Of a stretch of 64,000 nt of DNA, positions 1 through 64,000 are shown one piece after another. Under the pieces are notes generated by a model. That model saw nothing but the letters and a program-made list of their open reading frames with translations. It was not told where the DNA came from and made no database searches. The translations under genes and the position numbers were made by a program. This DNA is from Paenibacillus sp. FSL W8-0186. Its GTDB lineage: Bacteria; Bacillota; Bacilli; Paenibacillales; Paenibacillaceae. How positions within the stretch are numbered: position 1 is the stretch's first letter; each line of letters opens with the position of its first letter. The stretch spans positions 4,803,001 to 4,867,000 of the forward strand of contig NZ_CP150207.1 of NCBI RefSeq assembly GCF_037969765.1, in the 5' to 3' direction.

Positions 1-2131
1 ATTTGCCCCCGCGGCCCATAAGCTCCGCATGCGTCCCGGCCTCAATAATTTCACCGTGATCCATGACAAAAATCCGGTTGCAGCGCATAATCGTGCTCAA
101 GCGATGAGCGATGATGATTGTAGTCACATCATCCAGATTATGTATGGTCTCCGAAATCGCCTTCTCCGTCGTCGAATCCAAATTGCTCGTCGCTTCATCC
201 ATAATGAGGATGTCCGGCTGCTTCAGGATCGCTCTTGCAATCGCGAGACGCTGCTTCTGTCCGCCGGATAAGTTGGACGCATCCTCCTCCAGTACCGTGT
301 TGTATCTTAACGGCAGCTCGTTAATGAAATCATGAGCCTTGGCTATCTTCGCTGCCTCCACGACCCGCTCCAGCTCCGTCTCGTCATCGATCCCAAGGCA
401 GAGGTTATCACGGATCGTACCGCTGAAGAAAAACGTATCCTGCGTAATATAAGCAATCTTCTCGCGCAGCGTATCTATGTTAATGTCCTTAATGTTGTTG
501 TCATTAATGAGAATATCGCCCTTCTCGGGGGAATAGAAACGCATAAGCAGCTGAATCAGCGTCGTCTTTCCTGATCCACTCTCGCCGACGAAAGCAATTT
601 TCTCCCCGGGAGAGATCGTTAAATTCACGTTTTTCAAGACAAGCTGTCTTGTGCCATACCGGAAATCCAGGTTCTGGAGCTTGATCTGCCCTTTCAGCGA
701 TACCGGACTGATCTTCCGGTCTTCACCCTTCTCCTTCTCCGGCGTAAGATCCAGAATCTCCCCGAGCCGGTCTGCGGCAACTACGGCCGTCTGGACCATC
801 GGCTGAAGGTTGATCAAATTCTGGATCGGTTCGAGGAAATAAGCGAGCAGCGCATTGAAGGTGATCAATTGACCCATCGACAAATTGCCGCGGATAACCT
901 GGTAGGCTCCTGCCCACAAAATAACGATTCCCCCGAGCGCCTGAACCAGCCCCTTTAATGATGCCTGCACATTATTGAAAAAACCGAAGCGGAACACGCT
1001 CCGCAGCAAAACAACAAACTTCTTCTCCGTCTCGAAATTCGCTTTCTGCTCCGCATTGTACGCCTTGACTGTCTCGATCCCGTTGATCGATTCTACCAGG
1101 TAGGAGTTCAACTGAGCGTTGTCCTCCATCTGCTTGCGGTTCATCCGTTCAAACGGCTTATGGAACGCCCATACAAGCACGAGGTACAAGGGGATCATCG
1201 TTGAGGTTACCCCAAACAGAAACGGGCTCTGGGAGTATAAAATGAACCCGCCGATCAGCGCCATGATGACGTCGATCATGATCGTTAAGGTTGCCCCCGA
1301 TATCGCGTCTCTCACTTTGGAGGCGTCCATCAGCCTGGAGATGATTTCTCCCGTCTTGCGGGTGCCGAAGAAATTCATCGGCAGCTTAAGCACATGCTGG
1401 TAGTAGCCGAGGATTAAGGAAATATCTAACTTCTGGCTCAAATATAGCAGCAAATGATTGCGGAAAGCGCTTAACAATATTCTGAACAGAGTCAAAGCAA
1501 TAACGCCGACGGAGACCATATGCAAGGTCTTGTCCAAACCGTGAGGCAAAATTTCATCCAACAAGAACTTAAAGTAGAATGCACCGAGAATTCCTAATAT
1601 GGTATAGAGAATTGACGCCATGAACAGGCTAAAGATAAGCTTGCGTTGAGGAATTAAAAGACTGAAAAACCGGGGAAATAATCCTTTCGTCTCATCCCCC
1701 TTTTGAAAGGTAGGCGCCGGAACCATCAGAATAAGCACGCCTGTCCAAATCTTAAAGAATTCCTCGGGCGTATACTTTACAATTCCTTTTGCCGGATCGG
1801 CAATGATAAGTTCCTTCTTCGTAACTTTATGTATGACTACGTAGTGGAGTAATGTTTGATCAATTATGACGTGTGCGATGGCCGGTAAAGGAATTGGCTC
1901 AAAAATGGATTCCTGGGCTGCCTTCACCCCCTTGGCTGTGAACCCAAGGCTCTCTGCGGCTTTAATGACACCGTAGACGTTCGTACCCCTCTTGTCCGTT
2001 CCGGCTGTCTCCCGTATCCGCGATATCGGAATCTTCAGCCCATGCTGCTTAGAAATCGTGGCCAGACAAGCCGCACCGCAGTCTTTGATATCGAATTGCT
2101 TGATGCAGTGGTATTTGCCCAAAAATATCAT
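1..2131 (-). CDS. C39 peptidase-containing ABC exporter, bacteriocin/peptide type (3' end outside window)
   Basis: The gene enters the window from the left; its C-terminus lies before base 1. Translation gives a C39 cysteine peptidase domain (about residues 1-150) with the catalytic block DIKDCGAACLA near residue 18, a His in LLHYVVIHK and an Asp in IADPAKG. A transmembrane region and an ABC ATPase follow, with Walker [13 protein letters not shown] near base 570, a SGGQ signature and DEATSNLD. Proteins of this family cut a double-Gly leader and export the peptide. An alternative in-frame ATG lies at 2146; neither start has a strong ribosome site. A GAF-LuxR regulator gene sits just upstream. 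No substrate peptide gene is visible in the window, so the substrate must be encoded to the left or elsewhere. The family call is secure; the substrate is unknown. Confidence 0.9.
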   Translation of the reverse strand, partial: MIFLGKYHCIKQFDIKDCGAACLATISKQHGLKIPISRIRETAGTDKRGTNVYGVIKAAESLGFTAKGVKAAQESIFEPIPLPAIAHVIIDQTLLHYVVIHKVTKKELIIADPAKGIVKYTPEEFFKIWTGVLILMVPAPTFQKGDETKGLFPRFFSLLIPQRKLIFSLFMASILYTILGILGAFYFKFLLDEILPHGLDKTLHMVSVGVIALTLFRILLSAFRNHLLLYLSQKLDISLILGYYQHVLKLPMNFFGTRKTGEIISRLMDASKVRDAISGATLTIMIDVIMALIGGFILYSQSPFLFGVTSTMIPLYLVLVWAFHKPFERMNRKQMEDNAQLNSYLVESINGIETVKAYNAEQKANFETEKKFVVLLRSVFRFGFFNNVQASLKGLVQALGGIVILWAGAYQVIRGNLSMGQLITFNALLAYFLEPIQNLINLQPMVQTAVVAADRLGEILDLTPEKEKGEDRKISPVSLKGQIKLQNLDFRYGTRQLVLKNVNLTISPGEKIAFVGESGSGKTTLIQLLMRFYSPEKGDILINDNNIKDINIDTLREKIAYITQDTFFFSGTIRDNLCLGIDDETELERVVEAAKIAKAHDFINELPLRYNTVLEEDASNLSGGQKQRLAIARAILKQPDILIMDEATSNLDSTTEKAISETIHNLDDVTTIIIAHRLSTIMRCNRIFVMDHGEIIEAGTHAELMGRGGK

Positions 2132-2179
2132 TTCAGATCGTCCCATCCGCAATTTAGTTGTGTACAGGCCGTTTCCTAA

Positions 2180-2210
2180 ATTATACCATTTATGGGCTAT
2201 TCCTTGTAAA
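2180..2210 (-). promoter_or_regulatory. Probable promoter of the C39 exporter gene
   Basis: On the minus strand there is an extended -10 box, TGGTATAAT, with TATAAT at 2185-2180. A -35-like TTTACA lies at 2210-2205, 19 bp upstream. Transcription would start near 2173, about 30-40 bases before the ATG. The spacing is slightly long, but the extended -10 can compensate. Confidence 0.5.
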
Positions 2211-2229
2211 TATCCCTTTAGGGATATTT
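2208..2229. promoter_or_regulatory. Perfect 9-bp inverted repeat overlapping the -35 region
   Basis: The arms AAATATCCC (2208-2216) and GGGATATTT (2221-2229) flank a 4-base TTTA loop. No T-run follows in either direction, so it is unlikely to be a terminator. It overlaps the -35 box of the exporter promoter and lies just downstream of the LuxR-type regulator gene, so it may be that regulator's operator. Confidence 0.4.
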
Positions 2230-2256
2230 CGAGGCTAAATTTCCCTAATGCTCGTA

Positions 2257-3078
2257 TTAAGGATGAAATTTGATAATGAATTCTCCCTTATCGCTGACAT
2301 TGGTTTTTTTGTAGACATTTTTTAGCGTATTTTTCACGGTTCCTGGAGCAATATACAGCATTTTGGCGATTTGCCCTACCGAATGATTATGCATCCACAG
2401 ATAGCCGATTTCCTTCTCCCGTTTGGTCAATCCGCATTTATCAAATGCAAGGTAAATCGCCTGCTTCCTCTGCTCTGGATGAGGCAGTCTCCCTACGACG
2501 CGGTCTATTAATTGCTGCAGCAGCGGTACGACGTATGTAATATCTTCGTTGACGGATAATGACATGTCCAAATATCCTTTAATTTCACCGTTGATGCAGA
2601 TAGGAGCGCAGATGCAGGACCAGCCCGCAAACAGCTTCAGGTGATGCTCTTCCCCGCGAATAACAGCAATGCAGCCCGTTTCCATCGCGACGGACAGCGC
2701 ATTGATCCCCGCGTGCTTTATATCAAACAAGCTGCCAACCCTGACATTATGCTCCTTTAGCGAAGCGACCACATGCTCGGGGCCGCTCAAGCTAAGCGTC
2801 GCACCCTCCGTATCCGTCAAAAAAAATATAAACGGCCGGATCAAAAACCGGTGAAGCGCTTTCAGCTCTTCTTCCACTACGGAGATCAGCTCTTGGTGGG
2901 TAGCTAATCTTTGGATCATTTCCTCTTCTGAAATACACTTCAATTGATCCATGTAAACATGATGCCCGCTAAGTGCAAAGGAGCTGTTCCACTGCTGAAT
3001 CGTTCTCTGGTTCACGTCCTTCAAATAGACCCACTGACCGTCAGGTAACGCCGTCTGATAACTAAAGACGCTTTTCAA
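2257..3078 (-). CDS. GAF-like sensor / LuxR-type HTH transcriptional regulator
   Basis: A 273-residue predicted cytoplasmic regulator. The middle part (about 90-200) resembles GAF input domains of the kind found in AcoR-like proteins, with segments such as VRVGSLFDIKHAGINAL and APICINGEIKGYLDMS. The C-terminus (about 212-270) is a LuxR-type helix-turn-helix: GLTKREKEIGYLW, then HSVGQIAKMLYIAPGTVKNTL. The start is TTG at 3078, preceded by AGGAGA at good spacing. It is transcribed toward the C39 exporter about 125 bp downstream, and a perfect inverted repeat lies in the gap, so control of that exporter is the simplest inference. The ligand is unknown. Confidence 0.8.
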   Translation of the reverse strand: MKSVFSYQTALPDGQWVYLKDVNQRTIQQWNSSFALSGHHVYMDQLKCISEEEMIQRLATHQELISVVEEELKALHRFLIRPFIFFLTDTEGATLSLSGPEHVVASLKEHNVRVGSLFDIKHAGINALSVAMETGCIAVIRGEEHHLKLFAGWSCICAPICINGEIKGYLDMSLSVNEDITYVVPLLQQLIDRVVGRLPHPEQRKQAIYLAFDKCGLTKREKEIGYLWMHNHSVGQIAKMLYIAPGTVKNTLKNVYKKTNVSDKGEFIIKFHP

Positions 3079-3210
3079 AATATCTCTCCTTTCCTACTTT
3101 TAAGAAATATTTTACCATAATATATTACCTTTTAACTATATTGGTAATTTAAGTTTTGTAAATATTTAGCGCTTTTAAGGGTTGCTGTATAAGCATCCTT
3201 CCCAGGAAAA

Positions 3211-3232
3211 AAAACGCCTCACGGCGTTTTTT
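3211..3232 (-). terminator. Rho-independent terminator of the pectin operon
   Basis: A perfect 8-bp stem, AAAACGCC / GGCGTTTT, has a TCAC loop and a T-run. It lies 40 bp after the ASRT gene stop on the minus strand and closes the pectin operon. Confidence 0.8.
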
Positions 3233-3271
3233 AGCAAGCTTAATTTAGATGAAATTTTGAGCAGGACACGG

Positions 3272-3649
3272 CTAATTTTCAATAGGATAGGCCATGACGC
3301 TCATCAGTGCCAGCTCCGGCTGGGTAGTATCGAGCCGGCTGTATTGAATAATGACGGGAACATCACTTTCTACCGTTAGCGCATAAGGCACCCCGGCAGG
3401 GATTCGCTCTCCGCCGCTCTCCAGGGAGGAAGTGCGAATATGCCTCGTGCGGCGGCCTTCAACAATAGCCTCAATGCCCTCCAGCGGCTCGCGGTCTTCA
3501 TAATAAACGGTAATGCCAAGCCTTGCCGGCGTCTCCCCGCAATTCAGCACGCAGATGCTTTCGTGGCTGACGAGTTCTCCCCGGCTGTCCGGCGGAATAT
3601 ATCCGTCGGGTATGACCCAGAAACGGTGTCCTTTTGCTTGAACTTCCAT
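3272..3649 (-). CDS. Anabaena sensory rhodopsin transducer (ASRT) family protein
   Basis: The product is 125 residues, the usual length of the ASRT family. It keeps the family signature along its whole length: GYIPPDSRGELVSHESICVLN, ITVYYEDREP, RRTRHIR, a VPVIIQYSRLDTTQPELALMS segment and a final AY. The founding member binds a photosensory rhodopsin in Anabaena, but no rhodopsin gene is visible here. Family analyses have proposed small-molecule or sugar binding by this beta-sandwich fold. Here it is the last gene of the rhamnogalacturonan operon, 21 bp after GH105, which fits a carbohydrate-related role. The family is clear; the function is inferred. Confidence 0.85.
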   Translation of the reverse strand: MEVQAKGHRFWVIPDGYIPPDSRGELVSHESICVLNCGETPARLGITVYYEDREPLEGIEAIVEGRRTRHIRTSSLESGGERIPAGVPYALTVESDVPVIIQYSRLDTTQPELALMSVMAYPIEN

Positions 3650-3670
3650 ATTGGCGGTTCTCCCTTCTTG

Positions 3671-4705
3671 TTAATTGTACGGATCTTCCTTGGAGCGCAG
3701 CAGCTGCGCCAGGAACGCCAGGGCCAGCCCCTGTCCCCAGCCTTGGATCCGTTTGCAAGGCACATCCTTGTACCCCTCTACATCATTCATGACCGCCGTA
3801 CCGGCCGAAACGTCCGTCACCGTGCCGTCGTCCTTGATCCGGGACAGAATGCCTTCGATCGATTTTTGCGTATACTTGTTGTACAATCTTCCCCGCATCA
3901 GCAGCGCTGTAGCGATCCCAGCTGATCCGGAGGTTTCCAGGTAAGAGGTCTCGTCATCCAGCACCGTATGCCACAGCCCTTCGGGCGATTGCAGCCTGAC
4001 GAGTGCACTGAGCTGATCCCGCAAAGAGCCGTCGATGATCATATAAGATGGGTGCTGAACCTCGACGTACTGCAGCGCCTTCGACATCGTGAGCGCCGCC
4101 CAGCTGTTGCCGCGGGCCCAGTAGATACCGGACATATGGTTCTGGTTTAAATGATCCCAGCCATGATAGTAAAGATTCGTGTCCGGATCCTGCAGAAACT
4201 CCTCATGTCCGTGATACTGCTTCAGGCCGTCCTCAAAATATTCCTTGTTTCCGAGCAGATGCCCGATGCGCAGCAGAAAATAACCCGCCATGAACATCGT
4301 ATCCACCCAAGCCTGCTGGGGAAATACGTCATTCACCGAATTCACCGTATGCTGAAAAATACCATCCGCGAACCGTTCCGCTTTATTTTTCAAAAATTCC
4401 GCCATTTCGACAGCCGTGTTTAAATATTTCTCGTCCTGGTAGACCTGATATAGCGTCAGCAGACAGTGGCCGATTGACACGCCGTTTACGGAAAGCTTCG
4501 GCAGGCCGTCCTCCATATGCTCGTCGACCCAGGCTTTCAGCTTAGTTAGATACTCCTCATTTCCCGTTGCCTCGTACGCTTCGCAGACCCCGTAATATGC
4601 TACGCCGCCCGGCCAGTCCCAGTTGAAATCCATATTAAACGTACGTTCGACGACCCGGTCGATCATCTGCTTCACCTTCGCCTCATCATAAACCAATGCT
4701 GGCAT
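3671..4705 (-). CDS. yesR: GH105 unsaturated rhamnogalacturonyl hydrolase (YesR/YteR-like)
   Basis: The product is 344 residues, matching Bacillus YesR. The family removes the 4,5-unsaturated galacturonyl residue from rhamnogalacturonan lyase products in the cytoplasm. No signal peptide is present. Family landmarks are WPGGVAYYGVCEAYEATGN near the N-terminus, WVDTMFMAGYFLL (family Asp region), SGIYWARGNSWAALTM, LETSGSAGIATALL and RIQGWGQGLAL. The start at 4705 was chosen because GGGGAGGAG sits 8 bases upstream; a longer reading frame would run into the preceding esterase gene. It follows that esterase by about 50 bp in the same operon, so deacetylation and hydrolysis of imported oligosaccharides are encoded together. 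Confidence 0.92.
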   Translation of the reverse strand: MPALVYDEAKVKQMIDRVVERTFNMDFNWDWPGGVAYYGVCEAYEATGNEEYLTKLKAWVDEHMEDGLPKLSVNGVSIGHCLLTLYQVYQDEKYLNTAVEMAEFLKNKAERFADGIFQHTVNSVNDVFPQQAWVDTMFMAGYFLLRIGHLLGNKEYFEDGLKQYHGHEEFLQDPDTNLYYHGWDHLNQNHMSGIYWARGNSWAALTMSKALQYVEVQHPSYMIIDGSLRDQLSALVRLQSPEGLWHTVLDDETSYLETSGSAGIATALLMRGRLYNKYTQKSIEGILSRIKDDGTVTDVSAGTAVMNDVEGYKDVPCKRIQGWGQGLALAFLAQLLRSKEDPYN

Positions 4706-4757
4706 GTCTAGCTCTCCTCCCCTAAATGGCTCTGTGATCATTTGTTCCTCCCATACG

Positions 4758-5927
4758 TTACCTGAGATACATGAATAAAGGCTGCAGCTGCAAATCGCGA
4801 ATTCCGTCGGCAATTAACCGGGCGATCGCTTCTCCCCCCTGCTCCTGGAAATGCGTGTTGTCCCGCACGCCCGCAGGGAAGTTCATGTATTCGCCCGGGT
4901 ACACCCACATGAACAGGTCTTTGCAGCCCTCTGGCCCGGCTGCCTCGAACAATCGCTTGCTTCGGGCAGCAAGATCAATAAGCGGCGTATCCGTCTCTGC
5001 GGCCAGCTCCTGCATGGCCGTGATATAATCTCCATGCGTATCAGAGAGCGTTCCATCCGGGTTGAAATATCGGCGATGCACCGGCGTCACCAGCACCGGG
5101 TAGGCCCGCTTCTCCCGAGCGGCTTCGATATAACGCAGCAGATGCTGCTTAAATGTCGTAAACGGGTCCGTCCCCCGGGGATCGGGCTTCTCGTCGTTAT
5201 GGCCGAACTGGAGCAGCAGGAAATCGCCAGGTTTGATCAGCTGCAGAATCGCCTCCAGGCGCCCTTCCTCGATGAAGCTCCGCGAGCTGCGCCCGGACTG
5301 GGCATGATTATCTACACAGACATCGTGCTTGAACAAGGCGGGCAGCAGCTGCCCCCACCCCGCGTAGGGATAGCCGTCCTCCGGCTGATCCGTCACGGTG
5401 GAATCACCCGCAAGGAACAGGGTCAGCGTATTGGGCGCAGGCTGAAGCTCCAGCATATTCAGGCGAGGCGCCTGCCCTGACACTTGCAGGCGGAAGCGGC
5501 CGCCCCGCACAGGAACTGCGAATTTCTCCTCGATAAACTGCCCGGCTGCTGAGCGGATCGGCGGCAGCACCCGCTTGCTGCCGGCGACCTTCAGCAGGGT
5601 ATGCGTTTCCGCCAAAGCGTCTCCTGCCAGAATGCTCACCACATATACGCCGTCCGGCACATTTGCCGTAAACGTAGCTCCCACCGGAATGCAGAAGCGA
5701 TGATACAGCATGGCTCTGGCATCGCCGGGAACGGCAGCGGCAGCGGCCAATCTATCCCGGGCATACACACCGTTTATGTCCTCGAATCCATATCCGGCCG
5801 CTGAGTCATACACACTCTCCGCGGTCACGCCAGTATAGCCTTCCGCCGGCTGCCCTGGCCCAAAGTCGAATTTCCACGATATTTTCTCCAGTCCAGGCGC
5901 CGCGGCTCCTTTCCTCTCATCTTTCAT
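4758..5927 (-). CDS. yesT: SGNH/GDSL rhamnogalacturonan acetylesterase with N-terminal beta-sandwich domain
   Basis: The product is 389 residues. The N-terminal 140 residues (WKFDFGPGQPAEGYTGV...) resemble the carbohydrate-binding-like module found before many rhamnogalacturonan acetylesterases. The catalytic half carries the SGNH blocks: FLAGDSTVTD (nucleophile Ser), AQSGRSSRSF (Gly block), LLLQFGHNDEKPD (Asn block) and DNTHFQEQGGEAIA (Asp-x-x-His). No signal peptide is seen, so it probably deacetylates imported oligosaccharides. The start at 5927 has GGAGGGGG 6-7 bases upstream. It lies between the permease yesQ and the GH105 gene. It is longer than Bacillus YesT because of the extra N-terminal domain. 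Confidence 0.88.
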   Translation of the reverse strand: MKDERKGAAAPGLEKISWKFDFGPGQPAEGYTGVTAESVYDSAAGYGFEDINGVYARDRLAAAAAVPGDARAMLYHRFCIPVGATFTANVPDGVYVVSILAGDALAETHTLLKVAGSKRVLPPIRSAAGQFIEEKFAVPVRGGRFRLQVSGQAPRLNMLELQPAPNTLTLFLAGDSTVTDQPEDGYPYAGWGQLLPALFKHDVCVDNHAQSGRSSRSFIEEGRLEAILQLIKPGDFLLLQFGHNDEKPDPRGTDPFTTFKQHLLRYIEAAREKRAYPVLVTPVHRRYFNPDGTLSDTHGDYITAMQELAAETDTPLIDLAARSKRLFEAAGPEGCKDLFMWVYPGEYMNFPAGVRDNTHFQEQGGEAIARLIADGIRDLQLQPLFMYLR

Positions 5928-5977
5928 ACAATTCCCCCTCCCCGCGATGGTCTCCTATGGCTAACCGTCAACGTCTG

Positions 5978-6817
5978 CTAGCCTTTCAATCCGCTGCTGC
6001 TAATTCCTTCTACAATTTGTTTCTGGAACATAAAAAATACAACGACGACCGGAATCAGGCTGACGATGGACATCGCGAACATCGCTCCCCAGTTGGACCC
6101 GGACTCACTGTCCAGGAACATCTTCAGCCCCATCGACACGGTATATTTCTGCGGCGAATTCAAATACAGTACCGGGCCGATCAGATCTTCCCACCGCCAA
6201 TAGAAGGAGAAGATTGCCGCCGTAGCGAGCGCTGGTTTAATGAGCGGCAGAATGATGCGGTAGAAGAGCCGGAATTTGTCGCAGCCGTCGATCGTTGCCG
6301 CCTCATCGAGCTCGATCGGAATGGAGCGGATGAATTGGATCATCAGGAAAATGAAGAACGGCGCTCCGAAGTAATTCGGGATGACAATCGGCTTCATGCT
6401 GTTCAGCCATTCGAGCTTCGAGAAAATAATATATTGCGGGACAAGCACCACGTCATGGGGCAGCATCAGCGTCACCATCATTAGCGCAAACCACAGATTG
6501 CGCCCTTTAAAATCAAGCCGGCCGAAGCCGAAGGCGACCAGCGCCGAGGAAATGACGGCGCCGATGGTAGCCAGCACCACGATGATGAGCGAATTGACGA
6601 TAAACTGGGCGAAGGGCTGTCCTCCGACACCGGCCCAGCCTGCGGCATAGTTCCCAAAATCCCAGGACTGCGGGACAAGCTGCGAGGCCGTGGCAAAGAT
6701 CGTCCGGCTCTCCTTGAAGGAGCTCATGAACAGCCAGATGATCGGGTACAGCATAAGAATGGCAATTGCCCCGACAAAAAGATGGTAGACCGGCCATTTC
6801 CATTTGCCTGCAACCAT
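5978..6817 (-). CDS. yesQ: Carbohydrate ABC transporter permease, YesQ-like (MalG type)
   Basis: A 279-residue inner-membrane permease with six predicted helices. The permease signature loop is [24 protein letters not shown] (EAA-x3-G near residue 195), which contacts the shared ATPase. A clear AAAGGAGG site precedes the ATG at 6817. It starts 2 bp after yesP and completes the YesO-P-Q importer for rhamnogalacturonan oligosaccharides. No dedicated ATPase gene lies in the operon, which is usual: MsmX-type ATPases encoded elsewhere energise these importers. Confidence 0.9.
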
Positions 6818-6819
6818 GA

Positions 6820-7719
6820 TTAACGGCCTCCTTTCGACTCATAGAACACCCACAATTTCGATGTCTTGAACAGAATCGCCGTCATGATGCCGACCATGAT
6901 AAGCATGACCCAAGCCATCGCCGCGGCGTAGCCCATATTGTTAAACATGAAAGCCTGCCGGAACAAATACAGGGAGTACAGCAAGGTTCCGTCCATCGGC
7001 GTTCCTTCCCCTTTGGAAATAATATAAGCCGGCACAAAGGTCATAAATGCGCTGATCGTCTGCATGATCAGGTTGAATAGAATAATCGGGCTCAGCAGCG
7101 GCAGCGTAATCTTGAAAAATTTGCGGGGAGCGGTTGCTCCGTCAATGCTTGCCGCCTCGTACATCTCTGGGGAAATATTCTTCAGACCAGCCAGGAAGAT
7201 CAGCATGGACGATCCGAATTGCCATACCGACAGCGCGATCAGCGTGCCAAGCGCGGCATTAGGGTCGCCGTACCAAGCCACCGGCGGTATGCCGAGAAAT
7301 ATGAGCAGGCTGTTTACAATGCCCTGTTCGTTAAAAATGTTACGCCACATAATCGAAACGGCGACACTTCCGCCAATGATGGATGGCAAATAATACACAG
7401 TCCGGTAGAAGCCGACCATGCGCGACTTCGTATTGAGCAGCATGGCCACGAACAAGGCAAACATCAGCCGCAGCGGCACGCCGGCAAATACATATATAAA
7501 AGTAACTCTGACCGAGTTCCAATATTTCTGATCCTGGGTAAACATTTTTTTGAAATTGAAGGATCCGACCCACTGCGGGTCGTTAAATAAATTGTAATTC
7601 GTGAATGACAAATACAATGAGATCAAAATCGGAATAAACGTAAAGACCAAGAAACCGATCACAAACGGACTAATAAAAGCATATCCGGTCAAATTGGCTC
7701 TGAGTGACTGTTTCCGCAA
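6820..7719 (-). CDS. yesP: Carbohydrate ABC transporter permease, YesP-like (MalF type)
   Basis: The product is 299 residues from a TTG at 7719, chosen because AGGAGG lies about 10 bases upstream and the protein then starts directly before the first helix ([19 protein letters not shown]). The alternative upstream start at 7761 adds 14 residues. Six helices are predicted, with the EAA loop [22 protein letters not shown]. It pairs with YesQ and with the lipoprotein YesO encoded just upstream. Confidence 0.9.
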
Positions 7720-7843
7720 GGCATCTGCACCTCCTGGCAGTATGGTGAACATGAAATCCACCTGAGCAGCGGCAGTAAACGGGAATTCTTCACCCCAATA
7801 GCTGATTTACCGCCGCGCTCAAGTGGTCTAGGACAGCCTAAGC

Positions 7844-9175
7844 CTATTTATTGTTAGCCAGGATGCCGTTCGCTTCCTGCCGGAACGCAGCAGCCGCTTT
7901 CTCCGGAGTCATCTGCCCGTAGTTGATCTGCTCCACCAGGTCGGCAAGGGAGGCGATCACCTGCGGCGAGCCTACCGGCGGGGCCGGGCTCATCGGTGAG
8001 CTCTTCTCTTCCATAGCCGCAACGAAGTCGAATACCTGCTTCTCCGGCTCCGACAATTCGGAGACGATCGCTTCTTTGATCGAAGCCGAGATTGGAACTC
8101 CGCGCTCACCCTTAATCATTTTGTTGGCTTCTACGTCGTTAATCCAGAAATCGATAAATTTCGCCGCTTCTTCCTTGTTCTTAGAATGAGAAGTGATCGA
8201 CCAGAACATGCTCGGCTGCATGTACAGGCCCTTCTCCATATCCGGTCCCATCATAGGCGCCAGCTCCATCGGCCGGTTGACCGCAGCCTGGAGTCCAACG
8301 TACTGGTTAGACCATTGCCATACGCCGACACCCATTCCTTTGACGATTTCCGATTCCTCCAAAATGCCTTTCGTTTGCGTCAGCTTCTCTTGGGAAGGAA
8401 CGGCGCCTTCTTTGATCAGCCTGGCCAGACGCCCGAAGAATTCGGTGAACAAAGCATCATCCTCATAGCCGAGCGCCGTACCTTCCTTGTTATACAGGGA
8501 ATATCCATGGGTACGAAGGAAGTAATGGAAGAAAATATCCGGCGCCATGGAGCCGTCCATGACATAACCCGCGTCTCTAACCTTCATGGCGATTTCCTCA
8601 TATTGATCCCAAGTCCAATTTTCGGGGATGCTGTCGACGCCGGCTTTGTTCAACAGCTCTGGGTCGTATTGAAATCCAAGCACGTTCACACCAGTCGGCA
8701 CGCCGTACTGGACGTCGTTGATTTTTCCCGTGGAAATCACATTATCGTTAACGTCATCAATTTTGATTTGATTGCCTATATAAGGCGTCAGGTCCTCAAG
8801 CTGGCCGTTTTTGGCGTATTGCACGATGTAAGAGATGTCCATTTGCACGATGTCCGGCAGCTGGTTCGCAGCCGCCTGGGGCGCGAGCTTCTTCCAATAG
8901 TCGTCAAATGCAGCATATTCGACGTCAATTTTGACATTCGGGTTCAGCTCCTGATACTTATCGACGATTTGCTGGGTATATTCATGGCGCTTATCGCCTC
9001 CCCACCAGGCAATTCTCAGCGTCGTTGTATCTTTTTTGCCCTTGCTCTCTTGTGCGGGCTTGTCATCGCCCCCTCCGTTACTCGCACCTCCGGTGCTGCC
9101 TCCGCCGCTGCAGGCAGGCAAAATGAACAGCAGGGCAACCAACATCCATAAAGCGGTTTTCTTCCTCACAAACAT
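7844..9175 (-). CDS. yesO: Extracellular sugar-binding lipoprotein, YesO-like
   Basis: A 443-residue solute-binding protein of the bacterial extracellular family 1. The signal peptide ends in a lipobox, LFILPACSGGG, so the mature protein should be lipid-anchored. A Gly/Ser-rich linker follows, then the binding fold starting TTLRIAWWGGDKRHEYTQQI. An AAAGGAG site precedes the ATG at 9175. A perfect-consensus cre-like site lies 27 bp upstream of the start codon. In the operon it supplies substrate to YesP/YesQ; rhamnogalacturonan oligosaccharides are the expected ligand because of the neighbouring hydrolase genes. Confidence 0.9.
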   Translation of the reverse strand: MFVRKKTALWMLVALLFILPACSGGGSTGGASNGGGDDKPAQESKGKKDTTTLRIAWWGGDKRHEYTQQIVDKYQELNPNVKIDVEYAAFDDYWKKLAPQAAANQLPDIVQMDISYIVQYAKNGQLEDLTPYIGNQIKIDDVNDNVISTGKINDVQYGVPTGVNVLGFQYDPELLNKAGVDSIPENWTWDQYEEIAMKVRDAGYVMDGSMAPDIFFHYFLRTHGYSLYNKEGTALGYEDDALFTEFFGRLARLIKEGAVPSQEKLTQTKGILEESEIVKGMGVGVWQWSNQYVGLQAAVNRPMELAPMMGPDMEKGLYMQPSMFWSITSHSKNKEEAAKFIDFWINDVEANKMIKGERGVPISASIKEAIVSELSEPEKQVFDFVAAMEEKSSPMSPAPPVGSPQVIASLADLVEQINYGQMTPEKAAAAFRQEANGILANNK

Positions 9176-9201
9176 GCTCTCCTTTCGTCGAACGCTAGTT
9201 T

Positions 9202-9215
9202 GTTAACGCTTACAA
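9202..9215. promoter_or_regulatory. CcpA-binding (cre) site before yesO
   Basis: On the minus strand the site reads TGTAAGCGTTAACA, matching the cre consensus TGWAANCGNTNWCA at every position. It sits between the regulator gene yesN and yesO, so catabolite repression of the transport operon is the likely effect. Confidence 0.75.
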
Positions 9216-9290
9216 GTTTTATTTTCGCCCCTAAAGGGGGTGTAAGGAAACTCACTCATCCGACTTAAAGGTATAAAAATCAGAGGTGCT

Positions 9291-10856
9291 TTACTCGGCT
9301 TTGCCGTCTTCCAGCGATTTGCGGTATTCCGTTGGCGTCATGCCCATCCATTTCTTGAACGCCTGGCTGAAATATTTGGAGTTGCCCCCGAAGCCGTAAG
9401 AATCGGCTAGCTCAAACACCTTCACATCACCGCTGCGGCGAATCTGCTCGGCCGCCTTCTCGATCCGCAGGCGGCTCAAGTAATGGGAGAAGTTGTCTCC
9501 CGTTACCTGCTTGAACACTTTGCCGAGATAGTCGGGATTCATGTACAGCATCTCGTGCGCCACTCCGTTCAGAGTAAGCTCGTCATCCATGTAATGCTGC
9601 TCAATGATCGAGAGCATTCTCTCGACGATCGAGGAGCGGCGGCTGATGCTGTTCTTGTAGTAGCCGGAGGTGACGTGAATGGCCGCTTCCTTGACGAAGG
9701 TCTTCAGGCTGGACAAGGTATCCAGCCTGACGATCTCGGCCATTTGCGCCGTGAAGCGGTGACGGTCCTCCGGTGAGCAAAGGCGGATCAATATCGCGTA
9801 CAGCTCCAGCACGTAGGAGCGGGTGACGCCGATTTCCAGGCACAGCTCCGCCAGCTGGCAGAACAGCCGCTCCAACTCGCGCTCGACCTCGTCGCTGAGG
9901 CCCGACTTGATCAGCAGCGCTATCCGCTCCTCGTCCAGCTCGACATCCCCGCTTCCCCGTTCGTCTGCCGGCAGGTCGCTCTGCGTGATGAGGCTCCCCT
10001 CGCCGACGTAAAAGCGGTGGTTCATACATTCAAGGGCCTCGCGGTACAGCCTGCGCGCTGCCTCCATCGGCCCGGCTTCGCTGAGCGCCACGGTCAGCTC
10101 TACGCTGTAGAAGCCAAGGAACGTCCGCTTCACTTCCTCAATGCTCCGCAGCAGGAGGGCCGGATCCGGCACCTCGCGGACGGCCATGAGCAGCCTGCCG
10201 TTGAGCGTCGCTCCCAGCAGGACACCCGTCAGCAAGTCCTCGGCAATATTTTTCAAGGCAAATAAATGCTCGTACTCGTGGGAGTCCTCCAACTGGAACA
10301 GGAGCAGGCGAACAGGCTCCTCTGCCGATTCAAGACCAAACAGCTCGCGATAATATTCCAGATCGCTGCGCCCGTAGGTCTTATTGGATACGAGTTCGCG
10401 CAAAAACTGCTCCTTCACATGGGGCAGCACCTTGCTTAGCCCGTCCTTCATCCGTGCAACGAACCGCTCCCTCTCGCGCAGCTCCTCCCGTTCGGACACA
10501 AGCTCTGCCAACGCTTCATAGATTTGCGCCTCGTTGCAGGGCTTCAGCAGATAATGCTTCACGCCAAACTGCATGGCGCTGCGCGCATATTCGAACTCCT
10601 TGTACCCCGTCAGCATGATGAACCGGATATTCGGGAACGATTGCAGCGTCTTCTCTACCAGCTCCAGCCCGTTCATCCCAGGCATGGATATATCGCTGAT
10701 GACAAAATCCGGCTGCTCTTTGGCGATTAGCTCATAGGCCTCGATTCCGTTGCGCGCGATGCCGATCAGCTCGGTTCCCGCGCTGCTCCAGTCCACGATC
10801 TGCTGAATTCCCTCCAATATCATCCGCTCGTCGTCTACGAGCAGCACCTTATACAT
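9291..10856 (-). CDS. yesN: Response regulator with AraC-type HTH, YesN-like
   Basis: The product is 521 residues. The N-terminal receiver domain (1-120) has the acidic pair VDDE, phosphoacceptor Asp55 in ISDISMPG and Lys in YLLKPCN. A middle linker of roughly 270 residues has no clear domain. The C-terminal AraC/XylS domain (about 410-515) has two helix-turn-helix units, ending GMTPTEYR. The start at 10856 was chosen because it begins exactly at the receiver fold and overlaps the yesM stop by 8 bases. It is the DNA-binding partner of YesM and probably activates the yesO operon. Confidence 0.93.
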   Translation of the reverse strand: MYKVLLVDDERMILEGIQQIVDWSSAGTELIGIARNGIEAYELIAKEQPDFVISDISMPGMNGLELVEKTLQSFPNIRFIMLTGYKEFEYARSAMQFGVKHYLLKPCNEAQIYEALAELVSEREELRERERFVARMKDGLSKVLPHVKEQFLRELVSNKTYGRSDLEYYRELFGLESAEEPVRLLLFQLEDSHEYEHLFALKNIAEDLLTGVLLGATLNGRLLMAVREVPDPALLLRSIEEVKRTFLGFYSVELTVALSEAGPMEAARRLYREALECMNHRFYVGEGSLITQSDLPADERGSGDVELDEERIALLIKSGLSDEVERELERLFCQLAELCLEIGVTRSYVLELYAILIRLCSPEDRHRFTAQMAEIVRLDTLSSLKTFVKEAAIHVTSGYYKNSISRRSSIVERMLSIIEQHYMDDELTLNGVAHEMLYMNPDYLGKVFKQVTGDNFSHYLSRLRIEKAAEQIRRSGDVKVFELADSYGFGGNSKYFSQAFKKWMGMTPTEYRKSLEDGKAE

Positions 10857-12627
10857 CCTCGTCCTCTCCTTGTCTGTATGGAATACGGATATGAATCGCC
10901 GTCCTGACGTTTGGCTCACTGTCAATACGGATGCCCCATTCGGAGCCGAAGGTCAGCTTGATGCGTTCCTCGATGTTGGACAGCCCAATGCCTTTGCCCC
11001 GGGTCTGGATCCGCCCGCCTCTGAGCTCTGTCAGAAATTCCGGCGCCATCCCCGGGCCGTCGTCCTCTACCCGGATATCCAGCCCGCCGCCGCGTTCGGC
11101 CGACTCCTCGACGATGATGCGGATATGACAGGTTTCGATTCTCGGCTCCAGGGCGTAATGAATAGCGTTCTCGAGCAGGGGCTGGAGCGTCATTTTCGGA
11201 ATCAGGGCGTCCAGGTATTCATCAGGCACCTCCAATTGGAAGTCCAGCCGTTCCTCGAAGCGAATGCGCTGAATCGTTACATAGCTGTGCACGATATCCA
11301 GTTCCGATTTCAGGGTGATCAGGCTGGTTCCGTCACTGAGCGAGCTCCGCAAGAGGAAGCCGAGCGCCTCAACCATTTGCGAAATTTGCGTCTGGCGGTT
11401 CACTTTGGCCAGCCAATTGATCGAATCCAGCGTGTTGTACAAGAAATGCGGGTTGATTTGCGCTTGGAGCGCTTTTAATTCGCTTTCCCGAATGACGAGC
11501 TGCTTCGCATAATTTTGGTTGATGAGCTCGCGGATGCGCTGGATCATCATTTTAAATGTGCGCTGCAAATGCTCAACCTCAGTCTGCGAAGTCCTCGGCA
11601 CCTCTCCAAGCGACTGTTCCTCAAGGTTGTCGAGATCGCCCTTCTCAATCTTGCGCATCTTCTTGATCAGCTGCTCAATCGGCCGTGTGATGCTGCGCGA
11701 CAATTTGACCCCCAGCGCAATGCCGATCAGCAAAATAAGGACGAAGATGATCGTAACAAGGTCTTTGACGAATGATATGTTGCGGAACATGCTGTCATAC
11801 GGGGTCATATTTAAATAAGTCCAGCCTAAATCCGACGATCTCACCCGCGTGAAAAAATACTTGCTCCCTCCCACGGTCGTTAACCCGTAGGATTCGGAAC
11901 GCACCAGCTCGTCGGCAATTTCCTCCTCCGGGATGAGCGGATGATCGGGATAGATAATCTTGCTCCCGTCCGTAATGATCAGATGGCTGCTATCCCCGCC
12001 GCTCTGCACGTAATCCTCCATAATCCGCTCCTTGCGGAAGCGGATGATGAGCGTGCCCAGGTCGTCCCGGGGGAAGGTCGTCCCGCTGAACGACTTGATC
12101 TGCCGCACCGCGTACAGCGACCGGTCGCTTCCGACGTACCAAACGTTCGATCCGTCTGCGTCTTCGGCGATCGTCATGAGCTCGGTCTGCAGATCCTGCG
12201 CTAGACCTGCCCGATTGCCTCCGATCAGAATATGCCGTTCCGGGTCGATGACCATGATCGAATAGACGAACTTCTCGGAACCGGCGATCGCGGTGAGACG
12301 ATCCATTATTTTTTTGCGCTGAACGGCCTTCTGGTAAGACGTAACGCTCTCCAGCTTCAGGCCGGCCAGGCTGCGCTGCAGCTGCTCGTCGGAGAATACC
12401 CGGAACGACAACCCCTCCTGCTCCCTCAGCTGATTCTCAATCCCAAGCGCCGAGCTGTTCAACACCTGGGACGTTCGCTCGTACATCTGCCTGTCGTATA
12501 GGTCGGTCACATACTTTAGTGCGATCCAATACAAGGAGAAGCTGACGATCATCAGCAGCGTAATCAGTATCAGCATTTTGTGATAGATGCCGGCTTCCTT
12601 CATTAGTCCGCGAATTTTCCCTATCAA
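10849..12627 (-). CDS. yesM: Sensor histidine kinase, YesM-like
   Basis: The product is 592 residues from a TTG at 12627, chosen because GAGGTGG lies 5 bases upstream; TTG at 12651 is an alternative. Two transmembrane helices (about 16-40 and 290-315) flank an extracellular sensor domain. A HAMP segment follows (LSRSITRPIEQLIKKM), then the His_kinase box INPHFLYNTLDSINW with the phosphorylated His, and a HATPase with NAIHYAL and DDGPGM. It should sense pectin-derived sugars outside the cell and phosphorylate YesN. A cre-like site lies upstream. Confidence 0.93.
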   Translation of the reverse strand: MIGKIRGLMKEAGIYHKMLILITLLMIVSFSLYWIALKYVTDLYDRQMYERTSQVLNSSALGIENQLREQEGLSFRVFSDEQLQRSLAGLKLESVTSYQKAVQRKKIMDRLTAIAGSEKFVYSIMVIDPERHILIGGNRAGLAQDLQTELMTIAEDADGSNVWYVGSDRSLYAVRQIKSFSGTTFPRDDLGTLIIRFRKERIMEDYVQSGGDSSHLIITDGSKIIYPDHPLIPEEEIADELVRSESYGLTTVGGSKYFFTRVRSSDLGWTYLNMTPYDSMFRNISFVKDLVTIIFVLILLIGIALGVKLSRSITRPIEQLIKKMRKIEKGDLDNLEEQSLGEVPRTSQTEVEHLQRTFKMMIQRIRELINQNYAKQLVIRESELKALQAQINPHFLYNTLDSINWLAKVNRQTQISQMVEALGFLLRSSLSDGTSLITLKSELDIVHSYVTIQRIRFEERLDFQLEVPDEYLDALIPKMTLQPLLENAIHYALEPRIETCHIRIIVEESAERGGGLDIRVEDDGPGMAPEFLTELRGGRIQTRGKGIGLSNIEERIKLTFGSEWGIRIDSEPNVRTAIHIRIPYRQGEDEDV

Positions 12628-12655
12628 GAAGGCCACCTCATTTATGGTCAATCAT

Positions 12656-12669
12656 AGCAAGCGCTTACA
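12656..12669. promoter_or_regulatory. Cre-like site before yesM
   Basis: On the minus strand it reads TGTAAGCGCTTGCT, two mismatches from the cre consensus, 29 bp upstream of the yesM start. It is similar to the perfect site before yesO, so catabolite repression of the sensor itself is plausible. Confidence 0.5.
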
Positions 12670-12772
12670 AGTTCTGTTATCGATATTTTACATAATTAAT
12701 GAGCGTGCGGATACCCATCGTAATATCTATTTCATGCTATGAATAACAAATATTGCCCCATGCTGCAAAACA

Positions 12773-12818
12773 AACGGGGTTCCCCTCTCATCCTAAGCGA
12801 TTGCGGGTACCCCGTGTT
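12773..12818 (-). terminator. Terminator after the NTF2-like gene
   Basis: The arms AACGGGGT (12773-12780) and ACCCCGTGTT (12809-12818) form a stem just after the stop codon of the gene ending at 12826. On the minus strand a TTTGTTTT tract follows. Confidence 0.65.
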
Positions 12819-12825
12819 ACGATGT

Positions 12826-13725
12826 TTATTTATTTGCAATTTGTGCTGCTGCCGATTTCATTTGTTCGATCCAGCGTTGTCGTGCCTCTGGCAGGATGGG
12901 CCGATCGTCCTTCTTCAAGTAACGGATCATGAAAAAGCCGTCCGGTGCAGCCAGGCTCAGCACAAGCTCATGCCGCAAGCAGGAATCTGTCGTAAACTGT
13001 GCCTCAAGGATGGAGTAGTCTGCTCCAAGCTCAAGCATTTCACCGAGCTCCAAAATGTCCTGCTCCAAATAACCTTCCGTATGCTCCTTAATCGAGGCGG
13101 CGTCCATTTTCTCAAAATAATCGACGGTGAACTGCTCCGACGTTTTGTAGCGGTACCTCTCTGCCTTCGGGTAATAGCCGATCATTTCGCTGTCGTTATA
13201 TAGCAAATAGGTGGCCGCCTGGAAGCCGTCTAAATCGAACTCGTTAATAAAGCGCCGCATTCTCTCAAAAAATTGTGCCCCTGCTGGAACAACCGCCTGC
13301 TCTCCCGGTAAAATTTCTCCGTCCTTATTTAAATGCAAGACGCTGTATGGCGAGTATCTCGTAATGTAGGCAGACTTTTTCTCAGCGGCTATTTGCACGT
13401 AGTAACTGGTAATATTGCTAAGAATCTCGCCGTTCTCATCCGCTTCATTGACGCAAGTGTAAATATGCTTGCGTGTATATGTAAATGTAGCTTCTTCCCC
13501 GGTCAGCGTAAGGATTTCCATATTCAGGATTTCAGATTGGATGTTGTATATCTGAAAGTTCATCATCAGCTGAAAATGGTTAAGGAACGAAATTTGCCGC
13601 TTGTCCGGATGAAACATTCCGGTGAGCTTGTCTATATTTTTGGCTGTGTAGGCTTGCTCCAGCGCTTTTACGATTTCCTGCACCTTTTGTTCCGTAATTC
13701 TAGCTTTCTTGCCGAAAAAAAACAT
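12826..13725 (-). CDS. Uncharacterised protein with NTF2/SnoaL-like N-terminal region
   Basis: The product is about 299 residues, soluble, without signal peptide or membrane segments. The first 100 residues (KVQEIVKALEQAYTAKNIDKL...) have the helix-then-sheet pattern of SnoaL/NTF2-like folds, which bind small molecules in a cone-shaped pocket. The remaining 200 residues are not recognised. The start at 13725 was chosen for AAGG about 9 bases upstream; ATG at 13731 and GTG at 13734 are also in frame. It stands alone between two terminators. The function is unknown and the fold assignment is tentative. Confidence 0.65.
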   Translation of the reverse strand: MFFFGKKARITEQKVQEIVKALEQAYTAKNIDKLTGMFHPDKRQISFLNHFQLMMNFQIYNIQSEILNMEILTLTGEEATFTYTRKHIYTCVNEADENGEILSNITSYYVQIAAEKKSAYITRYSPYSVLHLNKDGEILPGEQAVVPAGAQFFERMRRFINEFDLDGFQAATYLLYNDSEMIGYYPKAERYRYKTSEQFTVDYFEKMDAASIKEHTEGYLEQDILELGEMLELGADYSILEAQFTTDSCLRHELVLSLAAPDGFFMIRYLKKDDRPILPEARQRWIEQMKSAAAQIANK

Positions 13726-13810
13726 GCCCATCACCTTCCGTCATTCGAATCATTAGTAATATCGGATGTTCCGACGTTATTGTTTAGTTGGCTGGTGGAT
13801 TCATTGGTCA

Positions 13811-13834
13811 GGGTCTGGGTCTGGGTCTGGGTCT
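13811..13834. repeat. Short tandem repeat, four copies of GGGTCT
   Basis: Four perfect hexamer copies stand in the intergenic region upstream of the NTF2-like gene. Slipped-strand length variation is possible. Confidence 0.8.
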
Positions 13835-13857
13835 AGATGCAGCAGCTGTGAGCACTA

Positions 13858-14043
13858 AGCTAACGGACAGACGAGCCGCTATTTACTCATTTTCCCCCGA
13901 TTTTGAATTCTATCGGACACAGAGGACTTTATTTGCCCCTGCCATCCCTATTTTCACCCGCATTTGGTTGAACAGCGGAACTACGGTCCGTTAGCTCTGC
14001 AATTTTGTGTTTTTTTCGCTAATAGCGGAACTACGGTCCGTTA
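13858..14043. repeat. Palindromic intergenic repeat element with a 20-bp direct repeat
   Basis: AGCGGAACTACGGTCCGTTA occurs at 13974-13993 and again at 14024-14043. An imperfect inverted copy, starting AGCTAACGGAC and ending CCGCT, lies at 13858-13880. The unit looks like a REP/BIME-type dispersed element; no coding frame is convincing in this 600-bp gap. A genome-wide count would show whether it is multi-copy. Confidence 0.6.
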
Positions 14044-14059
14044 AGGATACTGCGAGAGC

Positions 14060-14215
14060 CTTAGGCGGCTCGCACGGCTTGGGAGGCTTGGCGGCTTGGG
14101 CATCTCAGCATTTAGGCAGTTTGGCATCTTGATCAGTTAGCGTATTGGTGTTTTGGAAGTTCGGCATCTTGATCAGCAGGCGGCTTGGAGGCTTGGCACC
14201 TTGGCGACTTTTCCC
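14060..14215. repeat. Degenerate GGCTTGG-rich repeat tract
   Basis: The tract is built from variants of GGCGGCTTGG and GGCATCTTGATCAG; the latter is exact at 14123-14136 and 14163-14176. No gene is visible. It directly follows the palindromic element. Confidence 0.5.
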
Positions 14216-14246
14216 CATCCCCCTCCCTTCAACGCAGGCACTAAAA

Positions 14247-14299
14247 AACAAGGCCATCCCCGATCAATTCCAATCCTGATCTTTGGGGACAGCCTTGTT
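14247..14299 (-). terminator. Terminator of the azoreductase gene
   Basis: A long imperfect stem, AACAAGGC...TCCCCGATC paired with GATC...GGGGAC-GCCTTGTT, ends in a T-run on the minus strand (TTTTTTAG). It lies 46 bp after the azoreductase stop. Confidence 0.75.
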
Positions 14300-14344
14300 T
14301 ATAAGATATTAATCTAGTGCCGGATCATGCCAAGTCTATGGTAA

Positions 14345-14986
14345 TTACGCGTGTTGAAGAGCCAGTTTGGAAGCAGCTTCCGCTACGCGGCGCAAGCCGT
14401 CTTCGATGATCTCGTTCGCTTTGGCCGGCATTGCGTTATGCCCTTCGATGACAACTTCATCGATGATTTGCATGCCGAACACGCCGCCGAATACGCTGCG
14501 CATATAATTCACGGCCATTTCCATCGGCGCTGTTTCTGGCGTCGAGTAGATGCCGCCGCGCGCACTCAGGAAGATCGCCTTCTTGTCCGTCATCAACGAA
14601 ACCAGTTGACCTTCCTCATTATATTTAAATGCAAATCCCGCAGCATAGACGTAATCGATGAAGGTTTGCAATTTCGCCGGGATGGTCAGGTTCCACAGCG
14701 GGAACGCGAATACAACGACGTCTGCAGCGCTTAATGCGTCCATTGCTTTTTGTTTAGCTGCCAAAATACGGCTCTCAACATCCGTCAATTCGCCGCCGTT
14801 TTGCATTTTGCCGAAGGCGTTGAACAGATCCTGGCCGAAGTAAGGCATATCCTCTTCGAATACGTCATACGTAGTTACGTTCAGGTTCTCTTGGCCTTTG
14901 ATTGCCTCCATAAACGTTTCGTACATTCTACTGGACACGCCCTCAGAAGCAGGACGGTTATTGGCTTTAACAACTAGTACATTCAT
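14345..14986 (-). CDS. azoR: FMN-dependent NADH-azoreductase / quinone reductase
   Basis: The product is 213 residues with a flavodoxin-like fold. It reduces azo compounds and quinones with NADH and FMN, and usually protects against quinone stress. Family features are the N-terminal VLVVKANNRPASEGVSSRM (FMN phosphate loop), PLWNLTIPAKLQTFIDYV (the PLWN...P..L..YID pattern) and LSARGGIYS. The start at 14986 was chosen for GGAGGAA about 8 bases upstream. It is a single gene with its own terminator. The short palindrome GTATGATTGATAC at 15021-15033 lies just upstream and could be a regulator site. Confidence 0.9.
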   Translation of the reverse strand: MNVLVVKANNRPASEGVSSRMYETFMEAIKGQENLNVTTYDVFEEDMPYFGQDLFNAFGKMQNGGELTDVESRILAAKQKAMDALSAADVVVFAFPLWNLTIPAKLQTFIDYVYAAGFAFKYNEEGQLVSLMTDKKAIFLSARGGIYSTPETAPMEMAVNYMRSVFGGVFGMQIIDEVVIEGHNAMPAKANEIIEDGLRRVAEAASKLALQHA

Positions 14987-15020
14987 GTAAGATTCCTCCA
15001 CTTTTTCTCTACAAATTTAG

Positions 15021-15033
15021 GTATGATTGATAC
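15021..15033. promoter_or_regulatory. Short palindrome in the azoR/SDR divergent intergenic region
   Basis: GTATGATTGATAC has inverted GTAT/ATAC ends and sits 35 bp before the azoreductase start. The 380-bp gap between the azoreductase and SDR genes otherwise shows no gene; promoters for both divergent genes must lie here. Confidence 0.3.
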
Positions 15034-15367
15034 CCCACTCTATTTTATCAGATGTTTCTGGCAGATGTCATATTTTTAGGCTGCATGCAGCAGACTAACG
15101 GCATTCCTTCCTCTATTTAACATCTATCGTTTATACGACATATTCGATGAATTATAGAAAAATCGCGAAATGAGGGTTTACTACGACCCTTACATCCTTC
15201 ATGGTATGGAATTTCCACTAGCCCTCCAAAATTAACGCAACATTTGATTGTCATACATCCACTTCAAGACCGTATAAGACCAGCTGTTCTGGTTAAGCCT
15301 AGAGGTTAGATTACGGGGGATTTGCCCGTGACTCGAGTACACCATACAACTTGAGAGGATGTTGGCA

Positions 15368-16102
15368 ATGGATCGCTTGAAGGACAAAATCGCAATCATT
15401 ACCGGCGGGGCATCAGGCATGGGGGCTGCCATGGCCAAACTGTTCGCGGACGAAGGCGCAACCGTCATTGCCGCCGATATCAATGAGGAGAATCTGGCCA
15501 AGATCGCCGAAACCAATCACGTCGAGGGCATGAAGCTGGATGTATCCTCCGACCAAAATTGGGCTGAACTGACGAAGGCGGTTATGGATAAATATGGACG
15601 CATCGATATTTTGATCAATAATGCAGGGATTTCCTCTGAAAAAACACCCGAGCAAATTACCGAAGCCGACTGGAGTCTAATGCACAAAATCAACTCTTTC
15701 GGCCCATTTCTAGGCATTAAGCATGCTGCGAAATATATGAAGGAAGCGCGCAAAGGCTCGATCGTCAACACTTCCTCCTATACGGCAATTATTGGCTCCG
15801 GCTTTAACCATTATTCTGCGTCCAAAGGCTCCTTGCGCGCTATTGCACGTGCGGCCGCGGCGGACCTGGGCCAATTCAATATCCGCGTAAATACGGTATT
15901 TCCCGGCGTTATTGAAACGCCGATGACGGCAAAGCTGACGGAGTACAGAGAAGCGATGGACATGCTCGTTCGTGCGACGCCCATGCAGCGTCTGGGACAA
16001 CCCGAGGAAGTGGCCAATGCCATTTTGTTCCTGGCTTCGGACGAAGCATCTTACATTACGGGCGGCGAGCTCGTGATCGACGGCGGATACTCCGCCCGGT
16101 AA
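15368..16102 (+). CDS. SDR family NAD(P)-dependent oxidoreductase
   Basis: The product is 244 residues, a classical short-chain dehydrogenase. It has the Rossmann motif TGGASGMG (residues 12-19), acidic ADIN after beta-2 suggesting NAD preference, NNAG near residue 84, catalytic Ser in NTSSYTA, the YSASKGSL motif (Tyr and Lys), and a C-terminal YITGGELVIDGGYSAR. The start at 15368 was chosen because AGAGG lies about 10 bases upstream and MDRLKDKIAIITGG matches the family start. The substrate cannot be told from sequence. It faces away from the azoreductase gene. Confidence 0.9.
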   Translation: MDRLKDKIAIITGGASGMGAAMAKLFADEGATVIAADINEENLAKIAETNHVEGMKLDVSSDQNWAELTKAVMDKYGRIDILINNAGISSEKTPEQITEADWSLMHKINSFGPFLGIKHAAKYMKEARKGSIVNTSSYTAIIGSGFNHYSASKGSLRAIARAAAADLGQFNIRVNTVFPGVIETPMTAKLTEYREAMDMLVRATPMQRLGQPEEVANAILFLASDEASYITGGELVIDGGYSAR

Positions 16103-16141
16103 TTGCCGCTTCAAGCCTCCCGTTTATTCTAACAAAAAGAA

Positions 16142-16189
16142 AGCCGAGCCCCTGCAGGAACGTGTCCTGAGCGGTGCCCGGCTATTTTT
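16142..16189. terminator. Terminator between the convergent SDR and lipoprotein genes
   Basis: The arms AGCCGAGCCCCTGC and GCGGTGCCCGGCT form an imperfect stem followed by ATTTTTA. AAAAAGAAA on the other side lets it serve both directions. Confidence 0.65.
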
Positions 16190-16193
16190 ATCA

Positions 16194-16754
16194 TCAATCA
16201 TCCAGCTCGACGTTTTGGATGTTTCCGTCCGCATCGACCGTCCACTCGATTTCAACGCCTTTATTGAGTCCCAGGTTATCATCGTCTTCAATCGTCATAT
16301 TGTCCGGGATAGTCATCGTTTGCTGTCCGCCATGATCCAGCTGCACGGTAACCTTCCTCCCACTGACCTCCAGAATTGTGCCCTCGTATTCCAGATTCAG
16401 CAGAACCAGACCGCCGTTGGGATCCGTAATTGTAATGCGTTTGCCTCCATCGGTAAGCAGCTCGACTTTTTTATGATAATTATTTTTGAGCGAAATATCT
16501 TTGAGCACTTTCTGGACCTTTACCCCAGAAGGCAGCCCCTCCGTCTCCGATACGGCTTTCTTTTGCTGCTCAGGCTGCCCGCCTGTATTATTCTGGTTCG
16601 TTGCTGCAGATCCTTTTCCTGGTGCTGGCGCGTTTCCCTGGGTCCCTGTTTGCGCCTTGCCCGCGCAGCCGCTTAGCAAAATGCACGCACTCATTACCAG
16701 CAGAAGCGTAGTGGCTTTAAACCCGCGCCCCATATTAATTTTATAATTTGTCAT
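16194..16754 (-). CDS. Uncharacterised small lipoprotein
   Basis: The product is 186 residues. A basic N-terminus and hydrophobic stretch end in the lipobox ILLSGCAGK, so Cys30 should be lipidated. A Gly/Ala/Asn/Gln-rich linker (about 33-65) follows, then an all-beta-looking globular part with LTDGGKRITITDPNGGLVLL and RKVTVQLDHGGQQTM, and a final acidic stretch. GGAGG stands 6 bases before the ATG. No known family is recognised. A role at the cell surface is all that can be inferred. Confidence 0.8.
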   Translation of the reverse strand: MTNYKINMGRGFKATTLLLVMSACILLSGCAGKAQTGTQGNAPAPGKGSAATNQNNTGGQPEQQKKAVSETEGLPSGVKVQKVLKDISLKNNYHKKVELLTDGGKRITITDPNGGLVLLNLEYEGTILEVSGRKVTVQLDHGGQQTMTIPDNMTIEDDDNLGLNKGVEIEWTVDADGNIQNVELDD

Positions 16755-16930
16755 CGTGTACCTCCAGTTGTTTGACTTATAAACCTAGTCTACCGCCATA
16801 TAATATCCTTAATTTTCTATTATAACAAATTAATAAATAATTATTCGAGTTTTTTAGACAATTTTCGACTATTAGTGGACAGCTTTAAGATAAAGTAAGC
16901 GACAGAATTTACTTCCCTGCATCTGCATGA

Positions 16931-16960
16931 AAAAGGACGTGCCTTCGGCACGCCTTTTTT
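16931..16960. terminator. Terminator after the metalloprotease gene
   Basis: The near-perfect stem AAAAGGACGTGCC / GGCACGCCTTTT has a TTC loop and T-runs on both sides. It lies about 60 bp downstream of the metalloprotease stop on the minus strand. Confidence 0.75.
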
Positions 16961-17022
16961 GTTGCGTTTTTTCACTTTTCGTGTTAGTGATAGGTTCCCC
17001 TCAGAACCTGCGGGCTAAATCA

Positions 17023-17946
17023 TTATGGCTGGAAACGCTGCGCATCCTTTTTGAGCTGGCTCCAGGTATAGCGAAGCAGCCAGGCATCCCAATCCGTAAT
17101 CGTCGTTGAGTTCCCCGCCCACATAATGGTCGGCAGCGGAAACCCTCCGGGCGGGCGATCCTGGGCTCCATAGAAGTCAGGCAGTCCGAATCCATGGCCG
17201 ATCTCATGCTCCATAATATGGACTTCATAGTTGTTCACCGTGCTTAAAATATACTCATCCGACATGCGCTGGCCCCAATCGCCTCCAGCACCACCGCCAA
17301 AATTGGCCGTGGCCCATAGATACATGTCAAACCGCTTGTCCAACCCTCCAGGATAGACATAGTTCCGATCGTTGAAATGTTCGAACCGGGACAGCGCGCT
17401 TGGAGCGACAGGCAGTGCCGATGGAATCCGCGGATCGGTTCTGCTAAGCTCATCAACAATCGTTTGCGTGTACACGATTTCATGTGGCTGTTTGTTTAAA
17501 ATTTGCGCGGGATTCGCAACGGCCCAGCCCACAACTTTGACCGGGATATCCCCGTAAGGCCATCCGTCATACCCCTTGAGATGTTTGGTCCAGTTATTCA
17601 ACTGGCGCCCCAGCATTCGTTCGATATCCTGACGCTGCTGCAGCGTCAGATTTTTGGGCGACTGCCAGCGGACCACATAATTGATCGTTCCCTTACCGGC
17701 AAAGATTTGATCAAAAATGAGATTTTTGCGGCCTACAGAATTCTCTTTCAGCATTCGGTTATTATAGACCCATTCAATAGAAGGCCTTAGTGCCTCTGGC
17801 ATGTCGGACAGCGAGGCAGCAATAGCCGTCTGGCTTACCGCGTTTGTCTGGCGCTGAGGCGTGGCCAGTGCAGCAACTGTTCCAGCTAAAGAAAGAGTTA
17901 ATGCGGCAGACAGAAAACCTAATATCCATTTACGCCGTATAGACAT
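17023..17946 (-). CDS. Secreted zinc metalloprotease with HExxHxxGxxD motif
   Basis: The product is 307 residues. A signal peptide (MSIRRKWILGFLSAALTLSL, then an A-rich cleavage region) predicts secretion. The zinc site is HEIGHGFGLPD (near residue 256), in which the third ligand is Asp rather than His, as in snapalysin-type metzincin-like proteases. A conserved-looking Met follows in PTIMWAG, possibly the Met-turn. The start at 17946 was chosen for AGGAAGAG about 7 bases upstream. The gene stands alone between terminators. Protease activity is well supported by the motif; the substrate is unknown. Confidence 0.82.
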   Translation of the reverse strand: MSIRRKWILGFLSAALTLSLAGTVAALATPQRQTNAVSQTAIAASLSDMPEALRPSIEWVYNNRMLKENSVGRKNLIFDQIFAGKGTINYVVRWQSPKNLTLQQRQDIERMLGRQLNNWTKHLKGYDGWPYGDIPVKVVGWAVANPAQILNKQPHEIVYTQTIVDELSRTDPRIPSALPVAPSALSRFEHFNDRNYVYPGGLDKRFDMYLWATANFGGGAGGDWGQRMSDEYILSTVNNYEVHIMEHEIGHGFGLPDFYGAQDRPPGGFPLPTIMWAGNSTTITDWDAWLLRYTWSQLKKDAQRFQP

Positions 17947-18062
17947 ATGGACTCTTCCTTTCTTATATTTATTTTTCAAGAGATATATCAACTAATGATT
18001 CTATATTTTACATATACAACAATATATTGGTAGGTACTAATTACCTTTTTATATAAACAAAA

Positions 18063-18110
18063 AGCCCCCCACATGGTAGACAACTGAAAATCTATTCCAT
18101 GTGGAGAGCT
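18063..18110 (-). terminator. Terminator of the MFS gene
   Basis: The arms CCACATGG (18069-18076) and CCATGTGG (18097-18104), extended by AGC/GCT, precede a T-rich tract on the minus strand, 35 bp after the MFS stop. Confidence 0.75.
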
Positions 18111-18143
18111 ATATAGTTACCTTCGGTGCATGCACCTTGCTTA

Positions 18144-19364
18144 CTAAGTCGTAGTTGAACGACGCTCGGGAGGCTGCACACTCATACGTTTGCCCGCTCT
18201 TAGCGATAGCCCAAAGCAAAGCAGCAGAACGATGCATGCGAGAGTATAAGGATAATTGATATTTATATCGAACAAATATCCCGCGAGGATCGGCCCGGCA
18301 ATATTGCCGAGACTCGTATATGCCGAATTAAGCCCTGCGACGTAACCTTGCCGATCGGCAGCGAGCTTCGACATTTGGGTACCGATGGCTGGACGCAAAA
18401 TATCAATCGCCAGAAAGACGATAAAGGTAACGGCAAAAATCATCCAAAACTTGTGCACAAAAAGCGTCATAAGAATGAAAATTCCCGCAAACAGAAGGCA
18501 TACCGAAATGACGTTTTTCTCGCCAAAGCGATTCAAAATCCAACTGAAGGCCGTAGCTTGAACTACAGCGCCAGCGATGGAGCCAAATGTAATGATAAAG
18601 GCAATATCTCCGGGTTCAAAACCGAATTTATGATCGACAAACAGTCCGAAGACCGTTTCGAAATTGGCAAGCCCAAAAGACATGACAAAAACGATGATCA
18701 AGCTTAAGAAAAAGGGCTCGCGATAAGAATGAAGCAATTGAGTTAAAAAGCTGCTCTCTTTATCCGATGATGCAGGGGATTCGGAAGACGCCTTTTGCAT
18801 AGTTAGAGACTCCCGAAGGACAAACAAAGAAATACAACCTGCTATAAGCCCCGCAACTCCTGCGGCATAAAACGGGACGCGGATCCCGAACTCGGCGATA
18901 TACCCTCCGATTCCAGGCCCGATAATAAATCCTGTCGTAATGGCCGCATTAATGTAGCCCATCCCAGCTGCACGCTCATCCTGTGTCGTAATGTCAGCGA
19001 CATAAGCCATCACGGCCGGCATAATCATCGCGGCGCTAATACCGCCAAGCATCCTTGAAATATACAGCAGCACGGGAGCACTCGCCAATCCGAACAGCAC
19101 CTCGGAAAAAGCAAATACGATCATGCCGATGACAATCATCCGCTTTCTTCCGTAAGAGTCGGCCAAGCGGCCTGCCAGAGGCGAAAATAGAAACTGTGTC
19201 AGTGAGAAGGTAGCCACCAGCAGGCCGACCGTACTCCCGCTAATCCCCAAACTATTCATAAATTTAGGCATGATCGGGATGATCAGCCCAATTCCCATAA
19301 AAACTAGAAAAATATTCAACATCAGGATCAGTACCGCACCCCGATTTTTCAACATTAACCCCAT
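18144..19364 (-). CDS. MFS multidrug/tetracycline-type efflux transporter
   Basis: A 406-residue protein with 12 predicted membrane helices. Family motif A appears between helices 2 and 3 as GRLADSYGRKRMIVIG, and the helix-5 antiporter pattern appears as GFIIGPGIGGYIAEFG, so it is a drug:proton antiporter of the TetA/Bmr type. The start at 19364 was chosen for GGAGGAA about 6 bases upstream. A TetR-type repressor gene lies directly upstream on the same strand, with related inverted repeats before both genes. The drug specificity is unknown. Confidence 0.9.
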   Translation of the reverse strand: MGLMLKNRGAVLILMLNIFLVFMGIGLIIPIMPKFMNSLGISGSTVGLLVATFSLTQFLFSPLAGRLADSYGRKRMIVIGMIVFAFSEVLFGLASAPVLLYISRMLGGISAAMIMPAVMAYVADITTQDERAAGMGYINAAITTGFIIGPGIGGYIAEFGIRVPFYAAGVAGLIAGCISLFVLRESLTMQKASSESPASSDKESSFLTQLLHSYREPFFLSLIIVFVMSFGLANFETVFGLFVDHKFGFEPGDIAFIITFGSIAGAVVQATAFSWILNRFGEKNVISVCLLFAGIFILMTLFVHKFWMIFAVTFIVFLAIDILRPAIGTQMSKLAADRQGYVAGLNSAYTSLGNIAGPILAGYLFDININYPYTLACIVLLLCFGLSLRAGKRMSVQPPERRSTTT

Positions 19365-19393
19365 ACAGAATTCCTCCAACGTTGTATGCAAAC

Positions 19394-19407
19394 ATACTGA
19401 ATATTCA
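19394..19407. promoter_or_regulatory. Candidate TetR operator before the MFS gene
   Basis: ATACTGAATATTCA contains the perfect 10-bp palindrome TGAATATTCA and shares the half-site ATACTGAA with the larger palindrome before the TetR gene. It lies 30 bp upstream of the MFS start. Confidence 0.5.
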
Positions 19408-19460
19408 TTCAAAATGATGAAAAAAGAAAAACGTCTATCGACGTAAATTTTAAACCTGAA

Positions 19461-20060
19461 CTATTTTGAGGGCTTGGCGATTCCATGCAGAAACACATCC
19501 ATAGCCAATTGGTAAGCCTCAAGCGTCTCCTGCCGGTCCATGTTTCGCGCATGCTGGCTTAAGCCAAGCAGTAGACTGTCCAGGATGATGGCTAACCCCT
19601 CTACATTTGTATTTTTAAATTCGCCGTTATCGATCCCTTTCTGCAGCAATTGCTGATTAAATATGAGATAGCCTTTGACAATTTCATTAATCCGCTCTTC
19701 CACGTCCGAAGCTTTCTCCGAATTGTTATAAAATTCATCAGCGGCTCTGGTCAGTGGATGGTTTAATTGATCGAGCGCTAAATGCTCAGCCATGCCGTGC
19801 AATTTATCGATCGTGGTTAGGTAGAGCGGCTCCTTCGCTAGCCATGTCTCCTCCCACTCGAGGTTCCATTCATCAATCAAATATAGAAACAAGCCTTCCT
19901 TGTTCTTGAAATGATAATAAATGTTGCCCGCGCTGCAGCCGGTAGCCTTCACAATATCTTCGATCGATGTAGCCTTGTACCCCTTCTGCACGAACAAAGC
20001 TCTAGCGGCATCGGCCATCTTCTTCTTGGTTTGTTCGCTTTGCCGCTTCTTTTTATTCAT
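19461..20060 (-). CDS. TetR/AcrR family transcriptional repressor
   Basis: The product is 199 residues. The N-terminal HTH (about 10-56) has the family pattern AARALFVQKGYKATSIEDIVKATGCSAGNIYYHFKNKEGLF; the rest is the helical ligand-binding domain. It precedes the MFS pump gene by 97 bp in the same direction, so it most likely represses the pump and itself until an inducer binds. A 24-bp palindrome lies 20 bp upstream of its start codon and fits autoregulation. Confidence 0.9.
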   Translation of the reverse strand: MNKKKRQSEQTKKKMADAARALFVQKGYKATSIEDIVKATGCSAGNIYYHFKNKEGLFLYLIDEWNLEWEETWLAKEPLYLTTIDKLHGMAEHLALDQLNHPLTRAADEFYNNSEKASDVEERINEIVKGYLIFNQQLLQKGIDNGEFKNTNVEGLAIILDSLLLGLSQHARNMDRQETLEAYQLAMDVFLHGIAKPSK

Positions 20061-20080
20061 TCCTGAATCACCGCTTTCAG

Positions 20081-20104
20081 AATACTGAACAATTATTCAG
20101 TATT
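20081..20104. promoter_or_regulatory. 24-bp palindromic operator before the TetR gene
   Basis: Perfect 9-bp arms AATACTGAA and TTCAGTATT are separated by six bases (CAATTA). The same half-site occurs before the MFS gene. Confidence 0.65.
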
Positions 20105-20194
20105 ATAATCGAATAAGGCCAGCTTAGGCAACCCCTTTTTAAATCGTACCTAGCACCAAATCATCCATGCGAAATGATGCCATAAATATATAAC

Positions 20195-20239
20195 AAAAAA
20201 AGGTACAGCCACCCAACCACTTAAGGGACTGTACCTTTT
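20195..20239 (-). terminator. Terminator of the SLH-GH16 gene
   Basis: AAAAGGTACAG pairs with CTGTACCTTTT, and a run of seven T follows on the minus strand. It lies 34 bp after the stop codon. Confidence 0.8.
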
Positions 20240-20272
20240 CTATAATTGCTTTATACCGGCGTTCCTGACAGT

Positions 20273-23200
20273 TTAGTCTACTTCAACCAGCACGATATTG
20301 TCTAAAATGACCTCCGTATTGGAACCCAAACCCTCAAGCTCGCCCACATTCATATCGATTCTGGCATGATCCTCTGTCGTACCCTTCATTGTAAATGTAA
20401 ATGTGTATCTCTGCATATCCGTGGTCAGTGACAAATCCGTTCCGAAATAGCCGACATGCCAAGGATCTTCGCTTAGCTTTTTTCCAAGACCGATATTTAT
20501 TTTTCTCGGAACGCTCGCACGGGCATCCAAGGAAATTTGATAGGTTTTACCTTCTTCGAGCCGGATTCCCTCCTGGCTGATTTGAGGATTCCAATTTTGG
20601 CTTCCTGCCGAACCGATTTGGATCACCATTTCTCCGCCACTCTGGGTTAAGCTTCCGGAAGAATGCCCGTTCCACTCATCCCCCCAATAGGCCGACCAAT
20701 GATCCGTTCCTTCGCCGAACAGTCCGTTCTGAATCAGACTGCTGCTAAGCCGAATATTATCCAGAAAAATAACTCCCGCCTTATCGTATACGTTCCCTCC
20801 AATCGTTAGCTGGCCCAAATCAAATTCCAGCTTGGCATTGGTTTCCGTCGGATGGTTCATCACGAAGGAAAATTGCTGCTGCTGCTTCACCTGAGTTAGC
20901 CAAATCGTAGGCTTGCTGCCGTCAAGGAAATCCGTATACGCATAGTTATTGCTTGGATCCACAACGCCTACACCCAATTGAATCGGCCGATCTACCGTGG
21001 AATAGACATCAAAGGTTACCGAGTAGATTCTCCCCTGCTCCAACGTGAGACCTTCTTGATAGACCTGCTGATTCCAATTTTCGGGCATTAATTCAGGGAG
21101 TTGAATTTGCATGACCCCATCTTTTGCAATAATAGAGAGCTTATCGGACTTATTGTCCGACTGGTAGGTCTGCCACTCACTGACATCAGCATCAAATGTC
21201 CCGTTGCGAATTAGATTTCCAGTGTAACTCCGCTGATTGGCATCCGTCAGCGTAAAATAGTCAATATTCACATGAGGAGCATAGATTTGCAAAGTCTGGA
21301 TTCCTTCATTCAGCTCAATGGTCTGCTCCATCAGTTTGAAGATTCCCCAATCTCCCGTATTCGCTACGTTCCACGTATATTTGAAATCCGCATCAGTCTC
21401 CTGGATCTCGCCTACGGGCAATGTGTGCGTATATACGCTGCCCTGCTTGGCCAGCAAGGTCAAGGATCCGCCGCCCTCATATCCCGACGCAACGTAGTAA
21501 GCAATCTTGTATTCGCCAGCCTTCTTGACATCGATGATGTACTGCATCCAGTCGCCCGGATCGATCCAGCCAACGCTTAATCCGTCTTCTCCCTTTTGTA
21601 CGCCTTTCATATCAGAATAATTCTCCGCTTCAATCCGCTTCGAACCGTTGACCACCACAGGCGGACTCATTTCCTTCAAACTCACGTTATCCAGCTCAAG
21701 GCGATGCGTCAAAGCACCCAACCCGAACTCAAGCTGGCTTGAGCTGTGCACCGGGCCCATTGTAAAAATCCATGAATAAGTTTGCGGTTCTGTTCCTATG
21801 GTAAACACTTGCTCTCCATAAAGACTCGGCTTATCTTCATTGCCTATCCGTGCCGAAATGGATACGTTATTTTCCGCTCTAGCGCTAAATGACAGAATGT
21901 ACATCTTTCCTTCTATGAGGTTTAACCGATCCTGACGAAGAACAAGCGCATCAGGCTGTCCGGCAGTTCTTGGCTTTACGTACAGCTTGCGGTCAGTTAT
22001 CGCGCTTCCGACATAATAATTCGCATCCGCGCTGCCCGGTCCATCGATCTTCCAAAAGCCGAGGCGATCCTTGCCTTGATCAAAAGTGCCGTTATAAATC
22101 AAGTTTCCGCTCGGTAATGCATCACGAGGCATATTTGGATCGGGATCAGCAGTTTTAACAAGACGCACCTCATCAATCCATACCGGCAGGGTGCCTGCGT
22201 CCCCCATATTAAACTCTAGTCTGGCATTGGAGTCCGTATCCGAATTCATGGTAAAGGTATAGGTGTAGTTTTGCCGATCCGCGGTAAGCGCAACCGTTTT
22301 GTCATCCATATAGCGGGTGTAGCTCCGGTCAGGACCCGACAATGACGCTATCATCGTTCTGTCTCCTGACGACCATGCATCAAAGGACAACTGGTAGGTC
22401 GATCCTTTAATCAATGGCAAACCGGCTTGAATCAGTTGGATGGCGTAATTGACGTCCCCTTCCTGATCTATGGTTGTTTTCACTGCTCCTTGATCCACCG
22501 CCACAGATCCTCTACCGCCGAACAGATCAGCAGGTGGGGCGAACGGTTGAAACACCCAATGGTTCAATTCATCTTCAAACGTTCCGTTCTCCACATAATT
22601 CCCATCTTCACCCGGCTCTCTTATGACTACGTTCTTTGCTGCAGGCATAACCGGCTGGCGATATGCCTGCCCATCCCTTTCATAGACACGGACATAGTCT
22701 ACGAGCATCTTTTGCGGAAATTCCGTAGTTGAGTCCGGACTCCCTGGCCAATCGCCGCCAACAGCCAGATTCAACTGCAGGAAGAAGTCCCTGTCAAAAG
22801 GTGCGGGATAGGTGTATTCTCCACCTTCCTGCGGATTTTGACTGAACCAGTTGTTCTGCTTGGAATACAACACGCCGTCCACGTAAAAACGGAACTCTCC
22901 GGGCTCCCATTCTACCGCAAAGGTATGAAAATCGTCGGCAAACGTGGCACCTTCAGGCAGAGTGTAACTGCCCTGCGATTGCTCATGAGGCAGTCCATAG
23001 TGAAGAGTGCCATATATTTTATTCGGCTCATGGCCCAGAAGCTCCATGATATCGATTTCTCCGCTAGCCGGCCAACCGGAATACAAATTCTGATCCGTAG
23101 GCATCATCCAGATCGCTGGCCATATTCCTTTGCCTTGCGGCATTTGGGCACGAATCTCAAATCTGCCGTAAGTCCAATCTCCCTTGCCTTCGGTCGTCAG

Positions 23201-24955
23201 CTTCGCGGAAGTGTATGCATTGCCTTGATAATCTTCCTTATGGGCTTCAATAACTAAATGCCCGTTCTCAATGCGAGCGTTCTTTGCGCGATCCGTATAG
23301 TTTTGAAGCTCATTATTCCCGTAACCGCCACCGCCTCGCACATGGTTCCATTTACTGGTGTCGATATGGGTTCCTGCGAATTCATCATTCCAAACCATAT
23401 TCCATGCTTCAGGCTTAATATTTGCTTCCGTCAAGACAATCTGCCGGAAACGGACAATCTTTCCGTTCTGATCAACTTCATAAACTCCAAGATACTTGTT
23501 AATGCTTGAGTCAACCCCAGAGATATCGGTTCCTGATTCATAGGGATCTATCAATAAACTGCTCTTATGCAATGCTTCCCCGGCCTGCATAGAGGAAATC
23601 CCTTTGTTGGATACCAGGACAGCCAGCCGGTTCCCTGCAGAGACTGTGGCAGTTACCTTTGTTGTACCAGGTAAGCTTCCTTGGGCAATCACAGGTGACC
23701 AGGAGTCAGGCGGACGGGATCCCGAGTCGCTGCCCGTGCCAGGGCTGCTATACCCCGGAGATGGAGTCAACCCGCCAGTCTCTTTCCCCGTATTCCCTGC
23801 TGGAACGCCCTTCTCGTCAGCAGATATCAACGCTTCTCTCTCAGACGGCCAAATGTACTCTTTCCCTTGCTCCAGCTCTTTGCCGTTTACCATGATTCCT
23901 GCCGCTTCAGATTTTACGCGGGAGATTTCACCTTTTCCACTAATTACTGTTCCGCTAGAACCTTTCTGAAGCATCAATTGCTGAATCGCAGCTCCATCAT
24001 CTACGTGAAGCACAGCCGGACTGCGCAATATCAGCTGTTGAATGACGGAATCATCTTCAACGATTACGCGGATAGGGTGATCCTGATTATACAGCACCAC
24101 CTTTGCTAATCCCGTGTTTTTGATATGGATGCTGTTCTGCCCACCGCCGTTTATGAAGGTTACGCCGGCGACCTTCGTGTTTTCTATCGTAACGTCCCCG
24201 TTGCCGATTCCCTGGGTTAGATACAGATTTCCCGTAATCTCTTTGTTCCGGAGCATTACAGCTTTCGAATTGACTACAGCATTTGCCAGGGTTTCCTTCC
24301 GTTCATCGGTGACAGCCTTGTTGTACAGTGTCCCGGCAAGCCGATCCAGCATGACAACCGCCTCACCGCGGGTAACCCATCGATCAGGCCGGAAGGAACC
24401 GTCCGGATATCCTTGGATGGCCCCCGCCATAACCAGTTCTTTTACAGCAGACAAGGAATAAGGGCGAATTTCTGATTTGTCCGAAAAAATACCCATCACA
24501 TCCGTGCCCGTTCCCCGCTCGGTTTCAGACAGCTGAAATGCTCTGGACATCATCACAGCTGCTTCGGCTCTCGAAATCGAGTTGTTAGGTTTAAACGTTC
24601 CGTCTTCGTACCCCTTAATAAATCCGGCATGAGCAGCTGCTGCCAGGGAAGAAGCATACCAAGCGTCCGCCGGCACATCCTTAAATGCGGGCTGGTCCGT
24701 TCCGCTAATACCAAACACCCGCTGCAGCAGCATACTGAACTCAGCTCTGGACATAGGCTGATTCGGATGGAGCTTCCCATCGGGATATCCCGACAAAACT
24801 CCCAAAGAGGTCCACTTCCCGAGCATAGCTTCGGCCCAATGGCCCTTTATGTCACTTTCCTTGGAGTCCTCTTTCATCGGACTGGCATAACCCGCAGTCA
24901 TGAAACTGCTGAACAACATACACAGGACTAGACCTTGTGCAATGAACCGTTTCAC
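20273..24955 (-). CDS. S-layer-anchored multimodular GH16 beta-glucanase (laminarinase type)
   Basis: The product is 1560 residues from a GTG start. The order is: signal peptide (1-25); three SLH domains (about 33-210, e.g. GYPDGKLHPNQPMSRAEF) that bind secondary wall polymer; a beta-helix-like stretch (about 220-350); a Pro/Gly/Ser linker; a GH16 catalytic domain (about 515-760) with GEIDIMELLGHE carrying the nucleophile and acid/base Glu; then CBM4/9-like modules (beginning VENGTFEDEL and IYNGTFDQG), a CBM6-like module (KRIEAENYSDM), and two more CBM4/9-like modules. It should cut beta-1,3- or mixed-linked glucan at the cell surface. The layout matches SLH-bearing Paenibacillus laminarinases. 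It is transcribed divergently from the binding-protein gene at 25133. Confidence 0.93.
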   Translation of the reverse strand: MKRFIAQGLVLCMLFSSFMTAGYASPMKEDSKESDIKGHWAEAMLGKWTSLGVLSGYPDGKLHPNQPMSRAEFSMLLQRVFGISGTDQPAFKDVPADAWYASSLAAAAHAGFIKGYEDGTFKPNNSISRAEAAVMMSRAFQLSETERGTGTDVMGIFSDKSEIRPYSLSAVKELVMAGAIQGYPDGSFRPDRWVTRGEAVVMLDRLAGTLYNKAVTDERKETLANAVVNSKAVMLRNKEITGNLYLTQGIGNGDVTIENTKVAGVTFINGGGQNSIHIKNTGLAKVVLYNQDHPIRVIVEDDSVIQQLILRSPAVLHVDDGAAIQQLMLQKGSSGTVISGKGEISRVKSEAAGIMVNGKELEQGKEYIWPSEREALISADEKGVPAGNTGKETGGLTPSPGYSSPGTGSDSGSRPPDSWSPVIAQGSLPGTTKVTATVSAGNRLAVLVSNKGISSMQAGEALHKSSLLIDPYESGTDISGVDSSINKYLGVYEVDQNGKIVRFRQIVLTEANIKPEAWNMVWNDEFAGTHIDTSKWNHVRGGGGYGNNELQNYTDRAKNARIENGHLVIEAHKEDYQGNAYTSAKLTTEGKGDWTYGRFEIRAQMPQGKGIWPAIWMMPTDQNLYSGWPASGEIDIMELLGHEPNKIYGTLHYGLPHEQSQGSYTLPEGATFADDFHTFAVEWEPGEFRFYVDGVLYSKQNNWFSQNPQEGGEYTYPAPFDRDFFLQLNLAVGGDWPGSPDSTTEFPQKMLVDYVRVYERDGQAYRQPVMPAAKNVVIREPGEDGNYVENGTFEDELNHWVFQPFAPPADLFGGRGSVAVDQGAVKTTIDQEGDVNYAIQLIQAGLPLIKGSTYQLSFDAWSSGDRTMIASLSGPDRSYTRYMDDKTVALTADRQNYTYTFTMNSDTDSNARLEFNMGDAGTLPVWIDEVRLVKTADPDPNMPRDALPSGNLIYNGTFDQGKDRLGFWKIDGPGSADANYYVGSAITDRKLYVKPRTAGQPDALVLRQDRLNLIEGKMYILSFSARAENNVSISARIGNEDKPSLYGEQVFTIGTEPQTYSWIFTMGPVHSSSQLEFGLGALTHRLELDNVSLKEMSPPVVVNGSKRIEAENYSDMKGVQKGEDGLSVGWIDPGDWMQYIIDVKKAGEYKIAYYVASGYEGGGSLTLLAKQGSVYTHTLPVGEIQETDADFKYTWNVANTGDWGIFKLMEQTIELNEGIQTLQIYAPHVNIDYFTLTDANQRSYTGNLIRNGTFDADVSEWQTYQSDNKSDKLSIIAKDGVMQIQLPELMPENWNQQVYQEGLTLEQGRIYSVTFDVYSTVDRPIQLGVGVVDPSNNYAYTDFLDGSKPTIWLTQVKQQQQFSFVMNHPTETNAKLEFDLGQLTIGGNVYDKAGVIFLDNIRLSSSLIQNGLFGEGTDHWSAYWGDEWNGHSSGSLTQSGGEMVIQIGSAGSQNWNPQISQEGIRLEEGKTYQISLDARASVPRKINIGLGKKLSEDPWHVGYFGTDLSLTTDMQRYTFTFTMKGTTEDHARIDMNVGELEGLGSNTEVILDNIVLVEVD

Positions 24956-25132
24956 CGTATACTCACTCTCCCTTATCGCAATGTAAGTTCATTATAAAAG
25001 GGATGTTGCCATCGGCCATATAACTACTTCTTAGCTTTTCTAGCTATCCGTTAACTAGTTTGATCGGCAAGGCGGAACCAGCGTTCAATGTCAATTCGTT
25101 CCATGATACAATGATTTTCGGAGGGATAATAT

Positions 25133-26695
25133 ATGAAAAAAATATGGTTCGTACCAGCAATACTCCTCATTCTGATAGCGATGTACGAACTCTATCAACA
25201 CGGCCAGTGGACGCAATCCGACGTACCGTCTGAGAGCCGAAACCAACCGGAAATATTGACAACCGTATTTAGTTTGCGGCCGTCCCTTAGCTTCAAGAAT
25301 GGCGAAAACATTGAAGATAACGTTCATACCCGATCGGTACGCGAGAAATTAGGCATTGATCTTCAATATTTATGGACAACCCCAGACAGTACATTCTCAA
25401 CCAAATTGAAGCTGCATCTGCTGAATAAACAAGAGATGCCCGATATTATTCCGGTTAGAACCGATGTCGTTCATCAGATGATTGATTCCGGCCAATTTAT
25501 GGCCGTAGATGATTTGTTCGAGCAACACGCGTCTCCCGTCTGGAAAAAGGCGATGAATGAGAACCCTTCCGTCTGGTATCCTTACGAACGGCAAGGAGAG
25601 CATTATGCCATTCCGATCCTGGATTATGACTACAATTCCGATCCCATGATGTGGATTCGGGAGGATTGGCTTGAAAAGGTCGGGTTGTCCCCTCCTACCA
25701 CCCTGCAGGAGCTGGAAAAGGTGCTTGAGGCATTTACTCACCAAGATCCCGACGGCAACGGGAAGGATGACACCTACGGCCTGGCCGTTAGTCTGGGTAA
25801 CACCATCAGCACTTGGATGGCTGACATCAGCTGGGTATTCGGCATGTACGGCTGCCTGCCGGAACAATGGAATTTCTGCGAAGCTCAGAATCAGTTGGAG
25901 TTCGGGTCGATCCAAACTTCAGCCAAGCAAGGTTTGATCAAACTTAGAGAATGGAGAGAGGCAGGGTACTTTCCGAATGAAGCGTTATGGCAGGATGAAG
26001 AGTCGGCCGCCCGATTATTTTCCCAAGAAAAAGCAGGCATCGTTATCGGCCCCCATTGGATGCGGTTCTGGCCGCTTAACGTACTCACGGAAAAAAATCC
26101 CCAAGCTAAATTCATCGCCATTCCCCTGCCAAAAGGGCCTGACGGTAAATCGTATCATCGCGCTTCCCAACCTAGAAACGGAGCTGTACTCATCAACAAA
26201 AACATCAGGAATCCACAAGCCTTTTTCCGTTACATGAACGACCTGTACGAAACGCAAGGATTAGGCGAAGGAGAATTCGCGTACGGCATGGCAAAAGACT
26301 ATGACTATACGATGGTAAATGGCAAGTATTCCATGGATCGAAGCCTCATCCCCGGCGGTTATGTCGATGTCACGGCCTATACCCTCACCTATGACGGCGC
26401 ACGAATTCCGTCCCATTGGACAAGAATGGTGTCCGACACCGAGAAACCGGTTCTCGCCCAATTATTTTCCAGCCGGTTACCCAACGAGTATCAAGGCCCG
26501 CCGACACCAACCATGCTGGAGATAGGCGACCAGCTTCAACAAACACAGCATGAGACGTTTTTACAAATCATTTACGGTAAAAAAAATATAGACTACTTCG
26601 ATGATTTTGTGGCGAATTGGAAGGCAAACGGCGGAGAACAAATGACCAGAGAAGTGAACGAATGGTATCAGTCCATTCAAGGAACAAGTAAATAA
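25133..26695 (+). CDS. Extracellular solute-binding protein with membrane anchor, no lipobox
   Basis: The product is 520 residues, LplA/YtcQ-like. The N-terminus (residues 4-20) is a hydrophobic helix followed by YELYQHGQW, without any lipobox Cys, so it is probably held by an uncleaved helix. The fold has family features: QEMPDIIPVRTDVVHQM, REDWLEKVGLSPPTTLQELEKVLEAF, then DPDGNGKDDTYG, an EF-hand-like calcium loop. GGAGGG stands 7 bases before the ATG. Next on the same strand is a lipoprotein lichenase. No permease gene adjoins it; the nearest importer lies 0.9 kb downstream on the opposite strand with its own binding protein. It could serve that importer or act as a sensor. Confidence 0.8.
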   Translation: MKKIWFVPAILLILIAMYELYQHGQWTQSDVPSESRNQPEILTTVFSLRPSLSFKNGENIEDNVHTRSVREKLGIDLQYLWTTPDSTFSTKLKLHLLNKQEMPDIIPVRTDVVHQMIDSGQFMAVDDLFEQHASPVWKKAMNENPSVWYPYERQGEHYAIPILDYDYNSDPMMWIREDWLEKVGLSPPTTLQELEKVLEAFTHQDPDGNGKDDTYGLAVSLGNTISTWMADISWVFGMYGCLPEQWNFCEAQNQLEFGSIQTSAKQGLIKLREWREAGYFPNEALWQDEESAARLFSQEKAGIVIGPHWMRFWPLNVLTEKNPQAKFIAIPLPKGPDGKSYHRASQPRNGAVLINKNIRNPQAFFRYMNDLYETQGLGEGEFAYGMAKDYDYTMVNGKYSMDRSLIPGGYVDVTAYTLTYDGARIPSHWTRMVSDTEKPVLAQLFSSRLPNEYQGPPTPTMLEIGDQLQQTQHETFLQIIYGKKNIDYFDDFVANWKANGGEQMTREVNEWYQSIQGTSK

Positions 26696-26785
26696 TATAA
26701 TAACTATGTTGAAAGATTGCTCTTTAATCCCCGTCGATAGTCCATCTAGAATGAAATAAGATTAAACGACAGGATGGATGATCAG

Positions 26786-27523
26786 ATGAAAAAGAAAATT
26801 TTTGTTTTTACCGTTTTAATCGCCTTATTGGGTGCAGGTTGTTCAGACAAAAACGGCGATACCCAAGAGTTACAACAAGAAAACACTTGGGCTCAAACAT
26901 TTGCAAGGCATGACCCGGCAAAGTGGGAGATGTCTACCGGATACTCCAATGGAGACCCTTTTGACTGTGTATGGTCAGCCGACAATATCCATTTCAACGG
27001 TTCAACAATGGAACTGATGCTTACAAAGAATGATACTGGAAATATACAGGGCTCGGAGTACAAAACCTTGGATACGTATCATTACGGAAAATATGAAGTT
27101 CGTATGAAGGCAGCCAAAAATACAGGAATTGTATCTTCTTTCTTTGTATACACTGGCCCCCCCTTCGGAACGCCTTGGGACGAAATTGACATCGAATTCC
27201 TTGGCAAGGATACGACCAAAGTCCAATTGAACTATTACACCGACGGGGTCGGCAACCATGAGAAACTGATTGATCTTGGGTATGATGCCTCTGAGGAATT
27301 CCACGATTACGCCTTTGAGTGGACAAAGGATGAAATCAATTGGTACATTGACGGAAAGCTGGTACATACGGCAACGGATGACATTCCCGTCACCCCTGCC
27401 AAAATCATGATGAACCTCTGGAACGGCACCGGTGTTGACTCATGGCTGGGCCCCTACGACGGTGCGTCCCCTATTACGGCGGAGTATGAATGGATGAAAT
27501 ACACCCCTTATACGGAGGAATAG
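26786..27523 (+). CDS. GH16 lichenase (endo-beta-1,3-1,4-glucanase), lipoprotein form
   Basis: The product is 245 residues. The signal peptide ends in the lipobox ALLGAGCSD, so the enzyme should be lipid-anchored outside the membrane. The GH16 lichenase core has [17 protein letters not shown] with the catalytic E-x-D-x-x-E, FDCVW near the substrate cleft, and the family C-terminal [15 protein letters not shown]. The start at 26786 was chosen because AGGATGG lies 8 bases upstream; ATG at 26774 would have no ribosome site. It is a close paralog of the secreted lichenase at 36815-37549. It should trim mixed-linkage glucan fragments next to the importer. Confidence 0.9.
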   Translation: MKKKIFVFTVLIALLGAGCSDKNGDTQELQQENTWAQTFARHDPAKWEMSTGYSNGDPFDCVWSADNIHFNGSTMELMLTKNDTGNIQGSEYKTLDTYHYGKYEVRMKAAKNTGIVSSFFVYTGPPFGTPWDEIDIEFLGKDTTKVQLNYYTDGVGNHEKLIDLGYDASEEFHDYAFEWTKDEINWYIDGKLVHTATDDIPVTPAKIMMNLWNGTGVDSWLGPYDGASPITAEYEWMKYTPYTEE

Positions 27524-27545
27524 AATCAAACACGATATGCAAAAA

Positions 27546-27583
27546 CAAACAGCTTATCTTCCTTTCGGAAAATAAGCTGTTTG
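27546..27583. terminator. Bidirectional terminator between lichenase and ABC permease genes
   Basis: The perfect 12-bp stem CAAACAGCTTAT / ATAAGCTGTTTG has T-rich tracts on both sides. It separates convergent genes. Confidence 0.85.
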
Positions 27584-27598
27584 CTTGTCTTTCTAAGG

Positions 27599-28456
27599 CT
27601 ACCCTTTCACCGCGCCGGCTGTCATCCCGCTGATAAAATACTTCTGCGATAAGAAGAAAGTAATAATAACGGGTAGTGTAACAACCGTCGCCGCAGACAT
27701 CAACAGATCATAACGGTTGGTATATTGGCCCACAAACAGCCTGATGCCTACGGGAATCGTTTGAACTTCCGGGGTCGTCGTCAGCACCCAGGCAAACATC
27801 AATTCGTCCCACGCCGTCAAGAAAATATACACACACATGGCGATAATGCCAGGCAAAGAAAGGGGCAGAATAACCCGGACAAAAGCCTGGATTCGATTAC
27901 AACCGTCGATCCGTGCGGATTCTTCCAAATCCTTTGGAATCGAAACAAAAAAACTCCGGATAATCCAAATACTCATAGGTGTATAGAATGCTGAATAGAC
28001 CAGCACCATTCCCCAATACGTATCCACCATAGGAAGGCCGAGGGTATCCTTGATATTCAAGAACAACAAGTAAATGGGCAGAAGAAACATAATACCCGGA
28101 ATCATCTGTGTCCCGATGACGCTGATTCCGAACAATCCGGAGCCTGGAAACCTGTACCTGGCAAGTGCATATCCCGCCAATATGGCCAGGAAACAGGAAA
28201 TAAGCATCGTTGCGGTACAAATGATTAAGCTGTTTTTAAAATATTGGCCAAAATTGATCGTTTCCCAAAGATTTCTGTAGTTAAGCCATTGCGGCTCAGG
28301 GATCGCCATGCTGGTAATCCCCTGCAGGATTTCCCCATTCGTATGGAGGGAAACCTTGACCATCCAAAAGATCGGGAATACGACTACTGCAACAATCACC
28401 CATGTGAGCGTATTTAGGGAGTAATACTCTAGTTTTTTCGCGATTCGGGTATTCAA
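27599..28456 (-). CDS. Carbohydrate ABC transporter permease (MalG type)
   Basis: The product is 285 residues with six predicted helices. The EAA-loop region reads LEESARIDGCNRIQAFVRVILP. It overlaps the upstream permease gene by 4 bases (ATGA), a sign of translational coupling. It is the last gene of the importer operon running binding protein, MalF-type, MalG-type. It lies inside the GH16 cluster, so beta-glucan oligosaccharides are the expected substrate. Confidence 0.9.
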   Translation of the reverse strand: MNTRIAKKLEYYSLNTLTWVIVAVVVFPIFWMVKVSLHTNGEILQGITSMAIPEPQWLNYRNLWETINFGQYFKNSLIICTATMLISCFLAILAGYALARYRFPGSGLFGISVIGTQMIPGIMFLLPIYLLFLNIKDTLGLPMVDTYWGMVLVYSAFYTPMSIWIIRSFFVSIPKDLEESARIDGCNRIQAFVRVILPLSLPGIIAMCVYIFLTAWDELMFAWVLTTTPEVQTIPVGIRLFVGQYTNRYDLLMSAATVVTLPVIITFFLSQKYFISGMTAGAVKG

Positions 28457-29430
28457 TCCACTCTCAACTCCGATCTAAAGATTCGATACCATATCCCGAC
28501 AATGATCAACATAGCTCCCATCAGAAGGAAAGAGGCCGCCGCGCCAACCCCGAAGGACCAATACCCGAAAGTCTGTCTGGTCAAGGCGGTCATAAGCAAA
28601 TCGCCCCATTTGCCAGGGTAGCCGGATCCGTTTCCGAACATCATGGCGACGATATTGTAAGAGTACACATTGTTGATAATCTGGAATAGAAGCTGAACAG
28701 CGATGATCGGCTTCAGCATCGGAAGGGTAATGGTAAAGAACTGCCGCAATCGGCCGGCACCATCAATTTTTGCTGCTTCGTAGAGATCATCTGGAATCGT
28801 TTGGAGCCCAGCCAGAAAGACAACCATGATGAATGGCCAGCTTCTCCATACAGTAGGAATAATGATCGCCCAAATCGTATTTTGACCAATCAGCCAGAAG
28901 GGCTTATCAGACATTAAATGCAGGATATCGACCAGAATATAATTAATGATGCCTTCTTTTTGCCACATAAATCCCCAGAGGACACCCACAACGTAGGAGG
29001 GAACAACCCACGGAAGCAGCATGGCCGCTCTGGCAATCCCCCTTCCCGGGAAATCCCGGTTCAGCAGGATCGCTACGAGTAATCCAATAATCATTACGGA
29101 TATGGTTACGACGACACTGTATATAGCCGTATTCCGCAGCGCGTATCCCAGACCTTGACGGACAGGATTATTTTCATTGAAAAGCAGCTCCGAGTAATTT
29201 TTCAATCCAATAAACGGGGCTTTTAAATACTGGCTTAATGTAAACTGATTCAACTTCAAAAATGACATCACGATCCCTTGGATCATGGGCAAGACGTGAA
29301 CGAGCATCATAAACAGAAAGGTGGGAAGTATGAATAAATACGCGACGCGGTATTCCCTAAACCCCTTTTTGAACCGGGCTCCGAAGGGTTTTCTGACTTC
29401 CGGCGTGTCCGGATTTCTTGATATTTCCAC
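28453..29430 (-). CDS. Carbohydrate ABC transporter permease (MalF type)
   Basis: The product is 325 residues from a GTG start preceded by GAAGGAAG. A cytoplasmic N-terminal tail of about 30 residues precedes six or more helices. The EAA loop is LYEAAKIDGAGRLRQFFTITLP. It forms the membrane channel with the permease encoded next. No ATPase gene is in the operon, so an MsmX-type ATPase encoded elsewhere is presumably used. Confidence 0.9.
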   Translation of the reverse strand: MEISRNPDTPEVRKPFGARFKKGFREYRVAYLFILPTFLFMMLVHVLPMIQGIVMSFLKLNQFTLSQYLKAPFIGLKNYSELLFNENNPVRQGLGYALRNTAIYSVVVTISVMIIGLLVAILLNRDFPGRGIARAAMLLPWVVPSYVVGVLWGFMWQKEGIINYILVDILHLMSDKPFWLIGQNTIWAIIIPTVWRSWPFIMVVFLAGLQTIPDDLYEAAKIDGAGRLRQFFTITLPMLKPIIAVQLLFQIINNVYSYNIVAMMFGNGSGYPGKWGDLLMTALTRQTFGYWSFGVGAAASFLLMGAMLIIVGIWYRIFRSELRVD

Positions 29431-29494
29431 GGTGTCTCACTTCCTTCTAATAAAGTGTGCTATCAAGCCAGCACTTGATAGCACATTTGGATTG

Positions 29495-30886
29495 TTACTG
29501 ATTCAGGATAGCACTGACTTCATTAGCTGCATCATCGAGCTGTTTTTGGATCGATGCTTCATTGTAAGTTCCAGAGACACCCGCTACAATGTCCCAGATA
29601 TTTCCGAAGTATTTAACAAGAGCTGTCTCACAAGGTCCCCATTGAGGAATAGAAGGATAAGACATCCCGTAATTCGTAGCCTCAACCAATGCTTTATAAT
29701 TCGGGTCGGATGCCAGCGATTCCATCACCGATCTTTTGCCCGGCAGCTGGCCGGACAATTGAGAATAAGTCAGCTGTGCTTCATCACTGGACAAGTACTT
29801 AATGATATCCCATGCCGCTTCTTTGTGCTTGGATCCTTTAAAGATCGTCAAGTGGCTGCCGCCAATAAATGTTGATGGTCCTGCAGGACCCGCTGGAAGC
29901 GCGGCTACGCCGTAATTTTGGGCTGCGGTTTTTCCGCCTACACCGCCGTCTTCCTCAGGAGTTGCAAAGTTTTTGATCATCCATGCGCCGCTCACCATGA
30001 CTGCCGTTTTACCGTCCGAGAAGTCGCTCTCGATCTGGGATGAGTTCTTCTCGAGGGAAGCCTTCTCCACCAGTCCTTCATTGGCCAGGCCGGTGTAGTA
30101 CATGACTCCTTCTAGGGCGGTTTTATCATTGAATGTTACCTTTGTATTGTCTTCATTAAATACGCTGCCGCCCGCAGCCCAAATCCATGGGAAAATATTG
30201 TGCGGAACGTTCCAATCGTTTTTGCCCGGTACGCCGAAGGCGGTCATTTTCTGGTCTTCGATCTCGATTCCATTCAATTTGCTCAACGTTTGCTTAAAGG
30301 TATCCCAATCCTTAAACGCAGTTGCCGGATCTAACCCCGCTTTATCAAGGGCATCCTTGCGATAGAAGAGGGCCCGGGCGTCCACAAACCACGGCACACC
30401 ATACACCTCGGAGCTCCCGTCAATCATCGTTGTTTTCCAGCTGGCAGGAAGGTAATTGGCTTGTCCCCCCAATTCCTCAACACGATCCGTCAAATCTTCG
30501 ATCCCATTCATTGCCGCAATGGCAGGCACCCAAGTGGTGCCCAATTGCAGGAGGTCAGGACCTTGACCGCTCGTTGCAGCCGTGGTGATCTTCGTCCATG
30601 CTGAACCCCAGTCGAGAACCGTGACGTTCAATTTAACGTTTGGATGCTGATCCAGATAAGGCTTCATGGCTGTCATGAAATCTTTATCTGGCTTCGGACT
30701 GTTCGGCATAATCCAGGCGGTCAGCGTCACGTCTTCTTGCGGAGCGCCTGTCGTTGAATTGTTCGCATTCTTGTCCGTTTGATTTCCTGAGCTGCTGCTG
30801 CCTTTGCTGCCCCCGCAAGCCGATAAGATCATGCTCATCATGACAATGATGGTCAAAAGGACTAGGCTGATCCGTTTCTTACTCAT
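29495..30886 (-). CDS. Sugar-binding lipoprotein of the beta-glucan locus importer
   Basis: A 463-residue family 1 extracellular solute-binding protein. The signal peptide ends in the lipobox MILSACGGS. A low-complexity Ser/Asn linker follows, then the binding fold: VTLTAWIMPNSPKPDKDFM, PDLLQLGTTWVPAIAAM, YGVPWFVDARALFYRKDALDKAG. It starts the operon with the two permeases and lies directly downstream of the two-component pair at 31157-34490, which probably controls it. The ligand is inferred from the flanking GH16 genes. Confidence 0.9.
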   Translation of the reverse strand: MSKKRISLVLLTIIVMMSMILSACGGSKGSSSSGNQTDKNANNSTTGAPQEDVTLTAWIMPNSPKPDKDFMTAMKPYLDQHPNVKLNVTVLDWGSAWTKITTAATSGQGPDLLQLGTTWVPAIAAMNGIEDLTDRVEELGGQANYLPASWKTTMIDGSSEVYGVPWFVDARALFYRKDALDKAGLDPATAFKDWDTFKQTLSKLNGIEIEDQKMTAFGVPGKNDWNVPHNIFPWIWAAGGSVFNEDNTKVTFNDKTALEGVMYYTGLANEGLVEKASLEKNSSQIESDFSDGKTAVMVSGAWMIKNFATPEEDGGVGGKTAAQNYGVAALPAGPAGPSTFIGGSHLTIFKGSKHKEAAWDIIKYLSSDEAQLTYSQLSGQLPGKRSVMESLASDPNYKALVEATNYGMSYPSIPQWGPCETALVKYFGNIWDIVAGVSGTYNEASIQKQLDDAANEVSAILNQ

Positions 30887-31087
30887 TGTTGTCCCCCCGT
30901 TTTTCTTTCATTTAAATTAGATGCGTACGCAGTTGCCTGCGCCGTATTTTTATTGTAAAAAGAATCCGCGGGAACCAAAATAACTCGATTTAAACATTAC
31001 TATGTTTTTATTGACCACCTTTTCTGGGGTTCGCTTCAACGGATGGAATGACTAATAAAGAAACAATTAATATGCAAAAAAATAAAC

Positions 31088-31139
31088 GAGCTTCTCTGAA
31101 TTAAAGGCATTCTATCCCTGCCTTCAACCGGAGAAGCTC
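31088..31139 (-). terminator. Terminator of the second YesN-type regulator
   Basis: The arms GAGCTTCTC and GAGAAGCTC, with an inner AAGGCA/TGCCTT helix, are followed by a T-rich tract on the minus strand. It lies 18 bp after the regulator's stop. The rest of the 270-bp gap down to the binding-protein gene holds its promoter region and no gene. Confidence 0.75.
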
Positions 31140-31156
31140 ATATATACACTAATATA

Positions 31157-32764
31157 TTATAATTGCTCTCGAAATTCATTTGGGGTCATGCCATATTCTT
31201 CTCGAAATAATTTGCTGAAATACGCAGCATTTTTGAAGCCCATATGCTCGGAAATTTCGTAAATCTTCAGGGAGTTATTTTTGAGCATTTCAACCGCCTT
31301 CAGCATGCGCTGCTTTTGGATATACTCGCTTATTCCTTCTCCCGTTTCAGTTTTATATAGCCGGGACAAATACACGGGATGAAGATAGACCGCATCCGCT
31401 ATCGTTTGCAGGGATGCCGTGCTCAAGTTTCGGTCGATGTATTCTCTTATTTTTAATGTCATTTTTTCTCTGGAACTTCTCTGCTCTGCCTGGTCGCTGC
31501 GCTGAATTTTATCCAGCATGTACAACGCCCACTCCGAAAATTGCTGGACAGAATAAACAGACCGATCCAGAATAGCTGTATTTCCGACCAGGTCGCTTAG
31601 CAACCGATTATGTTTGTGTGCATAATAATAGAACGAACCCACCACTACAGTATAAGCTTCCCGGACATGCTCCTCCGACAAGTTCCCCGCTTGCTTCATA
31701 TCCTGAATAACCATCTCTAGCTTTTCCCGAAATTCCCCCCACCTGCGGTTTTCAAGCAGATGCTGCAGCGTAGGTGTTTCGTACAAGCGATACAAGGGCT
31801 GTTGTACACAAGCTGCTTCGGGAAGCTGGCCAGACAGGAAGCAGCCAGACTCATTTGCCAGCCTGCTGCGGATTTGCTCCGTAATATAACTGTACAGTGT
31901 GCTAATGTCTTCGGGAAATCTCCCCCACTTGCTTACAATAATGGAGACGACCCGTTTCAAGTACAATCCGATATTACGTTGAAGCTGCATCGCCAGCGAA
32001 TCGAATTTCTTATGTTCATCCACCATTTCGTTATCATCTCTGCCGGATTTGTTCCGGACAAGCAGAACCAGGAGGCCATTGGCATCCTTACAGGGCCATA
32101 AGTCATGAGAATCTCCCAACATCTCCACAGCGATATTCATGATGGCATATTCCACTAAGTAAAAATCCCGCTCATTAAATTCCGGCAGGCTCTCCTCCAT
32201 TCGAATGACCATAATGCAAATTTCATCTCCTAAATGAAAAGGAAGCTCATACAAGTCCAAGAGATAGATCAAGGAATCTTCCTTCAGCCTGCCCATTAAC
32301 ATTTCATTCAGAAGCTTATCCTTCAGGATCGGCAAGCTTTCCTTCAGCGTATCGACAACACGTGTTTGGGAGACCACCTCCTGCCATTCCATCTTGATCT
32401 TGTGTACCAGCCTGCTGATCACAGCAATAAGGTCCTCATCGGAAACGGGCTTGAGCAAATAGTCGGACACGCCATATTTGATAGCTTGCTTGGCATAGGC
32501 AAACTCTGCGTGGCCCGAGAGCAGCACGCTTTTCACGTGCCGATACTGCTGGCAGATCTCTGCAACTAGTTCAATGCCTGTCATTCGGGGCATATTAATG
32601 TCTGCAATCACAATATCAACCGCATGCTCCGACAGAATCAACAACGCATCTTTTGCAGAATATGCCTTGTACACCGTCATGATTTCGAGCTGCTCCCAAT
32701 CAATCGTCACAGCCAGTGTATCCACGATCGTCGGTTCATCATCAACAATCAGCAAACTTAACAT
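31157..32764 (-). CDS. Response regulator with AraC-type HTH (YesN-like, second copy)
   Basis: The product is 535 residues. Receiver domain 1-120 has VDDE, phosphoacceptor Asp55 in IADINMPR and Lys in YLLKPVS. A central region of about 290 residues is not assigned. The AraC/XylS domain (about 430-533) ends EEYGMTPNEFREQL, with both helix-turn-helix units. AGGAGG stands 6 bases before the ATG. It overlaps its kinase gene by 23 bases. It probably activates the importer downstream and perhaps the GH16 genes. Confidence 0.92.
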   Translation of the reverse strand: MLSLLIVDDEPTIVDTLAVTIDWEQLEIMTVYKAYSAKDALLILSEHAVDIVIADINMPRMTGIELVAEICQQYRHVKSVLLSGHAEFAYAKQAIKYGVSDYLLKPVSDEDLIAVISRLVHKIKMEWQEVVSQTRVVDTLKESLPILKDKLLNEMLMGRLKEDSLIYLLDLYELPFHLGDEICIMVIRMEESLPEFNERDFYLVEYAIMNIAVEMLGDSHDLWPCKDANGLLVLLVRNKSGRDDNEMVDEHKKFDSLAMQLQRNIGLYLKRVVSIIVSKWGRFPEDISTLYSYITEQIRSRLANESGCFLSGQLPEAACVQQPLYRLYETPTLQHLLENRRWGEFREKLEMVIQDMKQAGNLSEEHVREAYTVVVGSFYYYAHKHNRLLSDLVGNTAILDRSVYSVQQFSEWALYMLDKIQRSDQAEQRSSREKMTLKIREYIDRNLSTASLQTIADAVYLHPVYLSRLYKTETGEGISEYIQKQRMLKAVEMLKNNSLKIYEISEHMGFKNAAYFSKLFREEYGMTPNEFREQL

Positions 32765-34490
32765 TTGGTTCCTCCTGCTGTTTAGTCATGCAACGGATCG
32801 CTACCCTTAACCCTCCCAAGCCGGAACGATCAAATTCCAGCCCCGAACCCGGCGCATACAGGTTCATAACTCTCTGGCAGGTATTCCACAAGCCGCAGCC
32901 TGTTTCGGGGGTAAGCGGAAGGCTCATTTTTTCGCGAAGCCTCTCAAGGTTGTCCGGCTCCAGACCATCGCCAGAATCTTCGACAGTGATCACAAATCCT
33001 CCCGATATGAAGAAGCCTTGGATTCTAATCCTCCCTTCTTGATCACTCTTTTCAATGCCATGAATAATAGCGTTTTCAACTAAGGGCTGGATAAACAGCC
33101 GGGGGATCGATACCTCCATAAGTTCCTCGGAAATATGCACCTCGTAGCTCATCGGTTTGCGGAAGCAATGAATGTTCAGATAATTCTTTAAGAAATTGAC
33201 CTCCTCTCGAACCGTAGTCAGCGGATTTTCAAGACGGGTCGTATATCGGTAGTATTCTCCCAAATTGAGTGCCATAGCTACGACCTGCTCATCCTCGCCC
33301 AACTTGGCCATATTTTTAATATAAAACAGACAATTGTATAGAAAGTGGGGGTTGATTTGCGATTGCAGCTGCTTCAGTTCAGCTTCCTTTAATCGGAGCT
33401 TCTCCTCGTACACCTTTTCAATGAGCTCCTGAATGCGCTCCGCCATATCATTAAAGCCGGAGAAAACATCTTGAAACTCATCCCGGTGCTTGGCTTGCAA
33501 GCGCGAAGAAAAATTGCCGGACCGGATATCCTGCAGCTTCATGACCAGCTCGTTGATGGGGTACTGTATCTGCCTGTATATCAGAGCAGTAATAATCACG
33601 CCAATCGCCAGCATCGCAATAATTCCAAGTATGAAAAATTGGCTGCTTTCCTTCACTGGCAAGACTACTTTCTCAAGCGGCACCAAATCGATCATAACCC
33701 AATCCAGACTCCCCACTGGAGCGTAATTGAGGAGCAGGCGATGCTCCTTGAAATTCAGTATCCGGTTGCCTGGCTCTTGCAATGAATTCCAGTCCAGCTG
33801 CTCCCTCCATTCACCCAAATCCGAAGGTGGATTCCCGATGAAGCCGAATTTCGGATGATACAGCATCGTGTGCCGGTTCGAATTTTGCTGGAATTTATTG
33901 ATCATATCTTGAATGTAGGTATCTGAAAACCGGGCAATGATGGCATATCCAGGAGCTAATCGAACCATAGTAAAGTAGTTCTCGCTATTGCCCTGGCCTG
34001 GTTCGTAATTCCATAAACCTTTGCTAAGATCCACCCTCGGAATAGAAGCAAGCTCCTCATAGACTACGTCCGGCCGGGTAGAGATGACCTCTTCTTTTGA
34101 TTTTAGAAATACGCTGATTTCCATAGGCCAGTTGGAGGATACACTCTGCAGCTTAATTCTTTCATACATATTGGATCGAAGCATATTAAAATCAAACAGA
34201 TCTTCAGGCGCTGTCGTGTTTATGTATTGTTTCATGATGGAGTCTTCCTCTAACTGCAGCAAGTTAGCGGCCAAATTATTTACCTGGTTATCCAACTGAA
34301 CTAGAAAGAATTGCAATTGTTCGTAATAGGAGTTTTGAATATCACTTTCGATCACATGGATGCTCACTCTATACGAGCGGCCGTTTAGCGCGACCGCAAT
34401 GCTCAATAACACGAACAGTACGATCGAAAACTTTAACGACAACGTGAACTTGAACTTCTTTCTTCCCCTTTTCGATCCCATCATCATCAC
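32742..34490 (-). CDS. Sensor histidine kinase (YesM-like, second copy)
   Basis: The product is 582 residues. Two membrane helices (about 18-38 and 280-300) border a large extracellular sensor region. A HAMP segment (QIQYPINELVMKLQDI) follows, then the His_kinase box INPHFLYNCLFYIKN with the phosphoacceptor His and a HATPase with VENAIIHGI and DSGDGL. Several consecutive ATG codons (MMMM) make the exact start uncertain by a few residues. It is divergent from the chemoreceptor gene. Likely ligands are beta-glucan fragments, possibly presented by a binding protein. Confidence 0.92.
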   Translation of the reverse strand: MMMMGSKRGRKKFKFTLSLKFSIVLFVLLSIAVALNGRSYRVSIHVIESDIQNSYYEQLQFFLVQLDNQVNNLAANLLQLEEDSIMKQYINTTAPEDLFDFNMLRSNMYERIKLQSVSSNWPMEISVFLKSKEEVISTRPDVVYEELASIPRVDLSKGLWNYEPGQGNSENYFTMVRLAPGYAIIARFSDTYIQDMINKFQQNSNRHTMLYHPKFGFIGNPPSDLGEWREQLDWNSLQEPGNRILNFKEHRLLLNYAPVGSLDWVMIDLVPLEKVVLPVKESSQFFILGIIAMLAIGVIITALIYRQIQYPINELVMKLQDIRSGNFSSRLQAKHRDEFQDVFSGFNDMAERIQELIEKVYEEKLRLKEAELKQLQSQINPHFLYNCLFYIKNMAKLGEDEQVVAMALNLGEYYRYTTRLENPLTTVREEVNFLKNYLNIHCFRKPMSYEVHISEELMEVSIPRLFIQPLVENAIIHGIEKSDQEGRIRIQGFFISGGFVITVEDSGDGLEPDNLERLREKMSLPLTPETGCGLWNTCQRVMNLYAPGSGLEFDRSGLGGLRVAIRCMTKQQEEPNVKFADC

Positions 34491-34654
34491 CTAGAGTCAT
34501 TATACTAGTACAGAGTTGTAGATGGCGATCAGGAAAAAACAACATCGGATAACAAGTTGAGAAAAGTACAGCTAAGTTAAATTTCAGATATAGTTCATTC
34601 CCTAGAAGCCCCTTATTCTTGAATCAATGGGTTAAGCTCAGAGGAGGAACTTAC

Positions 34655-36763
34655 ATGACGAAAAGAAAAGTACATATCAAGGCTCTTGCCCACTTTTTCC
34701 GTATCAAATCTGTCAGTATCAAGCTGTCGATATCTGTACTCGTGGCGGTCATTTGCGTCGTTGTGGCCATATCCTCCATCTCATTTTATTCATTTAAAAA
34801 TGCATATGAGCAAAAAGTGGCTGAAACGTCCGCCCAGACGCTGGAAATTGCGGGCAAAAAAACAGCTCAAATGCTTGACAGCTTTGTAGATATGGCTCAC
34901 AGCCTTGAAAATAACCAGGACTTTGTAAATCGCGCAACCTATTATCAGGCAGCCGAACAGGACTCCTACGAGGAGAACTCGCAAAATTCGCAAATTCGGG
35001 GCATTCTTGAATCGCTGCTCAATGTCAATTCTTCAATCCGATCTATATCTATCATTCCTGAAGGAACACACCCGCTGATCACTACAGCCGATCGTAAAAT
35101 GCTTGACCCCATTTTTTTGGATACGGACAAGGCCAAAATGAAAGAAAACAACTGGTACACAAAAATCCGGCGCGAAGACGGGAATATCGTGTGGCTGCAG
35201 CCGCAAAACACCCCTTATGTCACGCTGTACCAGAATGAACAAATTTACGCCATGGGCAAGCTGCTCAAAAGCCCGCTATCCAAGAAGCCCTTGGGTGCTC
35301 TAGTGGTTGAACTGTCAACGGATAGCCTGGCGGAAACGCTGGAGGGCATCCAGATAGGACCGTCTGGAGAGAACCTGATTGTAGATTTGGAGCAGATGAT
35401 CATATACGCTGAGGATCCTTCCTTGATCGGAACTCCATATACAGGCAGCCTCCCGGTGATTAACAACACGGTGGAGGGCATTCAAGCCGGATCGTTCAGC
35501 AACAGCGACGAGCATGGCAACCATCTGTATGTTTATAGTTATCTGCCGGAATCCGCTTGGATTATGTTGAGCTATGCCCCGAAGTCCAAGCTGCTGGCCG
35601 AGATGCGCCATATGCAGTATTTAATTCAATGGGCCGCTTTAGCCCTGGCTGCTTGCAGTGCAGTATTGATTGGGTATATGGTTCAGAGAAGCATCGGAAA
35701 GCCGCTGAAGCGAATCAGTTCCCTGATGGCTGAGGGGGAACAAGGAAACCTGCGGATACGAACCAATACGCAGCGTATGGATCAAATTGGGGATTTGGAG
35801 CGAAGCTTTGACCGTATGATGAATCATATCACTCTACTGGTAGAGCAAGTAAATCAGTCTGTAGATGCCGTAGTACATACTGCGGAAGAACTGATTCGCT
35901 CATCCAAGAGCACTTCATCCGCCTCCCATGATATATCAGCAGCGATGACACAGATTACCCATGGAGCCATCAAGGCTGCCGACGATGCGGAAATGTGCAA
36001 CGGCCTTACCGTCCAGAACAATGAGCGGATCACCATCTTGAAATCATCCCACGAAAATCTGGAAAGACTCGGTCATCACTTGATAGAAGCAAGTTATCAA
36101 GGCCAGCAACATATGTCTTATATGCTGGAGCAAACCGGAGAAGTTGAAACCCGTACGAACCATTTAATTGAACAGGCTGCTCAGCTCCGTGAAGGAACCG
36201 GCAGCATTGAAAAAACAATTGAGCTTTTAAGCAATATTACGAAGCAAACTGCGATTCTCTCTTTGAATGCTGCAATCGAGGCAAGCAAAGCTGGAGCGGC
36301 CGGCAAAGGATTTATGGTGATTGCAGAGGAGATCCGGAGGCTGGCGGATCAATCAAAAAATTCTCTCCACATGGTAAGCCAGGTGCTATCCCATATCGGC
36401 CAGGATACAGAGAATACCGTTGCCTCCTTGGTTGATCTCCATCCTACGCTGAGCCGTCAAACGGAATCGACTCATCAATCGAAGCAAATCTTTGAGAGAT
36501 TACACCAAGAGGTATCACATTTCATGGAGCAATTGTCGGCTGTGCAGGTTTCGGCAATCCAGCTGGAGGAATCTCAAAGCAGCTTATCCGCTGCTATAGA
36601 ATCAGTTAGCGCCATTTCCGAGGAAACCTCTGCAGCCAGCCAAGAAGTCCTAGCCCTAAGCAGCAATCAAAGGGCTGTCAGCAGTGAGCTCTCACAGTTG
36701 TCCCACAATTTGAGTATGTTAGCAAGTGAATTGCGCCATTCGTTAAGCCACTTCAAACTATAA
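34655..36763 (+). CDS. Methyl-accepting chemotaxis protein with Cache-type sensor
   Basis: The product is 702 residues. A membrane helix (about 22-45) is followed by a periplasm-facing dCache-like sensor region (about 50-320, with NNWYTKIRREDGNIVW and PLGALVVELSTDSLAETL), a second helix (about 325-347), a HAMP segment and the signalling coiled coil. The conserved hairpin reads LNAAIEASKAGAAGKGFMVIA followed by EEIRRLADQSK. The start at 34655 was chosen for GAGGAGGAA about 5 bases upstream. It lies divergent from the kinase gene within the beta-glucan locus, so chemotaxis to glucan fragments is inferred. Confidence 0.92.
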   Translation: MTKRKVHIKALAHFFRIKSVSIKLSISVLVAVICVVVAISSISFYSFKNAYEQKVAETSAQTLEIAGKKTAQMLDSFVDMAHSLENNQDFVNRATYYQAAEQDSYEENSQNSQIRGILESLLNVNSSIRSISIIPEGTHPLITTADRKMLDPIFLDTDKAKMKENNWYTKIRREDGNIVWLQPQNTPYVTLYQNEQIYAMGKLLKSPLSKKPLGALVVELSTDSLAETLEGIQIGPSGENLIVDLEQMIIYAEDPSLIGTPYTGSLPVINNTVEGIQAGSFSNSDEHGNHLYVYSYLPESAWIMLSYAPKSKLLAEMRHMQYLIQWAALALAACSAVLIGYMVQRSIGKPLKRISSLMAEGEQGNLRIRTNTQRMDQIGDLERSFDRMMNHITLLVEQVNQSVDAVVHTAEELIRSSKSTSSASHDISAAMTQITHGAIKAADDAEMCNGLTVQNNERITILKSSHENLERLGHHLIEASYQGQQHMSYMLEQTGEVETRTNHLIEQAAQLREGTGSIEKTIELLSNITKQTAILSLNAAIEASKAGAAGKGFMVIAEEIRRLADQSKNSLHMVSQVLSHIGQDTENTVASLVDLHPTLSRQTESTHQSKQIFERLHQEVSHFMEQLSAVQVSAIQLEESQSSLSAAIESVSAISEETSAASQEVLALSSNQRAVSSELSQLSHNLSMLASELRHSLSHFKL

Positions 36764-36771
36764 AAAATAAT

Positions 36772-36809
36772 AAACAATCCGGAACAGGAGTACCCTGCCC
36801 GGATTGTTT
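36772..36809. terminator. Bidirectional terminator between chemoreceptor and lichenase genes
   Basis: The 11-bp stem AAACAATCCGG / CCGGATTGTTT lies between convergent stop codons, with A/T-rich flanks on both sides. Confidence 0.8.
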
Positions 36810-36814
36810 GCTGA

Positions 36815-37549
36815 TTAATTACTAGTGTATCTTACCCAATCATAGTAAGCGTATAGTGGATTAGCTCCATTGTACGACCCGAGCCAACTATCTACTCCAG
36901 TGCCATTCCAAATATTCATCATGATTTTGCCGGGGGTTTTGGGAATATTCTTAGTTGCCCTATGCTTCGCAACACCGTCAACATACCACGTTATGGAATC
37001 AGGCTGCCAATCGAAGGCATAGGTATGATAGCTTTGAGATGCGTCGAAGCCCAAATCAATGACCTTTTCATTCCCTCCAACACCGTTAGTAAAGTAATTG
37101 AATTGTACTTTTGTCGTATCCTTGCCTAAAAATTCGATATCAATTTCATCCCATGGTGTACCGTCGGTTGGCCCCGTGTAAGTAAAAAATGACGAAACGA
37201 TGCCCACATTTTTTGCTGGTTTCATATTCACCTCGTACAACCCATATCCGGCTGTGAACTTGCTGCGATACTCCGCACAATCGAATTTATTATACGAAGG
37301 ACTTGTAAGTGCGAGACGCAGCTTGCCATCATTTGTAAACGTTGCATTGTTAGCCCGCCAGGTACAGTTGAACATGTTGCCGTTAGAGTACCCGTTGGCC
37401 ATTTCCCAGGTCTGTGAATTATAGTACGTCATGGGTTCCCAAAACACAGTAGCGCCCTTCGCAGTGATCGCCAACGAAGTCAACAGAAGAAGCGAAGAGC
37501 AAAGCGCAATCCACCATTTCTTCTTCACATTTCTCACCTCTTGGTTCAT
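36815..37549 (-). CDS. Secreted GH16 lichenase (endo-beta-1,3-1,4-glucanase)
   Basis: The product is about 244 residues, the usual lichenase length. A signal peptide ([20 protein letters not shown], ending in AKGA) and no lipobox predict release to the medium. The catalytic block is [25 protein letters not shown] and [15 protein letters not shown] are also typical. The start is ATG 37549 with a weak AGGGA; GTG 37528, with GAGGTG upstream, is equally likely and gives a more typical signal peptide. It is closely similar to the lipoprotein lichenase at 26786. A single-gene unit with its own terminator. Confidence 0.93.
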
Positions 37550-37790
37550 ATTTTCCCTGCCTGCCTCTTTTGGTCCCAAAATCCTCCTTTCCCTGGAAAA
37601 TGCTCATAAAGTCATGATGCAACCTAATCTTATTGCCATTTGCCATAGATTTCCATAACAAGAAATTAACTTTAGCATCAATTTTTCAAACTTTTTAAGA
37701 GAGCTGGAGCAGGAAGAATTGAAAACTGGCAAGAGGATAGAAAAAACCAAGTAAAATCAAGGGTATTTGCTTGAAATGTACAAATTTGCT

Positions 37791-38162
37791 CTACTTCCCG
37801 TCAATTCTCAGGAGCACCGCCTCACGGGCTGCCTTCGTGAGCGTGCCGAGCACCAGTTCATAGGAATGGTCGATCATCTGTTCCAAGTCCTCCATAGGAA
37901 GACTGCCGTCCGCAATGACCGTGTTCCAATGTGTTTTGTTCAGGTGGTATCCGGGGCGGACACACTCGTGCTGCTCCCTTAGATTTGCCGCAATCACAGG
38001 GTCGCATTTCAGCGAAATGTGCACCTCTTTGTCATCGCCAACCTCGGTAAGCAGCGCAAACATCTTGCCTCCTACCTTCATGACTAGCGGCTCCGGACCG
38101 AACGGATAATCTTGGACAGCACCTTTTTTGGATAAACAATAGGCGGTAAGTTGGTCGTACAT
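37791..38162 (-). CDS. MmcQ/YjbR family protein
   Basis: The product is 123 residues. It matches the YjbR-like double-wing family: the N-terminal YCLSKKGAVQDYPFGPEPLVMKVGGKMFALL pattern, then LKCDPVIAANLREQ, GYHLNKTHWNTVIADG and DHSYELVLGTLTKA. The start at 38162 was chosen for AGGGTGAT about 5 bases upstream. Family members have a CyaY-like fold; the cellular role is unsettled. It is a single gene between the two sugar loci. Confidence 0.88.
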   Translation of the reverse strand: MYDQLTAYCLSKKGAVQDYPFGPEPLVMKVGGKMFALLTEVGDDKEVHISLKCDPVIAANLREQHECVRPGYHLNKTHWNTVIADGSLPMEDLEQMIDHSYELVLGTLTKAAREAVLLRIDGK

Positions 38163-38272
38163 GGTATCACCCTTTATATGAGATTGCACTAATCATATAG
38201 GAAAATATCTATTGATGTAAAATTGAGCCTTGATAATAAAAGTGGCCTCGGTCCCCGTTTTTTTCCAAAAAA

Positions 38273-38297
38273 AATCACAGGCGAAATGCCCGTGATT
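38273..38297 (-). terminator. Terminator of the Lpl-type sugar operon
   Basis: AATCACAGGC and GCCCGTGATT form a stem with a GAAAT loop; eight T follow on the minus strand. It lies 38 bp after the last oxidoreductase gene. Confidence 0.8.
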
Positions 38298-38334
38298 GAA
38301 GGTTGCAGTCCCAACTGCCAATTGTAAGAACAAT

Positions 38335-39417
38335 TTAAGCCGTTTCAATTTTTATAGCCGACGTTTGCGCTTCAATACATAAAGCCGCGGCTTTAAAGGC
38401 ATGCTCCTGGGTCATCGCGTTTTCCGTCCCGTTCAGAATATCCAAAATAAACTCACCGAAATAAGGGTATCCCACCTTGCCGGAACAGTCGAAGTGACGC
38501 TCGCCTTCATGGTTGACTAAATACAAATGGTTGCCGGACGCTTCCCGGGCGATATCGATGTATTTTCGGATTTCAATATACCCGTCGGTGCCTAATATAA
38601 AGGTTCTTCCATCGCCCCACGTGCCAAGTCCATCGGGAGTCAGCCAATCCACGCGAAAATAGAACGTGGCCCCATTATCTGCGACCAGCGTAGCATCGCC
38701 GAAATCCTCGAACTTCGGATAATTCTTAAAATTGTAATTGGCTACTTTACTGTGCAGCACTTTAGCGTCCTTGGCGCCGGTATAGGATAAAAATTGCTCG
38801 ATTTGATGGGAACCGATATCGCATAAAATGCCGCCGTAATAGGCGGGATCAAAAAACCAGTCCGGCCGGGCCTTGACATTGGCGCGATGCGGTCCCGTGC
38901 CGATCACTTGAACGACACGGCCAATGGCGCCCTCCTCAATCAGCTGGCCGGCAAACACAGCGCTTTCCACATGCAGGCGTTCGCCGTAATAAATGCCCCA
39001 TTTAAGTCCGGTCTCTTTCGTTTTCAGACGTGCCTGATCTACTTGCTCCAATGTGGTAAAGGCCGGTTTATCGACAAAATAATGTTTGCCATGCTCCAGC
39101 GCTCTAAGCCCCAGTGCACCACGTTCAGATGGAATGCAGGCGCCGGCAATCAGTTTGATTTGCGGATCGTTTAGAATCTCCTCCTCGGTCTGTGCCGCTA
39201 TCGCCTGGGGAAAAGTATTTACGAACCGCTTCACCTTCTCCGGGTCCGGGTCATAAACCGCCACGAGTTCGGCCCCTGCCTCCATGAGGCCGTTGCACAT
39301 CCCATAAATATGTCCATGATCCAAGCCGATAGCTGCAAACCGAAACTCTCCCTTGCCAACTACGGGATTGGGTTTTCCTTTTGGCGCATAATTCATGCCG
39401 TCCTGCTTATTCGTCAT
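38335..39417 (-). CDS. Gfo/Idh/MocA family oxidoreductase (second of pair)
   Basis: The product is 360 residues. An N-terminal Rossmann fold (FRFAAIGLDHGHIYGMC) is followed by a GKHYFVDKPAFTT block, the EKP-like motif carrying the catalytic Lys of this family, and a C-terminal alpha/beta domain with YGGILCDIGSHQIEQFL carrying the usual D-x3-H. The start at 39417 was chosen for AAAGGAG about 7 bases upstream. It follows the first oxidoreductase gene by 22 bp. Such enzymes oxidise or epimerise sugars and inositols with NAD(P); the substrate here is presumably what the adjoining importer brings in. Confidence 0.9.
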   Translation of the reverse strand: MTNKQDGMNYAPKGKPNPVVGKGEFRFAAIGLDHGHIYGMCNGLMEAGAELVAVYDPDPEKVKRFVNTFPQAIAAQTEEEILNDPQIKLIAGACIPSERGALGLRALEHGKHYFVDKPAFTTLEQVDQARLKTKETGLKWGIYYGERLHVESAVFAGQLIEEGAIGRVVQVIGTGPHRANVKARPDWFFDPAYYGGILCDIGSHQIEQFLSYTGAKDAKVLHSKVANYNFKNYPKFEDFGDATLVADNGATFYFRVDWLTPDGLGTWGDGRTFILGTDGYIEIRKYIDIAREASGNHLYLVNHEGERHFDCSGKVGYPYFGEFILDILNGTENAMTQEHAFKAAALCIEAQTSAIKIETA

Positions 39418-39439
39418 TGTGTCTGCTCCTTTCGGGTTC

Positions 39440-40591
39440 TCAAGCATTGCCGCCCGACGTAATCGTATTGTCGCTAAAGTTCTCGATACTGGTTTTCTTG
39501 TCATAGAAATAGGTTGCGTTCTCCAGAATACCCTGACGCGAATAGAAAGGACTATCCGGTCCCAGCGGCAGCTTGACCGTCTGTCCGGTGCATGCGGATT
39601 GATAAATCGCCGTGATGAGCTCCAGCGTCCGTCTGCCTTGAATACCGTCTGCCAGCACAGGCGTGTTCTGTTCGATAGCATTCAGGACATCCAGGATCTG
39701 TCCGCGATGGCCTTCATAGGGAAGATCGGCTTGTTCATCGTAGACCTGCTGAATTTGAGCCTCCAAAGCCTTGTCCTCCTCCGGAAAACCGTTCGATTTA
39801 GAGAGGGATGCCGCCACTTTCCAGGGGGCAGATACACGCGCGTGCTTTCCTTGGAAGATCAGCTGCTGCTCCTGGCCATGATGCACCACGGAGCTGGTGA
39901 TTTGAGCCAACGCACCGTTATCATAACGGGCTATCGCAATCGAGATATCCTCCACTTCGGCATTGCCGTGCGATGTATTGCTCATGACCGCGGTAACTTC
40001 GGCAGGCATGCCGTTCATCCATTGGAAAATATCGATATGATGCACGGCATGATTTAACGTGCAGCCGCCTCCTTCCTTTTCCCAGGTGCCCCGCCACCAC
40101 AAATCGTAATAACAATGGCCCCTCCACCAGTAAGAATCGATCTGTGCGTGTACAACCGGACCGATTAATTTCGTGTCCAGCACATGCTTCAACTTCATCA
40201 TAGGCGTAGTAAAGCGGTTTTGCGCCACGACAGATAAAATTTTACCGCTTCGCTCCGCTGCCTCATTGATGGCATCGCATTCTTCCAGCGAGGAAGCCAT
40301 TGGCTTCTCCACGATGACATGCTTGCCAGCATTCAAGAAGGCGATTGCCGTATCCGCGTGAGTATACGGAGGCGTGCACACGGACACCAGATCGATGTCG
40401 CTGCGCTGGAGGAGCTCCTTGTAGTCAGCGTACACGGCCGCTTCCAGTTTAAACTCTTCTATTCTTTGCTTGGCCTTATCCGGGTAAATGTCACAGATGG
40501 CCACGATTTTGCATTGCTCCGGAAATTGTAAATACGCTTGGATATGCGCCGGGGAAATGGCGCCGGCCCCGATGACGGCTACATTTAACAA
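39440..40591 (-). CDS. Gfo/Idh/MocA family oxidoreductase (first of pair)
   Basis: The product is 383 residues from a TTG start at 40591, chosen because AAAGGAG lies 9 bases upstream and the Rossmann motif VAVIGAGAISPAH then starts at residue 4. The EKP motif is HVIVEKPMASSLEECD, and the H-x3-H region is GGCTLNHAVHHIDIF. It is only distantly similar to the next gene, so the pair probably catalyses successive steps on one sugar. Same operon as the LplA/B/C-type importer. Confidence 0.9.
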   Translation of the reverse strand: MLNVAVIGAGAISPAHIQAYLQFPEQCKIVAICDIYPDKAKQRIEEFKLEAAVYADYKELLQRSDIDLVSVCTPPYTHADTAIAFLNAGKHVIVEKPMASSLEECDAINEAAERSGKILSVVAQNRFTTPMMKLKHVLDTKLIGPVVHAQIDSYWWRGHCYYDLWWRGTWEKEGGGCTLNHAVHHIDIFQWMNGMPAEVTAVMSNTSHGNAEVEDISIAIARYDNGALAQITSSVVHHGQEQQLIFQGKHARVSAPWKVAASLSKSNGFPEEDKALEAQIQQVYDEQADLPYEGHRGQILDVLNAIEQNTPVLADGIQGRRTLELITAIYQSACTGQTVKLPLGPDSPFYSRQGILENATYFYDKKTSIENFSDNTITSGGNA

Positions 40592-40622
40592 TAGATTCCA
40601 CTCCTTTAGGCTCAGGTGTAAA

Positions 40623-40648
40623 TCGGGCCTCCCACTCGAAAGGCCCGA
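40623..40648 (-). other. Intercistronic hairpin between binding protein and oxidoreductase genes
   Basis: The perfect 8-bp arms TCGGGCCT and AGGCCCGA lack a T-run. Placed right after the binding-protein stop codon, it may stabilise that part of the mRNA, giving more binding protein than enzyme. Confidence 0.5.
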
Positions 40649-40660
40649 CCAATTCATAAG

Positions 40661-42262
40661 TTACTGGTTGTAGAACTCATCGTATGCCGCCATTTTGCCT
40701 TCCATGACAGCTTTTCCGCCCATAGCCATGTATTCTCCAACTTTCTGTTCGTAGACCTTATCGAATTGATCCGGTTTAGCCGTCACAATCTTGGCCAGCA
40801 TTTCCTTTTCGAAATCCTCCAGGATTTTGGCATATTTGATCTCAGCATCTACCGGAATATCTACCCGAGGCAAGGTATATCCATCGTTATTGCCCGCTTG
40901 AATACTTTTGACCGTGAAATCTTTAAAGTTGGCGTCAAAGGCATTGGCCGCGATGTTTTTGTCTGGCTCTTCCGTTGAAATGTATTTACCGTTGAGAATA
41001 ATGCAGTAATCATAGTAGTTGTACAGCAGGTTTTGGGCTTCCGGCGTATCCAGCAGTACAGGTAATCCGTCAGCAGTCATCTCGTACGATTTGCCTTCCT
41101 CCCCGTTTTGGAGTACCAGTATATTGTTAGGATCCGCCATCCAATTCAGGTACTTGATCGCCGCAACCGCATTTTTGCTCGTAGCCGGAACCATAATATA
41201 GGCTCCGTTTGGTTCATAGACGGGCTTTGGATGTTTCCCATCCGGTGTAGAGAAAGGATCGATGGCCTCAAGCACAGCGTCTGGATTATTCGCTTTCAAG
41301 TTGGCATAGTAGCCGTTATAAACCGGTTCGTTCGTATTTGGCGTGCCTGCGCCTGCAATGCTGTTGACGACTTGCTGGGCGAAAGCTTGGCTGAAGTCAT
41401 CGCTGAGCGCGAAGTCCGGATCGATTAGTCCCTCATTGTACATCTGGTTTAATAGCTGGTAGCCGTCCTTGCTGCCCGGCTGCAGCCATCTTGGAACCGC
41501 ATACAAATCTTTGTCGGTAATTTCGTCCCACTTCCAGAAGGAATTTACCAAAGGCATCATATGGAACACATCGATATAACCGTAAGGAATGACTTTTCCT
41601 CCCGTGTTGCCCGGATCCTTTTCTTTAAAGGCTCGCATCGTATTTACAAATTCCTCCGTCGTTTGCGGAATCGGCAGATTTAATTGATCCAGCCAGTCCT
41701 TGCGGATAAAAGTCGTCGTTTGAGCCTGAATCACGCGAAGCGCGGGGATGACATATTGTTTTCCTTCAAAGATGCCGTAAGGCAGAGAAGGCCCCAATAC
41801 TTTCTTCAGGTTGGGTCCGTGCTCATCAATGAGCGGGCCTAAATCGGTCAGACCGCCGCTTTTCACATAGTTTTGTACAGTCGGTTTGTTATACGTGAAT
41901 ACAATATCCGGTGCGGAACCCGATGCCATGAGCACGTTCAGCTTATCCACTTCTTCCGCCCGCGGAACCGTAACAAACTCTACGTCAATGTTGTTGGGGT
42001 CGCCGAAATTTTTCTGGATGTACTGCGCCATAAAGTTTTTCGTAATTGGCGGCTCGCCAGCCGGCGTATTGTTTCTGTCGAACAGTTCTACGGTGAGCTT
42101 AATCCGTTCTCCTTTAGCTTCCTTGGACGGATCGGCGGCACTACCTCCGTTCCCTTCTTTGCTTGATCCATTTCCCCCGCTGCCGCAACCTGCCAACACC
42201 AATGTCACACTCATGACCAAAGCCAGCAGAGCAAACAGGGGTGAGCGATATGGTTTTCGCAT
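40661..42262 (-). CDS. LplA-type sugar-binding lipoprotein
   Basis: The product is 533 residues. The signal peptide ends in the lipobox LVLAGCGSG, and a Gly/Ser/Asn linker follows. Features of the LplA/YtcQ branch are ELFDRNNTPAGEPPITKNFM, VTVPRAEEVDKLNVLMASG, APDIVFTYNKPTVQNYV and AAIKYLNWMADPNNILVLQNG. GGGAGG stands 7 bases before the ATG. It follows the two permease genes and precedes the oxidoreductases. It is a paralog of the binding protein at 44454-46046. The ligand is not known. Confidence 0.9.
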   Translation of the reverse strand: MRKPYRSPLFALLALVMSVTLVLAGCGSGGNGSSKEGNGGSAADPSKEAKGERIKLTVELFDRNNTPAGEPPITKNFMAQYIQKNFGDPNNIDVEFVTVPRAEEVDKLNVLMASGSAPDIVFTYNKPTVQNYVKSGGLTDLGPLIDEHGPNLKKVLGPSLPYGIFEGKQYVIPALRVIQAQTTTFIRKDWLDQLNLPIPQTTEEFVNTMRAFKEKDPGNTGGKVIPYGYIDVFHMMPLVNSFWKWDEITDKDLYAVPRWLQPGSKDGYQLLNQMYNEGLIDPDFALSDDFSQAFAQQVVNSIAGAGTPNTNEPVYNGYYANLKANNPDAVLEAIDPFSTPDGKHPKPVYEPNGAYIMVPATSKNAVAAIKYLNWMADPNNILVLQNGEEGKSYEMTADGLPVLLDTPEAQNLLYNYYDYCIILNGKYISTEEPDKNIAANAFDANFKDFTVKSIQAGNNDGYTLPRVDIPVDAEIKYAKILEDFEKEMLAKIVTAKPDQFDKVYEQKVGEYMAMGGKAVMEGKMAAYDEFYNQ

Positions 42263-42368
42263 GCTATTGCCTCCCTTTTCATTGTTTATATATAGTGACC
42301 TTCAGCGCAGCCCGTCGCTAGACTTCTGCCGAAGAGCAGCTATTCAACTCATTCAGGCCTTAGCAGGT

Positions 42369-43241
42369 CTATCCCTTGACAGCCCCTGTAAGCATCCCGG
42401 AAATGAAATACTTCTGCAGCCAAGGATAGACCAGCAAAATCGGCAAGGTGGCAAACATAATACTGGCCGACTGGATGCCTTGCGGAATCGGGGTCGCTGC
42501 GTTGAAGCCTTCCTGCGCCGTAGCATCATTCACTTGGCTATTGATCACCATCTGATAAAGCTTTAACTGGAGCGGGTAAAAGTCTTTGTCACTGATATAG
42601 AACAAAGCATCCTGGAACATATTCCATCGATCCACGGCGGAATATAATCCAATGGTTGCCAAAATCGGCAGCTGCAGCGGAAGGACGATCCGAAGCAGGA
42701 ATCGAAAATGACCGCAGCCGTCAATCCAGGCTGAGTCCTCCAGCTCATTGGGCATTCCGGTAAAAGAAGTCCTCATAATAATCAACAAAAAGGCGTTGAT
42801 CATCAGCGGGAGAATGAGCGACATAGGTGAATCCAACAGTCTCAGTTCCTTTATAAGCAAGTAATTGGGGATAATCCCTGGGTTGAAGAACATCGTGACG
42901 ATAATTAGGCCAAACATAATATTTCTGCCTTTAAAATTTCTGCGGCTTAAAGCGTAGGCCGCCATGATGGTCATCGCCAAAGCGACTGCCGTATATGTGG
43001 CGACCAGGATGACCGTAATAACAAGAGAACGCATCATGGATGCATCTCCGAAGACCGCGGAATAGGAATGAAAGTTCCATTCCACGGGCCATAGGAACAC
43101 TTCACCCGACATAATGGCCCTGTTGCCGCTGAAGGATAAGGCAAAAATATGGATCATCGGCACGACGCAAAATAATGAAAAAATGCCGATAAGCACGATG
43201 ATGACGATATCAATGACTTTATCAAACGAATTCCTGATCAC
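42369..43241 (-). CDS. lplC: LplC-type sugar ABC transporter permease
   Basis: The product is 290 residues from a GTG start with GGGAGGG upstream. Six helices are predicted, and the EAA-loop equivalent is LEDSAWIDGCGHFRFLLRIVLP. It ends QKYFISGMLTGAVKG, the conserved C-terminus of LplC/YtcP permeases. It starts 13 bp after lplB. Confidence 0.9.
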   Translation of the reverse strand: MIRNSFDKVIDIVIIVLIGIFSLFCVVPMIHIFALSFSGNRAIMSGEVFLWPVEWNFHSYSAVFGDASMMRSLVITVILVATYTAVALAMTIMAAYALSRRNFKGRNIMFGLIIVTMFFNPGIIPNYLLIKELRLLDSPMSLILPLMINAFLLIIMRTSFTGMPNELEDSAWIDGCGHFRFLLRIVLPLQLPILATIGLYSAVDRWNMFQDALFYISDKDFYPLQLKLYQMVINSQVNDATAQEGFNAATPIPQGIQSASIMFATLPILLVYPWLQKYFISGMLTGAVKG

Positions 43242-43254
43242 GCACGTCCCTCCC

Positions 43255-44202
43255 TTAGAAGATTCCTTGATTGTTGACTTTTCTGGAAATCAGTTCAGCC
43301 GTAAGCAGCAGGACCAGCCCGACGACCGACTGGAATAATCCAACGGCAGCCGCAAGCGCAAATTGCGCGGACTGGATGCCGACTGTGTATACATAAGTAC
43401 TGATGACCTGGGCTACATCCATCACATACCCGTTCTGCAAAGCATAAGGCTGTTCAAAGCTGATGTCCGCCATGCGCCCGATTTGGATAATGAACAACAC
43501 GACGATGGTCGGTTTAATCCCGGGAAGCGCAATATGCCAAATCTTTCTCATTCGGCTGGCTCCGTCCACTTCTGCGGCTTCGTACAGTTCCTTATTAATC
43601 CCTGTAAGCGCTGCCAAATATAGAATCGTTCCCCAGCCTGCATAATGCCACACTCCGGCTCCCGTATAAGTAAGAATCCACATGATCGTATTTTCGAGAA
43701 ACGGAATGGGCTGTCCACCAAGACTTTTTATAAATTCATTCACGCTGCCCGTGTGGGTAGCCAGCAATTGAATAGCCATTCCGCCGACAATGACCCAGGA
43801 GATAAAGTGAGGCAAATACAAGAGAGTTTGGCTCAAGCGCTTATACCAGTTGATGCGCAGCTCATTGAGCATAAGCGCCAAGATGATCGGAATCGGGAAT
43901 GTCAGCAAAGAAATGACATTTAACATTAAAGTATTGCGAAGCGCTTTATAAAACTGCGGCATCGCGAAGATTTCCCGAAACACGTCTAGTCCGACCCACT
44001 CGCTCGCCCATATGCCTTTAAAAATGTTGTAGTCCTTAAAAGCGACCACGACCCCCAGCATGGGGATGTACTTGAATGTAATAAAGAATGTCATGGGCAA
44101 TACCATCAGGAGATACAACGGCCATTGCCGTTTAAACCCGGTTATGGCATTCCGTCGTTTGACGGGAAGTTCTGTACCCGACCGGCGCACCTCTGTTTGC
44201 AT
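43255..44202 (-). CDS. lplB: LplB-type sugar ABC transporter permease
   Basis: The product is 315 residues. A short basic cytoplasmic tail precedes six helices, starting QWPLYLLMVLPMTFFITFKY. The FKDYN segment and the EAA loop LYEAAEVDGASRMRKIWHIALP are typical of LplB/YtcO proteins. The start at 44202 was chosen for AAAGGA about 8 bases upstream; ATG 44211 directly abuts that site. It pairs with LplC. The ATPase is not encoded here. Confidence 0.9.
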   Translation of the reverse strand: MQTEVRRSGTELPVKRRNAITGFKRQWPLYLLMVLPMTFFITFKYIPMLGVVVAFKDYNIFKGIWASEWVGLDVFREIFAMPQFYKALRNTLMLNVISLLTFPIPIILALMLNELRINWYKRLSQTLLYLPHFISWVIVGGMAIQLLATHTGSVNEFIKSLGGQPIPFLENTIMWILTYTGAGVWHYAGWGTILYLAALTGINKELYEAAEVDGASRMRKIWHIALPGIKPTIVVLFIIQIGRMADISFEQPYALQNGYVMDVAQVISTYVYTVGIQSAQFALAAAVGLFQSVVGLVLLLTAELISRKVNNQGIF

Positions 44203-44388
44203 AGGCGTCATCCTTTCCGCTGAAGTCTGTTGTTTGCTTGGAGCTAACTATACAACAGGGAATTTCCCCTGCGAAATTCTCAATTATTTTGGGGCACACA
44301 CCTTTTTTTGCGGCCCATTCACCTTTTTTATATGCCTATCTATTTTTTTGTCATGCAGGATCAGCTGCCGAAATTTCAGGCACAAAAA

Positions 44389-44443
44389 AAGAAGCGCCTC
44401 GAGAGAATGCACGCGTCATGCATATCCCCCAAGACAGCTTCTT
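44389..44443 (-). terminator. Terminator between the second binding-protein gene and lplB
   Basis: The outer stem AAGAAGC/GCTTCTT and an inner ATGCAT/TGCAT helix are followed by seven T on the minus strand. It would separate or attenuate transcription between the sensor/binding-protein unit and the transporter operon. Confidence 0.6.
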
Positions 44444-44453
44444 CATTTATGAC

Positions 44454-46046
44454 CTACTTATGATTCTGATAAGCCCGATGTTTCTCCTCCTGAACCTGCC
44501 TCCCCCCCATCATCATATACTCTGCTACCTCCTGGTCATAAACGGAATCGAATTCCTCGGGTTTCGCCGTAAGGACTTTCACAAAGATCTCATCATTCTT
44601 ATCGTTCAGAATAGCTGAGTATTTGATTTCAGACGGCAGGATGGTTGGGATCTGCGGAGTTGCAATACCGTCGTTCATTCCATATTCCACGCTCTGGAGC
44701 GCAAAGGCTTCAAACCCTGGAGTTGAAGCATTGGCTTTCAAATTCAACTGTTCGTCCGTGCTGCTGACATATTTGCCATTCAGAATGATGCAATAATCGA
44801 AATAATTAAATAGCAGGGTGTTCGCCTCTTCATTCTCCAGCGTAACTGGCAAGCCATTCTCCATTTCGTAAGTTACCCCCTCAATCCCGTTCTGAAGGGT
44901 AATATAATTTTCCGCCTGCGCCATCCAATTCAAATATTTGATCGCTGCCTCGGCGTTACGGCTCGTTTTTGGGACCATAATGTACATACCCGTCTTTTCC
45001 AAAATCGGCTTTGTTTTTTTGCCATTCGCATTGGTGAAGGGATCAATGGGAGTCAGTATCGCGTTTGGATCGTTTTTCTGCAACTCGGCCAAATACCCCA
45101 TATACACAGGTTCAATCGTATTGGGAGTAGCGGCGCCAACGCGGCCGTTCACCAGGTCCTTCTGAAATTGCTGGGCATACCTGTCGAGGTGGAAATCAGG
45201 ATCGATCAGACCTTCATGATACAGCCGGTTCAGAAGTTTGAACGCATCTTTGTTCCCCGGCATTATCCATCCTGGATCGGCGTATAAATCCTCCTCGGTG
45301 ATGCGGTTCCAATCCCAAAACGAGTACTGCAATGGCGCTATATGATAGTAATCGATATGTCCATAGGGATAAATGGTTTCCCCGTATTTCTCCAGCCTGA
45401 TCTTCTTGAACGCTTTTAGGGCTTGGTAAAACTGCTCTGTCGTTGCAGGCAGAGGCAGCCCCGCTTCCCTGAGCCAGTCTTCGCGGATCAGGGTCGTGCT
45501 TCGGGCCGTAAGCACCCGTTTAGCCGGAATCGCGAATTGCATTCCATTTAAGCGTCCATAGCTTAGGATTTCCTCCCCCAGGACAGCTTTCAGGTCTTGG
45601 CCGTACTGGTCCAGCAAAGGAGAAAGATCGGTCAATTTACCTTGAGTGAAAAAGTTATAGACCGTAGGAAGATCGTACGTAAACACGATATCCGGGGCTT
45701 GATTCGCGGCCATAAGCACTTGCAGTCTCCCTACTTCTTCAGCCCTGGGTATCGTGATGAATTCAACCTTGATTCGTTCCGGATCTCCAAAGTGCTTTTG
45801 AATATACTGCGTAATATAATTGTCCGTAATCGAGTTTGCTCCAGCAGGTTTGTTATTACGTTCGAACAGTTCGATTCTTAACGTTGTCCAACGATCAGTC
45901 GAAGCGGATTCGTCGGACCCGAGGCGTCCTCTGGCACCCTCAGCGTGGCCTGATTTATTCGATCCCGCAAGGCCGTTACAGCCCATCATAAATGACAAGA
46001 TGGCGGTAACCACCATGATTGAAGTTAAAGACCGCAAAAACGGCAT
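44454..46046 (-). CDS. Second LplA-type solute-binding lipoprotein
   Basis: The product is 530 residues. The signal peptide ends SFMMGCNGL, a weak lipobox. Downstream it is clearly paralogous to the binding protein at 40661: ELFERNNKPAGANSITDNY, ITIPRAEEVGRLQVLMAAN, APDIVFTYDLPTVYNF, AAIKYLNWMAQAENYITLQNG. A GGAGGAGGAGGGGG stretch stands before the ATG. It lies 38 bp downstream of the AraC-type sensor gene and ahead of a terminator, so it is co-expressed with the regulator rather than with the permeases. It may present ligand to the sensor or widen substrate range. Confidence 0.88.
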   Translation of the reverse strand: MPFLRSLTSIMVVTAILSFMMGCNGLAGSNKSGHAEGARGRLGSDESASTDRWTTLRIELFERNNKPAGANSITDNYITQYIQKHFGDPERIKVEFITIPRAEEVGRLQVLMAANQAPDIVFTYDLPTVYNFFTQGKLTDLSPLLDQYGQDLKAVLGEEILSYGRLNGMQFAIPAKRVLTARSTTLIREDWLREAGLPLPATTEQFYQALKAFKKIRLEKYGETIYPYGHIDYYHIAPLQYSFWDWNRITEEDLYADPGWIMPGNKDAFKLLNRLYHEGLIDPDFHLDRYAQQFQKDLVNGRVGAATPNTIEPVYMGYLAELQKNDPNAILTPIDPFTNANGKKTKPILEKTGMYIMVPKTSRNAEAAIKYLNWMAQAENYITLQNGIEGVTYEMENGLPVTLENEEANTLLFNYFDYCIILNGKYVSSTDEQLNLKANASTPGFEAFALQSVEYGMNDGIATPQIPTILPSEIKYSAILNDKNDEIFVKVLTAKPEEFDSVYDQEVAEYMMMGGRQVQEEKHRAYQNHK

Positions 46047-46084
46047 GGAGCCCCCTCCTCCTCCTCGATTGTTAAAACTGAGTT

Positions 46085-48301
46085 CTATATCGTGCGGTAC
46101 ATATTGCGAAACTCCCCTGGGGGAACATCTTGAAGCTTCTTGAAAGCCCGATAAAATGAATTCACATTCTGGTAACCGATTTGTTCTGCGATCGATTGAA
46201 TCGAATCCTCTGTTTCTATTAATAGCCGTTTGGCCTGCTGCATTCTGATCTTCAACACATAATCAACGAATTTTTCGCCCAGTTCCTCTTTAAATAACAG
46301 GCTAAGAGCGCTTGGCTGGAGTTTGAAAATATCGCTTACCCGGGCCAGGGACAGATCCGGATCGGCAAAATGCGCGTCAATATAGCCTTTGGCTTGCATC
46401 GCAATGCTGTGATGTCTTCTAGCCTGCCGGTCCTCATCAACACAAGCCTCGAACATCGCCATGATCCCCATGAACTGATATTCGAACTCATCCAGCGTTT
46501 CTGCCGTTTCGTTCAGGTGGGCGAACCGATGCTGAAAATCCTGCTTCCAAATTTGTTGAATGTTCGCTGATAACGCGTTAACCGTCTGATCCATCCGCTT
46601 GGCAAAAATATTTACAAGCCCAGTCATGTCTTGCTTCATAAACCGCATCTTTCTTAATTCCGTGAAAATCTGCGTCAATTTCTCACGCCAATCGCTCTCG
46701 TTCATTCGGAAGGATTGAACCGCCTGATCCAGAGCTTGCAGGTAAACGTAATTATCCAGGCTCAATTTGCCGGCGCTCTTACGATTATCAATGATCGTAT
46801 TCGTTCCGAAAATCATTTTCAGTTCAACGTTGTCGTGCGCATTGCGGTAAGAATCCGCGACGGTTTCGATGGAATCGGAATCGGCGCCCACCCCAATCGT
46901 TATCGTAAGCTCCAGATGCTGATTGATCCATTTTTGGAATTCCTCCGCGTAGGCTGACGTCGTTTTGCTGCTGCGTGGATCGGCTGCAATATGCTGGATG
47001 ACAAAAGCGATTCGATGCGGCTCCATCCAGACATCCCAAACAAATGAATGATGGTTTTGCCCTAGGTCGCGAAAGGCGCTCTCGATAATAAATTTTAGCA
47101 AATGCTGATCCTTGACCTTGTATTTGTCCGTAAAGCCAGAATAATGATCAATTTCCACCACGATAACCCCTAGCCGGTCATACGCTTCAGGCAGGCTCAA
47201 ATCCGCAAGCTTCTGCTTGAATTCTTCGTCCGTTAAATACAGATGGCCCGCCAACAAGTCGCGAAAAAGACGCTGCTGCCGCAGTAAACAATCTTCCTTA
47301 TGCAAATTCTCATAATCCAGAGACCTCTTAAGCAGATGATCCAATGCCATTTCTATAAAAGTGAACTCATTATTCGCCCCCTTGATGCCCAGCTCCTCAC
47401 TTTTTCGGTTCGAAAACTGGCCTACCTTTTCCATAATGGAATGAATCGGCTTGTAGTGCATATGCGTTACGATGGTAAAGCCGACCAATGCCAATAAAAT
47501 GATAAAGATTAGAATAAACATCCATACACTAGAGAAGAGAGACAAGATGTTATAACCGCTATCATATACCCCCTGGGAAACAAACCTCCAGCCCGTATAA
47601 TCAGATTGAACCATAATCATGTCCGCCCCGCTGTCCAAAGCCTGTGGGGCATTATCATCGTCTTCTAATAGCAGCACTGAATTGGAATCGCTTTCATTTA
47701 GCGAGTTAAGATAGTCCATAAAAGATCGCTGGTACACATTTACGACAAAGGCACCACGTACTTCATCCCCCGTATAGGCGAACTTCACAAGCGAGACAAC
47801 CTTCTGCTTGTCTTCGTCAAAAGCTGCATAGGCGAATAAGCGCGGGTCATGCCAGTCCGTCGACTCTTTCTTGTCATAGTTAAACATTAAAAATTCACGA
47901 TCGCCAAAAGAGTCCAGCGCATACGAGCCAAGATCCGAAATAATCCGCTGCTCGTCCTCATTGTACATATAAATTGTATTGGAAAAAGGCAGGGCTAGAC
48001 TTAATTCGATAATTTTCTTCTGCAGCATGAAATCATCTACAGCATGCTTGGGCCGATCGGAAAAATACTCCTGGATATCGTTATCCATTAACAATTTGCT
48101 GACTACATTGCGTTCAATTAACATCAAATTGGCATCCAGATTAAAGACCATACGATTCAAGATCGCGTTGTTGGTCTCCTTGTACTTCTTCTCAGAGGCA
48201 TTATTCAATACAAGGAAAATAATAAAGATCATCGAGGAAATGATGACGAAGAGAATAGGAGCATATGAAAGAATCGTTCGATAATACCAGTTCATTTTCA
48301 T
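46085..48301 (-). CDS. Membrane-bound AraC-type regulator with Cache-like extracellular sensor
   Basis: The product is 738 residues. A first membrane helix (about 10-33) precedes an extracellular sensor region (about 35-255), a second helix (LFSSVWMFILIFIILLALVGF) and a cytoplasmic linker. A C-terminal AraC/XylS domain (about 630-735) follows, with DLSLARVSDIFKLQPSALSLL and IAEQIGYQNVNSFYRAFKK. It lacks a kinase domain, so sensing and DNA binding are in one chain. GGGGAG stands 8 bases before the ATG. It heads the LplA/B/C-type locus and probably activates it. Confidence 0.9.
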   Translation of the reverse strand: MKMNWYYRTILSYAPILFVIISSMIFIIFLVLNNASEKKYKETNNAILNRMVFNLDANLMLIERNVVSKLLMDNDIQEYFSDRPKHAVDDFMLQKKIIELSLALPFSNTIYMYNEDEQRIISDLGSYALDSFGDREFLMFNYDKKESTDWHDPRLFAYAAFDEDKQKVVSLVKFAYTGDEVRGAFVVNVYQRSFMDYLNSLNESDSNSVLLLEDDDNAPQALDSGADMIMVQSDYTGWRFVSQGVYDSGYNILSLFSSVWMFILIFIILLALVGFTIVTHMHYKPIHSIMEKVGQFSNRKSEELGIKGANNEFTFIEMALDHLLKRSLDYENLHKEDCLLRQQRLFRDLLAGHLYLTDEEFKQKLADLSLPEAYDRLGVIVVEIDHYSGFTDKYKVKDQHLLKFIIESAFRDLGQNHHSFVWDVWMEPHRIAFVIQHIAADPRSSKTTSAYAEEFQKWINQHLELTITIGVGADSDSIETVADSYRNAHDNVELKMIFGTNTIIDNRKSAGKLSLDNYVYLQALDQAVQSFRMNESDWREKLTQIFTELRKMRFMKQDMTGLVNIFAKRMDQTVNALSANIQQIWKQDFQHRFAHLNETAETLDEFEYQFMGIMAMFEACVDEDRQARRHHSIAMQAKGYIDAHFADPDLSLARVSDIFKLQPSALSLLFKEELGEKFVDYVLKIRMQQAKRLLIETEDSIQSIAEQIGYQNVNSFYRAFKKLQDVPPGEFRNMYRTI

Positions 48302-48356
48302 AGAGCTAATCTCCCCAAAAGCAGTTTCATAGATTATAAGAGGAAACTATCTGTAT

Positions 48357-48368
48357 TGTTAATTAACA
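48357..48368. promoter_or_regulatory. 12-bp perfect palindrome upstream of the AraC-type sensor gene
   Basis: TGTTAATTAACA lies 56 bp upstream of the sensor start, in an AT-rich gap of 170 bp with no gene. It may be a regulator site; AT-rich palindromes also arise by chance. Confidence 0.25.
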
Positions 48369-48471
48369 TTTTATTAGGGGTTCTCTTTTTTTATTCCTGG
48401 GCCATATATTCGCTGTGAAGGCCTGTTTAACCTGCAAAATTTAAAGAATATCGGACAATTAAATCCTTGGT

Positions 48472-49476
48472 TTACAAAATAGAGTACTCTTTCTGTACGT
48501 TTTGCTTCAAGTCATTTAATAAATTAAACAAATAACTGCGTTCTCTATTTAAATTGTCCTCCAAATTTCTCTTAATTCGCTCCAATATATTCGGATTCAA
48601 TGTTAAATTGTATTTAATAACTAAATTTCGCAATACCAAAAAATCATTTTTCAGCTCTATAATCGCTTCCAAAAAATTCGAACTATGCGAGACAACCTCT
48701 AGATCTAACAAATATTTTATTCGCATTTCCATTAAAACCTTATGTTCATAGAGTAAATGGAAACCCCGCCAATCCAGCTCCAACGATTGCTCTGCATTTG
48801 ATATATCAACCAATAGTCTATGATATGCATCAAAACCATAGTCAAATTCTTGATCCTGAATAAGGTCATAATTTTTTTTAGAAATCAGATAATTTTCTAT
48901 ATTAAATATGATTTGGGGCAAGTTAATCTCACAGGTGTATTCTTTCTTCTTTTTCAAATAACGGATATTCGTCATAAAATCATAATTACTTTTTATTGCC
49001 CAATAACCCTTTTCCACTTCATCAAAAGTGCATTCAGTTACAATAAACTTTCCGTTTTCTAGATTATCAGCAATGGTAAATGTGCTTTTATTTAAATCAT
49101 ATCCACATATTAATACTTCATGGGGAGAAGGATACTTTTGATATGAACTACTCTGCTTGAGATAGTACCTATCCACATAAATATATATATAATAGTCCAT
49201 TTCTAAAGCTTCGATAATTAAGTTTTTAATTTTTTTATCCCATTTATAGTCAACAACAGTCCGAGGAATTTCATAGTAGGATATTCCTGGGCAATTACTA
49301 AGAAGCCGGACATGATTATCAAAAGCAAAAATCCCCCAAGTATGAGCATATGTAATTTGAATAAAGTTATTATAGATCCATGGCCACAACCGATCATCCA
49401 TTATAGAGAATAAACAGCCGTAAGAAGTATACGTGCTGACTTCTGGTGTTCTCATATATAGATTTTTTTTTGACAT
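48472..49476 (-). CDS. BtrH/C39-like cysteine-peptidase-fold protein of unknown function
   Basis: The product is 334 residues, very AT-rich, without signal peptide. The N-terminal 180 residues resemble the BtrH N-terminal fold seen in natural-product clusters, which relates to C39 peptidases. Candidate residues are Cys21 in SYGCLFS, His119 in SPHEVLICGYD and Asp137 in TIADN, in the C39 order Cys-His-Asp. The C-terminal part (about 190-334) is helical and not recognised. BtrH itself transfers an acyl chain from a carrier protein; no carrier protein gene is visible here. It lies 0.5 kb downstream of the lasso-type operon on the same strand, behind terminators. A role in that pathway is possible but unproven. 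Confidence 0.6.
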   Translation of the reverse strand: MSKKNLYMRTPEVSTYTSYGCLFSIMDDRLWPWIYNNFIQITYAHTWGIFAFDNHVRLLSNCPGISYYEIPRTVVDYKWDKKIKNLIIEALEMDYYIYIYVDRYYLKQSSSYQKYPSPHEVLICGYDLNKSTFTIADNLENGKFIVTECTFDEVEKGYWAIKSNYDFMTNIRYLKKKKEYTCEINLPQIIFNIENYLISKKNYDLIQDQEFDYGFDAYHRLLVDISNAEQSLELDWRGFHLLYEHKVLMEMRIKYLLDLEVVSHSSNFLEAIIELKNDFLVLRNLVIKYNLTLNPNILERIKRNLEDNLNRERSYLFNLLNDLKQNVQKEYSIL

Positions 49477-49687
49477 TTATAAATCCCCTGCCTTTCAAGG
49501 TCAAATTTATTTTTTTGATTATCTCTATAATTATCCGAATGAAAGTTTATACTTTTTATGGTTACTTTTAATGATTATATAAAATTAAAGTAATAATTCC
49601 TGTCGAATTTTGTTATTGTTATGTATTTGATAAGAATCTTCTTATTCGTTTCCTCTTTTAACTCTAAGTTTGCTCCAAATGGAAAAA

Positions 49688-49706
49688 TCCAGATTGTCGA
49701 TCTGGA
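49688..49706 (-). terminator. Hairpin with short T-run, possible second terminator
   Basis: A 7-bp perfect stem TCCAGAT / ATCTGGA is followed by TTTTTCC on the minus strand. It could back up the terminator at 49934-49960. Confidence 0.4.
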
Positions 49707-49933
49707 GTATATTCACCTATAGTTTGCACTTTACCATTTCTTATTGTTCATAAATGCAAGTATTACATGACTGCACTCGAGGCAGGAACGGAAGATACTG
49801 CCCCATGAAAAAAGACTGTCTCCAAATACTTTCGTATTTTGATTACCTTGATATCCCAATTATGGTGTGAAACCGCAACAGCGCCCACGGTAACGCTGGC
49901 GTTTTTTGCGTACCACCTCATCAGCACGCCCAT

Positions 49934-49960
49934 AAAAAAAGGCTCTCCCGAGGGAGAACC
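49934..49960 (-). terminator. Terminator of the lasso-type operon
   Basis: The stem GGCTCTCCC / GGGAGAACC is followed by TTTTTTT on the minus strand, 19 bp after the FtsX-type permease stop. It ends the operon that begins with B1 near 59922. Confidence 0.8.
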
Positions 49961-49978
49961 GATCGTTGAAGCTGTATA

Positions 49979-52564
49979 CTAATCCATTTGAATGTTGGAC
50001 TTCTTGGACTCAGAAACCATTCTGGCTTCTTTGCTTCCTAATAGGAACGATAAGATAAAAGTAAAAACCACAACACATATTACAATATATATTTGTTCTC
50101 TTATAGCATTATAAATCTGACCATTGTCTATCTGTGAAAAGTATAAAGTGATGAGCCATCCCGTGATAACTCCGATAACAATTCCTATCATGCCAAATAA
50201 TCCACATTGAACGATAACAATTTTCCTAATTTGACCGTGGGTTGCACTTACCATACGAAGTATTGCCATTTCACGACGTTTCGTCAGGAGGATAGCCGAT
50301 AGATGATTAGCCATCCCGCTCAGTCCCATCATGAGCAACAACACAAAAGTCGCTCCCAATATCAAAATGCGCTCGGACATTTGCTTTGACAGCTCCTGCA
50401 ACTGAGTAGATCTGTCGCTCCAGTTGATTTCGTCATATTTATTCATTTGAAGCATCCTTATATGCTGATCTACAAGCGTTTTCTGGGTCGGATCAACGTA
50501 TAGCATGACACTATGCACATTGGGTTGATCCAGTCCTGTGAGCGCAGAGTTGTTCCAATCCAAAAGTAGCAGCGAGTCTTCGTTTGCATACAACTGATCT
50601 AATACTGCTGCAAACGTAACTTTCACCTGGCGGTAAGGGTCTTTATAATCTAAAGGAACGATAGAAAATTCCAAAGTATCCCCCTTCTTAACACCCAACA
50701 TTTCGGCGTAACGCGCTGTTATCATTACCGCATTTTGGGGTTCGATTTCTTGTGGCAATTGCAGATCAAGTTCCTTAACGAGAGAATGGATGTGAACCAG
50801 CTTATAGTTCGCTACTTCTCGTTTCAAAACAGGTTTATTGTGTTCATCTTTTATAAGTGGAGAAGGGGATGATTTTAAATTCAACCATTTCTGATTGCTC
50901 TTTGAGAAATCATAATTATCCAGAATTAATGTCCGATTGACGCTAACCGGAATAGCCGTTTTCACACCTGGTATTCGTTGCAAATCTTCTTGTATTTCTA
51001 ACGGAACAGTCGAACGCATGCTTTTATTGCTCGATACTAAAACATCAGAGATGTAATTTGACTCTATTTGCTTTAACATGTTATCTCCAACCCATGTATA
51101 AATCGTGACGATCGGAATAGTCAATGTCATGGATAAACCAATGATAATAACAGCCAATGTACTTTGGGCTCGTTGGAAAATCAGATTTTGAACAGCAATT
51201 TTGGATTCTATGCCTGCTATTCGTTCAAGGAGCGGGGACAATATGCGCAAAACAGGTGATATCCAAAAGGGAGTTAACATATAAAGAGAGCTGGAGATCA
51301 TTAATCCTCCTACAACATAGAACAGAACATGCAAGGAACTTTCTTGATCCCCCCATCTGCCTATGCCTGCGCAAAGAAGACTAATCACCAATAACCCGAC
51401 CGCTATCCATTTCTGAGTATTCCGTGGACGCAAATTTTCATCAAGTATCTCATTGAGGAATTCCATTGGTAAAACTTTTGAGGCTTTATAGGCAGGAATC
51501 AAGGAAGTTAAAAAAACAAATAAAGCGATGCTTATTGCAGTGACCGCAACGTATTCATATGAAATTGAAACTGAAAATAAAGGGATGGAAAGATACCGAG
51601 CCATCCAATCTATGGTTATTTTCGTTAATAATACACCTATAAGCGAGCCGAGAAATGATCCGATAATGGCAATCGTCAACCCCTCTATACAGACCATCAA
51701 TTTCAATTGACTCGGACTTCCACCGATCATACGTAGAAGAGCTAACTCTTTTTTTCTCTGTTGTACAGTAATGTAGAAACTACTCAGCATCATAAAACCA
51801 CTAGCAAACAAAACCATAATCCCTAATGCATATCCGATGACTAAAAAACTATTTAATTTATCTCCCTCTTCAGAGTCACCTACGATATCCACATCCGGTA
51901 TGGGATCAAAGTTGTCCTTCACAAACCGCGAAAACCTTTGCTTATCATGATCTTTGACTAAATCTATTAATAGAAGATTAACTTTTACGTCGCTTCCTAC
52001 AATCTCTTGCAGGGATTGCAAATGAAAAATGGCATAGTCCGGCAACGGGCCGTCTGGTCCGTAACGATCAGGGATAATTTCCTTTACGACCCAGGGCTGT
52101 GAAGATGGAAGAGACGGTATGGATGTTTTACCGTGTAATTCGACACCCCAACGTTCGGCAAGCCTCTCGGTCAACACAATTTCAAAGGGCTGCAGAGCTT
52201 GCGTGAATTTATAGGTCGATTTCGCAATTTCGGAATGATCAACCCCAACAACATAGAAGTCAGGAGAGAGCCCGGGAATTTTAGGCGCCGCCAATATTTG
52301 CGCAAAGCCTTGAACCATCGTACTGCTCGTAATTTGATCTATTTGTTCTGGGGTAAGTCCTTGTTCAGCAGTCCTATATCCCACCATAATATCTGTATAT
52401 CCAAATTGATCAAACTGTTGTTTTTTTATTGAAGCATGAAGCATTTGACCCAACAGCACCACACTAGTTAAAAGAACTGTACCTAGCATTACGCCGATGA
52501 GCATATAGATCATCCTACTCTTTTTCGCAAGAAGCATCTTCCAGGCTAGCATCAGAATAACCAT
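49979..52564 (-). CDS. FtsX-type ABC permease (MacB-like, two FtsX domains)
   Basis: The product is 861 residues. Membrane helices occur near the N-terminus (about 12-32), at about 240-360, 390-440, 470-500 and again at about 740-850, giving two FtsX permease units with large extracytoplasmic domains between them. The start at 52564 shares one base with the stop codon of the ATPase gene, so the two are coupled. Such pairs export or expel peptides and lipoproteins, or give immunity. In this operon self-resistance to, or release of, the cyclised peptide is the likely role. Confidence 0.85.
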   Translation of the reverse strand: MVILMLAWKMLLAKKSRMIYMLIGVMLGTVLLTSVVLLGQMLHASIKKQQFDQFGYTDIMVGYRTAEQGLTPEQIDQITSSTMVQGFAQILAAPKIPGLSPDFYVVGVDHSEIAKSTYKFTQALQPFEIVLTERLAERWGVELHGKTSIPSLPSSQPWVVKEIIPDRYGPDGPLPDYAIFHLQSLQEIVGSDVKVNLLLIDLVKDHDKQRFSRFVKDNFDPIPDVDIVGDSEEGDKLNSFLVIGYALGIMVLFASGFMMLSSFYITVQQRKKELALLRMIGGSPSQLKLMVCIEGLTIAIIGSFLGSLIGVLLTKITIDWMARYLSIPLFSVSISYEYVAVTAISIALFVFLTSLIPAYKASKVLPMEFLNEILDENLRPRNTQKWIAVGLLVISLLCAGIGRWGDQESSLHVLFYVVGGLMISSSLYMLTPFWISPVLRILSPLLERIAGIESKIAVQNLIFQRAQSTLAVIIIGLSMTLTIPIVTIYTWVGDNMLKQIESNYISDVLVSSNKSMRSTVPLEIQEDLQRIPGVKTAIPVSVNRTLILDNYDFSKSNQKWLNLKSSPSPLIKDEHNKPVLKREVANYKLVHIHSLVKELDLQLPQEIEPQNAVMITARYAEMLGVKKGDTLEFSIVPLDYKDPYRQVKVTFAAVLDQLYANEDSLLLLDWNNSALTGLDQPNVHSVMLYVDPTQKTLVDQHIRMLQMNKYDEINWSDRSTQLQELSKQMSERILILGATFVLLLMMGLSGMANHLSAILLTKRREMAILRMVSATHGQIRKIVIVQCGLFGMIGIVIGVITGWLITLYFSQIDNGQIYNAIREQIYIVICVVVFTFILSFLLGSKEARMVSESKKSNIQMD

Positions 52565-53331
52565 CAGATATCAACCTTTCCTTGCGATGCAAGTTGAAGA
52601 TCGACGATAACCGAAACCCGTTTATTGTGGTCACATTCCTTGTCATTAGCATGATCAAGAACCAGTTTGCCATCGTGTATAAAAATGACCCGATCCGCAT
52701 GTGCAGCCACTTGAGGATCGTGAGTAACTAACAGAATGGTTTGATTGCGATGTTTCTGAAGTTGAACCAGCAAAGACAAAATATGAGTGGTCGTTACCGA
52801 ATCCAAATTTCCAGTTGGTTCGTCAGCAAGCAATAGGCAAGGATTTTGCACGAGGGCTCTCGCGATCGCGACACGCTGCTGCTCCCCACCTGATAAAGTG
52901 TGAGGGTATTGTTTTCTTTTGTTAAGCAAACCTACCTTCTCAAGCAGATCTCTCGCTTTATCGTAAGCCTCTTTCTTCTTCACGCCTACCAGCAACAAGG
53001 GCATGGCAACATTGTCTTCGGCATTAATCGAGGCAATAAGATTAAAAAACTGGAATATGAATCCAACTTTTTCTCTTCGGTATTGTGTAGCATGTGGTTC
53101 AACGGAAATATCTTGCAAAGATTGACCATCGACTCGTATATTACCTTCCGACGGTTCAATCAATGCTCCGACAAGTTGTAGTAAGGTTGTTTTACCAGAG
53201 CCGCTTTTCCCCATGACGACAATGAATTCTCCACGTGATACAGCTAGGTTGATATCCTTAATGACATATGTCATTTCCGAATGCGTTGTATAGAATTTGC
53301 TGAGATTTTCTATTTCCAGAATCACAGTCAA
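52564..53331 (-). CDS. ABC ATPase (MacB/LolD type) partnered with the FtsX permease
   Basis: The product is 255 residues from a TTG at 53331, overlapping the preceding stop by 4 bases, with GAGGCG about 6 bases upstream; GTG 53325 is an alternative. It carries Walker [14 protein letters not shown], a Q-loop in [10 protein letters not shown], signature LSGGEQQR, Walker [14 protein letters not shown] and switch LVTHD. The [13 protein letters not shown] segment is typical of the MacB/LolD branch. The C-terminus has a short extra tail (about 230-255). It powers the FtsX-type permease encoded next. Confidence 0.9.
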
Positions 53332-55157
53332 AGTGCTCGCCTCGATTCGTTTTCTGTGTCTTGATACCATTGTGATTGGGTACGGTACATTTTAGCATAC
53401 TCCCCGTTTAACGAAAGTAATTCTTTATGGTTGCCAATTTCAATAATTTCCCCTTGCTTCATAACTAAGATACGATCGCATAATCGAGCTGGACCAAGCC
53501 GATGAGAAATGATAATACTTGTTTTCTGATTCGATAGTTGATGCATTTGTTGTATAATGTCTACTTCAGTACGCGGGTCTAGTGCAGCTGTCGGTTCATC
53601 TAGTATAACAATCTCTGCATTTTTCATTAAAGCTCTAGCTATCGCTACTCTCTGCCATTGTCCCCCTGAAAGTTCTTGTCCTGAAATGAACTGACTGCTT
53701 AATTTCGTTTCCAGACCCTGCGGTAATTGTTTTACTAAAGAATTTAAGCCTGTATTTTCAAGGACACCTCTAATTTTTTCATCATTTTCGATGTCTGCAA
53801 GATGACCGAAACCGACATTATCGCGTAACGACAGACGGTAGCGTACAAAATCCTGAAATACGCAAGTGACTTTTGCTAGGAAAGAAGTTTGATCGATTTC
53901 ACGGATATCTACCCCGCCAATTAATATCCGCCCCTGTGTTGGAGAATAGAGGCCTAGCATCAGTTGGACTAATGTTGTTTTACCCGCACCATTCTCCCCT
54001 ACGATAGCAATTTTTTCACCTTGCCTAATTTGGAGTGAAACATTCCGAATACTCTCTTTATGCTTCCCATATCGGAAACTAACTTCTTGGAATTCGATTG
54101 CGTGAAAATGAGGCTTTGGAAAAGGAAGAGTTCCTTGCCCCGTTTCGATATTCTTATTCAGAAATGAATAATAATGATTCAGATTAAATAGGCTCTCCCA
54201 CAGTTGCATTACCACTGCACTCAAACCGCCTACCAGACCCTGAATCATTAATACTGACGCAATTAATGCTACAAAACTACCAATACTAATTGCCCCATCT
54301 TTTACTTGCCAAAGTAATAGTAAACCCACAACAATCGCGGAAGATGTCATGAACATAGAACCAAAAGTACCGCCGAGAGCTTCTTGTTTTTTATTCTTTA
54401 GTTGGAACCCTCGAAAGTTTAACTGGATTTGTTTCCATCTCGATATCAGGTGTTCTGCAAGTTGAAAGATTCTTATTTCACGTGCCGATTCTTTAAGTTG
54501 CAATAATCGGTACAAATAATCCATCTCACGTCCTTCTTCCGTACTGTGGAGCGTAAAACGGAAACGTTTCTTTTTCGCAATAAATAGTAATAAAATACCG
54601 GGAATCGTAGACACAATTAATCCCAAGGGAAGAGCCCAACTAACGTATGCTAAAAGTCCGAATACACTAATGATTGTTAGTATAGTTTTCAACCCTTGAA
54701 ACAAGTACTGTATGAAATCAAAACATCCCATGTTTAATGCCGTTTGGGCCATCGTCATTTGATTAAAAAATGCATGATCTTCGAAGTGTTGAAGAGGGAC
54801 GGCGTTAATCTTCTTCAACAAGTCATGTTTCATCTTCATGTTGGCATCTTGCTGAACGATTGTGTAAATGTATTTTTGGATTTCTGTTATGGTAACCAAC
54901 ACGAATCCTGAGCCGTAGTAGATAAATAATGAAAACATAACGATGTAAATAGACCCTTGTCCTGTTGATAAAGTCGAAACTTGATCAATCAGAACTTTAT
55001 GAAGCCAGATTTGAACAGTAGGTATAAAGGCCAAAATAAACATAATAAAGATCCATGCAGACATCAATATAGGATGCGCTTTCCATCCAATCAAAAATAT
55101 TAATTTAATATGCCGTAATGAATCCAAAGATAAGCGGCGTATCCCCCCCTTGTTCAT
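53328..55157 (-). CDS. ABC exporter, fused permease-ATPase (lasso D-type)
   Basis: The product is 609 residues. Six membrane helices span about residues 20-320. The ATPase (about 355-590) has Walker A GENGAGKTTLVQL, signature LSGGQWQR, Walker B EIVILDEPTAALDP and switch ISHR. There is no C39 domain, as expected when B2 removes the leader. The gene starts 2 bp after the thioredoxin-like gene, inside the operon. It is the likely exporter of the mature peptide, matching the D protein of other lasso clusters. Confidence 0.9.
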   Translation of the reverse strand: MNKGGIRRLSLDSLRHIKLIFLIGWKAHPILMSAWIFIMFILAFIPTVQIWLHKVLIDQVSTLSTGQGSIYIVMFSLFIYYGSGFVLVTITEIQKYIYTIVQQDANMKMKHDLLKKINAVPLQHFEDHAFFNQMTMAQTALNMGCFDFIQYLFQGLKTILTIISVFGLLAYVSWALPLGLIVSTIPGILLLFIAKKKRFRFTLHSTEEGREMDYLYRLLQLKESAREIRIFQLAEHLISRWKQIQLNFRGFQLKNKKQEALGGTFGSMFMTSSAIVVGLLLLWQVKDGAISIGSFVALIASVLMIQGLVGGLSAVVMQLWESLFNLNHYYSFLNKNIETGQGTLPFPKPHFHAIEFQEVSFRYGKHKESIRNVSLQIRQGEKIAIVGENGAGKTTLVQLMLGLYSPTQGRILIGGVDIREIDQTSFLAKVTCVFQDFVRYRLSLRDNVGFGHLADIENDEKIRGVLENTGLNSLVKQLPQGLETKLSSQFISGQELSGGQWQRVAIARALMKNAEIVILDEPTAALDPRTEVDIIQQMHQLSNQKTSIIISHRLGPARLCDRILVMKQGEIIEIGNHKELLSLNGEYAKMYRTQSQWYQDTENESRRAL

Positions 55158-55159
55158 CC

Positions 55160-55693
55160 CTATTCACCCGTAAATTCAGGGAAGTTTTCTCGCTGTGCTT
55201 TTAGCCAAGACTCTAATTGTTGAACAGATACAATATCCCGGCGCAAAATAACTGATTTCTGATCTAATATTAAACCGAATGGAAATTTATTGACTTTTAA
55301 AAGACTAGTCATCTCTTTTCTGATCTGGTATACAGGAATTTCTGAAGGAATATCTATCGTTTCATCTTTTTTCCCATAATAAAGAATTCGAATTGGAATC
55401 ATTTGATCGTTATACTGTTTTGAAAGTTCTTTAAGTACGGCCACACAAAATTTACACCCGCCCGAGACGAGCAAAATAAAAGTAATATTATTTTCCTTAG
55501 CAATGCTTCGTAAGTATTGTGTGTCGTTTGCCGCTTCAACTGGAACATTCGGAATGCGCATACCGGGAGGCAATCCCCCCCCGTTTTTATGTTTTCGAAA
55601 TTGTAAAGCCAGAGTACATAGGAGCACAGTTTGAATACTCAATAACATCCAAAGAGCAAGTTGACTTTGCACAAAGATTCCTAACCTCCTCAT
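55160..55693 (-). CDS. Membrane-anchored thioredoxin-like protein, MauD/TlpA type
   Basis: The product is 177 residues. One N-terminal helix (about 12-31) anchors a soluble thioredoxin-like domain outside the membrane. The active site is GGCKFC, Cys80 and Cys83; KFPFGLILDQ near residue 145 carries the usual cis-Pro. MauD, the best-known relative, works with MauE to form disulfides in the methylamine dehydrogenase small subunit. Here two MauE-like genes lie directly upstream. The first ATG abuts the previous stop codon without a good ribosome site; GTG 55672 with AGGAGG upstream is an alternative start. It probably shuffles or forms disulfides in the Cys-rich precursor. Confidence 0.82.
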   Translation of the reverse strand: MRRLGIFVQSQLALWMLLSIQTVLLCTLALQFRKHKNGGGLPPGMRIPNVPVEAANDTQYLRSIAKENNITFILLVSGGCKFCVAVLKELSKQYNDQMIPIRILYYGKKDETIDIPSEIPVYQIRKEMTSLLKVNKFPFGLILDQKSVILRRDIVSVQQLESWLKAQRENFPEFTGE

Positions 55694-56206
55694 TTAATCG
55701 ATGAGACGAGAGATCATTCCAGTTCCAACCAAACAAAGAATTCCCATAAAAATGATAGCTATTGAACTAGGATCATGAATGGTGTGAAGCAGTTTAGTAT
55801 AATTTGTAGGCTGTATGCAAACAGGAATCCAATAGATGGTTAGGATTAGCGAATGCATCAAAGTTCCTAATCCCATCTCACCTGTTATTAATCTTCCAAA
55901 ACAATGGCAGGCGAGGTCTTTTTTCTCAAGCATCACTTTTGCATTCGCAATCACAAACGAGACAAACACAAGAAGCAAGGCAGCGAGCAACAGATACGAT
56001 TCTGAAGTAATAAATAAGATTACCGCTAGTATGACTTCCGCAAACGGCAGTAAAAAGCCAAAACCACGGGCAAGATAAGTCGGTAAAATCCCAACGGCAA
56101 TTGCACTTCTTATCGTACCTTGAATATCGTACATCTTACTAATACCAGACAAAAGGAGTGTAATCGCAATTGCATAAGCCATCAGAAGCGAAGTAATTTC
56201 CAACAT
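55694..56206 (-). CDS. MauE/DoxX-like integral membrane redox protein (second of pair)
   Basis: The product is 170 residues with about four to five membrane helices. It carries the MauE-type motif CHCFG (Cys100, Cys102) in the loop between helices. MauE proteins work with thioredoxin-like MauD in disulfide chemistry. The start at 56206 was chosen for AAGGAGG about 6 bases upstream. It lies 17 bp after its paralog and directly before the thioredoxin-like gene, so the three probably form one redox unit. Confidence 0.82.
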   Translation of the reverse strand: MLEITSLLMAYAIAITLLLSGISKMYDIQGTIRSAIAVGILPTYLARGFGFLLPFAEVILAVILFITSESYLLLAALLLVFVSFVIANAKVMLEKKDLACHCFGRLITGEMGLGTLMHSLILTIYWIPVCIQPTNYTKLLHTIHDPSSIAIIFMGILCLVGTGMISRLID

Positions 56207-56223
56207 TCGGCCCTCCTTCAATT

Positions 56224-56649
56224 TCATACTCCCAACAAATTAATACCGATAAATATTAAGACAACAGATAATATCGCACTGTTATTAACAAGATCACGAC
56301 TTGTAATCTCTTTAGGAGTGTTTAAGCCAAAACATCCACATCCATTCTTGAGTACAAGCCCTTTCCTTGGTATCAACACAAATAGAAATAGGATTTGCAA
56401 ACACGCAACCATCATGAAGCCAAACACCTGCATCCAAGGTACAACCAGCCAAAGGGCAGTGATGAGTTCAATTGCAGCAAGAAAGGGAGAAAGTACGGAT
56501 GCTTTTTTCTTGTTTGTCAATTTATAGTCCCCTGTAACGATACGGTAAAAGCCATACGCATTTCGTAATTTTTGTGTGCTGCTTTTATAGTAGATAACTG
56601 CCATTCCGATCGCAGTCATCCATTGGAGGATACCTAGCCAGTTAATCAT
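56224..56649 (-). CDS. MauE/DoxX-like integral membrane redox protein (first of pair)
   Basis: The product is 141 residues with about four membrane helices. It carries CGCFG (Cys104, Cys106), the same loop motif as the next gene. The start at 56649 overlaps the previous gene's stop by 8 bases and has AAAGGAAA upstream; ATG 56655 is also in frame. It is shorter than its paralog, lacking the long C-terminal part. A pair of MauE-like proteins may act as a heterodimer or pass electrons in turn. Confidence 0.8.
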   Translation of the reverse strand: MINWLGILQWMTAIGMAVIYYKSSTQKLRNAYGFYRIVTGDYKLTNKKKASVLSPFLAAIELITALWLVVPWMQVFGFMMVACLQILFLFVLIPRKGLVLKNGCGCFGLNTPKEITSRDLVNNSAILSVVLIFIGINLLGV

Positions 56650-57082
56650 GCTCATTTTCCTTTTCAAAATGTTTAATAAACTCTACGATTTGATTTTTAT
56701 ATTCAGAGTCAAATCTGTTTAGGACAATCATATCCTGGTCCAAGATCCCTTCCTTAACGCATCCAAGTGACGGATAAAAATAATCAGTAATCCCTTGAAA
56801 CATAGACAGATCGCTAGAACTAAACATAGAAATGTCATAAATAAGAATCTTTTCTCTCTCAATATGTTGGCAAATGAAATCTCTCATCTTCCGAGTATTC
56901 GGATAACGCGTAAAATCAAGACATAAAGCAAAGCCAGTAAACCCTCCATACAATTTATTCCTAACTTCTCTAACAGGCATCATGCTCGCTAAAGCACTCT
57001 CTTGCTGAAAGATCTGTCTCCTAGCGGTTATCACAAGGATCAATATGAGTGCTAAGCTAATGGATAAAGAAGATATTATCAT
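56642..57082 (-). CDS. Unrecognised small membrane-anchored protein in the redox block
   Basis: The product is 146 residues. An N-terminal helix (MIISSLSISLALILILVITA) is followed by a soluble domain of about 115 residues. The soluble part alternates strands and helices (e.g. GFALCLDFTRYPNTRKMRDFI, then ILIYDISMF), which could be a thioredoxin-like fold, but there is no CxxC; single Cys residues occur in LCLDF, FICQH and LGCVKEG. It lies directly after the precursor gene and is translationally coupled to the first MauE-like gene. Its position suggests a helper in peptide maturation. No family is recognised. Confidence 0.6.
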   Translation of the reverse strand: MIISSLSISLALILILVITARRQIFQQESALASMMPVREVRNKLYGGFTGFALCLDFTRYPNTRKMRDFICQHIEREKILIYDISMFSSSDLSMFQGITDYFYPSLGCVKEGILDQDMIVLNRFDSEYKNQIVEFIKHFEKENEHD

Positions 57083-57117
57083 CTAATCACTCACTTCCGA
57101 TATCAGTAAAAAAAGAA

Positions 57118-57447
57118 TGTGCGTACCTGCAATTAGATTACCTAATGATATAGATTAGCAATCGCTATCAGAACTGCATTGATCCCTTGGTTGAGACGTT
57201 GTACACATGGAAGCTGACCCACAATGACAATCACCAAAGGTGGCGCAAGTTACCGTCATAATACAGTCGGAGTAAGTATATTTATAATATCCCGTTTTGT
57301 CTGCCCACCAATTTTCAGTGCCCCAGTCGCAATCACCTTTGATCAAATTGCTTGAATCTCCGTAAATAGTAAGCATTGGAGTTGAATAATTCATTAGAAT
57401 TCCTCCCAAATAATTTGTATTTTAAACTCCCTTTGCGGGTACGCACA
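57118..57447. repeat. Inverted repeat bracketing the precursor gene
   Basis: TGTGCGTACCTGCAA at 57118-57132 and the reverse complement of TGTGCGTACCCGCAA at 57433-57447 match in 14 of 15 positions. They enclose 300 bp holding the whole precursor gene and its ribosome site. Both copies are intergenic. No flanking target duplication is visible. Confidence 0.6.
57155..57394 (-). CDS. Lasso-type RiPP precursor with 60-residue, eight-cysteine core
   Basis: The product is 79 residues. The leader is residues 1-19: Y3-x2-P6-x-L8-x3-G12, the pattern read by lasso B1 proteins, then I18-K19. Lasso leaders normally have Thr two residues before the core; here it is Ile. The predicted core starts at Gly20 and runs to Cys79. 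Gly1 and Glu8 of the core (GDCDWGTE) fit an 8-residue macrolactam ring. The tail has an aromatic stretch (WW, then YYKYTY) and Cys at core positions 3, 25, 31, 37, 39, 45, 54 and 60. Usual lasso cores are about 15-30 residues. The start at 57394 was chosen for GGGAGGAA 5 bases upstream. The gene lies between the cyclase and redox genes. Ring position and processing are inferred. Confidence 0.8.
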   Translation of the reverse strand: MNYSTPMLTIYGDSSNLIKGDCDWGTENWWADKTGYYKYTYSDCIMTVTCATFGDCHCGSASMCTTSQPRDQCSSDSDC

Positions 57448-57466
57448 CCGATATTTAATCTTCAGA

Positions 57467-59254
57467 TCATGAAACACTCGTTTTTTGTTCAAGCCTATAA
57501 AGCCAAATCTCGATCGCCATTAGAACCCATATGTCATCTCTTGTCAAATGGCCTTGTCTCCACAGCTCTAAAGCTGCTCGCCATTCTTTCAAGTCGATAA
57601 ACCCAAATCGACATACTCTTCCTTTTTCAATAGCGGGATAAAGAACCGGCCAACTCTGCCGCAAACCTTGAAAGGTTAGCGAGAGATGATCGGTTTTGTT
57701 TTCCCTCCAAATCACATCATTAGGCAATTTGTTCTGCATCGTACGCCTAAGTAACCACTTCGGCGTTCCGGCATTCCAGCACAGCTCTCCCGGAATCGAA
57801 TATAGGAATTCAATTAATCGCCGGTCAAGAAATGGATGGCTAATATCAACGCCAAATTCCGCTGCTATAACTCGATCAGAAAAAATGCGTGCTTTTGTTC
57901 CCGAAATTTGACGGAAAAAATTTTTTTTATTAAACGTATTTATTTGTTTTAGCTCATCGATATATTCTTCTTTTCGATCGGTAGTCCACTCTTTTATTAA
58001 TCCGAGATTAAGATGAGGGGCAATCGCACTATGCCAGAGTACTTTCGGGACAGACAATCGTCTATGAAGTGCGAACGGATAAATATGACTAAACAAGGCT
58101 TTTATTTTAAGCTGTCCAGCTAGATCTGCGAGAACAACTTCTGATCCTCCCAGAACATGGTCACCACCATAACCAGTCAGGATCGTCTTTGCTCCTTCCT
58201 TAACGCTTCGCTCAATTGTTGCTCTAGTCAAGGCATATGTCGCGGCGTTGACAGCAGGTTCGAATGAAAACGATACGTCTTGAGGAAAATTGTAAAATAC
58301 TCCATAGTCGTCGCAAACTTCGAAGCGCGGTTCGACCTCGTATTGTTGAAGAACAGGATGAATATATTCCCTTTCATCGCTTGACTTATGAAGATTAAAG
58401 ATTCCGCTTACCGCAAAAGTCTTATAACCGGAATTGAACTGGGATAGATGTTGTGCAATCGCAAAAACAGATGTGGAATCCAACCCGCCACTCATCAAGA
58501 CAGCATTGGGATGTGTAGAATTAAGCCGATATTGAACGCTCTCCGCTAATAGATGGAATAAGTGCTCGGTATATTCACTCAAATCTCGATAGTTAAACGA
58601 TTGATTGACATTCGATATACTCCAATAGCGTTGAGTACTTGCTCCTCTAGGATCAACCGATACCCTCGCTCCGCTCCGAACCCGAAATAAACCTTTAAAT
58701 GGTGTGATTTCATTGTCGGCGCTTGCATTCGACTTATAGAAATCGAAAAAATACTCGTCGTTAAGATGCTGTAACCGTATACAAGATTCCATTAAAAAAA
58801 TGTCACTAGCAAAGTAAAGTGTCGTTTCTTGAAGAGACCAAAATAATGTCTTTATTCCAAGCTGATCGCGAACGAATATTGCTTGATGACGAGATGTATC
58901 CCAGATCAAAAATGAAAATTCTCCAAGCAATAGGGCAAATACATCGAGCCCCTTTTCTAGAAACAAGTGTAAAATAAGTTGTTCATCGGATATGTCTGCG
59001 CCTAATAAGGGCAACAGAGTTAAAAGCTCTTTTCGATTGTCAAGCCGTACATCGCCAACAAAATAACAATTGTCATTGTGTGTAATGGGATTATGTTCAT
59101 AGGAAGAATCCATGCTGAAAAAGGCAAACGATTTTTGAATGATTTGATGTTTGTAGACGTTGTAATTAAAAGGGGTGTTACGATTTATCCTTTCAATCTC
59201 TTCAAGTGAAAGCTCAGAATGATCAAGCTTTATAACTCCTGAGAACCATCGCAT
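57467..59254 (-). CDS. Lasso cyclase C, asparagine-synthetase-like
   Basis: The product is 595 residues. The N-terminal class II glutamine amidotransferase-like domain (1-200) begins MRWFSGV and lacks the Cys2 needed for glutaminase activity, as expected for lasso C proteins. The synthetase domain has the pyrophosphate loop SGGLDST (255-261) and the GYGGDHVLGG loop (361-370). The family adenylates an Asp/Glu side chain of the core and closes the lactam on the N-terminal amine. It starts 6 bp after the B2 gene. The gene ahead of it encodes the protease and the gene after it the precursor, the expected partners. Confidence 0.9.
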   Translation of the reverse strand: MRWFSGVIKLDHSELSLEEIERINRNTPFNYNVYKHQIIQKSFAFFSMDSSYEHNPITHNDNCYFVGDVRLDNRKELLTLLPLLGADISDEQLILHLFLEKGLDVFALLLGEFSFLIWDTSRHQAIFVRDQLGIKTLFWSLQETTLYFASDIFLMESCIRLQHLNDEYFFDFYKSNASADNEITPFKGLFRVRSGARVSVDPRGASTQRYWSISNVNQSFNYRDLSEYTEHLFHLLAESVQYRLNSTHPNAVLMSGGLDSTSVFAIAQHLSQFNSGYKTFAVSGIFNLHKSSDEREYIHPVLQQYEVEPRFEVCDDYGVFYNFPQDVSFSFEPAVNAATYALTRATIERSVKEGAKTILTGYGGDHVLGGSEVVLADLAGQLKIKALFSHIYPFALHRRLSVPKVLWHSAIAPHLNLGLIKEWTTDRKEEYIDELKQINTFNKKNFFRQISGTKARIFSDRVIAAEFGVDISHPFLDRRLIEFLYSIPGELCWNAGTPKWLLRRTMQNKLPNDVIWRENKTDHLSLTFQGLRQSWPVLYPAIEKGRVCRFGFIDLKEWRAALELWRQGHLTRDDIWVLMAIEIWLYRLEQKTSVS

Positions 59255-59260
59255 CGTATT

Positions 59261-59671
59261 TTATTTCAATCCTTTCGAACTTAGGATGATAATAAATTGT
59301 TTTGTATATCCCTCGTCTTCATTAATGTTTTTATCATTAAGAACAAGCCATGCGTGTGAGGAGAATGGAAACTTTTTGACTCCGATCACTAAATCTACAG
59401 GTATAGAGCATTTTGTCCTAACAAATCGAAAACCGAGAAATGACCGATGTAAACATTCTGCTTTAAATGGAGCCAGTGCGCATACCATATCGATTATACG
59501 CAGTAAGTGATTCATTCGATCGATATGTTTTCGTTCATTTTCTGAATGCTTGGATATCGGATATCGTTCAACATATTTAGGGAAAATCTTTTGAAAACCG
59601 TATATTCGAAGTTCGATTTGAAATCGAATAAGAGCAAATACGATCTGTATAAATTGGAAGGAGTTTCTCAT
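59261..59671 (-). CDS. Lasso leader protease B2 (transglutaminase-like)
   Basis: The product is 136 residues, the usual size of stand-alone B2 proteins. The catalytic Cys73 lies in AECLHRSFLG and His106 in FSSHAWLVLND; an acidic residue at 118-119 completes a Cys-His-Asp/Glu triad with McjB-like spacing. It cuts off the leader to free the core amine for ring closure. It overlaps the B1 gene by 4 bases (ATGA) and precedes the cyclase gene. Confidence 0.88.
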   Translation of the reverse strand: MRNSFQFIQIVFALIRFQIELRIYGFQKIFPKYVERYPISKHSENERKHIDRMNHLLRIIDMVCALAPFKAECLHRSFLGFRFVRTKCSIPVDLVIGVKKFPFSSHAWLVLNDKNINEDEGYTKQFIIILSSKGLK

Positions 59672-59922
59672 GATCTATGTACCAACCCGTTTCGGATGAG
59701 ATCACTTAATAGGACCTCGAGGTCGCGACGTACAATGACCGGATCAGCTTTATATGTCTTTTCAAAATATTGATAAATTTCATTCATTTCCGTAGTAAAT
59801 AAGAGCTTCCAAAATTCGCTCCCAATATGATTTAGCCCATAAAACTGCCCTGTTCGCAAGTTGAGCAGAACAAACTCTCCATTTTCTTGAGCTTCATAAA
59901 TCTGATCGTCTTTTCTAAACAT
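59668..59922 (-). CDS. Lasso leader-binding protein B1 (PqqD-like RRE)
   Basis: The product is 84 residues. It is a PqqD-like RiPP recognition element: a three-stranded sheet (QIYEAQENGEFVLLNLRTGQFYGL), then helices (GSEFWKLLF, DLEVLLSDLIRNGLV). Such proteins bind the leader and hand it to B2. The start at 59922 was chosen for GGAGAGGG about 5 bases upstream; TTG 59937 is unlikely. It is the first gene of the lasso-type operon. The start of transcription lies in the gap upstream, where two copies of an 11-bp direct repeat are found. Confidence 0.88.
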   Translation of the reverse strand: MFRKDDQIYEAQENGEFVLLNLRTGQFYGLNHIGSEFWKLLFTTEMNEIYQYFEKTYKADPVIVRRDLEVLLSDLIRNGLVHRS

Positions 59923-60045
59923 CTTAACCCTCTCCAAACGTCAGCTTTGTCACCTTCACACAAATTCAAGCCTCAATCTCATTCCTACCAAACGAAATTT
60001 GACAGAAGTTCTGAAAGTAAATATGACATAAAGAGCCTTAAAAAA

Positions 60046-60109
60046 GGTAGTATGTACATATATTAACAAATGATTACATTTTTGTATACCTTTTTTTGGG
60101 TAGTATGTA
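60046..60109. promoter_or_regulatory. Direct repeat GGTAGTATGTA upstream of the lasso-type operon
   Basis: Exact 11-bp copies stand at 60046-60056 and 60099-60109, 53 bp apart, close to five helical turns. An ATTAA follows each copy at similar distance. They lie 125-190 bp before the B1 start. Two sites on the same DNA face suggest binding of one regulator. No clear sigma-A promoter is visible on the minus strand in this gap. Confidence 0.45.
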
Positions 60110-60205
60110 TTTTATTAATTTTTCTCCTTTTCTTCTTGACTAATTAGCATCATTTTGACAGCTTAAGCATTTGACATATTCTAATTTGAATTGTTGTTTT
60201 TGCAC

Positions 60206-60292
60206 TTATGACTGTTTTGTAAGCTGTTCAGCTAGTTCTTCTTTATTTATCTGATTAATGAATGTGGAAGTTGTTGAAGCAAACATTGTCAT
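60206..60292 (-). pseudogene. Small open frame, possible gene remnant
   Basis: On the minus strand an ATG opens a 28-codon frame beginning MTMFASTTSTFINQINKEEL. After its stop the same frame continues with a CLSC segment (two Cys, zinc-ribbon-like) to a second stop. This may be a decayed 5' end of a transposase or other gene. No ribosome site is convincing. The rest of the 59923-60417 gap is AT-rich and has no gene. Confidence 0.25.
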
Positions 60293-60417
60293 CTATGCCA
60301 GCTCTACCACCTAACAACTCAACAGTTTTTTAATGCTAGACTTTTTTTATATCTTCTTCCATAATATAAATTCATTTCAACTCATTAGTTTACTACCGTT
60401 AATCTGGTTAATAAAAA

Positions 60418-60453
60418 GAGGGAAGCTTGGAATCATACCTCCAAGCTTCCCTC
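60418..60453 (-). terminator. Terminator of glmS
   Basis: The perfect 14-bp stem GAGGGAAGCTTGGA / TCCAAGCTTCCCTC has an 8-base loop and TTTTT on the minus strand, 76 bp after the glmS stop. Confidence 0.85.
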
Positions 60454-60528
60454 TAAATGCATCATCATCTTACATGTTAGTCCATATTTTTTTAACACTG
60501 GAACATATTCTAATGTCCCTAACTCCCC

Positions 60529-62361
60529 CTACTCCACCGTCACACTCTTCGCCAGGTTGCGCGGTTTGTCAACGTCGTTGCCGCGAGCCAGGGCAGCGTA
60601 ATAAGCAAGCAGTTGCAGAGGGACAACGGACAACGCCGGGGTAAGCATCGGCAGCGTCTTCGGAATAGAGAGCGCTTGATCGACAGACTTCAGCAAGTCC
60701 GCAACATGCTCCTCATGGGTGATGGCCATGACATCCGCGCCGCGTGCCTTCACTTCCTTGATGTTGCTGACGGTCTTCTCAAGCACGTTGTCTTGGGTGA
60801 CCAGGGCAATGACCGGAATTCCTTCCTCGATCAATGCAAGCGTACCGTGCTTCAGTTCTCCGGCTGCATAAGCTTCGGAATGGATATAGGAAATTTCCTT
60901 CAGCTTCAGTGAGCCTTCTTGTACAACGGAGTAATCCAGGCCGCGTCCGATAAAGAACAGATGCTCGTGATCCGCAATTTGCTCGGCATAAGCCTTCACT
61001 GCGTCCGCCTTCTCCAGCATGCTCTCTACTTGTTCAGGCAGGGACTGCATCGCCGCAATGACATGGGCGATCTCCTCCTCGCTTTGTGTGCCGCGAACCT
61101 GAGCCATGTACAATCCAAGCAGGTAGAACGCGATCAACTGCGAGGTATAAGCTTTCGTCGAAGCGACAGCGATCTCCGGTCCGGCCAGCGTAGCGATAAC
61201 ATCGTCCGCATCGCGGGCGATCGAGCTGCCGACCACGTTCGTAACAGCGAGTACGTGAGCACCGTTCGCATGGGCTTCACGCAGCGCAGCCAGCGTATCC
61301 GCCGTTTCGCCGGATTGGCTGACAACGATGACGAGCGTGTCCGGCGTGATCAGCGGCGAGCGATAGCGGTATTCGGATGCCACGTCGTTCATCACCGGAA
61401 TGCGAACCAACTGCTCAATGGCCGCGCCGCCAACAAGTCCGGCATTGTATGCCGTACCGCAGGCTACGATGTGAATGCTGCTGAGGCTGCGTATTTTCTC
61501 CTCTGTCAGCTTCAAATCAGGGAAGACGACCTGGCGTCCGTCCTCGCTGATCCGGCCTCTCATCGTGTCACGGTAGGCTTTAGGCTGCTCATGGATTTCC
61601 TTCAGCATGAAATGATCGAAGCCGCCTTTTTCTGCGGTCACCGCATCCCAATCGACAGAAATCATTTCCCGAGAAATAAAGTTCCCCTCAATGGTCATCA
61701 ATTCGACAGCATCTTCGGTCAGAACCGCCATCTCACCGTCATTCAAAATATATATTTTGCGCGTGTAATTCAAAATGGCAGGAATGTCTGAGCCGATGAA
61801 GTTCTCCCCTTCACCCAGCCCAATAATCAGCGGGCTCGCCTGACGTACAGCGACAAGCTTGTTCGGTTCATATTCCGTCAGCACCCCAAGCGCAAAAGCA
61901 CCGCGCATATAGGTGATGGCCTTCTGAACCGCCTTGACGATGTCTCCTTCATACTCGCGAGCAACCAAATGGGAGATGACTTCCGTATCCGTCTCGGAAA
62001 CAAATACGTACCCTTGGCTGATCAGTTCTTCCTTCAGCTCTAAATAGTTCTCCACGATCCCGTTATGCACAACGGAGAACTTCTGGCTGTGATCGGTATG
62101 CGGATGCGAGTTCACATCCGACGGCTTGCCATGAGTAGCCCAGCGTGTATGTCCGATGCCGGCCGTACCTACAAGCGGCGTATCCTCCAGCTTCGATTCC
62201 AGATTGGCCAGACGGCCGATCGACTTGGCGATTTGCAGACCCTCCGGTGTAAATACGGCGATGCCTGCGGAATCGTACCCACGGTACTCCAGCTTCTTCA
62301 GTCCCTCGATCAATACGGTTTGCGTGTCTCTCTTCCCAATATATCCAACAATCCCACACAT
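60529..62361 (-). CDS. glmS: Glutamine-fructose-6-phosphate aminotransferase
   Basis: The product is 610 residues, full length. It makes glucosamine-6-phosphate from fructose-6-phosphate and glutamine, the first step to UDP-GlcNAc for the cell wall. The class II amidotransferase domain begins MCGIVGYIG with the Cys nucleophile, and HTRWATHGKPSDVNSHPH binds glutamine. Two SIS isomerase domains follow (ACGTAYNAG, SQSGETADTLAAL), with the conserved C-terminal PRNLAKSVTVE. CGGAGG precedes the ATG. A glmS ribozyme in the leader should cleave the mRNA when product is high. The glmM gene lies upstream behind a terminator, so glmS has its own promoter. Confidence 0.98.
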   Translation of the reverse strand: MCGIVGYIGKRDTQTVLIEGLKKLEYRGYDSAGIAVFTPEGLQIAKSIGRLANLESKLEDTPLVGTAGIGHTRWATHGKPSDVNSHPHTDHSQKFSVVHNGIVENYLELKEELISQGYVFVSETDTEVISHLVAREYEGDIVKAVQKAITYMRGAFALGVLTEYEPNKLVAVRQASPLIIGLGEGENFIGSDIPAILNYTRKIYILNDGEMAVLTEDAVELMTIEGNFISREMISVDWDAVTAEKGGFDHFMLKEIHEQPKAYRDTMRGRISEDGRQVVFPDLKLTEEKIRSLSSIHIVACGTAYNAGLVGGAAIEQLVRIPVMNDVASEYRYRSPLITPDTLVIVVSQSGETADTLAALREAHANGAHVLAVTNVVGSSIARDADDVIATLAGPEIAVASTKAYTSQLIAFYLLGLYMAQVRGTQSEEEIAHVIAAMQSLPEQVESMLEKADAVKAYAEQIADHEHLFFIGRGLDYSVVQEGSLKLKEISYIHSEAYAAGELKHGTLALIEEGIPVIALVTQDNVLEKTVSNIKEVKARGADVMAITHEEHVADLLKSVDQALSIPKTLPMLTPALSVVPLQLLAYYAALARGNDVDKPRNLAKSVTVE

Positions 62362-62539
62362 ATTTATATATCCTCCGTTTCATCATCTCAGAATTAATGT
62401 GCTCGAAATGAAAGGAAACGGAAGAATTACACCGCAGTACACAGAGACAGCATATTCAATTGTCAAAAATTAAATATATGAAAACAATTAGAAAAGTCTG
62501 AAATTATCCAGGCATTTTCATGAATGTCCGCTTCTCTCC

Positions 62540-62849
62540 GCACACTGCGGTTCTCCCGCATCTTTCTCTTTGCACATTCATGAACACATATCATTACTCT
62601 CCAGCATCCTTCCGGGAAGCTTGTCAGAACAGTCGCCCATTCCTTTTGACTTCCTCGGTCACGGTATGGATGAAATACCGGGAGGTCCCCGCCGAACATT
62701 TCGAACACCTCCACCTCGTCAGCTTCGATTGCCGAGCTCAGTCTCGTAGAAAGTTAGCATCACCTGATATCCACGGGCACGGCTGCATCACATGGATAAC
62801 CTTGTACATACTACGAGAACATGCTTCGCGCGAATGAAGCTCTGGCGCT
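62540..62849 (-). ncRNA. glmS ribozyme (glucosamine-6-phosphate-responsive)
   Basis: The glmS leader carries the conserved cleavage site A-GCGCCAG, with scission expected between 62849 and 62848. The conserved core follows: GACGAGG near 62718, then TCGGCGGGGACCTCCCGG, equivalent to the core of the Bacillus ribozyme. It ends about 180 bp before the glmS start. The insert between the P1 strand and the core is long (about 120 nt) and can fold on itself (GTTCTCGTAG / CTACGAGAC). The 3' boundary (P3-P4 region) is approximate. Confidence 0.88.
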
Positions 62850-62902
62850 TAGACTTGCTAGGTAACCTCACAACCCTCGCTTTCTGTTTTTGAATATGCT
62901 TA

Positions 62903-62931
62903 ATTATATGCAACTGCAAACCATTTGGCAA
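62903..62931 (-). promoter_or_regulatory. Sigma-A promoter of glmS
   Basis: TTGCCA (62931-62926) and TATAAT (62908-62903) are separated by exactly 17 bp on the minus strand. The transcript would start near 62896, about 48 nt before the ribozyme cleavage site. Confidence 0.75.
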
Positions 62932-63012
62932 TAATCATCTCGTCCTGGGCTTCACTGCCCCCTTTCTTTTCATGGCCTGATCCTTTCCCGCACAGCTCTA
63001 TACCCGTAAAAA

Positions 63013-63049
63013 AAGCCGCTGAAACAGGTGTCCCCCGTCCCAGCGGCTT
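63013..63049 (-). terminator. Terminator of glmM
   Basis: The 9-bp stem AAGCCGCTG / CAGCGGCTT is followed by TTTTTTT on the minus strand, 44 bp after the glmM stop. It separates glmM from glmS. Confidence 0.85.
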
Positions 63050-63092
63050 CATGTTATAAATTACGTAAATAGTCCCATGTAAACATGCAGAG

Positions 63093-64000
63093 TTATACCA
63101 GCTCCGCCTCGACAACCGACACGATTTGCGAAACAAGCTGCTCGAGCTCCGCTTTGTCGGGACCCTCTGCCATAACGCGGATCAATGACTCTGTTCCCGA
63201 AGGCCGGACTAACACTCGTCCATTATCGGACAAATGGCTCTCAACTGCAGCAACGGCTTTGCCGATCGCCTCGTTGCCCTCGTATTTGCTCTTATCCTGT
63301 ACCCGAACGTTAACCAGGACTTGAGGATACTGCTTCATGACCTGTCTGAGCTCACTAAGGGATTTACCGGAAGCAACCAGGGTATCGACCAGTTGAATCG
63401 CGGTCAGAATGCCATCCCCTGTAGTGCTGTAATCAAGGAAAATCACGTGGCCGGATTGCTCTCCGCCCAGCTTATACCCCCCGCGGCGCATTTCCGCCAT
63501 GACATAACGGTCACCGACCGCGGTCTGAGCCGTATTCAATCCCAGCTTCTTGGCTGCTTTATAGAAGCCGAAGTTGCTCATTACTGTAGTCACGACTGTG
63601 TTGTCCTTCAATTTGCCGGCCCGGTTCATGGCATCGCCGCAAATGCACAGAATATAGTCGCCATCCACTTCTTCTCCGTTTCCGTCAATCGCGATCAACC
63701 GGTCCGCATCGCCGTCGAAGGCAAGGCCAAGATCTGCGCCCAGGCGCACAACCTCTTTCTTCAACTCCTCTGGATGCGTAGACCCACACTGCTCATTGAT
63801 GTTAAGTCCATTAGGCTCCGCCCCGATCGTGTGCACCTCTGCGCCCAAATCCTTGAACAAACGCGGCGCAAGCTCGTAGGCGGCCCCGTTCGCGCAATCC
63901 AGCACGACCTTAAGGCCTTTGAAAGAAGAAGAAATTGTCGTTTTCAAAAACTCCAAATACTTCAGTTTAGAGTCCGTATCTATCGTTACGCTGCCGAGAT
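63093..64000 (-). CDS. glmM: Phosphoglucosamine mutase (5' part outside window)
   Basis: The gene runs off the right edge; the visible 302 residues are the C-terminal two thirds. The enzyme interconverts glucosamine-6-phosphate and glucosamine-1-phosphate for UDP-GlcNAc synthesis. Visible landmarks are the metal loop AFDGDADR, the sugar-binding GGEQSGH and the phosphate-binding RPSGTESLIRVM. The active-site Ser loop lies outside the window. The next gene on the strand is glmS, which makes its substrate. Confidence 0.97.
   Translation of the reverse strand, partial: LGSVTIDTDSKLKYLEFLKTTISSSFKGLKVVLDCANGAAYELAPRLFKDLGAEVHTIGAEPNGLNINEQCGSTHPEELKKEVVRLGADLGLAFDGDADRLIAIDGNGEEVDGDYILCICGDAMNRAGKLKDNTVVTTVMSNFGFYKAAKKLGLNTAQTAVGDRYVMAEMRRGGYKLGGEQSGHVIFLDYSTTGDGILTAIQLVDTLVASGKSLSELRQVMKQYPQVLVNVRVQDKSKYEGNEAIGKAVAAVESHLSDNGRVLVRPSGTESLIRVMAEGPDKAELEQLVSQIVSVVEAELV

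Follow-up and report, generated by a model that had tools for sequence, protein, structure and literature searches.

The window, the 64,000-nucleotide stretch of Paenibacillus DNA analysed here, carries a lasso-type operon whose precursor gene, A, probably specifies a 60-residue product with an eight-residue Gly1-Glu8 lasso ring, one disulfide from ring to tail and three further disulfides within the tail. Gene A belongs to a family of precursors with a conserved ring motif and even numbers of core cysteines, and the family is linked to a set of redox genes. These features are observed, whereas the lactam, the threading, the disulfides with their connectivity and an antibacterial role are predicted. 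The operon lies on the minus strand and runs in the order B1, B2, C, A, a 146-aa protein, MauE1, MauE2, a TlpA/MauD-like protein, an ABC exporter, a LolD/MacB-type ATPase and an FtsX-type permease:

59668..59937, minus strand: B1, PqqD-like RiPP recognition element (RRE), 89 aa (PF05402, E 1.6e-12)
59261..59671, minus strand: B2, transglutaminase-fold leader peptidase, 136 aa (PF13471, E 1.4e-16)
57467..59254, minus strand: C, asparagine-synthetase-like macrolactam cyclase, 595 aa (PF00733, Asn_synthase, E 2.5e-36)
57155..57394, minus strand: A, lasso-type precursor, 79 aa (translation)
56642..57082, minus strand: small protein, 146 aa, with a hydrophobic N-terminus and no CxxC (its profile matched in 9 of 13 family loci)
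56224..56667, minus strand: MauE-like membrane protein 1, with CxC (PF07291, E 9.6e-13)
55694..56227, minus strand: MauE-like membrane protein 2, with CxC (PF07291, E 9.5e-17)
55160..55693, minus strand: TlpA/MauD-like thiol-disulfide oxidoreductase, with CxxC (CKFC; weak MauD and PedC/BrcD matches under cut-off)
53328..55157, minus strand: D, ABC exporter with membrane and ATPase domains (PF00664, PF00005)
52564..53370, minus strand: LolD/MacB-type ABC ATPase (PF00005, E 1.2e-35; TIGR02211, 240 bits, under cut-off)
49979..52564, minus strand: FtsX/MacB-type permease, partner of the LolD/MacB-type ATPase (PF02687, E 1.4e-22)

The initial annotation had placed B1, B2 and C genes beside a small lasso-type precursor gene, and we found domain matches for all three. 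B2 scored 56.4 bits against NF033537 (lasso_biosyn_B2; cut-off 33), B1 matched lasso PqqD models with scores under cut-off, and the top NCBIfam model for C was lass_lactam_cya (265 bits, under the cut-off of 525). The TlpA/MauD-like protein had no Pfam match. For the 146-aa protein no Pfam family exceeded the cut-off and there were sub-threshold matches only, such as a PDB 'Thioredoxin signature protein' at E 0.66, a faint hint that it might perhaps be a thioredoxin-fold partner. The LolD/MacB-type ATPase is likely to act in immunity or in a second export step. At the end of the operon region, a 334-residue protein (48472-49476) gave a weak BtrH_N match (E 0.0012, under cut-off).

Re-translation of gene A from 57394 to 57155 on the minus strand gave 79 residues and a stop codon. 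A ribosome-binding sequence, GGGAGG, stands seven bases 5' of the ATG at 57394, which was therefore preferred as the start over the TTG, 15 bases further upstream, from which the mechanical list of open reading frames begins the gene. The leader comprises 19 residues with the YxxPxL...G motif and Ile at -2, and ends in Lys19. The core begins at Gly20 of the precursor with GDCDWGTE and is 60 residues long; its eight cysteines are at core positions 3, 25, 31, 37, 39, 45, 54 and 60, and 52 residues lie downstream of the ring. Leader pattern, Gly1 and Glu8, core length and cysteine positions were all as first annotated. The core has no recognisable miniprotein family (knottins, defensins) in Pfam and no relevant solved structure by sequence; the best PDB match of the precursor profile was the lasso leader TbiA at E 1.1, below significance, and besides it there was one unrelated chance match (E 1.5). 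An AlphaFold model of the precursor, with a hairpin in the tail, had low confidence (mean pLDDT 57) and was kept out of the evidence. That gene A is a chance open reading frame was ruled out by homologues with a conserved motif.

A first search found the same gene in one other genome (G004, 95%), relatives at 37-49% in two further genomes and a metagenome protein at 72%; the remaining weak genomes among the 28 listed beyond the best four (E 0.0016 to 0.098) were taken as chance. With the alignment as query, a wider search of a large protein database gave 38 proteins from Paenibacillus, Lysinibacillus, Priestia, a Bacillus MAG and metagenomes. Together with seven precursors from genome loci they form a set of 45 from Bacillales and metagenomes, with cores of 33-67 residues. 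Matches were present in 11 of 394 genomes of the bacterial family (window genome included, one of the 11 cut at a contig end), in 5 of 398 genomes of the class (final profile, E 0.001; window genome and two distant ones included) and in 1 of 398 genomes of the phylum sample, the window's own. The precursor of G790, cut at a contig end, was left out of the counts, and weak class matches in G389, G396 and G085 (E 0.004-0.007) were absent from the improved-profile search of the 398 class genomes.

Named hosts include P. bouchesdurhonensis, P. cellulosilyticus, P. phyllosphaerae and Paenibacillus sp. SC116, and where the source gives a name the family proteins are annotated as hypothetical or uncharacterised. 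The sole plasmid match was to a 2.7 Mb plasmid record of P. cellulosilyticus, with no gene listed under the match in an incomplete gene table. Among phage contigs two stretches fitted the pattern, neither of them a relative. The initial annotation had suggested that homologous precursors beside B1, B2 and C genes would reveal a family, and profiles for B1, B2 and C matched in all 13 fetched loci.

The loci vary in layout. The gene order differs in L044, L045, L046 and L048, where A comes first; L048 has an FtsX-type permease (by eye) between MauE1 and MauE2, and L044, L045 and L046 have a similar-sized gap. Small winged-helix regulators (Trans_reg_C) lie upstream of B1 in L022 (4299-4598) and L023 (4539-4898), and there is none at that place in the window's list of open reading frames. 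L051 and L052 have cores of 39-41 residues of the type GC.GWG.E or GC.GLG.E with four cysteines, L052 with two precursors in tandem, and are likely to form a sister subfamily. In L051, a distant locus, the C gene is in three pieces and the locus may be broken.

Across the family the ring motif is G1-x-C3-x-[WFIL]5-G6-x-E8. Gly1, Gly6 and Glu8 are invariant in the 45 precursors, and each precursor has exactly one ring cysteine; 42 have it at position 3, and the three remotest members at position 2. Trp occupies position 5 in 36 precursors, Phe in six, Ile in two and Leu in one. In the leader, Y3, P6 and G12 are invariant among 37 aligned precursors and the lasso motif YxxPxL...G is present. At position -2, 43 of the 45 precursors carry Ile, one carries Thr and one Val, so the usual lasso Thr(-2) is mostly absent. 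As Ile(-2) is functional in one lasso system, that of Bradymonas (PMC10368454), this residue does not disqualify the family from lasso membership.

Conservation continues past the ring, with Asn9 in 38, Leu12 in 35, Asp13 in 42, Lys14 in 40, Thr15 in 40 and Gly16 in 39 of the 45 precursors. Such strong conservation from Asn9 to Gly16 is expected of a loop that passes the ring, and B1, B2 and C are all of lasso kind. Both points argue against a product in which the lactam ring forms around no chain, that is, a branched-cyclic (lariat) peptide that carries a cystine-rich domain but lacks a mechanical bond. We regard the unthreaded form as unlikely, even though a ring-tail disulfide would make a mechanical bond needless for stability and no bulky plug residues could be assigned by eye in the varied tails.

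Every one of the 44 intact cores has an even number of cysteines (six in 24, four in 14, eight in five and two in one); as these are related sequences and not 44 independent events, we give no exact probability. Precursor P0006 was dropped from this count as a likely broken copy: its first 46 residues match P0004, the remainder differs, and its longest contig is 1.45 kb; its cysteine count (two) is also even. With the tails thinned so that none shared 50% identity or more, all 18 remaining cores were even; for sixteen other residues, even counts occurred in between 11 (Trp) and 30 (Leu) of the 44. Thirteen precursors have leader cysteines, which make 12 full-length precursors odd; the rule thus holds only when cysteines are counted from the predicted cleavage site. 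The tail count is always odd (1, 3, 5 or 7), and with an even total this leaves one cysteine for the ring.

These counts bear on two proposals of the initial annotation. The first, that the ring cysteine could be stapled to the tail by a disulfide, is supported by an even core count that needs the ring cysteine included. The second set conservation of the cysteine-rich tail in homologues as a test, and the tail is indeed retained across the family, with even counts in every intact core. The same results weigh against a cysteine-rich part that serves as a follower or helps folding and is later removed, so that an ordinary lasso of some 16-25 residues remains. Cys3 would then stay unpaired, yet parity is even only with ring and tail together; cysteine is the very last residue in 34 of the 45 precursors; the tails have no common cutting site by eye; and B2 is the sole peptidase-type domain among the Pfam matches of ten operon proteins. 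Known lasso peptides are of that smaller size and the best-conserved part is the first 16 core residues, but we consider removal of the tail quite improbable and take the full-length core as the likely product.

In a MAFFT alignment of 37 proteins the cysteines fall into eight patterns and are gained and lost in pairs, with columns that depend on a gappy alignment in which short loops could be placed otherwise. Cysteines 3 and 39 occur jointly in 37 of 37; 45 and 60 are found together in 36 of 36 and are both absent in P0024; and 25 and 54 accompany each other in 11 of 11. Nineteen of the 37 have a loop pair ahead of Cys39, four of these being of the eight-cysteine type with the pair at 31 and 37. 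The simplest reading of this joint gain and loss would be disulfides 3-39, 45-60, 25-54 and 31-37, with 3-39 and 45-60 the least sure of the four since they depend on one protein, P0024. P0024 itself has a 33-residue core with two cysteines only.

To compare the genes around the family precursors with those of other lasso loci, we took the window and three relatives (L022, L023 and L027) as seeds for profiles and ran these on 13 family and 40 control loci. The controls were 40 of 112 B2 sites listed for the same bacterial family (93 of 157 genomes matched); none is a family locus, and some are short at contig ends (L118, 3.1 kb; L121, L122, L103). The trio of MauE1, MauE2 and TlpA-like gene was complete in the window as well as in 10 of the 13 family loci, three of these ten having served as profile seeds. 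L049 is cut by the contig end directly after C, and in the distant L051 and L052 MauE1 is accompanied by a DsbA-like gene (named by eye), in L052 also by a VKOR-like gene (by eye). Where the 146-aa partner profile is concerned, L050 has a similar-sized protein in its place. The MauE, TlpA-like and 146-aa partner profiles matched in 0 of 40 control loci, giving a Fisher p of 2e-11 for the redox set (11/11 versus 0/40, with L049, L051 and L052 left out).

The four-seed profiles recognised the known B2 in only part of the control loci, so that their failure to match MauE there counts for little. Because these profiles are narrow, whole genomes were then searched with the Pfam MauE model as a second control. 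In all ten family genomes given, the lasso locus contained two MauE proteins over cut-off; for each of the 40 controls no MauE came within 30 kb of B2, with many control genomes carrying MauE elsewhere; TlpA-like genes in the controls were sought with our own profile only. The redox motifs are conserved: CxC in 13 of 13 MauE1 and 11 of 11 MauE2 proteins, and CxxC in 11 of 11 TlpA-like proteins.

A motif scan found cores of 39-63 residues with 4-8 cysteines in 12 of 13 family loci. In the control loci it found a precursor in 19 of 40, with cores of 21-40 residues and zero cysteines, and no precursor in the other 21. Two long cysteine-bearing frames in the controls (L099, L122) were taken as spurious, and control locus L115 has four near-identical precursor copies with 22-residue cores. 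In a tree of 31 C proteins, the 13 of MauE type fell on one side of a branch of moderate support (85/79, 86% of bootstrap trees), some control branches being long. That the cysteines instead bind metal, for which two or four cysteine pairs could serve, or carry another modification such as a thioether is highly improbable given the CxC MauE-like and CxxC TlpA-like genes in the operon, the gain and loss of single cysteine pairs down to one pair, which fits disulfides better than metal, and the lack of any radical-SAM or lanthipeptide enzyme over cut-off among the ten operon proteins (LipS1 and LANC_like were weak and below it).

Comparison with close relatives gave further information on the operon. 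In G004 it is 94.9% identical to the window over 10.2 kb and occupies a different chromosomal place; the glmS stretch that neighbours the window operon is 87% identical in G004. The G+C content is 39.4% in the operon versus 54.6% in glmS. Genome G599, of the same species, matches the window at 95.8% identity as far as 53360, beyond which the whole stretch from exporter D to B1 is missing, and a profile search of that genome found no precursor. Both LolD (266 residues) and FtsX (861 residues), which border the gap, are intact. The BtrH_N-like gene is also retained in G599, and a very long open frame, by eye a non-ribosomal peptide synthetase, adjoins the gap (L126, G599:C68:162000-181000; 7947-8357). 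Retention of the ABC pair alone fits an immunity role for LolD/FtsX. We infer that this pair gives self-immunity, which points to an antibacterial product.

Taken with the gene content, these observations suggest a route of maturation. B1 would bind the precursor leader and B2 would cleave it after Lys(-1). C would then close the ring in the cytosol, between the amine of Gly1 and the side chain of Glu8, with the tail reduced and unfolded; since the long tail would still be in that state, folding should not block threading. C-terminal extensions are tolerated by astexin-1, pandonodin and others (PMC13352647). ABC exporter D would move the ring-closed peptide out of the cell, where the TlpA/MauD-like oxidoreductase would form the disulfides, likely recharged to its oxidised form by the MauE-like pair; MauE has been speculated to aid disulfide formation in methylamine dehydrogenase (PMC7794033). 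The last staple would be that from Cys3 of the ring to the tail. Disulfide enzymes are dispensable in two class I lasso systems (PMC9266682), and the redox genes therefore do not by themselves prove disulfides.

Lasso peptides are divided into classes I-IV by their disulfides, with two, none, one ring-tail and one tail-tail, respectively (PMC9266682, PMC13352647). The window precursor fits none of them. Class I (siamycin/MS-271 and sviceucin, from Streptomyces) resembles it in having ring-tail disulfides and a pair of genes for a DoxX-family and a thioredoxin-domain protein in the cluster (PMC9266682), so redox genes in a lasso cluster are an already known idea. MS-271, however, has 21 residues, two disulfides and an N-terminal Cys1 (PMC10406935), whereas the window family, from Bacillales, has Gly1 instead of Cys1, a single ring cysteine in 45 of 45 (Cys3 in the window), up to four predicted disulfides, and two MauE-like proteins with a TlpA-like one. 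Class III (BI-32169) also has one ring cysteine paired with the tail (PMC9266682). It differs in its single disulfide and 19 residues, compared with eight cysteines in the window precursor; only P0024, possibly a natural class III form, would fit. Class IV (LP2006, pandonodin) shares a tail-internal disulfide. The LP2006 core also has W5-G6-x-E8-N9 in common with the window family. LP2006 and pandonodin are without a ring cysteine, which the family has in 45 of 45, and have one disulfide, pandonodin being 33 residues long (PMC13352647).

Other lasso systems share single features. Paeninodin-type systems come from the same bacterial family (Paenibacillaceae) and have separate B1 and B2 genes and a C enzyme, but their cores are cysteine-free and of 21-40 residues in 19 of 40 controls, MauE/TlpA are found in 0 of 40, and their C proteins lie on the other side of the tree. 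Bradymonas BsfA likewise has Ile in place of Thr at leader -2, but it is a deltaproteobacterial lasso precursor that is phosphorylated, with a dedicated kinase (PMC10368454). No kinase family exceeded its cut-off among the matches listed for the ten operon proteins, the two ABC ATPases included. The lasso-associated phosphopeptides (LPP) of Bacillota were considered and set aside; they use phosphorylation and a signal-peptidase-like enzyme (PMC13381572).

In size, too, the product stands apart. The longest lasso tail named in a 2026 review is that of pandonodin, with 18 residues and 33 in all, and for the largest loop the review gives 30 (PMC13352647). The predicted window product would be nearly twice as long as the 33-residue pandonodin; its 60 residues, 52 of them after the ring, lie far beyond the described sizes, which form a range and not a chemical definition. 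The literature searched has no description of a long cysteine-rich lasso peptide, although some precursors may stand in survey tables, and nothing on one was found in PMC6784204, PMC7533575 and PMC8621785. Within that literature the initial claim that no lasso/miniprotein hybrid had been described holds.

On balance, we favour the view that the family represents a new structural class of ribosomal peptide and a fifth lasso class, spread over Bacillales and holding between one and four disulfides. Its members would be interlocked miniproteins, 50-67 residues long, whose lasso ring is first threaded and then fastened through a disulfide to a cystine-rich domain with one to three more disulfides; the lactam would form inside the cell, and oxidation would take place outside by means of a dedicated MauE/TlpA set. 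If this is so, lasso chemistry reaches beyond small peptides and nature has joined a mechanical bond to a protein-sized, disulfide-rich domain, with the ring cysteine as a built-in staple. The ladder of two, four, six and eight cysteines would form a natural series on how disulfides and threading share stability, and because the redox set tracks cysteine-rich precursors here, the open question of whether lasso disulfides need enzymes becomes testable. The operon would also provide machinery to export and fold large lasso scaffolds made by engineering.
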